From positions 1 through 29,410 of the IMG/VR virus record IMGVR_UViG_3300023109_002187: a stretch of 29,410 nt of DNA; one strand, written 5' to 3'. Made by a program: the position numbers and the translations under genes. The DNA comes from a virus. The stretch's first letter is position 1. Each line of letters starts with the position of its first letter. The notes beneath the pieces were generated by a model that searched no databases, was not told the origin of the DNA, and saw nothing but the letters and a program-made list of their open reading frames with translations. Shown here in pieces: positions 1-29,410 of this stretch.

Positions 1-2
1 TT

Positions 3-890
3 GATGATTTCGTTTATGACCCAAATGCTGGGACTGGGAAGCTGGGATTACGTGCGACATTGGGAACAGTACGCTATGCGTCTGGAGCAATTGCAAAGAA
101 CAGCAGAAGAAACGTCAGCATCAAAACACCGTCAGCAACGATAGGTGTACGCGGTACTGATTTCGTTATGGTGGTTGATGAAATAGGTGGCACGATGGTT
201 ACATTATTACCATCGTGTTCCATCGACTCCCTTGGAAAAACTAACTGTGTAACCGGTGAAATATCAGTTGAGTCTGACACCGGGTTTGTTATTATGAATA
301 AAGCCTTTCAAGCAACAATAGTAAAAAGTAGATGGACAAAACCAACTAAACCATTATTCTTGGCACTTAATGAAAGTGATATAACAAACCTTTTAATTTT
401 AAGAAAGAAAAAACCTTTATTTGAAGAAGATGGTGAGCCATTGGAACAAATGACAGATTTCCTAGACATAGATTTCTTAAACTTTGACGGTTTGGATGTT
501 GATGTTTTAACCGATAGTATTAAAGACATATGGTTAACCGAGTTTGATTTAAGAGATAGTGATTATTATCTCGGTGAACTATTACACGATATGGTTGAAC
601 AATTAAACATTGCATTAATGCGTAGGTTAATGTCAGAATTAGATGGGCAGAATGCCGAGTTCTTTAGCTTTAGAGAAGAAGGTTATGATCCCGTAACAAG
701 AATTACTTTAAACCGACAAGATCCTAGTTGGATTTTTGAAAGAGACGATAGTGGTTATTATCACCACCTAAGAATATATGTGGAGCAGCAATATGGATAT
801 ACGATTAATATCCAACAACAGGACGAGTATGTTTGGGATTACCGTCTTGGCGTTGGTAATAATAATATTGACATCATCCAAATCAAATAG
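3..890 (+). CDS. FecR-domain protein with curlin-like C-terminal tail, 5'-partial
   Basis: The reading frame is already open at base 3, so the gene starts upstream of the window; the TTG at 60 is an internal codon. The first ~100 visible residues match the FecR fold: a DDFVYDP start, the segment ASGAIAKNS, then TPSATIGVRGTDF, the family's most characteristic block. FecR domains are usually periplasmic and occur in signalling or surface proteins. The rest is acidic and unrecognised up to the last ~30 residues, where two curlin-like strands appear (YTINIQQQ and GNNNIDIIQIK). The downstream curlin-repeat gene starts inside this gene (62-base overlap, different frame), so the two are probably translated together. 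A direct iron-signalling role is unlikely because no ECF sigma factor or TonB receptor is nearby. Family assignment is firm; function is unknown. Confidence 0.82.
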   Translation, partial: DDFVYDPNAGTGKLGLRATLGTVRYASGAIAKNSRRNVSIKTPSATIGVRGTDFVMVVDEIGGTMVTLLPSCSIDSLGKTNCVTGEISVESDTGFVIMNKAFQATIVKSRWTKPTKPLFLALNESDITNLLILRKKKPLFEEDGEPLEQMTDFLDIDFLNFDGLDVDVLTDSIKDIWLTEFDLRDSDYYLGELLHDMVEQLNIALMRRLMSELDGQNAEFFSFREEGYDPVTRITLNRQDPSWIFERDDSGYYHHLRIYVEQQYGYTINIQQQDEYVWDYRLGVGNNNIDIIQIK

Positions 891-1665
891 TGGACCAAAT
901 GAAGTCTATATGTATCAATCAGGTGACAACTTTACGTTGACCATCACCCAAGATGGCAGTCAAAATTATATTACTGGTATAAGTGGACAGACTACAGGTA
1001 TTGAAGGTGATAGCAATACAATTGATATGGTACAGGTAGGTCAGTATCATGGTATCGCAGGAATGTTAGATGGTGATAACAACAACATAGATTTTTATCA
1101 AGGTGGCGGCGGTGACAGCGGAATGATTACTGCAATGGTAACAGGTGATAATAATAACTTAACGGTATGGCAAGGTAAACACGCGGATGGTACAACTGAT
1201 TTATCAGAAGGTGGTGACCATACCGCAACAATTACAATTAGCGGAAATTATAATGATATTAAATCAGCGCAGACAGATCAACAAAGTACAGGTTATGGCA
1301 GGCATGAATTAACAGCAGAAATTTCTGGTAATAGCAACGATGTTGAAATGACTCAAAGAGGAAATCAAACGCATCTTTTAGACATTAATATTTCAGGTAC
1401 TGGGAATGATGTTACAGCTTATCAGAAAGGCAGTGGCGGACAAAAAACTGCTGACATTGATGTTGCTGGCAACTATAATGTAATTGATTTAAACCAACGT
1501 GGAATGAATTCTGCATCAGCAACCATTGATGTAGAAAGCATATATGGTCCTGCCTATAATGTAACAGTTAGCCAACAAACCGACACCTCTTCTAAATCAT
1601 TTAGTCTATCTGGCGTTTGCACAAACCCAAATGGGTGTGTTGTAAGTGTCGAGCAACACAATTAG
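829..1665 (+). CDS. Secreted curlin-repeat (CsgA/CsgB-like) protein
   Basis: The 278-residue product starts with a hydrophobic signal segment (MFGITVLALVIIILTSS) followed by about 8-10 degenerate repeats of the curlin type, G-x-x-N-x-[IVL]-x-x-x-Q-x-G. Examples are EGDSNTIDMVQVG, DGDNNNIDFYQGG, SGNSNDVEMTQRG and AGNYNVIDLNQRG, spaced about 22-35 residues apart. In CsgA and CsgB such repeats stack into a beta-solenoid that forms extracellular amyloid fibres. I chose the ATG at 829 over the in-frame ATG at 778 because it directly precedes the signal segment and has GGACGAG just upstream; 778 would extend the overlap with the FecR gene to 113 bases. No CsgG secretion pore is visible in the window. 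The fold is well supported. Whether it forms fibres, or decorates the virion or the infected cell, is unknown. Confidence 0.85.
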   Translation: MFGITVLALVIIILTSSKSNSGPNEVYMYQSGDNFTLTITQDGSQNYITGISGQTTGIEGDSNTIDMVQVGQYHGIAGMLDGDNNNIDFYQGGGGDSGMITAMVTGDNNNLTVWQGKHADGTTDLSEGGDHTATITISGNYNDIKSAQTDQQSTGYGRHELTAEISGNSNDVEMTQRGNQTHLLDINISGTGNDVTAYQKGSGGQKTADIDVAGNYNVIDLNQRGMNSASATIDVESIYGPAYNVTVSQQTDTSSKSFSLSGVCTNPNGCVVSVEQHN

Positions 1666-1673
1666 GAGAATCA

Positions 1674-2024
1674 ATGGATTTAATTTTAGGTTTGGCTTTG
1701 TCAACACACTTAGGTCTTTCCCAATCTTATAATGAAATTCATCCTCATATAAGAATATCAAATGATAAATATATCGCAGGCGCATATTACAATAGCGTCG
1801 AAAATTTGAGTATATACTCAGGAATAAAATATAGTTATGGTGACATTGCAATAGAAGGAGGATTGGCTACAGGTTATAACCCTCACCCAATAGCTCCTTA
1901 TGGTAGGGTAACTTACGATTACGTGGATAATATAAAATTATTTGGGACAACGGCATATGAATCCAACGGTAAAGAAGTCCGTGGAGGAATTGTCTTAGGA
2001 ATAGAATTTATATTAAATCCATAG
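1674..2024 (+). CDS. Small beta-barrel-like surface protein, unknown function
   Basis: This 116-residue protein lies 8 bases after the curlin-repeat gene. The ATG at 1674 is preceded by AGGAG (1664-1668), which decides against the longer in-frame start at 1617 inside the curlin gene. The N-terminus (MDLILGLALSTHLGLS) is hydrophobic and may act as a signal. The rest alternates polar and hydrophobic residues with many Tyr and Gly (IAGAYYNS, IYSGIKYSYGD, EGGLATGY), the pattern of a small outer-membrane beta-barrel. It ends in IEFILNP. The next gene starts 8 bases further on with its own AGGAG. I do not recognise a named family. Position suggests it works with the curlin-like and outer-membrane proteins on either side. 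Confidence 0.7.
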   Translation: MDLILGLALSTHLGLSQSYNEIHPHIRISNDKYIAGAYYNSVENLSIYSGIKYSYGDIAIEGGLATGYNPHPIAPYGRVTYDYVDNIKLFGTTAYESNGKEVRGGIVLGIEFILNP

Positions 2025-2032
2025 GAGAAGCA

Positions 2033-4036
2033 ATGAAACATTTACTATTAACAACTGCATTAGTCATACCAAGCTGGGCTTTTGCCGATACTTCAAGCTT
2101 ACAAACATCATCCCACGGTTTATTAGAAAACCAATGGGTTAAAGCTGGGATCAATAAAGACTCAGGTACATTTGGTTCTGGTAGTCGTACATCACCTGGC
2201 CTGTTATTTGACCCTGAAGGTTCAGGTACATTTAATCCTAGTTATGATTATCTGACACCAGGTACACCGTTTGACGGTCAATCACTAAAAGTAGATGGTG
2301 TAAATAAAACAAATAACAACTCAGGTGGTGCAACTATTGTTGACTCCGATGGTTTGACCGATGGCACAGATAGTTTAACATGGAGCGGTGACGTTGATGT
2401 TGATGGCGGTACATGGAATGTTGAAAATAAATTTATATTGGAAGATGATAAACCATATATTGATGTTGAAACAAAAATCACCGCAGGTTCTGATGCAGAT
2501 ACTGTAGCATATGGCAAATTTATTGATCCCGACTCACAAGGTATGCCAGGAGATAGTTCATCAACAGATAACGTACTTGGGTATTCAGGTGTTCCTGATA
2601 CAAACATTGCCTTTTCAGAAGCAACTGTTTCAAAATATGCGTTAGGTGTTTATTCAACAGATACGAATACAACCGCAGGTGTTAACAGATGGTCATCAGA
2701 TGCAGCTTCATATGACGGAACAAGTTATACTGACGATGATGGCAATCCTGTAAACTACGGAAATTCTGATGATACGATTGGTATTAGCTGGTCTTGGACT
2801 GGTGTATCAGCAGGTGATATTCTTTCAGCAAAGTATGCTTATATCTTTGGCCCATCAGCATTTGATGCACTTGATGATGCAGTCGATGGTGGAGCAGGTG
2901 GTGGAACTGCGGGTGAATTACCTTCAGGTTGGTCACTTGATGATGTTGGATCAGCAACAGACGCAGCGGAAAGCGGTGGAGAACCAGCAGCACCAACAGT
3001 TGTAAGTACTGCAACCGAAACTATTACTTCAACATCAGAAGCAGTAAGCACAACACTACCTGTTTTAACTGGTGCAATCACAACTCACGATGCATCAACT
3101 GATGCTGGTGTGCAAACTATTGACCGTGAAACTACTACAACGGTAACAACTCCGACAAATGTAACAACTACAAGCTTTGTCAGAACTACTGATACTATGA
3201 GTGATGGCAGTGAAGTTGTTACGGACGGTGAATCAACATCAACTACAGTTGTTCGTAATGATGCTGTTGTAACTGTAACGGATCCCGGATCATTCGTTGG
3301 CCGTATGGATCAAGCATCACAATTAATCGGATTAAATACACACCGTAATTTAGATATAGCGGATGGTGTATCAATAGGTCGGATTAATCATTCAATGGGT
3401 GACAACTATGAAGCAACATCATCTGTTGTTGGCATTGGCCATACATTTGTAACTGAAGATGCATTGAGATTGAGCCTAGGTATTAATAGAATTGATACTA
3501 CAATGTCAGAAGGTGGCGATGGTAAAGCATTAACAAATGCCGTAACTGTTGAGGCAGGAAAAGCAATTGAAGATAAAGACATTACCGTTGTAGGACGAGT
3601 AAACATGGCTAAATCTGATATTGAATATTCAAGAACAATTGGTACTTTTTCTGCGGCAGGTGAAACATCAGCTTCTGACGTTTCTGCCGGGCTAACAATT
3701 GAAAAATCAACTGGTGCTATTAGACCTTTCGGTGGATTAACTATCGGTAAATCAAGCACTGATGGTTGGACTGAAACTGGTGACATTCAAGCTGTAATAA
3801 CAACAGCTGAATCAGACACTGCATACCGTTATGGCACAATAGGTTTCAATATTGACGAAGGACCATTCAGCGCTACATTTAGTAAAAACATTGGCGACAA
3901 TGATGCTGCTAATATAAGAATTGGTTTTGAACAAGAAATAAATGAATATGCTATTGTTGGTGTAGATTATAACAGAACTTTGGATGAAGATAATTCAAGT
4001 AATTATTTCTCAGCAGGTGTTAAGATACGGTTTTAA
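2033..4036 (+). CDS. Autotransporter-like outer-membrane protein (secreted passenger plus C-terminal barrel)
   Basis: The 667-residue product has a clear signal peptide (MKHLLLTTALVIPSWAFA, cleavage expected after Ala18). Residues ~19-290 are rich in Gly, Asp, Ser and Thr, as in extracellular beta-rich passengers. Residues ~300-420 form a low-complexity Thr/Ser/Val linker. Residues ~423-667 alternate in the manner of a beta-barrel and end in KIRF, with the terminal Phe typical of outer-membrane proteins recognised by the BAM machinery. The architecture resembles type V autotransporters, but I cannot name a family. AGGAG at 2023-2027 supports the start. Its stop codon overlaps the stop of the converging SIS gene (TTAA, 4033-4036). 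It would insert into the host outer membrane, perhaps for surface display, exclusion or secretion. Confidence 0.8.
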   Translation: MKHLLLTTALVIPSWAFADTSSLQTSSHGLLENQWVKAGINKDSGTFGSGSRTSPGLLFDPEGSGTFNPSYDYLTPGTPFDGQSLKVDGVNKTNNNSGGATIVDSDGLTDGTDSLTWSGDVDVDGGTWNVENKFILEDDKPYIDVETKITAGSDADTVAYGKFIDPDSQGMPGDSSSTDNVLGYSGVPDTNIAFSEATVSKYALGVYSTDTNTTAGVNRWSSDAASYDGTSYTDDDGNPVNYGNSDDTIGISWSWTGVSAGDILSAKYAYIFGPSAFDALDDAVDGGAGGGTAGELPSGWSLDDVGSATDAAESGGEPAAPTVVSTATETITSTSEAVSTTLPVLTGAITTHDASTDAGVQTIDRETTTTVTTPTNVTTTSFVRTTDTMSDGSEVVTDGESTSTTVVRNDAVVTVTDPGSFVGRMDQASQLIGLNTHRNLDIADGVSIGRINHSMGDNYEATSSVVGIGHTFVTEDALRLSLGINRIDTTMSEGGDGKALTNAVTVEAGKAIEDKDITVVGRVNMAKSDIEYSRTIGTFSAAGETSASDVSAGLTIEKSTGAIRPFGGLTIGKSSTDGWTETGDIQAVITTAESDTAYRYGTIGFNIDEGPFSATFSKNIGDNDAANIRIGFEQEINEYAIVGVDYNRTLDEDNSSNYFSAGVKIRF

Positions 4037-4473
4037 ATCTCGGGTAACACCGCACCGCATTGTTCCATGATCTTATAGAGTGTGAGTAAGGCCTCACACT
4101 CAAATTCATGGTAGGTTTTTTGATTTAAAACAATTGTATCTAATTCAGGAATGTCCATAGGGGCTATTACAATCTTATGAGGTAATAGCCCACCGACATT
4201 AACAAGACCTTCAACAATAGGAGAGTTTGCTCTTGTTGTAATACCGATGATACAGTCAGCAAAAGTTCCGTATTCATATATCCATCTTTTATGCCAACCT
4301 TCATCACCACCCAAAGCGGTTAGGTGAACGGCGTCAGGTGCAAAGCAATGTTTGCCAAGATGCCTTGTCATATCAGATGCACCGTGTTGAGCAATAGCAA
4401 GGTTTCCGCCATTGCCTACAATAGCAATCTTTGGTGAATGAGATATCTTTTGAATAATTTTAGGATCTATCAA
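4033..4473 (-). CDS. gmhA: GmhA-like SIS-domain protein (phosphoheptose isomerase family)
   Basis: This 146-residue protein carries the phosphosugar-binding SIS signature GNGGNLAIAQHGASDM near residues 21-36, as in GmhA, which converts sedoheptulose-7-phosphate to heptose-7-phosphate for LPS inner core and other heptose sugars. A second sugar-binding stretch (TTRANSPIVEG) and a C-terminal His/Glu pair in YHEFECEALL also resemble GmhA. It is shorter than the usual ~190 residues and lacks most of the N-terminal helices. The start is TTG at 4473, with GGAGGAA just upstream on the minus strand; no ATG fits better. It overlaps the end of the KdsB-like gene by 14 bases, so the two are translationally linked. 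The substrate may not be canonical sedoheptulose-7-phosphate. Confidence 0.82.
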   Translation of the reverse strand: MIDPKIIQKISHSPKIAIVGNGGNLAIAQHGASDMTRHLGKHCFAPDAVHLTALGGDEGWHKRWIYEYGTFADCIIGITTRANSPIVEGLVNVGGLLPHKIVIAPMDIPELDTIVLNQKTYHEFECEALLTLYKIMEQCGAVLPEI

Positions 4474-5149
4474 GGTATTCCTCCACCAATTTTATATCGT
4501 CTGGTACATCAACCGCGGGTGTACGTTCGTCAATCATATATGGTATAACATCAACCTTTCCTATAAATGCCAATGTGTCTAATCCTTTATGAGCATTTAC
4601 TAAATTCAAATCGTATTCTGGGTAATCCATAATTGTACCGAGATCGTAAGCATACAAGCCATTGATTCCAACAAGATTAGGACTATCCATTAATTCACGG
4701 TCAGGTGTTCGTGTTAAGTAAACAATTTTACCGTTACTAATTACAGCTTTGACGACGTTAATATTACTTCGTTCTTCGTCTGTTAATGGGTAACAACATT
4801 GAACCATTCCTTCTTGTAATTCCAACATCTTTCGGATAACACCTGAAATCATATCAGCAGTCACGCAAGGTTCATCACTTTGAAGATTAACAAAATAATC
4901 GGCATCTGTTTGAATAACCGCCTCAGCAACTCGAGATGTACAAGTGTTATGGATCTTTTTTGTTTTAATTAAATTGGGTGCCCAAATGTCATCGTATTCA
5001 TCCGCAGCAACCCAAACATTTTTTAAGTCAGTACATTGTTTTGCGTTATCAATACAATGATTAAGAACAGCCTTACCGTTTACTTCGGCAAATATTTTGC
5101 TTGGAAAGCGAGTTGATCCTGTTCTTGCTGGTATAATACAATCAATCAT
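4460..5149 (-). CDS. kdsB: KdsB-like CMP-Kdo synthetase / cytidylyltransferase
   Basis: The 229-residue product matches sugar-CMP transferases of the KdsB type. It has an N-terminal nucleotide-binding motif IPARTGSTRFPSK (compare IPARxxSxRxPxK in KdsB), then AADEYDD, a conserved LQSDEP core (usually VQGDEP) that places the catalytic Asp, and a late conserved TPAVDVPDD segment. KdsB activates Kdo with CTP for LPS inner-core synthesis; related enzymes activate other acidic sugars. The length is near the usual ~245. AAGGAA precedes the ATG at 5149. The start overlaps the end of the upstream gene (ATGA-type junction) and the 3' end overlaps the SIS gene, so this is the middle gene of a three-gene operon. 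Kdo is the best guess for the substrate; a related nonulosonate is possible. Confidence 0.88.
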   Translation of the reverse strand: MIDCIIPARTGSTRFPSKIFAEVNGKAVLNHCIDNAKQCTDLKNVWVAADEYDDIWAPNLIKTKKIHNTCTSRVAEAVIQTDADYFVNLQSDEPCVTADMISGVIRKMLELQEGMVQCCYPLTDEERSNINVVKAVISNGKIVYLTRTPDRELMDSPNLVGINGLYAYDLGTIMDYPEYDLNLVNAHKGLDTLAFIGKVDVIPYMIDERTPAVDVPDDIKLVEEYLDRS

Positions 5150-5972
5150 TTAATATATTCCTTATTTCCTCGGGTTTCAAATATGATATAGTTGAATACT
5201 CGATAGGTGCGGATACAGCTTCATTTCTGAATTGTAATATTTTGTTTGGGCTGATACCCATAAATCCCCACGTGTCGGGTAAGTTATCATAATAGTGCGT
5301 ATATTTGGTCGTCGGTGTTCCCGTCATTCCTGCGGTGTAATAAGTACCTCCATCATAACTAAAATGGTGTGTGGTTGATAACAGTGTATCATAGATTTCT
5401 TCCATTGTCAAGGAGTAATGAATAAATTTTACGTCATACCCAAACTCGTGAGCAATTTTAGTTATGTTCGGTAATATTGTTTTTTCTTTTTCCATTAATC
5501 CGCCGATCCGTCGCTTTGACATTAACGGTTCAGATTTATGAATTGAAATGAATTTACCTTTCTTATTCCATTGTTTTTTAAACGGCCATAATTGATTTAC
5601 CGTCCAAGGTGTTGCAACTGTCTGTTTTTGTTCGTACCGATATATGCTTACAATCATTCCATTCTTAGGAGGTAGCATATTATTAAGAAACCATTTCATA
5701 ACATCATATGAGGTTTCGGCATTACTAGGTTTACGTTTAAATGGATTGACAAATTGTTCAGGCCACATAATAGAAACACGATATGGTCCTTGAGCATAGT
5801 CTTCATCTGATATTAATTGTGCTTTAAAGAAAACATCACTTAATAAACACATAATAGTGCAGTGAGCATGGGCTGTATCAGCACAAAAACGTACTATGTG
5901 GGATGATGTTGGCAGTGAAATGCTTTTATTATTTTCACAACCTATATAAATAGTTTCAATCAGATTTGCCAT
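5142..5972 (-). CDS. Putative glycosyltransferase-like protein of surface-sugar operon
   Basis: First gene of the three-gene minus-strand operon. I do not recognise a definite family. The C-terminal stretch FSYDGGTYYTAGMTGTPTT (about residues 224-242 from this start) resembles the 'DGG/DSG...A...GTP' nucleotide-sugar-binding region of GT-B enzymes such as GT9 heptosyltransferases, and the neighbours handle heptose and Kdo, so a sugar-transfer role is plausible but weakly supported. Two in-frame ATGs exist, at 5984 and 5972. The TATAAATA late box at 5996-6003 would start transcription close to 5990, leaving almost no leader for 5984, so I prefer 5972. Neither has a clear Shine-Dalgarno sequence. 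It overlaps the cytidylyltransferase gene by 8 bases. Confidence 0.7.
   Translation of the reverse strand: MANLIETIYIGCENNKSISLPTSSHIVRFCADTAHAHCTIMCLLSDVFFKAQLISDEDYAQGPYRVSIMWPEQFVNPFKRKPSNAETSYDVMKWFLNNMLPPKNGMIVSIYRYEQKQTVATPWTVNQLWPFKKQWNKKGKFISIHKSEPLMSKRRIGGLMEKEKTILPNITKIAHEFGYDVKFIHYSLTMEEIYDTLLSTTHHFSYDGGTYYTAGMTGTPTTKYTHYYDNLPDTWGFMGISPNKILQFRNEAVSAPIEYSTISYLKPEEIRNILND
5945..5952 (+). promoter_or_regulatory. T4-type late promoter box for the cyclase operon
   Basis: Exact TATAAATA, the T4 late -10 box read by gp55-RNA polymerase. It lies inside the start of the divergent minus-strand gene, 64 bases before the Cys-rich small gene at 6016, and faces the adenylate cyclase operon. A phage gp55 homologue is encoded at 21530-22042. 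Confidence 0.6.
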
Positions 5973-5995
5973 GATATAATCCATTAATAAAATAG

Positions 5996-6003
5996 TATTT
6001 ATA
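5996..6003 (-). promoter_or_regulatory. T4-type late promoter box for the sugar operon
   Basis: TATAAATA on the minus strand, directly upstream of the gene starting at 5972. With the plus-strand box at 5945-5952 it forms a divergent late-promoter pair whose transcripts would overlap by a few tens of bases. Confidence 0.6.
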
Positions 6004-6015
6004 AGGAGTATAAGA

Positions 6016-6138
6016 ATGATAGGTCCAGAGAGATTTTGTAAAAAGTGTGGTCACCGCTGCCACTGTTATGCATCAGACTGTAAAGAATGCGTCAATGATG
6101 TTTGCACAAGCTGCGACTGCAAGAAAGATAAAGAATGA
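6016..6138 (+). CDS. 40-residue Cys-rich, probable zinc-binding protein
   Basis: A short gene with AAGGAG at 6003-6008, seven bases before its ATG, and a stop that overlaps the next start as ATGA (6135-6138). The 40 residues contain nine cysteines (positions 8, 11, 15, 17, 22, 25, 30, 33, 35) and two histidines (13, 16), arranged as repeated CxxC and CxC motifs (CKKC, CHC, CKEC, CTSC, CDC). This suggests a small structural zinc-binding or metallothionein-like protein; I cannot assign a family. Its tight coupling to the adenylate cyclase gene means the two are made together. Coding status rests on the ribosome-binding site, the overlap and the regular cysteine pattern. Confidence 0.72.
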   Translation: MIGPERFCKKCGHRCHCYASDCKECVNDVCTSCDCKKDKE

Positions 6139-8180
6139 AAAAGATTTTATTATCTCCTATATGGAGCATATTATTGTTAGGGTTATTTGCTTGGCTGCAT
6201 ACTATTAATCCTTCATTCATTGAAAGTTTAAGATTACGGTATTTTGACCAGCTTATTGTAAATCAAGAGGTTGTTCAAAATAACATTTATTCAGTAAACA
6301 TTGATGAAGATGCAATAACCGAATATGGACAATGGCCATTTCCTAGACACGTATATTCAGAATTTATTATAGACCTATACAATAGAGGTGCAGGTCTTGT
6401 TGTTTTAAATATTCTTATGTCTGAACCTGATAGATCCGGCGGAGATGAAGACCTTGCTATAACTATGCAGCAAGTACCAATAATTTTAACTATGCTTGGA
6501 GCTGAGGAGAACAAAAATGAAGCGATTAATCCAGGAGCCTCTATTATTAATAGCGATTATATTTCTCTCATTCCAAGTGTACCTGGGATTATCGCTAACA
6601 TTAATGAGCTTGAAACTAATGCAGTGGGGTCGGGAATCATCAACACATTCCCAGAGATCGACGGGGTTACCCGACGAGCACCGTTGGTATTCGAGTCCGG
6701 GGGGAACCTCTTCCCTAATGTCACCCTTGAGGTATTGCGAGTCCTTGCCGGAGACCCATCCTTCCAAATCAAGTTGTCGCCGCTCGGGGTTGATAAATTA
6801 AGAATACCACAGTTTGGAATGATACCAACAAATGAGGTTGGCGAGGTATGGATAGATTGGTCTCAAGGTTATCAATCAGAATCAATAATGAATTTGCCAG
6901 ATGATTTAGGAGGTGCTGTTGTATTTGTTGGCCCAACAGCTGCAGGTACTATTCAACCTATATCAACGGCGATTGGTGGAGTATATCCACAAGAGATACA
7001 AGCAGTAATGCTTGGTACTGTATTTAACGAATCAAACATTACACGGCACGCCGACGCAAAAGCATGGGGTGAACTTGCTGCTTTAATTGTAGCAGGTTTA
7101 TTAATAATTGGTTTATCCTATTGGACTTTTGTAGGTATCGGTGTATTCGTATTAACGATTGGCGGCTTTATAGGAGGGTCTATCTATGTATTCCAAAGTT
7201 CAAATTTGCTTATTGACGGTATTACTATTTCTGCTATGCTATTCCTCGTTGGTAGTTTACGGTATATTGTAAAATTCGTTGATGAGTTTTTACAGAAACA
7301 AGCAATCAAGAAACAATTTGCTGGTTACGCTTCACCAACAGTTGTTAAATTATTACAAGAAAACCCATCATTAGTTAAAGATGGTATGAAAAAAGAAGTT
7401 AGTATTGTGTTTAGTGATCTGCGTGGATTTACTCCATTGGGTGAGTCATTCGGTGATGATGTTGCAGGATTAACTCGAATAATGAATGGATATATGGATG
7501 CAATCACAGAACCAGTTTTAGATGCTGATGGGATGATTATTAAGTATATTGGAGACGCTTCAATGCATATCCATAATGCCCCAATCAACGACCCAAGCCA
7601 TGCATCTAACTCCGTTCTTACAGCATTTAAAATGTTAAAGGCAGTGGACAGATTTAATGAAGAAGTTATTATACCTGATGGCCGTCCTCCTGTTGGTATG
7701 GGCGCTGGCATCAACACAGGGTTGGGATACATTGGTGAAATGGGAAGTACTAAACGTCATTCATATGATGTCCTTGGAGACGCTGTAAGTACAGCAGCTC
7801 GTGTAGAAAGTAAATGTAAAGAATACGGACAAGTATTATTAATCGGTGAAGCAACATATGAGCAAACTAAAAACGAATTCTTCTACCTCAAAATAGATGA
7901 TTTGCAAGTAAAAGGTAAAAGCGTAGGTTTAAGTATTTACACTGCACTTGATGATATAAGACAACCTTGGTATTCAGCACAGAAAAAACACCAAGAAATG
8001 TATGATGCATACCAAGCACAAGATTTTGATAAAGCCATTGAAATATGCGGCATATTACATGGACACTTTGATAATAAGATGGATGGATATTATGATATGT
8101 GGAAAGAAAGATGTGAATATATGAAAACACAAGACCTTCCAAATGATTGGAATGGTGTATTCATAGCGACAACTAAATGA
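6135..8180 (+). CDS. Membrane CHASE2-domain class III adenylate cyclase
   Basis: This 681-residue protein has the complete CHASE2-3TM-cyclase architecture. After an N-terminal membrane segment (about 8-24), residues ~30-300 form the extracytoplasmic CHASE2 sensor (RYFDQL, NIDEDAITEYGQWPFPR, NILMSEPD, FPEIDGVTRRAPL). Three membrane segments follow (about 312-332, 333-353, 358-379), then a class III catalytic domain at ~420-605. The metal-binding aspartates are present (Asp428 in FSDLRGFT, Asp474 in KYIGDA), as are the ATP-selecting Lys470 and Asp545 and the transition-state Arg556. The usual ribose-contacting Asn is Ser552. The catalytic part should lie in the cytoplasm and make cAMP. The gene overlaps both neighbours by ATGA. 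Residues ~163-219 are encoded by an unusually GC-rich patch (6621-6790). A membrane cyclase is unexpected in a phage. Confidence 0.92.
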   Translation: MKKILLSPIWSILLLGLFAWLHTINPSFIESLRLRYFDQLIVNQEVVQNNIYSVNIDEDAITEYGQWPFPRHVYSEFIIDLYNRGAGLVVLNILMSEPDRSGGDEDLAITMQQVPIILTMLGAEENKNEAINPGASIINSDYISLIPSVPGIIANINELETNAVGSGIINTFPEIDGVTRRAPLVFESGGNLFPNVTLEVLRVLAGDPSFQIKLSPLGVDKLRIPQFGMIPTNEVGEVWIDWSQGYQSESIMNLPDDLGGAVVFVGPTAAGTIQPISTAIGGVYPQEIQAVMLGTVFNESNITRHADAKAWGELAALIVAGLLIIGLSYWTFVGIGVFVLTIGGFIGGSIYVFQSSNLLIDGITISAMLFLVGSLRYIVKFVDEFLQKQAIKKQFAGYASPTVVKLLQENPSLVKDGMKKEVSIVFSDLRGFTPLGESFGDDVAGLTRIMNGYMDAITEPVLDADGMIIKYIGDASMHIHNAPINDPSHASNSVLTAFKMLKAVDRFNEEVIIPDGRPPVGMGAGINTGLGYIGEMGSTKRHSYDVLGDAVSTAARVESKCKEYGQVLLIGEATYEQTKNEFFYLKIDDLQVKGKSVGLSIYTALDDIRQPWYSAQKKHQEMYDAYQAQDFDKAIEICGILHGHFDNKMDGYYDMWKERCEYMKTQDLPNDWNGVFIATTK

Positions 8181-8485
8181 TTAAGACTTTATTTGAAATG
8201 TTTTTTAAAAATTATATTGATGAACAAATAGACAAACGGTTCACGGAGAATATGATTGAAAGATATTGGTCACAAAAACAAAACGAAACAGCAAGGCGAC
8301 TCCAAAAAGCAAGAGAACGCCACAAGATTGATTATCCGGCTTCATACGAGGCCGAATTACATACGCCCGAGCCCAAGGTATTGTCCAGTGGTGACTTACG
8401 ATGGGACGACGCCAAATCCAGAGTACAATCAAAAACCAATGCATCTGCGTTAAAAGACAAACTAAAAGGATTAAAGAAATGTTGA
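8177..8485 (+). CDS. Basic helical protein, unknown function
   Basis: A 102-residue protein whose ATG overlaps the cyclase stop (ATGA at 8177-8180), so it is translationally coupled. The N-terminus (MIKTLFEMFFKNYIDEQID) could form an amphipathic membrane-associating helix. The middle is highly charged and helical (ARRLQKARERHK) and the C-terminus is Lys-rich. No motif or family is recognised. Its stop lies inside the start of the DUF6356-like gene (8479). Position suggests an accessory to the cyclase or the membrane proteins downstream, but nothing in the sequence proves this. Confidence 0.7.
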   Translation: MIKTLFEMFFKNYIDEQIDKRFTENMIERYWSQKQNETARRLQKARERHKIDYPASYEAELHTPEPKVLSSGDLRWDDAKSRVQSKTNASALKDKLKGLKKC

Positions 8486-8676
8486 GTAAACAATGCAAGG
8501 CACACTTAAAAGACGCCAATGAAACCGCGCTTCAACATATGGGTAAAGCGTTATTGATTGCAGTAAAGCTGCAGTTATTGGTTCCTGTTGTAATTATACA
8601 CAGCGTAGCGCCAAGATTTTTTACTAAAACCGCAACAACAGTAATGAAAGATATTTTAAAAGGTAGAGAGAAATGA
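8479..8676 (+). CDS. DUF6356-like small membrane protein
   Basis: The 65-residue product starts at the ATG at 8479, overlapping the preceding stop by 7 bases; the longer in-frame start at 8401 would lie deep in the previous gene. The pattern HLKDANETALQHMGKAL, then a hydrophobic segment (ALLIAVKLQLLVPVVII), then HSVAPRFFTKTA matches my memory of the DUF6356 family: a His near the start, E-T-x-x-x-H, one membrane span, then H-x-x-x-P-x-x-F. Function of that family is unknown. The stop overlaps the lipase start (ATGA at 8673-8676). Confidence 0.72.
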   Translation: MLSKQCKAHLKDANETALQHMGKALLIAVKLQLLVPVVIIHSVAPRFFTKTATTVMKDILKGREK

Positions 8677-9413
8677 TAGAAAAATGCGCCACCATGGCCC
8701 AGTGTGCTCAAATAGCATATATGGACGGTAAAGAAGCAAAAGCTGAATATAAAAAGTTAGGTTATACACAACATAAATTTATTGAAAAGGATGGTGCTCA
8801 GGTACACCTTATTCAGAATAAGAACGAAATTGTTTTATGTTTCCGTGGTACAGAGCCTGGTGAATTTTCTGATATTAAAGCAGATCTAAATGCTATGCCC
8901 GACAAAGCAAACAACGGATCAGGTCTTGTCCATAACGGATTTCAAACAGAAGTTGATAAAGTATGGGTTGCAATTGAAGAAGCATTGGCAAAGGCAAAAC
9001 CTAAAGACCTATTCATATGCGGACATTCATTAGGTGGTGCAATGGCAACAATTGCAACATCTCGTTTGGCTGATAGTCCTTGGAATCCTGTGGCATTATA
9101 TACATATGGATCACCGAGAGTTGGTACTCGTAAATTCGTCAAGAGTTTTAAAAATGTTACTCACTATCGCCATGTCAATAATAATGATTTGGTAACAACT
9201 GTACCGTTTGCACTTATTGGCTATAGACATCATTGCCCACCACGTTATATTAATTACTATGGTAATATTAGAAAAATGTCGAAGTGGCAAAGAATTAAAG
9301 ACAAGTGGCGCGGCCGTTGGAGAGCATTGAAAAAAGGTATGCCTTTTGATGGTGCATATGACCACGGTATGAACCATTACTGTAAATACACGGAGCAAAA
9401 TAATGATAGGTAG
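8673..9413 (+). CDS. Class 3 lipase-family alpha/beta hydrolase
   Basis: This 246-residue protein is a Lipase_3-type serine hydrolase. It has the oxyanion-region FRGTEP (57-62), the nucleophile elbow GHSLGG with Ser119, the strand YTYGSPRVG (143-151) that is diagnostic of class 3 lipases, a catalytic Asp in NNDLVTTVP (Asp172) and a C-terminal His in DHGMNHY (His231 or His235). The triad is therefore complete. There is no signal peptide, so it should act from the cytoplasm on membrane lipids or acylglycerols. The start overlaps the upstream gene by ATGA. A Lys/Arg/Trp-rich stretch (residues ~200-222) could bind anionic membranes. Its place among membrane proteins suggests membrane remodelling or a contribution to lysis; both are inference. 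Confidence 0.88.
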   Translation: MIEKCATMAQCAQIAYMDGKEAKAEYKKLGYTQHKFIEKDGAQVHLIQNKNEIVLCFRGTEPGEFSDIKADLNAMPDKANNGSGLVHNGFQTEVDKVWVAIEEALAKAKPKDLFICGHSLGGAMATIATSRLADSPWNPVALYTYGSPRVGTRKFVKSFKNVTHYRHVNNNDLVTTVPFALIGYRHHCPPRYINYYGNIRKMSKWQRIKDKWRGRWRALKKGMPFDGAYDHGMNHYCKYTEQNNDR

Positions 9414-9705
9414 AATGTTGGAAGACACGTTATGGATCTACACCGCAATCGGCGGATCTATAATTGGCGCAGTTGTACTTGCTTATTTGAGTACAACACG
9501 CATTGGACTATGGGGCTATGCTAAATTTGATTTAATGATTGATTACTTAGTTGAGCGCTGGGGTTTAACCTGGCTTGAACAACCTGAAGACGCATGGCGA
9601 AAGAAGTATCCAAAAATCACTCAAAAGATTGATGATATGGAGCGCCGGCTAAATGCTGTTGAAGCAAAAGCTGGTGTTAAAATCCTAGGAGGAAAAAAGA
9701 AATGA
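9403..9705 (+). CDS. Small membrane protein with coiled-coil tail
   Basis: A 100-residue protein with one membrane span near residues 10-30 (LWIYTAIGGSIIGAVVLAYL) and a charged helical C-terminus ending in a short coiled coil (ITQKIDDMERRLNAVEAKAG). CGGAG (9391-9395) sits at good spacing from the ATG at 9403, which overlaps the lipase stop by 11 bases. Family unknown. The layout of one anchor plus a cytoplasmic coiled coil suggests a membrane-tethered scaffold or partner of a neighbouring product. Confidence 0.75.
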   Translation: MIGRMLEDTLWIYTAIGGSIIGAVVLAYLSTTRIGLWGYAKFDLMIDYLVERWGLTWLEQPEDAWRKKYPKITQKIDDMERRLNAVEAKAGVKILGGKKK

Positions 9706-9860
9706 ATTGGATTAAAAACAGACTTAAGGAAAGAACAACTTGGGACGGCGGTGCATTGGTAGCACTCGGTATGTTGGTTCTCTTCATGGCACCATTGGCA
9801 AAAATTGCTGCAGGCATTGCAATTGCCTGGGGCGCATGGACAATTTGGAAATCTGAATAA
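9702..9860 (+). CDS. 52-residue conserved-type membrane protein
   Basis: A short gene overlapping the previous stop by ATGA (9702-9705), with a perfect AGGAGG at 9687-9692. The product begins with a basic amphipathic stretch (MNWIKNRLKERTTWDGG) followed by a long hydrophobic segment (about 17-49) that can form two short spans or a hairpin around Pro31. From memory, very similar small proteins occur in marine T4-like phages; this could be checked by a protein search. It is the last gene of the plus-strand cyclase operon. It ends two bases before the converging oxygenase gene, leaving no room for a terminator between them. Confidence 0.78.
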   Translation: MNWIKNRLKERTTWDGGALVALGMLVLFMAPLAKIAAGIAIAWGAWTIWKSE

Positions 9861-9861
9861 G

Positions 9862-10617
9862 TTAGGCTTTCCGCCAATGTTCAAATGAAGGCAGTGTTCT
9901 ACTATATTCGGCGACATTTGGTTTTCTTACAATCATAACATCTCCTGCCACACAAAACCTACTTAGTTTTAAATCAGTTTTTGTTTTGAAACTTTGGAGG
10001 CCAGGTCCATCGTCACCTTCCTGTGCAACAATATCATGGTTAAGGTTTGATGGAAATATTAGTAGAACACCGTCCTTTACTGGGAATTGCCATGTTCTTG
10101 CATTTGCATAAGTCCAATTCCCACCTACGTGTTCACCAAAGAATTTTGAATAGGGCTCATTAGGATGAGCATCACGTGGATCATAGAACCTAATATCACG
10201 GTGCCTTTGAATATTTACGTGTGGATAATACACCCATGAGATATGATTCTCAGCATGGTTGTGGATGTTTATGGATGCTTTATCGGTTACATTAAAGAAT
10301 GCTTTTGTTAGAAACAAATCAATCTTCATTCGGTTCACACCGATTGTCTCAAGGTACAGGTTCAAACAATTTGGTAATACTGTATCAAACCATTCCGCTA
10401 AGGCAGGATCATTGTGTACTTGCTCATAACCGATAAAGTCATGAGATACACCACTTTCCTTTGAATGTTTAAGATAAGCATCAAACCACAAATCTTTTTC
10501 TTTTTGAGTTACAGGTTTTCTAACTTCTGTGATTGTGGTTGGAAAAATAAAGTGATTTTGAAATTCACCTTCTTGAGTTGTCGGAAACTTTTCCTCATAT
10601 CTAAATTGATTTGCCAT
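9862..10617 (-). CDS. 2-oxoglutarate/Fe(II)-dependent oxygenase
   Basis: The 251-residue protein fits the putative 2OG-Fe(II) oxygenase family common in marine myoviruses. The iron-site region NIHNHAENHISWVYYP (118-133) aligns with the family's HxHPxxxLSGVYY block (His119/His121), the distal His lies in FPSNLNHD (His194), and Arg220 in LSRFCVAGD would hold the 2OG carboxylate. These enzymes hydroxylate proteins, sugars or small molecules; the target here is unknown. Its start overlaps the end of the GalE-like gene by 17 bases and its 3' end converges on the cyclase operon. A role in decorating surface glycans or virion protein is plausible from context. Confidence 0.85.
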   Translation of the reverse strand: MANQFRYEEKFPTTQEGEFQNHFIFPTTITEVRKPVTQKEKDLWFDAYLKHSKESGVSHDFIGYEQVHNDPALAEWFDTVLPNCLNLYLETIGVNRMKIDLFLTKAFFNVTDKASINIHNHAENHISWVYYPHVNIQRHRDIRFYDPRDAHPNEPYSKFFGEHVGGNWTYANARTWQFPVKDGVLLIFPSNLNHDIVAQEGDDGPGLQSFKTKTDLKLSRFCVAGDVMIVRKPNVAEYSRTLPSFEHWRKA

Positions 10618-11479
10618 GTTTTCCCATTTCTAACTTATACTGATCGTGGCACATATCACCGAGCGATTTTGTCAGGTTACATAATTTTGATGGATTATCA
10701 ACTACAGATTTAACAGCATCACCGGCACGACGGCCGACAATTTTTCTATTCATTGATTTACCGGTAATTTCTTCCATAGTATCTAAGACTTCGTGGACAG
10801 TCCATCCTTGATTACTTCCAAGGCATTCATATGGAGTATTGGATGGTCCAGATATAGCAGCGTTGAGTAAAGAATTACAGAGGTCGTTAACGTGAATGTA
10901 ATCACGTACGCAAGTCCCATCCCGTGTTTCATAGTCATCTCCATATACTTCTACGTGTTGCCGTATGCCTGCAGCAACTTCCGCTCCAATTCTAATGAGG
11001 TGAGAACTATCCCCAAGCTGACGATTGATACCATCACTCCCACTAACATTAAAGAAACGAAAAATAGTGTACCCATCAGCTTTCTCCTTTATAATATCTT
11101 CAGCACCAACCTTTGAGCGAGCATATGGTGATGCCATTTCAAAAGCCGATGATGTAGATGCGAATATGAAATTATCAGTACGTAATTTTTGAACCGCATT
11201 GAGCGTACCCATTGTATTGATACGATAATATGCTGATGGTTCTTTTAATGATTGTGGAACAACACTACGACCTGCAAGGTGAATTACTGCATCACCCCAA
11301 CCCATAAGCCAATGATCCATAATATCCTGTACCCAAAACTTGTCACAGTATTTAGAAACATCATTGCTTTCGCCGTGGAAATTGTTATCAAACCCATGGA
11401 CTTCATATCCATGTTCTTTTGCCAATCGGCAAAAATGTGATCCGATATAACCGGACGCACCTGTCACTAATAACTTCAT
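10601..11479 (-). CDS. galE: NAD-dependent sugar-nucleotide epimerase, GalE-like
   Basis: An extended short-chain dehydrogenase of about 292 residues. It has the Rossmann motif TGASGYIGSH at the N-terminus, an HLAGRSVV segment, the Ser-rich catalytic strand (ASTSSAF), the Tyr-x-x-x-Lys pair in YARSK, and the GalE-typical VRDYIHVNDL. UDP-glucose 4-epimerase interconverts UDP-glucose and UDP-galactose; related enzymes act on UDP-GlcNAc or produce dTDP sugars, so the substrate is a guess. It is shorter than the usual ~338. Two ATGs are possible (11485 and 11479); I prefer 11479, which puts the Rossmann strand right at the start. Neither has a Shine-Dalgarno sequence. A CATAAATA at 11491-11498 resembles a late box with one mismatch. 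Confidence 0.87.
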   Translation of the reverse strand: MKLLVTGASGYIGSHFCRLAKEHGYEVHGFDNNFHGESNDVSKYCDKFWVQDIMDHWLMGWGDAVIHLAGRSVVPQSLKEPSAYYRINTMGTLNAVQKLRTDNFIFASTSSAFEMASPYARSKVGAEDIIKEKADGYTIFRFFNVSGSDGINRQLGDSSHLIRIGAEVAAGIRQHVEVYGDDYETRDGTCVRDYIHVNDLCNSLLNAAISGPSNTPYECLGSNQGWTVHEVLDTMEEITGKSMNRKIVGRRAGDAVKSVVDNPSKLCNLTKSLGDMCHDQYKLEMGKHGKSI

Positions 11480-11493
11480 AACCATACTAATAT

Positions 11494-11700
11494 TTATGTA
11501 AAGTACTTATCCAAAATATCAAGTACATCCTGGTATTTTGCAATTTCAAGGATTTCAGTTTCCATTGCTTCAAATACGTCAGGGTGTTCACCTACACCTG
11601 CTGGGTTATTAAGATAAACTTCAACATTAAACTTATGCTTATCAATATGACCTTTTGCGTGTGAGCGTAATGCTGTTAATGTGTAATCTTGGTCAACCAT
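11494..11700 (-). CDS. Conserved small phage protein, unknown function
   Basis: A 68-residue acidic protein beginning MVDQDYTLTALRSHAKGHI, with AGGAG just upstream of the ATG. From memory, this type (TLTALRSHAKGHIDKH...NVEVYLNNP) recurs in marine T4-like phages, but no function is known to me. It is predicted to be mainly helical and cytoplasmic. It lies between the GalE-like gene and another small conserved gene in the same orientation and likely shares their transcript. Confidence 0.78.
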   Translation of the reverse strand: MVDQDYTLTALRSHAKGHIDKHKFNVEVYLNNPAGVGEHPDVFEAMETEILEIAKYQDVLDILDKYFT

Positions 11701-11709
11701 AATATTCTC

Positions 11710-12003
11710 CTATACAATTAAGCTTGATTGTGGTGCAACCAAACCGCTCGTCATTTGTCGGTATGCGTTAGCAACCTCTTCATTTGTTTTAACCACTAAT
11801 GAAATGTTATATAATACACATTCCTTAGGATCGTGTTCACCTGTCATAGCAATTCCGTTTGAAAAACCCATGCCTTGTTCACTCATTGTGAGGAACCTAG
11901 GATTTTTTAGCTCAACTGTTGAACCATCTTGTGATACTAGTTTACCTACGTATTCACCGTTTTGTGTAATTACTGTTACAATATCATTAGCTTTAAGCGC
12001 CAT
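11710..12003 (-). CDS. Small beta-rich conserved protein, unknown function
   Basis: A 97-residue protein starting MALKANDIVTVITQNGEYVGKLV. The alternating short strands and Gly turns resemble an Sm- or SH3-like small barrel, but this is inference from pattern only. I chose the ATG at 12003, which has AAAGGTGAG upstream; the GTG nine bases earlier is embedded in that ribosome-binding site. It overlaps the end of the upstream gene by 11 bases. Similar small proteins are known to me from marine T4-like phages, without function. Confidence 0.75.
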   Translation of the reverse strand: MALKANDIVTVITQNGEYVGKLVSQDGSTVELKNPRFLTMSEQGMGFSNGIAMTGEHDPKECVLYNISLVVKTNEEVANAYRQMTSGLVAPQSSLIV

Positions 12004-12202
12004 CTTTCTCACCTTTATAAATGCAAATTGCTTGCGTTCCTCGTGGAAAATAACCAGATGCTCCTGTCATTTGCCCACCTAATATTTCTCGTGCTTGAAA
12101 ACACTCAACCATGTTTTCGTATTCATACCAAGCTTCAACAAATGGTTCATCGTAACCTTCTGAGGCATTAAACATAATGCTGATTAATACTAATGTCCAC
12201 AC
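11993..12202 (-). CDS. Small exported or membrane-anchored protein, GTG start
   Basis: A 69-residue protein starting at GTG (12202), with AAAGGAG placed well upstream. The first ~13 residues (MWTLVLISIMFNAS) are hydrophobic and suggest a signal peptide or anchor. The remainder is acidic and contains two cysteines, Cys34 and Cys60, that could form a disulfide outside the cytoplasm. No family recognised. It lies between the tRNA pair and the small beta-rich gene and is the first protein gene of the 12202-9862 minus-strand series. Confidence 0.68.
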   Translation of the reverse strand: MWTLVLISIMFNASEGYDEPFVEAWYEYENMVECFQAREILGGQMTGASGYFPRGTQAICIYKGEKDGA

Positions 12203-12221
12203 TTGTAAACTCCTTTTAATT

Positions 12222-12306
12222 TGGTACTCGTAACCGGACTCGAACCGATACGCCCTAAGGCAAAAGATTTTAAGTCTTCATTGTCTACCAATTCCAACAT
12301 ACGAGC
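12222..12306 (-). tRNA. tRNA-Leu (UAA)
   Basis: On the minus strand the sequence folds as a class II tRNA: acceptor GCTCGTA pairs with TACGAGT (first pair G-U), the D-loop contains GGAATTGGTAGACA, the anticodon loop ACTTAAAATCT carries TAA (reads UUA), there is a long variable arm (TTGCCTTAGGGCG), the T-loop is GGTTCGAGTCC and CCA is encoded at 12224-12222. It would read the Leu codon UUA, which is frequent in this AT-rich DNA. Confidence 0.93.
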
Positions 12307-12308
12307 AA

Positions 12309-12385
12309 TGGTGATTCCTGTAGGACTCGAACCTACGACCTAGTGCTTAGAAGGCACTTGCTCTAATCCGCTGAGCTAAGGAACC
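12309..12385 (-). tRNA. tRNA-Arg (UCU)
   Basis: A minus-strand class I tRNA of 77 bases: acceptor GGTTCCT pairs with AGGAATC, the D arm is TAGCTCAGCGGATTAGAGCA, the anticodon loop CCTTCTAAG carries TCT (reads AGA), the T arm is GTAGGTTCGAGTCCTAC and CCA is encoded. It is two bases from tRNA-Leu, so both are probably processed from one transcript. Its first base is the last base of the upstream gene's TAG stop. Confidence 0.95.
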
Positions 12386-12849
12386 TATCTTTGAAAATTA
12401 AGAACGTATCGTTTACCGTCAATAAAAAATCTAATTGTCGAGTGCGAATACACATCGGCGTTTACGGTATCTCGATATTCAACAACATCACATTGTTCAG
12501 TCCATTCATAACCAACAATACGTTGTTGTGTTTTTGGTTGTGATCCTTTATCTGCACCAACCAATCCTCCAATTACCGCGCCAACTGCTGCACCATCATC
12601 GTTACCTGATACTCCTTTACCTAGGAGACCTCCGATAATCATACCTGCAAGAGCACCACCTGCGGCATCACCTTGGGATTGTACCGTCTCGTAAATCGGT
12701 ACTTTCACATCATTACAAACGAGCTTTTCAACAATCTGAACGGAACGTGCTTGCTTTGTATGGTCATACACTCTCACGTTAGTCGGAGTCTCGTTTGCAA
12801 AGACTGGTGTTGCAGCAGTCAGCGCGGTTAGAAATACTAAATTTTTCAT
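12385..12849 (-). CDS. Exported glycine-zipper protein (17 kDa surface-antigen type)
   Basis: The ~154-residue product starts with a signal peptide (MKNLVFLTALTAATPVFA, cleavage expected after Ala18). The middle carries a glycine-zipper 2TM domain (GGALAGMIIGGLLGKG, then GAAVGAVIGGLVGADKG), as in Rickettsia 17 kDa antigen/SlyB-like outer-membrane proteins. Two cysteines flank the domain, and there is no lipobox Cys at the cleavage site. I chose the ATG at 12849 over an upstream TTG because the signal peptide begins there. The TAG stop shares its last base with tRNA-Arg. Likely periplasmic or outer-membrane and possibly membrane-destabilising. Confidence 0.8.
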   Translation of the reverse strand: MKNLVFLTALTAATPVFANETPTNVRVYDHTKQARSVQIVEKLVCNDVKVPIYETVQSQGDAAGGALAGMIIGGLLGKGVSGNDDGAAVGAVIGGLVGADKGSQPKTQQRIVGYEWTEQCDVVEYRDTVNADVYSHSTIRFFIDGKRYVLNFQR

Positions 12850-12853
12850 TTTA

Positions 12854-13078
12854 TTATCCAATCAATCTTTTAGCATAACGAACGGTCATTAGTTGTGCTT
12901 CACTAAGACCTTTCATAGATGCAGTTTCAGCAAGATGCTCACCTACATCCGAAAAAGAATTCAGGATAGGTAACGGAATGTTCATATATTCACCTGATTC
13001 AGATGCCCACATCATTTTACGGCCAAAGGCTGAAACGATTTTTTGTGCGGCAGTTTGTTCAAAGAATGTAATGTTCAT
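12854..13078 (-). CDS. Small protein of unknown function behind an early promoter
   Basis: A 74-residue soluble, probably helical protein (MNITFFEQTAAQKIVSAFG at the start; MKGLSEAQLMTVRYAKRL near the end). AAAGGAAA precedes the ATG, and a strong TTGACA/TATTAT promoter lies just upstream, so it is probably among the early-expressed genes, which in phages often encode host-takeover factors. No motif is recognised. The glycine-zipper gene starts 4 bases after its stop and likely shares the transcript. Confidence 0.75.
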   Translation of the reverse strand: MNITFFEQTAAQKIVSAFGRKMMWASESGEYMNIPLPILNSFSDVGEHLAETASMKGLSEAQLMTVRYAKRLIG

Positions 13079-13105
13079 AGATAGTTTCCTTTATTTGATT
13101 ATTCC

Positions 13106-13134
13106 ATAATAACTGATTCTAAAGCATTTGTCAA
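13106..13134 (-). promoter_or_regulatory. Sigma70-type promoter (TTGACA-17-TATTAT)
   Basis: Minus-strand -35 TTGACA (13134-13129), a 17-base spacer and -10 TATTAT (13111-13106), 28 bases from the start of the gene at 13078. The -35 overlaps the last codons of the HExxH gene. The spacer carries TAGAATCAGT, shared with the promoters at 14027 and 18697. Confidence 0.82.
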
Positions 13135-13151
13135 TGGTTAATTTCAATTAT
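13128..13151. repeat. 24-base dispersed repeat, copy 1
   Basis: This 24-base stretch recurs at 21429-21452 with one mismatch (TTGTCAATGGTTAATTTCA is identical). Here it spans the -35 element of the promoter at 13106-13134 and the last codons of the HExxH gene on the minus strand. Confidence 0.7.
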
Positions 13152-13505
13152 TTTAACAAATTCTGTAATTAATTCTTTAGATTTTTCACGTGCCTCGGTT
13201 TCCCACCAACAAGTTTCGTATTCTGTGTCAGTTTGTAATGCAGCATTAAGATCATCAAACTCATATTGTTTAACGTGAACAAGCTCGTGAGCAATGGTTG
13301 AAAATATTTCCGTGATATTACGATTAATGGTTTTTACCAAAATCAGATAATAACCTTGTTCTATATCAACGCATATACCATTGCCTTCGAGCTCATCCTC
13401 GGCTTCGATAATAATTTGATCTGGGAACACGTTTAGATTGTTACAACAAAAGGTAACAAACTTTTTTACCAGATCTTCATTATCAAGATTAGTTTTAATC
13501 ATCAT
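13131..13505 (-). CDS. HExxH metalloprotease-like protein A
   Basis: A ~124-residue protein with the zinc-metallopeptidase motif HELVHVKQ about two-thirds along and a downstream WWETEA, whose Glu could be the third ligand. This is the layout of small SprT/minigluzincin-like domains. A second protein with the same HExxHVKQ...WExEA pattern is encoded at 14052-14456. The start is uncertain: ATGs at 13505 and 13502 overlap the end of the YubB-like gene, and the longer frame to 13550 lies deep within it. Substrate unknown. A host or phage protein could be cleaved, or the site may be structural. Confidence 0.75.
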   Translation of the reverse strand: MMIKTNLDNEDLVKKFVTFCCNNLNVFPDQIIIEAEDELEGNGICVDIEQGYYLILVKTINRNITEIFSTIAHELVHVKQYEFDDLNAALQTDTEYETCWWETEAREKSKELITEFVKIIEINH

Positions 13506-14001
13506 CTTCGTAATCAAAGTCTTCAAGGTATTCTTGATATTCCTCTTCAATACTAAAATGTTCTAGCAACTCATCAGGAATTTCATCAATTGACGAACGG
13601 TCTTCCAAATTATATTCGTAATATTCGTCTTCCATTGTTTCAGAACTAAATTGTCCAACAAACCCAATGCCTGACTCCCAATATTTCAAATCAACAGAAC
13701 AGTCTCTATTGGCGGTGGCGAATGTTTCCAATGCGGTGATTGGTGGACCCCATGCAGAATCGACAGTACCAACAATACGAATTGTATTAGCGTTTACAAC
13801 ATCAAGTTCTAGGTTCTCAGGATCAACATCCCATTTAGTACCCCATGCTTCAAGCTGGTCACCGACACCGATTGATTCATCTTCCTTAAGAGGTACGAGT
13901 TGTTGAAGCAAACCACCTTGATCTTGAGCCTTTTCAAAAATCTCAGTGATTAAATCAGTCGGTCCGCTTATTTCAATATCATTCATACACCAATTGGGCA
14001 T
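13495..14001 (-). CDS. YubB/Api92-like ferredoxin-fold protein (DUF1281)
   Basis: The 168-residue protein starts MPNWCMNDIEISGP, the hallmark of the DUF1281/YubB (Api92-like) family found in phages and plasmids. WESGIGFVGQF later in the chain also fits. The fold is ferredoxin-like; the function is unknown. The C-terminus is extremely acidic (LEDFDYEDDD), which may mimic DNA or bind a basic partner. AAAGGAG precedes the ATG, and a strong TTGACA/TAGAAT promoter is at 14027-14055, so early expression is expected. It overlaps the downstream HExxH gene. Confidence 0.85.
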   Translation of the reverse strand: MPNWCMNDIEISGPTDLITEIFEKAQDQGGLLQQLVPLKEDESIGVGDQLEAWGTKWDVDPENLELDVVNANTIRIVGTVDSAWGPPITALETFATANRDCSVDLKYWESGIGFVGQFSSETMEDEYYEYNLEDRSSIDEIPDELLEHFSIEEEYQEYLEDFDYEDDD

Positions 14002-14026
14002 GCTGTTTCTCCTTTGTTATTATGTT

Positions 14027-14055
14027 ATTCTAACTGATTCTATATGGAATGTCAA
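14027..14055 (-). promoter_or_regulatory. Sigma70-type promoter (TTGACA-17-TAGAAT)
   Basis: Minus-strand -35 TTGACA (14055-14050), a 17-base spacer and -10 TAGAAT (14032-14027), 26 bases before the YubB-like gene. The -35 overlaps the stop of the HExxH gene B. A second TAGAAT lies 10 bases upstream of the -10, giving a tandem TAGAATCAGTTAGAAT. Confidence 0.82.
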
Positions 14056-14456
14056 TAGGATTTAAAGCAATCAAACATAATTTTTTCTAATTCGAAGGCT
14101 TCTTGTTCCCATGGCAAATTATAATAATCACCATCAAATGTTTTGCCATGCCAACGTGACGGTTTCTTACCGATACCTGAGACAAGCTCACCTTTTAGGT
14201 ATTGTTTAACGTGTACCATTTCATGGAAGAAAGTAGTGAGGATCTGGTCTTGCTGGTTTTTTCCATCAACATAAACACACAGCTCAAGATCCTCAGGGTC
14301 GTATTCAACATAACCAAAACAACCATTATCGAACTCACCATCAAATAACACTTCCATTTCACCTTCGATTTCAAGGAACTCTGATGCAAACGCAACAGCA
14401 CGGTCCATCATGGCGTCAGGTATTTTTGCTGGTTTATCATATGTGACATAAAACAT
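14052..14456 (-). CDS. HExxH metalloprotease-like protein B
   Basis: A 134-residue acidic protein with HEMVHVKQ at about residues 78-85 and a downstream PWEQEAFELE segment that may supply a third zinc ligand. The pattern matches protein A at 13131-13505, so the two are likely distant paralogues flanking the YubB-like gene. Its start touches the gp52 stop region (one shared base at 14456), so it is probably co-transcribed with topoisomerase. No signal peptide; cytoplasmic. The motif is clear, but actual protease activity is not established for such small phage proteins. Confidence 0.78.
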   Translation of the reverse strand: MFYVTYDKPAKIPDAMMDRAVAFASEFLEIEGEMEVLFDGEFDNGCFGYVEYDPEDLELCVYVDGKNQQDQILTTFFHEMVHVKQYLKGELVSGIGKKPSRWHGKTFDGDYYNLPWEQEAFELEKIMFDCFKSY

Positions 14457-15796
14457 TATGCCACCTCTTTAAGATCAAGCTCAAATTGTTTCTTTGCAGT
14501 TGTACTATTCCAATACCGTAAATCGGTTTCAGCTTCTTTGATTTCCTTAGCAAGTTTTTGTACCATTTCATCAGTTAGGCTCATAATGTTAATTGCAAGT
14601 AACTTATCAGCATCTTCTGGTAATGCTGAAGTGACATTAAGGATTTGCTCAGCGACATCCTTTTTCTTACGGTTCTTGAATACAATTTTGTCATCAAGTA
14701 CTGCTTGAATGAATTCCATTTTAACACGTAACCAACGTGCCAATTCGATTGCTTCACGTTTACGCAATTCGATACGTTCATTGAGAATACCCAAACGGTA
14801 ATTACAAAAATCCTTAATGAGATCAAGTTCATTTTTGTACTCACGGAGTTTACCATTAAAATCAATAACAGTAATATTCTCGGTGAGTGGCTTTGATAAT
14901 TTGAACTTACGATATATTTTATCGTTATCCCAATCTGAACTACCTTTTTGTTTTAATTTAACATCAAAACGAAAACCAGTTTTATCACATAAATCTTCAT
15001 ATGATACAATGTCACCATCTTCCTCAAGTTTATCGAGAACCTTAACATAACCTTCACGGTCAAAACCGTATGGTACTTCAGTGATTGTCATTGTTGTTTT
15101 GGTTGGTTTACTGAAAACACCATTAACAGAATACTTATCTTCGATAGAATCATATGTAACTGTACCATTGAAATCAGGAAAGGACACTGGAAGTCTTCTC
15201 GATATGTTACCACTCGACAAGTATTCATCGCAAGCACGAGAGAGATCGGTTTTTGAGCGCGGAAGGATGTTTGTTGCAAAACCAGTTGCAATTCCTTTAG
15301 TTCCATTTGCCAATACCAAAGGAATAACCGGCAGGTAGAATGCTGGCGGCTCATGCTCAGGATCATTATGTTCAGGTGACAATTCCAAATCTTTGATATA
15401 CGTTTTGAAATTTTCATGGACACGAGTATATACATAACGTGCCGCACCAGGTTCTTGAACAAGTCGAGTACCAAATGACCCACGGCCTTCAACTAAACAA
15501 ATATTGTTATTCCATGTTGCTGCCATCAATTGACCGGCACCTGCCGCTGATGTTTCACCATGGTTGTAGCCGTAATCAGAAATGATACCAGCAACAGCAG
15601 ATACCTTTTTGAAATCTGATTTGGAGTTTAGCAATGAGGAGTACAAATAAAACCGTTGTACTGGTTTCAACCCATCAATCATATTTGGGATTGCTCTCGA
15701 CTCAACCGTATACATTGCAAATGATAACCATTCGTTTTTAGCAACGGCGCTAATTGGGTATTGGTGTTGATCTTCAACAAAATCTAAAACGCTCAT
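14456..15796 (-). CDS. gp52: DNA topoisomerase II medium subunit (gp52-like)
   Basis: The 446-residue product is the DNA breakage-reunion subunit of the T4-type type II topoisomerase, equivalent to GyrA/ParC. It contains AIPNMIDGLKPVQRF (35-49, the GyrA-like ...R-A-x-P-...-DGLKPVxR), GSFGTRLVQEPGAARY (107-121) with Tyr121 as the expected DNA-linking tyrosine, and NGTKGIATGFATN. A coiled region follows near the C-terminus. The length matches T4 gp52 (about 440). With gp39 it relaxes DNA and helps start phage replication. It has its own promoter at 15821-15849 despite lying downstream of gp39. Confidence 0.96.
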   Translation of the reverse strand: MSVLDFVEDQHQYPISAVAKNEWLSFAMYTVESRAIPNMIDGLKPVQRFYLYSSLLNSKSDFKKVSAVAGIISDYGYNHGETSAAGAGQLMAATWNNNICLVEGRGSFGTRLVQEPGAARYVYTRVHENFKTYIKDLELSPEHNDPEHEPPAFYLPVIPLVLANGTKGIATGFATNILPRSKTDLSRACDEYLSSGNISRRLPVSFPDFNGTVTYDSIEDKYSVNGVFSKPTKTTMTITEVPYGFDREGYVKVLDKLEEDGDIVSYEDLCDKTGFRFDVKLKQKGSSDWDNDKIYRKFKLSKPLTENITVIDFNGKLREYKNELDLIKDFCNYRLGILNERIELRKREAIELARWLRVKMEFIQAVLDDKIVFKNRKKKDVAEQILNVTSALPEDADKLLAINIMSLTDEMVQKLAKEIKEAETDLRYWNSTTAKKQFELDLKEVA

Positions 15797-15820
15797 AGTA
15801 ATTCCTTTATGATTCTATCC

Positions 15821-15849
15821 ATTCTACAACATTAAACTTGGTTTGTCAA
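15821..15849 (-). promoter_or_regulatory. Sigma70-type promoter for gp52 (TTGACA-17-TAGAAT)
   Basis: Minus-strand TTGACA (15849-15844), a 17-base spacer and TAGAAT (15826-15821), 25 bases before gp52. The -35 lies inside the last codons of the small membrane gene at 15832-15984. Confidence 0.82.
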
Positions 15850-15984
15850 CCGATAATTACAGTACACCATCCAACCTTCATAAGCAAAGTATGCCATGAT
15901 GGGTCCAATGAATGGTGCAAAGAATAGGTTAAGCATTATCCATGCAAACAAAATAGCTAACAATATGTCATACCATAAAATCAT
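15832..15984 (-). CDS. 50-residue membrane protein between gp39 and gp52
   Basis: A short gene overlapping the gp39 stop by ATGA (15984-15981). The product is almost entirely hydrophobic (MILWYDILLAILFAWIMLNL, then FFAPFIGPIMAYFAYEGW) and should form two membrane helices around a Pro/Gly turn, ending in a short polar tail. Coupling to gp39 supports that it is translated. No known function. A membrane protein inside the topoisomerase operon might help tether replication to the membrane, but that is speculation. Confidence 0.7.
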   Translation of the reverse strand: MILWYDILLAILFAWIMLNLFFAPFIGPIMAYFAYEGWMVYCNYRLTNQV

Positions 15985-17810
15985 GCGAACATATACTCCT
16001 TACGTAAGGTTGAGTCTTTACCGAACATCATTTGGAATACTGATGCATCGTCAACCGTAACCGTATCATAAATCGGTTTATTAATAATGGTATCATATTC
16101 ATCTTCGGTCAAGCTGCCTAGGCCTTTGATATAACGGTGCTTCCAATTTGTTTGTTCTTGTTTGAACTTTGAAGCATCTTCATATGTATAGAACCATTTA
16201 ATGTCTTTACCTTTAGTCGAAATCATAATTGGAGTACGTGTGATTTTAACACGTTTTTCAGATAACAACCGCGGCCAAAATTTGTAAAAGAATGCAATCA
16301 GCAACGGACTGATGTGACCAATACCATCGTGGTCAGCATCGGTTAATGTTGCGATTGACTCATACGACATATTATCAACAGAATTTGGGTTGTTAATGTC
16401 GAGGTTTAGAACCGCAACCAATTCTGACAATTCTTTGTTCTTTAGCACATCCGCAGGTTTCATATCCCACGTATTCATAATAACACCACGCAATGGATAT
16501 GCACCAACCGTATCAGGATCACGCACTTTGAGTAAGAAACCCATTGCCGAGTCACCTTCAACAATTTTCAGTGTTGAGTTTGGTTTGTTAGCAGAGATAT
16601 GCTTTGCAACTTTGACTTTTCTCAAATTCTTTTGAGCAATTGTAGCGGCACGTTTATCAGCAGCCTGTTTCTTTGCAAGCTGTGCTTCGATAATCGGTTC
16701 AATAATTGACGGTGTTGCCATGATCTTACGAGCAAAGAATAAAGCATCTTTTACGTTTGCTTCTGTGTAGTGTTCTTTGACATTACCCATTGGGTTTGTT
16801 AACCGTTCCTTTGTTTGAGAATCAAACTTTGGATTGGTGAAGTTTCGAGCAAACATAACCATGGTCAAACCATTTTTAATTGTCATATTACCGACTTCAA
16901 TACGGTATTTCCGTTTAATCATAACGGCCAATTGAGTAATTACGTTATGCATTATCCAATCAACATAAGTACCACCTTGACGAGTATTCACACCATTAAT
17001 AAATGAGTTTGAACGGAACCCATCAACTGAACCTGCAAAGAAAAGGGATAAGTTGTATGATTTCTCAATGATAACATCACTGCCATCTTTTACAAACATA
17101 TCGGCATATTTTTTGAGGTTGTTGACCTTAATACGTTTCTTATTAAACGAAAAAGAGATCTCAGGAAATGCCATTTGCAATGAGATCAACCGATCTTCAA
17201 GTAATACAATTGTATCAAGTTCAGAAAGGTTATTAACTTCAAACAAGTCAAAGTCAGGTATAAATGATACCTCAGTACCACTACCTTCACGTTGACTATT
17301 CTTTTCATTAATAGTCTCGGCACCGTTCTTACATTCAACAGTAAGCATATTGTCATTTGACCAAGTTTTGCCGACGAATTTCTTTGATAGGAAATTGGTT
17401 GCTGCTGAACCGACACCGTTTGTACCAATTGTTACACGTTCGTCATCAAACGATGTACCAGCATTAACTCTTGTCCATGCCGCAGTTGCTCGAGCAATTT
17501 TGGTATCGGATGTTTCATCGTATACCTGTTCTTGTGGAATACCACGACCGTTGTCTGTAACGATTACTTTATCATCGGTCACAGATACATTAATGCGGTT
17601 TGCGAATTTGAAATTTGTACGAATTGCTTCATCAAGTGAGTTGTCGAGTATCTCATCAATCATTTTTGACAATGCAGGTACGTATGTGGCATTTTTCCAC
17701 TCACCGAGAACAAACCGCTCAACCTGTTCTTTTGCACTTGAACCCATATACATTCCGATACGTTCACGGACGTGTTGGCGAGCAGTTAAAATTTTAAATT
17801 GTTCAGACAT
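15981..17810 (-). CDS. gp39: DNA topoisomerase II large subunit (gp39/60-like)
   Basis: The 609-residue protein combines the GHKL ATPase and TOPRIM domains of a type II topoisomerase (GyrB/ParE side). It shows the ATP-site EILDNSLDEA (Glu53, Asn57), DNGRG (86-90), a TIGTNGVGSAATN glycine loop, EGDSA (Glu418 on) and the TOPRIM DADHDG (491-496) for magnesium. In T4 this subunit is split into gp39 and gp60; here it is one chain, as in most T4-like relatives. It partners gp52. A TTGACA/TAGTAT promoter lies at 17840-17868. Confidence 0.96.
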   Translation of the reverse strand: MSEQFKILTARQHVRERIGMYMGSSAKEQVERFVLGEWKNATYVPALSKMIDEILDNSLDEAIRTNFKFANRINVSVTDDKVIVTDNGRGIPQEQVYDETSDTKIARATAAWTRVNAGTSFDDERVTIGTNGVGSAATNFLSKKFVGKTWSNDNMLTVECKNGAETINEKNSQREGSGTEVSFIPDFDLFEVNNLSELDTIVLLEDRLISLQMAFPEISFSFNKKRIKVNNLKKYADMFVKDGSDVIIEKSYNLSLFFAGSVDGFRSNSFINGVNTRQGGTYVDWIMHNVITQLAVMIKRKYRIEVGNMTIKNGLTMVMFARNFTNPKFDSQTKERLTNPMGNVKEHYTEANVKDALFFARKIMATPSIIEPIIEAQLAKKQAADKRAATIAQKNLRKVKVAKHISANKPNSTLKIVEGDSAMGFLLKVRDPDTVGAYPLRGVIMNTWDMKPADVLKNKELSELVAVLNLDINNPNSVDNMSYESIATLTDADHDGIGHISPLLIAFFYKFWPRLLSEKRVKITRTPIMISTKGKDIKWFYTYEDASKFKQEQTNWKHRYIKGLGSLTEDEYDTIINKPIYDTVTVDDASVFQMMFGKDSTLRKEYMFA

Positions 17811-17839
17811 ATAGAATCATTCCTTAATTATCTTATACC

Positions 17840-17868
17840 ATACTAACAAAGTTTTCAGAACTTGTCAA
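17840..17868 (-). promoter_or_regulatory. Sigma70-type promoter for gp39 (TTGACA-17-TAGTAT)
   Basis: Minus-strand TTGACA (17868-17863), a 17-base spacer and TAGTAT (17845-17840), 30 bases before gp39. It directly abuts the stop codon of the FkbM gene at 17869. Confidence 0.82.
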
Positions 17869-18567
17869 CTACTTTTTTGTTAGGTAAATCATAAACTCGC
17901 CACGCATGGCATGAATATCAGCATCATTCCATATACGATTTTTCATTGTATCTTCCATGAAGTTCATATCAAATTGCAATGTATCAATGAGTGGTCGAAG
18001 AAATTGTTCTCTAAATTTAATGAATTTTTGAGGACCATCAGTTGATGCTCGAAGGTGACACTCAACCGCAATGTGTTTTACATTATTAATACAGAAGTCG
18101 AGATTTTCCTTTGATAAGACATCATATTCTCCGCCTTCGCAATCAATTTTGAGATAGTCGATTTTATCAATATTGAATCTATCAAGAAAATATGCAAATG
18201 ATTTTACTTCAAACTCATCGGTATAAAATACGTTATCAGTATGACCCATTTCTGAACCAATTGCGTATGGGATAGGTACAACTTTTTGCTCAGGCTCGTC
18301 TATTACATACTGCCATGTATTATTTACGATTGCTTTTAAAAATTTTGGGTTAGGTTCAATCGCATAAACCTTTTTAGCACCTCGGTCGAGAGCATGGGCA
18401 GTAAACATACCAACGCATGCTCCTACATCCACACATATATCACCGGGTTGTACCTTATACCACCATTCATAATCTTTTCGGACAAAAAATTCTCTATGCA
18501 TTGTAGCTACGCTTACCATACATAAATCACTCGTATCCATAAATAAATTCAATGCTTTGCCGCTCAT
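17869..18567 (-). CDS. FkbM-family methyltransferase, copy A
   Basis: A 232-residue SAM-dependent methyltransferase of the FkbM type. Motif I is VDVGACVGMFTAHAL (about 49-63), the acidic SAM-binding strand is YAIEPNP (about 72-78), and YLKIDCEGGEYDVL carries the FkbM-characteristic D-x-E-G-x-E. FkbM enzymes O-methylate sugars and other small molecules; the target here is unknown. AGGAGA precedes the ATG at 18567. It is clearly related to copy B at 24809-25522: both have WWYKVQPGDI leading into motif I and end in MIYLTKK. Transcription is probably from the early promoter at 18697-18724. Confidence 0.92.
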   Translation of the reverse strand: MSGKALNLFMDTSDLCMVSVATMHREFFVRKDYEWWYKVQPGDICVDVGACVGMFTAHALDRGAKKVYAIEPNPKFLKAIVNNTWQYVIDEPEQKVVPIPYAIGSEMGHTDNVFYTDEFEVKSFAYFLDRFNIDKIDYLKIDCEGGEYDVLSKENLDFCINNVKHIAVECHLRASTDGPQKFIKFREQFLRPLIDTLQFDMNFMEDTMKNRIWNDADIHAMRGEFMIYLTKK

Positions 18568-18581
18568 TATTGTCTCCTATA

Positions 18582-18647
18582 TTATAAGTTGCCAATCCAA
18601 TGGCTGCAATCATCACACGGGTCGTCCCACAAATATACGGGCTCCAT
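18582..18647 (-). CDS. Possible 21-residue leader peptide with CxxC
   Basis: A tiny frame, MEPVYLWDDPCDDCSHWIGNL, lies between the early promoter at 18697-18724 and the FkbM gene A. GTGGAAAG sits a few bases before its ATG, and it would be the first frame of the transcript. It contains a CDDC pair. It could be a genuine micro-protein, a leader or chance. Evidence is only position, a weak ribosome-binding site and non-random composition. Confidence 0.35.
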   Translation of the reverse strand: MEPVYLWDDPCDDCSHWIGNL

Positions 18648-18685
18648 GCACTTTCCACTTTTGGTTGTTGATGTTGGCTATTTAT

Positions 18686-18693
18686 TATAAATA
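18686..18693 (+). promoter_or_regulatory. T4-type late promoter box for tail-tube-like gene
   Basis: Exact TATAAATA, 43 bases before the structural gene at 18737. It interleaves with the oppositely directed early promoter at 18697-18724. A near-match TATAAATG follows at 18713. Confidence 0.65.
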
Positions 18694-18696
18694 CTC

Positions 18697-18724
18697 ATAC
18701 TAACTGATTCTATATAAATGTCAA
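18697..18724 (-). promoter_or_regulatory. Sigma70-type promoter (TTGACA-16-TAGTAT)
   Basis: Minus-strand TTGACA (18724-18719), a 16-base spacer with TAGAATCAGT, and TAGTAT (18702-18697), reading leftward toward FkbM gene A with a leader of about 120 bases. Confidence 0.75.
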
Positions 18725-18736
18725 TAGGAAAATACC

Positions 18737-19225
18737 ATGCAAACAAATTATCTTGATCCAACCTCCTTTAAGGTTGCAGTTTCACGCCTTCCGAATGTTG
18801 AGTTCTTTACTCGGCGAGCAATCATCCCAGGTGTTACAATGTCACCTGTGGCACGGCCATCGCCTATTAGGAATTTATATGAGACCGCGGACCGACTCGA
18901 ATATGCTGAACTTGATCTAAGTTTTGTGGTTGATGAAAATATGGCAAATTATCAGGAAATCCTATATTGGATGGAATCATTAGGCAAATCAGAAACGACT
19001 GATCAGTTTTCTCGTTTGCAAAAATCGGATGATGGCATCACATCCGACGTTACTATTATTGTCGAGAACAGTAATAAAAACCCAAATATGCTATTTACGT
19101 TTACCGATTGTTTTCCAACAATTTTATCACCGTTAAGCCTTGATATAACACAACAAGATATTGTATATCCTGAGGCAACAGTTACAATGAGACATAACGG
19201 ATTTAAACTCACACAAGTTAGTTGA
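18737..19225 (+). CDS. Tail-tube-like virion structural protein
   Basis: A 162-residue protein beginning MQTNYLDPTSFKVAVSRLPN, followed by EFFTRRAIIPGVTM. This opening (NYLDP..F...I.RLPNV.FF...IPG) and the later EYAELDLSFVVDENMANYQEI and PEATVTMRHNGF match T4 gp19-like tail-tube/virion proteins seen in marine myoviruses. Such proteins stack as hexameric rings or sit at the tube-baseplate junction. It is the only structural gene in the window and is preceded by a late box, consistent with late expression. AGGAAAA precedes the ATG. Its stop codon lies in the -35 of the uvsY promoter. Exact role (major tube, paralogue or junction) cannot be decided from this sequence. Confidence 0.8.
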   Translation: MQTNYLDPTSFKVAVSRLPNVEFFTRRAIIPGVTMSPVARPSPIRNLYETADRLEYAELDLSFVVDENMANYQEILYWMESLGKSETTDQFSRLQKSDDGITSDVTIIVENSNKNPNMLFTFTDCFPTILSPLSLDITQQDIVYPEATVTMRHNGFKLTQVS

Positions 19226-19250
19226 CAAAATTCTAATTCTGTGTTAGAAT
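19222..19250 (+). promoter_or_regulatory. Sigma70-type promoter for uvsY (TTGACA-17-TAGAAT)
   Basis: TTGACA (19222-19227), a 17-base spacer and TAGAAT (19245-19250), 29 bases before uvsY. The TGA stop of the tail-tube-like gene is inside the -35. Confidence 0.84.
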
Positions 19251-19279
19251 CATATATGATTGAAATAGTGAGGTAAAGA

Positions 19280-19717
19280 ATGAGTACTGATGATATAAGT
19301 GCGTTATGGTCGGTTGACTGCAAAATTGACGAAACAAATTTAGCCGGTGAATCAAAAAGAATTCCTGAGCTACATAACAAGTATTACAATTTATATTACA
19401 AAGAAGCACTTAAAGTTAAAAAGCTTAAGGCTGATTATAAAGAATTGGAAATGGCAAAGACCGAATGGTTTGATGGTTCTATGGCAATGGAAGATTTAGC
19501 CGAGCGAGGTTGGAAACCATACCAAAAGAAAATTATTAGACAGGATATGAATAAATATCTACAAGCGGATAAGGATATTATTAATTTAAGTTTAAAAATT
19601 GATTATCATTCTGCACGTGCTAACTTTCTTGAAGATATTATTAAGACCATTCATAGTAGAAATTTTATTGTAAAAAATATTATTGATATTATGAAATTCC
19701 AAGCAGGAGATTATTAA
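19280..19717 (+). CDS. uvsY: UvsY recombination mediator
   Basis: The 145-residue protein matches marine T4-like UvsY: an N-terminal acidic segment with a W (ALWSVDCKID), SKRIPELHNKYY, a Lys-rich middle (KVKKLKADYKELE), a long helix (DMNKYLQADKDI) and NFLEDIIKTIHSRNF near the end. UvsY loads the UvsX recombinase on single-stranded DNA coated with gp32. The length matches T4 UvsY (137). It heads the plus-strand recombination/replication series and is followed immediately by a small gene and uvsW. No uvsX lies in the window. Confidence 0.92.
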   Translation: MSTDDISALWSVDCKIDETNLAGESKRIPELHNKYYNLYYKEALKVKKLKADYKELEMAKTEWFDGSMAMEDLAERGWKPYQKKIIRQDMNKYLQADKDIINLSLKIDYHSARANFLEDIIKTIHSRNFIVKNIIDIMKFQAGDY

Positions 19718-19718
19718 T

Positions 19719-19883
19719 ATGATTAATATATATGGGCATCCTGTTTACCCAAATTTTGACAACATCAAACCTTCACTGAAAAAAGAACAGCACCGTGTGG
19801 TTGAACCAGTTGAACCAGTAACACGGACTAAAAGAGATAAATATACTCATACTAAAGGTGAAATTGTAGATATTGAAGTATAG
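19719..19883 (+). CDS. 54-residue protein between uvsY and uvsW
   Basis: A short gene starting one base after the uvsY stop, with AGGAGA at good spacing (19704-19710 region), and ending 6 bases before uvsW. The product begins MINIYGHPVYPNFDNI, has a VEPVEPV repeat and a basic middle (RTKRDKY), and ends acidic. It is probably unstructured in part. No family recognised. Its exact fit between two recombination genes, with its own ribosome-binding site, supports coding. Confidence 0.68.
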   Translation: MINIYGHPVYPNFDNIKPSLKKEQHRVVEPVEPVTRTKRDKYTHTKGEIVDIEV

Positions 19884-19889
19884 GATGAT

Positions 19890-21383
19890 ATGACTGAAAT
19901 TGTTAATGTAGAACCAATTAATGCGGTTCATATGAAAGTGACTGCTGATCCGTCAACACGGCAAGAGATTATGAATTATTTCTCGTTTAGACCTGACGGT
20001 TATCAATTTGTGCCTTCGTATAAGAACCGTGTATGGGATGGATATATTCGTTTATATCAACCAATGCGTCCTACGTTATATGTAGGTCTATTATCTTACC
20101 TCCAAAAATTCTGTGAAGATCGAGAGTATCAACTCAATATTGATGGCGCGTTATATGACCAAGAGCCTGTTCCTGACGATTATGGATATGAAATTGCTCG
20201 TGAGATCAACTGTAAATTTGAACCACGTGATTATCAAAACGAGTACATTGTAAATGCTATTCGTAATAACAGATCACTCTCAGTATCACCAACATCCTCA
20301 GGTAAATCATTAATAATCTATTTACTGCAGCAGCATTATCATCAAGCGTATGGTCACCGTACTTTGATTATTGTTCCGACAATTTCATTGGTATATCAGA
20401 TGCAAGGTGACTTTGCAGACTATGGCTGTGATCCTAAAGACATCTATACAATTAAAGGTGGTGTGGATAAGAACACTAATGCACCTATTGTTATATCAAC
20501 ATGGCAGTCACTTATTAAATTACCAAAGGCATGGTTTGACCAATTCCGTGTTGTCCTCGGTGATGAAGCTCACTTGTTCCAGGCAAAATCACTCACTAAG
20601 ATTATGGAAAAGTTGACCGATTGTAAATATCGCCATGGGTTTACCGGCACATTGAAATCATCGGAATCAAAAACGCATCGACTTGTTCTTGAAGGATGTT
20701 TCGGCCAGGTAAAGAAATTTGTATCAACAAAAGATTTGATGGATGCAGGTACTGTCGCTGATTTTAATGTCAAGGCAATTGTATTGAACTATACACCTGA
20801 GACCAAAAAGGATTTCAGAAAAGCATTGAGATCTGTTCAAGATACAAGCCGTAAGTATCCTGCAGAACGTGAGTTCATTATTAATAACAATAAAAGAAAC
20901 ATATTCATTCGGAACTTACTTTGGTCACTTAAAGATCAGAATAATCTTGTATTGTTTGATCTCGTTGAAAAACATGGTAAAGTGTTAGAGCCACTCCTTC
21001 GGAGAGACGACCGTCACTTGCATTTTGTATATGGTGGAACTAAAGGTGATGAGCGTGAGCGGATTAGAAATCTCGTAGAAAATGATCCAGTTAAACAGCA
21101 CGATATCCTTGCATCCTACGGTGTATTTTCGACTGGCGTCAACCTTAAGAAACTCGATAATGTGATATTTGCATCTGGTTCTAAATCTGAAATCAAAGTA
21201 TTACAATCAATTGGACGTGCACTCCGCAAAGGTAATGATGCGGACAAGGCAACACTATATGATATTACCGATGATTTATCTTCAGGATCATTTGAAAACT
21301 ATACTCTGAAACATTTCCGCAAACGCATTGAAATATATGGTTCTGAACAATTTAATTATAAAATCTATACGGTTAACATATAG
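19890..21383 (+). CDS. uvsW: UvsW superfamily 2 helicase
   Basis: The 497-residue product is a UvsW-type DNA/RNA helicase. An N-terminal substrate-binding domain (to ~105) is followed by FEPRDYQNEYI (Q-motif-like), Walker A PTSSGKS (134-140), IVPTISLVYQM (motif Ia), the DEAH box (225-228), motif III GFTGTLKSS and a C-terminal RecA-like lobe with GRALRKG (motif VI). UvsW unwinds R-loops and branched DNA and switches T4 from origin-dependent to recombination-dependent replication. The length is near T4 UvsW (about 500). A promoter on the opposite strand just past its 3' end points into it. Confidence 0.95.
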   Translation: MTEIVNVEPINAVHMKVTADPSTRQEIMNYFSFRPDGYQFVPSYKNRVWDGYIRLYQPMRPTLYVGLLSYLQKFCEDREYQLNIDGALYDQEPVPDDYGYEIAREINCKFEPRDYQNEYIVNAIRNNRSLSVSPTSSGKSLIIYLLQQHYHQAYGHRTLIIVPTISLVYQMQGDFADYGCDPKDIYTIKGGVDKNTNAPIVISTWQSLIKLPKAWFDQFRVVLGDEAHLFQAKSLTKIMEKLTDCKYRHGFTGTLKSSESKTHRLVLEGCFGQVKKFVSTKDLMDAGTVADFNVKAIVLNYTPETKKDFRKALRSVQDTSRKYPAEREFIINNNKRNIFIRNLLWSLKDQNNLVLFDLVEKHGKVLEPLLRRDDRHLHFVYGGTKGDERERIRNLVENDPVKQHDILASYGVFSTGVNLKKLDNVIFASGSKSEIKVLQSIGRALRKGNDADKATLYDITDDLSSGSFENYTLKHFRKRIEIYGSEQFNYKIYTVNI

Positions 21384-21407
21384 TATTGTTTATAGAGCAT
21401 AAATGCT

Positions 21408-21435
21408 ATTATACACAGTCTGGAATTATTGTCAA
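21408..21435 (-). promoter_or_regulatory. Consensus sigma70 promoter antisense to uvsW
   Basis: Minus-strand TTGACA (21435-21430), a 16-base spacer and perfect TATAAT (21413-21408). No gene follows on the minus strand, so the transcript would run antisense into uvsW. An inverted repeat AGCATTTATGCT covers the expected start region. Part of the surrounding sequence repeats 13128-13151. Confidence 0.6.
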
Positions 21436-21452
21436 TGGTTAATTTCAGTTAT
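21429..21452. repeat. 24-base dispersed repeat, copy 2
   Basis: Matches 13128-13151 at 23 of 24 bases. Here it lies in the 146-base uvsW-gp55 gap and includes the -35 of the antisense promoter. Outside the repeat the two sites differ. Confidence 0.7.
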
Positions 21453-21469
21453 GTCAGAAAAAAAATCTA

Positions 21470-21498
21470 TTGACAATATCACAGAGTTGCGATATATT
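21470..21498 (+). promoter_or_regulatory. Sigma70-type promoter for gp55 (TTGACA-17-TATATT)
   Basis: TTGACA (21470-21475), a 17-base spacer and TATATT (21493-21498), 31 bases before the gp55 ATG. It is back to back with the leftward promoter at 21408-21435. Confidence 0.8.
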
Positions 21499-21529
21499 AA
21501 AACTAATCTCAGTAAAGGAGGATACCGTA

Positions 21530-22042
21530 ATGGCAAAACCTACGAAACCTCGTAAGAAAAATTACGTCAACAATAAAGACTTATATGAAGCATTGATTGC
21601 ATACAAAGGACGGATTAAAGAAGCAGAGGACAGTGGTGATGAAATTCCACGTGTTCCTGACTATATCGGCAAATGCATTTATCAGATCGCAACACGATTG
21701 GCAACTAAACCAAATTTTAGTGGCTATTCGTATAAGGAAGATATGATTAGTGACGGCATTGAGAATTGTCTACAATATATTAATAACTTTAATCCTGAGA
21801 AATCTCAAAACCCATTTGCTTACTTTACACAAATTATTTGGTTCGCATTCCTACGCCGTATTCAAAAAGAAAAGAAACAAATGTATATTCGTTTTAAATC
21901 ATCACAGCAAATGCTTGCGTCAGGTGGTACCTATACAGGTGAAGATGTAACTCTTAACTTAACAACAAATGCTGATTATATGAACTCATTCGTTCAGGAT
22001 TTTGAAGATAAGTTGGCTAAGGATAAAGCGAAAAAGAAATGA
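21530..22042 (+). CDS. gp55: Late-transcription sigma factor gp55
   Basis: The 170-residue protein is the T4-type late sigma factor. It starts MAKPTKPRKKNYVNNKDLY, and carries the sigma region 2-like segment GYSYKEDMISDGIENC then FNPEKSQNPFAYFTQIIW, which binds core polymerase and recognises TATAAATA. The ATG at 21530 has AGGAGG just upstream (21516-21522 region); the frame opens earlier (21470), but that part is the promoter. gp55 works with the sliding clamp and gp33 to activate late genes, matching the three TATAAATA boxes found in the window. The stop overlaps gp47 by ATGA. Confidence 0.95.
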   Translation: MAKPTKPRKKNYVNNKDLYEALIAYKGRIKEAEDSGDEIPRVPDYIGKCIYQIATRLATKPNFSGYSYKEDMISDGIENCLQYINNFNPEKSQNPFAYFTQIIWFAFLRRIQKEKKQMYIRFKSSQQMLASGGTYTGEDVTLNLTTNADYMNSFVQDFEDKLAKDKAKKK

Positions 22043-23103
22043 AGATAGCAATTATTACTGATATGCACATCGGTGTACGTGGTGACTCTAAAGTATTTCT
22101 GGATCATCAGGAAAGGTTCTTTAGAGAAGTATTCTTTCCATATATTGATGAGCATAACATTAAAACAGTACTTGATTTAGGTGATACGTTTGACCGACGC
22201 AAGTTTGTTAATTACGTTACACTTGACCGTGCTAAAAAGATGTTTTTTGACCAGCTGGCAAAACGTGAGATTGAATACCACGCAATCGTTGGTAATCATT
22301 CGGTATACTATACAAATACAAACGAAATCAATTCAATGCGATTGTTACTTCAAGAATATAGCAAGTTCCATATTTACGAAAGTAAACCTGTTGAGTTGAC
22401 ATTTGGCTCAACCGATGTTATAATGGTTCCATGGATTACAAAAGATAATTCAGAAGACACTATGATTACAATGGCAGAATCAAAAGCAAATATTTGTATG
22501 GGTCACTTTTCAATACAAGGATTTGAAATGCTCAAAGGAGCTATCAATGACCACGGGTTGAAGCGTGAAATCTTTACGCATTTTGAACAAGTATACTCAG
22601 GACACTTTCATCATCCATCAGAATATGGAAATGTCAAATATCTTGGTGCACCATATGAAATGACTTGGTCGGATTATGAAGGTCGACGTGGTTTCCGTGT
22701 TCTTGATACTGAAACACGTGAGCTTGAATGGGTTCTTAATCCATATGCGGTATATAATAAAATCGACTATGATGATACCGATATGACAATTGAAGATATT
22801 GCTAACCTTGATGTTTCGGCAATTAAAGATACATATATTAAAGTAATCGTAAAGACAAGATCAAATCCATATATCTATGATCTGTTTATGAATAAGCTTA
22901 CCGACTCAGGTGCTGCCGATGTAAAAGCAATTGAAGACTCATTAAACCTTGAAGATGCAGGAGTTGATGAGATCCTAGATGAAACAAAAGACACGAAGGA
23001 TATTCTACATCAATATATTGAATCAATTGATACAAGTGTTGATAAAGGAAATATTATTAAACTAATTGATGAGTTATATATTGAGGCACAGCAGATAGCA
23101 TGA
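22039..23103 (+). CDS. gp47: Recombination endonuclease subunit gp47 (Mre11/SbcD-like)
   Basis: The 354-residue product is the nuclease half of the gp46-gp47 complex. The metallophosphatase motifs are in order: DMHIG (Asp8, His10), LGDTFD (Asp49), VGNH (Asn86, His87), GHFSI and SGHFHHP. Two manganese ions would be held by these residues. With gp46 it resects DNA ends for recombination-dependent replication and degrades host DNA. The length fits T4 gp47 (339). It overlaps gp55 upstream and gp46 downstream by ATGA, giving an unbroken three-gene unit. Confidence 0.96.
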   Translation: MKIAIITDMHIGVRGDSKVFLDHQERFFREVFFPYIDEHNIKTVLDLGDTFDRRKFVNYVTLDRAKKMFFDQLAKREIEYHAIVGNHSVYYTNTNEINSMRLLLQEYSKFHIYESKPVELTFGSTDVIMVPWITKDNSEDTMITMAESKANICMGHFSIQGFEMLKGAINDHGLKREIFTHFEQVYSGHFHHPSEYGNVKYLGAPYEMTWSDYEGRRGFRVLDTETRELEWVLNPYAVYNKIDYDDTDMTIEDIANLDVSAIKDTYIKVIVKTRSNPYIYDLFMNKLTDSGAADVKAIEDSLNLEDAGVDEILDETKDTKDILHQYIESIDTSVDKGNIIKLIDELYIEAQQIA

Positions 23104-24812
23104 AGATTGTATTTAAAGAAGTTCGTTATAAAAACTTGTTATCTTCGGGTAATTCATGGACGGTTATTCCATTAAATCTCAGCAGAACCACACTTATTAG
23201 TGGTACAAACGGTAGCGGTAAATCAACATTACTTGATGCTATCGTATTTGGTTTGTATGGCAAAGCATTCCGTAAGGTTAATAAAGCACAATTGATTAAT
23301 AGTATTAACGGCCGTGAAACTGTTGTTGAGATAGCATTTCAGATCGGTCAGAATAACTTTATGATCCGTCGTGGTATTAAGCCCAATATCTTTGAGATAT
23401 GGAAAAACGGTGAAATGATTAATCAGGATGCTGCCTCACGTGACTATCAGGCATATCTTGAACAAAACATTTTAAACTTAAATTATAAATCGTTTAATCA
23501 AATTGTTGTATTGGGTTCAGCAACATATGTTCCTTTTATGGAATTACCTGCTCATACACGCCGTGATATTATTGAAGACCTATTAGATATTCAGGTATTC
23601 AGTACAATGAATTTATTACTTAAAGATAAAGTTAATTCAAACAAAGAACAGATCACTGAAAACAGTTATCAAATGGATTTAACCGAATCAAAATTGAGTC
23701 AAGCAAAGGAACACAATGCATCAATTCGTAAAATTCGAGAAGCTGAAGTGGACAAAGTTCGGCTTAGAATGTCCGAGCACATTGCAAAAATTGAAGGAGA
23801 AACAGAAAGCATTGGAATTCTCCAGGATAATATTGCAAACCTCACCTCCACAATATCCGATAAAGCTTCCCAAAAGTCTAAATTGGAAAAAGCAAAAAGC
23901 ATTAGGCGAGATTTGGAAGCCTCATTACGTGGACATACAAAAGAATTAGCATTTTACCATGACCATGATAATTGCCCAACCTGTAAGCAAGGCATTGAGC
24001 ATACGTTTAAAGAAAACATTATCACTGAAAAAAGTAAAAAGCAAACTGAAATTGAAACAGCGTTGGTGCAACTTGCAGAAAAGGCAAAAGAATATACTGA
24101 TAGGATTGAAGAGATATCTAAGGTTGAGGATGTAATAACCGACCTAAACTTGACTATCGGTGAACACCGTGTTACTATTAAAATGTCAAAATCTGCATTG
24201 GTATCATATAAAAATGAGTTGACACAAGCTGAGGCTGAACTCGAAGAAGTTGATACTTCAAAGCTACAGCAATATGCCGACACACTTACCAATTATGAGG
24301 TTGAGCAAACCGATCTGTTTAACCATAAAGAAGTACTCAATATTGTTCAAACAATGCTACGTGATGGCGGTATTAAAACACGGATCATCCGTCAATATAT
24401 TCCAGTAATGAATAAACTGATTAATAAGTACCTTGGTGCCTTTGACTTGTTTGTTGACTTTCAACTTGATGAAAATTTTAATGAGGTTATCAAATCAAGG
24501 TTCCGTGACCAATTCTCGTATGCTTCGTTTTCTGAAGGAGAAAAGCTACGCATTACCTTATCAATTATGTTAGCATGGCGCTCAGTTGCCAAACTGCGCA
24601 ATTCAGTTTCAACCAATCTGTTGTTACTTGATGAAACACTTGACGGTGCACTCGACTCGGTAGGTATTGAAAATCTGATTGATACATTACACAATCTTAA
24701 TTCAGATGATAACATTTTTGTTATCAGTCATCGGGGTCATCAGTTTGGAGACAAATTTGATTCCCATATACGTTTTCAGAAAGTAAAGAATTTTAGTGAG
24801 ATCACAGCATGA
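23100..24812 (+). CDS. gp46: Recombination endonuclease subunit gp46 (Rad50/SbcC-like)
   Basis: A 570-residue SMC-like ATPase. Walker A is GTNGSGKS (35-42). Two coiled-coil arms flank the zinc hook CPTC (Cys292, Cys295). The ABC signature is FSEGEK (477-482) and Walker B LLLLDE (507-512), followed by a D-loop and the H-loop His in VISHRGH. Length and order match T4 gp46 (560). It tethers DNA ends and controls the gp47 nuclease. The stop overlaps the FkbM gene B start (ATGA at 24809-24812). Confidence 0.96.
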   Translation: MKIVFKEVRYKNLLSSGNSWTVIPLNLSRTTLISGTNGSGKSTLLDAIVFGLYGKAFRKVNKAQLINSINGRETVVEIAFQIGQNNFMIRRGIKPNIFEIWKNGEMINQDAASRDYQAYLEQNILNLNYKSFNQIVVLGSATYVPFMELPAHTRRDIIEDLLDIQVFSTMNLLLKDKVNSNKEQITENSYQMDLTESKLSQAKEHNASIRKIREAEVDKVRLRMSEHIAKIEGETESIGILQDNIANLTSTISDKASQKSKLEKAKSIRRDLEASLRGHTKELAFYHDHDNCPTCKQGIEHTFKENIITEKSKKQTEIETALVQLAEKAKEYTDRIEEISKVEDVITDLNLTIGEHRVTIKMSKSALVSYKNELTQAEAELEEVDTSKLQQYADTLTNYEVEQTDLFNHKEVLNIVQTMLRDGGIKTRIIRQYIPVMNKLINKYLGAFDLFVDFQLDENFNEVIKSRFRDQFSYASFSEGEKLRITLSIMLAWRSVAKLRNSVSTNLLLLDETLDGALDSVGIENLIDTLHNLNSDDNIFVISHRGHQFGDKFDSHIRFQKVKNFSEITA

Positions 24813-25522
24813 ATATAAAAACACTCCACAACGGTATGTCAGTTAATGGCATTAATGATTTAAAAACATCACTAACCTTATATGATGAATTCTTTGTTAA
24901 GAACACATATGACTGGTGGTACAAAGTACAGCCTGGTGATATTGTTATGGATATCGGTGCTTGTAATGGTATGTTTACCTGCAAAGCACTGGATCAAGGA
25001 GCAGCAAAGGTATATGCTGTAGAGCCAAACCCTATTCTTATTGAAACCATTTTTCATAATGCTATGCCGCATATCGTAAATAAAAAGACAAGCCCTCTGT
25101 CTGTTACGAATGCGTTTGTCGGTGGAAATATTGAAAATGGGTTTGGCGACTTTGATAAAGGTAGTGTTCCTATGTTATCATTTAAAGAATTGATTAAACA
25201 CCTTGAAATACAATACCTAGATTATCTTAAAGTTGATTGCGAAGGCGGCGAGTTCAGTATGTTTAATGAGGAGAATTGGGATTTTCTATCAAATAACGTA
25301 AAGCACATTGCAATGGAAGTGCACCTTGACGCATCACCGTCTGCACCTGATATGTTTATCAAAATGAGAGAAAAGCTATTACCAAAATTACAACAGGCAG
25401 GATTTCAATTGAATTTCCTTAAACCTGAACATAAAACAAAGATGTGGAATGATTCGTGGATCAAAGGCAAATGGCCAATCGGTTGGGGTTCCTGTTGGAT
25501 GATATATTTGACAAAAAAGTAG
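24809..25522 (+). CDS. FkbM-family methyltransferase, copy B
   Basis: The 237-residue protein is a paralogue of copy A (17869-18567). It shares WWYKVQPGDI, motif I MDIGACNGMFTCKAL, YAVEPNP, YLKVDCEGGEFSMF, NNVKHIA and the terminal MIYLTKK, with diverged N-terminus and middle. The SAM-binding motif and the D-x-E-G-x-E block are intact, so both copies should be active. It is attached by ATGA to gp46, an odd place for a sugar methyltransferase, and directly precedes the DNA polymerase promoter. Target unknown; polysaccharide or nucleotide-linked sugars are most likely. Confidence 0.92.
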   Translation: MNIKTLHNGMSVNGINDLKTSLTLYDEFFVKNTYDWWYKVQPGDIVMDIGACNGMFTCKALDQGAAKVYAVEPNPILIETIFHNAMPHIVNKKTSPLSVTNAFVGGNIENGFGDFDKGSVPMLSFKELIKHLEIQYLDYLKVDCEGGEFSMFNEENWDFLSNNVKHIAMEVHLDASPSAPDMFIKMREKLLPKLQQAGFQLNFLKPEHKTKMWNDSWIKGKWPIGWGSCWMIYLTKK

Positions 25523-25551
25523 TTGACAGAAACGGAAATCTGTTATAGTAT
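25523..25551 (+). promoter_or_regulatory. Sigma70-type promoter for gp43 (TTGACA-17-TAGTAT)
   Basis: TTGACA (25523-25528), a 17-base spacer and TAGTAT (25546-25551), 24 bases before the DNA polymerase gene; AAAGGA lies between. The FkbM gene B stop codon ends at 25522, right at the -35. Confidence 0.84.
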
Positions 25552-25575
25552 GGACATAACATTGAAAGGATATCC

Positions 25576-28110
25576 ATGTCTAATTTTTACACCTCAGTTG
25601 AGCGTTTCGGTAATACCATCCTATGGCGCGGTTATGAAAACGGTAAACGGTTTGAACGCAAAGTAAAGTATCAACCAACTCTGTATATCACCACACAACA
25701 AAAAGAATCAGAATACCAATCGCTGTTTACAAAGGCACCAGTCAAGCCGATGTTACAAGATAGTATGAAAGATGCCAAGGAGTTTACCGAAAAGTATAAA
25801 GGTGTTCACGGACTTGAGATATGTGGTAATACAAATTATGTCTCACAATTTATTCAAGAAAAGTATCCTAATGAAATTAAATTTGATCCAACGCTCATTA
25901 ACATTGTCAGTTTTGATATTGAGGTGGATATTGCTGATGGGTATCCTAACATGGATACTGCGGACAAGGAAATCACTTCCATCGCATATAAATCTTCAAA
26001 GTCAAACACATATCACTTGCTTGGCCGAAAAGGATATGATAAGCACAAGACCTTAACTGATATTGATACTGATGATATTCTGTGGATGCAGTTTGATACC
26101 GAAGAAGCATTACTCAAACGGTTTATTAGTATATGGGTAAATGACTATCCTGATATTGTTACAGGTTGGAATGTTGAATTCTTTGACATTCAATATATTA
26201 TTACTCGTATGAAAAACCTATTAGGTGAAGAAAAGGTTAAAGAATTGTCACCGTGGCGTTCGGTCCGACCGTATTCCCGTGAGTTCTTTGGTAAAGATCA
26301 AGGATCATATCGTATCAGCGGAATTACCGTTATCGACTATATGGATGCCTTCAAGAAATTTGGTTACAAGTATGGTCCACAAGAATCATGGAAACTTGAC
26401 CATATTGCATACGTTGTGCTCGGTGAAAAGAAAATGGATTACTCTGAATACGGTAACCTGACTAATCTGTATGAGCAAAATCCTCAATTATATCTCGACT
26501 ATAACCTTAAAGATACTTGGCTGATCCAACGATTTGAAGATGAAACATCATTACTTGAATTGGTTATGACTGTTGCATATGGCGGCGGTGTAAACTATGG
26601 TGATGCATTTGGTACAGTTGGTATTTGGGAAACAACCTTGTATCGTAAACTGATTAAAGAAAAACGTATCCCACCAATCAAAGGTGGTCCAGGTCAACGT
26701 GCTGGAGAATTGGTTGGCGGTTATGTAAAAGATCCTAGAGTTGGTATGCACCCATGGATTGTATCATTTGATTTGAACTCACTATATCCGCACTTGATGC
26801 TACAATATAATATGTCACCTGAAACCTACCTTGAGGATGAGCGTGAAAACGTATCACAGGATATGGTATTGAGTGGTAAATATCAATCAAGCCGTGAGAA
26901 TATGTCCGTTGCTGCCAATGGTGCTTGTTTTACTAATGAGCATATCGGTATTATTCCTGAAATCATTAATGAGTATTATGGTAACCGTAAGATCATCAAA
27001 CAAGAAATGCTTGGTGTTGAACAAGAACTCGAGAATGCAACCGATCCTGCTATCAAAGAACAATTGAAACGCAAAGTAAACCAATTGCATAACTCACAGA
27101 TGGCTATCAAAATTAGTATGAACTCACTATATGGTGCCATGGCAAATGTTTACTTCCTATATTATATTAACGATATGGCCGAGGCAATCACAACCTCAGG
27201 TCAATTGTCTATTCGGTATGCTCAACAGTCAGTAAACAATTATCTCAACAAGATCCTTAAAACTGATACTGACTATATCGTATATATTGATACCGACTCA
27301 ATCTATGTTGATATGGCACCGATTGTAGAATCAGCATTTGGTACTGTTGATGTTGACCGTAAGAAAGGTGAGGAGTTCCTCGACAAAGTTTGTCAGATGA
27401 AAATTGAACCAGTGATTGATGCTGGCTATGAAGAACTTGCAAAAAAGATGGGTGCCTACCGTCAAGCAATGGGAATGAAACGAGAAAAGATTACTGATAA
27501 GTCGGTGTTCATTGCTAAGAAACGGTACATTATGAATACACTGAATTCCGAAGGTGTTCACTATGAAGAGCCAAAGATTTCAGTTACAGGTTTAGAATCA
27601 GTGCGCTCATCAACACCTGAGGTATGCCGTGAGAAACTCAAAAAATCATTCAAAGTTATTATGAATGAAGGTGAAGAAGCAATGCAGCAGTTCATCCAGG
27701 ATTTCCGTGAAGAATTCCGAACACTTAATCCTGAAGACATCGGACGTAATAGCGGTACCGATAACATTGATAAGTACAAAGTAAAAGGTTCTTATAAGAA
27801 AGGTTGTCCAATGCACGTTCGTGGTTGTATTCTATACAACAATCATCTCAAACAGCTAGGACTAAATAAACGGTATGACTCAATCGCAGGTGGTGACAAG
27901 ATCAAGTTCGTTTACTTGAAAATGCCAAATCCTATCCGTGAAAACATTATTTCGTTTCCAGGAGCATTACCTAAAGAATTTGAGTTGACAAATTACATTG
28001 ACTATGATAAACAATTTGAAAAGGTGTTCCTCAGTCCGATTGAATCAATCCTTGATGCTATTGGTTGGAATGCTGAAAAAATTAATACACTTGAAGATTT
28101 CTTTGGATAA
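25576..28110 (+). CDS. gp43: Family B DNA polymerase gp43
   Basis: The 844-residue replicative polymerase. The 3'-5' exonuclease domain has FDIEV (Asp114, Glu116), [10 protein letters not shown] and the Exo III-type YNLKDTW. Polymerase motif A is SFDLNSLYP (397-405, Asp399), motif [10 protein letters not shown] (512-520) and motif C DTDS (572-575). The C-terminus (LEDFFG) is hydrophobic and acidic, the likely clamp-binding tail. The length is near that of other marine T4-like gp43 proteins (T4: 898). It sits behind its own early promoter and AAAGGA and is complete with no intein or intron. Confidence 0.97.
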
Positions 28111-28120
28111 AGGTAACACC

Positions 28121-28297
28121 ATGACAAACACAAAGCTTAATTCACTCGAGGCAGCATGGCGGTATCAGAATACTGTTGTGGAAGCACTCGAAGCTGAGAA
28201 CGCACCAGACAAATATGTAACTATGGCTAAAAAGAAACGGTTGCAGATCAAAGATAAGATTGCAATTTTAAAAAATGAGGTACTAAATAATGACTGA
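28121..28297 (+). CDS. 58-residue helical protein downstream of gp43
   Basis: A small soluble protein starting MTNTKLNSLEAAWRYQNTV and rich in Lys and Glu; it should be largely helical. The ATG at 28121 comes 11 bases after the gp43 stop with AAAGG upstream; the frame opening at 27998 lies inside gp43. The 3' end overlaps the MazG-like gene by 8 bases. No family recognised. It is likely transcribed with gp43. Confidence 0.72.
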   Translation: MTNTKLNSLEAAWRYQNTVVEALEAENAPDKYVTMAKKKRLQIKDKIAILKNEVLNND

Positions 28298-28700
28298 TAT
28301 GGCACACGATATGTATATGATGCATAATAAATTCGGCGTGGCCGAATGGTTTGAGAAAAACAAAGATGATAAAGATCTTATGCGTAAATACCTTATGTTC
28401 CGCATGCTAATGATTGGTGAAGAATACCAAGAAACATTATCAGCTATTAATAATTCAGATGCTGAAGAAGTTGTTGATGGTTTGATTGATATGTGCGTAT
28501 TCGCATTGGGTACACTTGACGTATTTGGTGTTGATGCAAATGAAGCATGGAACCGTATCTATGAGGCAAATATGGCAAAGGAACCTGGTGTAAAACCTGG
28601 TCGACCTAACCGTTTTGGTTTACCTGATTTGTTGAAACCAGCAGGGTGGACACCACCTTCACACGAAGGTAATCATGGTAATTTAGATAAAGCTTTGTAA
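28290..28700 (+). CDS. mazG: MazG-like nucleotide pyrophosphohydrolase
   Basis: A 136-residue all-alpha NTP-PPase. The magnesium-binding motif is GEEYQETL (Glu44, Glu45, Glu48), followed after a short gap by EEVVDGLID (Glu60, Asp63, Asp67), as in MazG/HisE-type enzymes. Such enzymes hydrolyse dNTPs or related nucleotides to monophosphates. Phage copies have been proposed to affect ppGpp or the dNTP pool, though the true substrate varies. It overlaps the upstream small gene and is the last gene before the terminator at 28752-28780. Confidence 0.85.
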   Translation: MTDMAHDMYMMHNKFGVAEWFEKNKDDKDLMRKYLMFRMLMIGEEYQETLSAINNSDAEEVVDGLIDMCVFALGTLDVFGVDANEAWNRIYEANMAKEPGVKPGRPNRFGLPDLLKPAGWTPPSHEGNHGNLDKAL

Positions 28701-28751
28701 GTTTTACATTACTGTCACAAAACTTTGAGGTTTCTGTAATAAATAATTTAA

Positions 28752-28780
28752 GGCAAGGTGGTAAATACCTTGTCTTTTTT
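28752..28780 (+). terminator. Rho-independent terminator after the gp43-mazG unit
   Basis: GGCAAGGT pairs with ACCTTGTC (8 base pairs, one G-U) around a 7-base loop and is followed by six T residues (28775-28780). It ends the plus-strand replication series. A weak late-box-like AATAAATA lies at 28738-28745, before it. Confidence 0.85.
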
Positions 28781-28788
28781 ATGTGAGC

Positions 28789-28805
28789 GACGGGGTAAAG
28801 CCGTC
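28789..28805 (+). promoter_or_regulatory. Leader hairpin before the phosphate transporter
   Basis: GACGG (28789-28793) pairs with CCGTC (28801-28805) around a 7-base GGTAAAG loop, six bases before the AAAGGAG ribosome-binding site (about 28811-28817). It could protect the 5' end or modulate translation. Too short to identify as a known riboswitch. Confidence 0.35.
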
Positions 28806-28823
28806 AAACAAAAGGAGAACTAA

Positions 28824-29410
28824 ATGGAACTACTCACAATGTGGAGTCTTATCGGATTCCTGCTTGCTGCATACGCAGTAATCGCCAATGATTCAGTACA
28901 AACTCTCGGTACTTGGATGGCATCAAACAATGAGAGATTTAATTTTAAAGTATTATGGGCCGCAGCATCTGCGGTTTTGTTATATACACTCTGGTATGGG
29001 TGGTATATGAATGGTGGTGATATATCCTATGGCCGTTTGAATAAGATCCCATTTCAAGATGTGCAATGGTATCATGCTGCAGCACCTGCTATTCTTGTAG
29101 CATTAACACGAATGGGTGTACCTGTTTCAACATCATTCCTAGTCTTATCAGTATTTGCTTCAACCTTTGTGTTGGAAAAGATGCTTATGAAATCAATTAT
29201 GGGTTATGGTGTAGCCGCGGCATTTGCTTATGCTGTATGGTTTGCTATCCATAAGTACTTTGGTAAATGGTATGATGAAACTCAGCCAGTATCTGAAAGT
29301 AATAAGAAATTTTGGCGTGTTGCCCAGTGGGTAGCAACTGGTGGATTATGGTTTACTTGGTTATCGCATGATATTGCTAACATCGCGGTATTCCTACCAC
29401 GAGTAATTCC
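28824..29410 (+). CDS. PiT-family (SLC20-like) phosphate transporter, 3'-partial
   Basis: The frame runs open from the ATG at 28824 (AAAGGAG upstream) to the window end, giving 195 residues. It is a polytopic membrane protein with PiT features: an N-terminal ANDxxxxxGT (residues 21-30, compare GANDVANAxGT of PiT carriers), PVSTSFLVLS in the middle (compare PVSTTHxxxS), and a second inverted-repeat signature HDIANIAVFLP near the cut end. At least five hydrophobic spans are visible. PiT carriers import inorganic phosphate with H+ or Na+. The first signature has AND but a Ser where Val is usual. Phosphate supply would support phage DNA synthesis, a familiar accessory theme in marine phages. Confidence 0.75.
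   Translation, partial: MELLTMWSLIGFLLAAYAVIANDSVQTLGTWMASNNERFNFKVLWAAASAVLLYTLWYGWYMNGGDISYGRLNKIPFQDVQWYHAAAPAILVALTRMGVPVSTSFLVLSVFASTFVLEKMLMKSIMGYGVAAAFAYAVWFAIHKYFGKWYDETQPVSESNKKFWRVAQWVATGGLWFTWLSHDIANIAVFLPRVI

Follow-up and report, generated by a model that had tools for sequence, protein, structure and literature searches.

A predicted CHASE2 sensor-cyclase of phage curli cassettes and its two catalytic types

The open reading frame at 6135–8180 of the window, from a marine phage, encodes a CHASE2–class III nucleotidyl cyclase and, judging from gene order in its relatives, is the sensor-cyclase gene of a phage-borne curli (type VIII secretion) cassette. By the window we mean the whole stretch of DNA analysed, a 29.4-kb virus record (29,410 nucleotides) with T4-type genes: tail tube, UvsY, late sigma factor, SbcC/SbcD-like nuclease subunits, DNA polymerase and topoisomerase II subunits. 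In the catalytic domain the canonical transition-state asparagine has given way to serine, and alignments and trees indicate that this domain has been exchanged between CHASE2 lineages. We think it reasonably probable that the protein is a receptor-cyclase: it would monitor the periplasm as curli are secreted and pass the signal on as a cyclic nucleotide, cAMP being the likeliest.

The system itself is already published. An adenylate cyclase and FecR have been reported from podo- and myo-pelagiphages as members of the curli/T8SS cluster, with CsgF, CsgG and CsgA/B alongside, and the available text gives trees, an alphaproteobacterial origin and metatranscript evidence of expression (PMC9599517, which we take to be Wittmers et al., 2022); an earlier, sequence-only reading of this DNA had held that no phage system of this kind was well described, and this report overturns that claim. 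The available texts of two further studies describe the curli cluster, with sibling capture, uptake and a lysis pore among the ideas put forward (Zaragoza-Solas, 2020, PMC7029224; Buchholz, 2022, PMC9004378). The word cyclase is absent from the main texts of these two, and the main text of PMC9599517 contains neither 'CHASE' nor 'catalytic'; a literature search that covered mostly non-subscription papers found neither CHASE2 in phages nor the active-site change. The new findings are the Asp/Ser catalytic type (named after residues 545 and 552), the way it is exchanged as a module, and the lack of an evident reader in the SAR11 genomes sampled. An orphan 'phage cyclase' is now placed in a widespread, published and functionally unexplained phage curli system, and two readings are corrected: the catalytic site is altered, and the phage FecR looks like a secreted partner rather than like the iron-response regulator to which it had been likened.

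Domain structure and predicted topology

The coordinates and plus strand of the reading frame proved exact, with an ATG at 6135, 681 residues and a stop codon ending at 8180, and the CHASE2 and class III cyclase domains assigned to it from the sequence were borne out by Pfam matches above the cut-offs. CHASE2 (PF05226) covers residues 23–323 (6201–7103, plus strand; E 9.3e-31, 107.8 bits against a cut-off of 26.3) and Guanylate_cyc (PF00211) covers residues 419–596 (7389–7922, plus strand; E 9.4e-18, 64.9 bits against 21.9). Residues 1–664 match phrog_35576 (E 5.2e-170), a phage family without an assigned function, and NCBIfam has no family for the protein. In a structure model (mean pLDDT 86.1, pTM 0.59), an N-terminal helix (9–24) precedes the alpha/beta CHASE2 part, which is followed by three long helices and the cyclase part; the model is weakest at residues 537–546, adjoining the active site, where pLDDT is below 50. 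A Foldseek search of the PDB with the model returned adenylyl and guanylyl cyclases, the best being OaPAC (4yut, E 6.2e-12); CyaB (3r5g_A) gave a TM-score of 0.84 by target length, and CyaC and Cya2 were also matched, so that fold and profile agree on a class III nucleotidyl cyclase.

The three long helices (306–327, 331–356 and 362–395; 7050–7319, plus strand), assigned by DSSP on the model and by hydropathy, are predicted to supply membrane spans and the linker to the cyclase. Hydropathy peaks start at residues 1–6, 308–335 and 357–358, and the profile, model helices and hydropathy together place one span before CHASE2 and three after it. The three spans proposed earlier are thus retained, but an N-terminal anchor brings the number to probably four, an arrangement in which CHASE2 would face outside and the cyclase part inside.

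Phage relatives and the curli cassette

Relatives of the cyclase occur in 168 confirmed viral stretches, 80 of which were kept for analysis. Together with the cultured phages Melnitz (49.6% identity over 96%) and HTVC008M (35.9% over 85%), these 80 IMG/VR loci make up the 82 relatives in hand, 52 of them with at least 8 kb of upstream sequence. One relative, L003, lies on a 221-kb contig, and the DNA polymerase encoded there shares 99% identity with that of the window. A chimera of host and phage DNA, named earlier as grounds for refutation, is rejected because the same arrangement is found on independent contigs, L003 among them, and in isolated phages; on these comparisons the cyclase is a genuine, conserved gene and, as had been proposed, phage-encoded.

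In the relatives the gene order is csgF–csgG–curlin–FecR–curlin–cyclase, with the cyclase last. The genes csgF, csgG, curlin and FecR lie upstream on the same strand in 51 of the 52 relatives with sufficient upstream sequence, including L003, which is among the window's closest; in the 52nd (L080) they are on the opposite strand. The linkage was also followed from FecR, for which 79 loci were kept out of 158 relatives. Downstream sequence of 6 kb or more is available for 47 of these loci: 44 have a cyclase downstream on the same strand, two have it on the other strand, and one (L200) has none in the stretch, the FecR-based and cyclase-based sets sharing many contigs and containing near-copies. 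Fifty whole records, out of the 82 phage loci, were searched for CsgG; 41 gave a match, and each of the remaining nine has its cyclase start no more than 3.3 kb from a contig end. The window opens inside FecR, a cut that hides its cassette membership, and contains no CsgF or CsgG match.

The FecR-domain gene at 3–890 (plus strand), its 5' end cut by the contig end, scores 23.9 bits in Pfam, just below the cut-off of 24, and matches phrog_37870 with an E value of 2.7e-73. FecR regulators of sigma factors have a cytoplasmic anti-sigma part and a membrane span before the FecR domain. In the FecR proteins of Melnitz and HTVC008M, PF04773 is the only Pfam domain and stands after a signal-like N-terminus (N-termini judged by eye); the window copy is cut. 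A signal-like N-terminus with a lone FecR domain favours a secreted partner, which the phage protein looks like, over an iron-response regulator.

The curlin-repeat gene that follows (778–1665, plus strand; Curlin_rpt, E 1e-8) has the position of the second curlin of Melnitz and is taken as the cassette's second curlin. Next come a small relative of a phage PagP-like family (1617–2024, plus strand; phrog_3600, E 1.8e-9), with a related reading frame in 23 of the 52 relatives and a place before the cyclase in some, and a large protein with a signal-like start and no Pfam family (2033–4036, plus strand), which has a related reading frame in 17 of the 52 and is probably located in the outer membrane. 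Three genes on the reverse strand (4033–5984; SIS-like, cytidylyltransferase and unknown, by Pfam) complete the interval between the curli genes and the cyclase, and the same three are present in L003, L004 and L007. The closest known counterparts are the adenylate cyclase of the pelagiphage T8SS/curli cluster and the cyclases of HTVC008M and Melnitz. I899_gp019 of HTVC008M (YP_007517885.1) and MelnitzEXVC044M_104 of Melnitz (QZI94833.1) are homologous lengthwise to that of the window and occupy the same place after csgF–csgG–curlin–FecR–curlin, whereas in the window, L003, L004 and L007 the reverse genes and outer-membrane-type genes separate curlin from cyclase.

Immediately before the cyclase, the ORF call includes a Cys-rich frame of 40 residues (6016–6138, plus strand), the stop of which overlaps the cyclase start as ATGA. 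It was rejected as a conserved part, since the like of it occurs in only 8 of 78 loci (the window, L002–L007 and L022); a script had returned 13, five of which (L054, L062, L063, L069 and L083) were judged to be tails of longer proteins. The T4 late-promoter motif TATAAATA occurs three times in the window against 3.58 expected, which is not above chance and lends nothing to the proposal that the cyclase acts late in infection; one copy at 5945 (plus strand), 190 bases before the cyclase start, could serve the gene as a T4 late promoter.

Cellular CHASE2 cyclases were compared in 16 stretches, that is, 19 less the phage-like L084, L086 and L087, and in none of the 16 was csgF, csgG or curlin found beside the cyclase. 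CsgF was found in 4 of the 19 cellular assemblies, three of which hold the phage-like contigs, the fourth being the Nitrospinaceae MAG of L099. FecR was found near the CHASE2 gene in 3 of the 16 stretches, whose flanks reach up to 8 kb, several being short. The distance is some 2 kb in L096, where FecR is on the other strand, some 4.7 kb in L099 and some 500 bases in L100, where the CHASE2 reading frame has no cyclase match; stretches L107–L126, at 2.6–3.9 kb, are too short to show a neighbouring FecR. Given such weak FecR proximity in cells, an ancient pair of FecR and CHASE2 cyclase is not supported.

Two catalytic types and exchange of the catalytic domain

Asp428, Lys470, Asp474, Asp545 and Arg556 align at the positions where the sequence-only reading had placed them. 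Among 83 aligned phage sequences, in which near-copies such as L002, L003, L004 and L007 count as separate rows, the metal-binding Asp428 and Asp474, Lys470 of the ATP-selecting pair and Arg556 are each present in all 83, and Asp545, the other member of that pair, in 82. The Asn of the canonical Asn–Arg transition-state pair is replaced in alignments by Ser552 in the window (codon 7788–7790, plus strand), and Ser is found there in 82 of the 83 phage rows; the sole row with Asn, that of HTVC008M, carries Ser at 545. The active site, described earlier as intact, therefore retains its metal, adenine-selecting and Arg residues but has lost the Asn. The five solved cyclases listed among 42 matched have Asn at this position, as do all 34 rows taken as cellular, which carry Ser or Thr at 545. 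These 34 come from 37 rows of cellular assemblies, in which one gene appears twice (L085/L107); L100 and L102 gave no cyclase match in this comparison. Three rows were set aside as phage-like contigs in cellular bins: L084 (Asp/Ser) and L087 (Ser/Asn) on account of an adjoining cassette, and L086 (Ser/Asn) on account of 84% catalytic-domain identity to HTVC008M.

Both types occur in the same cassette. Of 59 cyclases in the FecR-based set that are readable at the motif, 48 are Asp/Ser and 11 are Ser-or-Thr/Asn, a further six ending before it; with no mixed pairs, one cassette hosts two catalytic types and positions 545 and 552 change together. The window and Melnitz proteins are of the Asp/Ser type, whereas HTVC008M is Ser/Asn and lacks the C-terminal tail. 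CHASE2–class III cyclases of Alphaproteobacteria (e.g. Aestuariispira insulae, L085) resemble the window protein in both domains at about 30% identity, and most share a C-terminal tail ending near W-D/N-G, but they differ in having Ser or Thr at 545 and Asn at 552.

Substitution of the Asn in 82 of the 83 rows would be expected if the Asp/Ser type had little or no catalytic activity and were retained for regulation by nucleotide binding or as a structural part of the curli cassette, a reading that we regard as unlikely. The invariance of both metal-binding Asp residues, the Lys and the Arg in all 83 rows, needless in a dead enzyme, argues against it, and canonical Asn-type cyclases in the same cassette (HTVC008M and others, the 11 of 59) indicate that an active-looking cyclase is tolerated there. 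A further precedent is Ma1120 of Mycobacterium avium, which according to the available text is a natural class III adenylyl cyclase that is active with Ala for Asn and becomes less active when Asn is inserted (PMC4215837). Like the window protein, as described there, it has the Lys/Asp pair and the conserved Arg without the transition-state Asn; it differs in carrying Ala instead of Ser and in belonging to M. avium. The Asn–Arg pair is thus highly conserved in class III cyclases yet not strictly defining, its loss need not abolish activity, and cyclase activity of the window protein is plausible by analogy.

The Asp/Ser catalytic domain is so far known from phages only, not having been found in the cells sampled, which are not all cells. 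The motif occurs in none of 385 genomes from the class of G054, an alphaproteobacterium, and the same pattern picks up the window and, of the 82 phage loci, 80, the two missed being L039 and, as expected, HTVC008M. Of 398 genomes from the phylum of G054, 165 gave matches at E 1e-25 or better, and among the matches listed for the 398, with at most five candidates scored per genome, no cellular one exceeds 40% identity.

Comparison of the two domains indicates that the catalytic domain was exchanged between CHASE2 lineages. Trees were built from 58 chosen rows by a quick search with SH-aLRT as the only support, and several long branches were flagged. In the catalytic-domain tree, built without the two diagnostic columns, the 21 Asp/Ser rows form a single clade (SH-aLRT 100); on the CHASE2 tree they need five changes, at least three of them forced by well-supported branches. 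The 25 cellular rows fall on one side of a branch in both trees (87 and 94). Pairwise identities run the same way: the window and Melnitz proteins are 34% identical over CHASE2 and spans and 76% over the cyclase, against 54% and 37% for Melnitz and HTVC008M.

Exchange has also been recent in the lineage of the window. Relative to L002, L003, L004 and L007, nucleotide identity is 96.2% over codons 30–380 and 70.5% over codons 400–600. The greatest departure from these close relatives, read as a replacement of the catalytic domain, is at residues 401–600 (7335–7934, plus strand), residues 601–640 being intermediate. Between the window and L003, codons 1–380 show a low dN (dN 0.010, dS 0.136), and dS is not computable for the cyclase part. 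Identity to L003, taken per 300 bases, is 97–98% at 5101–6900 and 96–99% at 8701–11100, to either side of the replaced stretch, but the stretch before 5100 is a mosaic of 80–97% with dips at 1201, 2101 and 4801. A clean replacement of the catalytic domain alone is therefore only partly borne out: the cyclase is the deepest dip within a generally recombining stretch, apart from bin 12001 in the indel-ridden end of the stretch compared. CHASE2 identity reaches 90% or more in 74 pairs; in only four of them (the window against L002, L003, L004 and L007) does the cyclase part fall below 85%, and the four represent one event.

The proposed signal and its possible readers

On the receptor-cyclase reading that we favour, the protein would span the inner membrane, and its CHASE2 domain, facing the periplasm, would monitor the condition of the envelope during production and secretion of curlins by the phage. 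The input would most likely come from an unsecreted curlin or from the accompanying FecR-domain protein, which phage gene order links to the cyclase. The three-helix bundle may then relay the signal to the cyclase, which would act as a dimer and make a cyclic nucleotide; cAMP is the most likely product because Lys470 and Asp545 are the ATP-selecting pair.

Where this product would be read is less apparent. A cNMP-binding domain was found in none of 31 phage records (of the 82 loci, fragments included). For the host order of HTVC008M, that of a Candidatus Pelagibacter MAG and taken as Pelagibacterales, 147 genomes were sampled, and 137 of them showed no such domain. The other ten carry one in long reading frames (870 residues in nine, 372 near a contig end in the tenth), and the one examined is an acyltransferase/GDSL-lipase fusion and not CRP. 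Nor was a class III cyclase of their own found in 146 of the 147 genomes, the sole class III match (G055:C11, the L087 contig) lying on a phage-like curli-cassette contig. HTVC008M would thus import a cyclase into a host group in which this sample shows no cyclase of that class and no CRP-like reader, and it is not obvious what in SAR11 would respond to cAMP. The same absence of receptors from the phage records and, the long reading frames apart, from the Pelagibacterales sample would also fit the weak or dead cyclase considered above.

It also bears on the proposal that the phage raises cAMP to steer CRP-dependent genes as part of general host metabolism, the curli link being incidental. A class III cyclase with the ATP-selecting pair would suit such a role, and the host of the window phage may have CRP. 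That host cannot be named from the DNA polymerase, which at 41–44% identity to those of HTVC008M, Melnitz and the best-listed cyanophages is too distant; nor does tRNA similarity give a clear host (44 of 299 Pseudomonadota genomes match, those listed at 77–86% identity). The almost constant association with curli genes, whether followed from the cyclase or from FecR, and cNMP-binding domains that in the Pelagibacterales sample are mostly lacking and otherwise sit in long reading frames unlike CRP, make CRP steering quite improbable in our judgement.

We also considered a Pycsar-like enzyme with cCMP or cUMP as its product, and a decoy against cyclic-nucleotide defence. PADLOC does give four matches to the protein, the best at 52.1 bits (E 1.3e-14); every one is to a PycC model and confined to the cyclase domain, and any class III cyclase may match in this way. 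PycC is defined by a cyclase gene beside that of a cyclic-pyrimidine effector. Here the neighbours are curli and FecR genes, no Pycsar effector was recognised alongside, and the purine-selecting pair of Lys470 and Asp545 is kept; we consider a Pycsar-like or decoy function very improbable, and no evidence was found for the interference with defence signalling suggested earlier.

Returning to the receptor-cyclase, a broader reading can be offered tentatively, as one that we would not ourselves bet on: marine phages may bring with them a self-contained second-messenger branch, running from envelope to cytoplasm and serving the secretion of their own curli, into hosts such as SAR11 that lack a class III cyclase and a CRP-like receptor. 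In its main form the branch would use the Asp/Ser domain, so far known from phages only, as a module that phages pass among themselves beneath a single conserved family of sensors, and the message would be read by a receptor yet to be recognised. Because a cultured pair exists for each catalytic type, HTVC008M with Pelagibacter for the canonical one and Melnitz with OM43 for Asp/Ser, the function of the cyclase and the reader of its product are directly testable.

Genes around the cyclase

The start codon of the CHASE2-class III cyclase gene is overlapped by an ORF on the + strand (6016-6138) encoding 40 amino acids, eight of them cysteines, which to the eye is zinc-ribbon-like; among the loci looked at, counterparts occur in L002-L007 and L022. 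Shortly 3' of the cyclase lies a Class 3 lipase gene (8673-9413, + strand; Pfam E 5.9e-24), and at L040, L041, L043, L044, L046 and L070 a lipase-related gene is placed 5' of the curli genes rather than after the cyclase.

Other genes of the window

A gene pair for a SIS-like protein and a cytidylyltransferase (4033-5149, - strand) and an epimerase gene (10601-11485) may form a sugar-nucleotide set for change of surface glycan. The hydrophobic membrane protein truncated by the contig end (28824-29410, + strand) looks like a transporter; neither Pfam nor NCBIfam gave a match for it.

Spread of the curli cassette

The type VIII secretion cassette is also found on the large contigs L053 (300 kb), L061 (193 kb) and L064 (246 kb), whose DNA polymerases show only a distant relationship (26-31% in pieces); the cassette therefore spans very different phages. 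In phage HTVC008M, the second curlin (L083:10638-11960) carries a PA14 domain (E 2.7e-6) N-terminal to its curlin repeats.

Phage-like cyclase contigs were also seen in MAG bins labelled 'Pirellulales' (L084), 'Flavobacteriaceae' (L086) and 'Pelagibacter' (L087), and are probably phage DNA mis-binned into these cellular assemblies.
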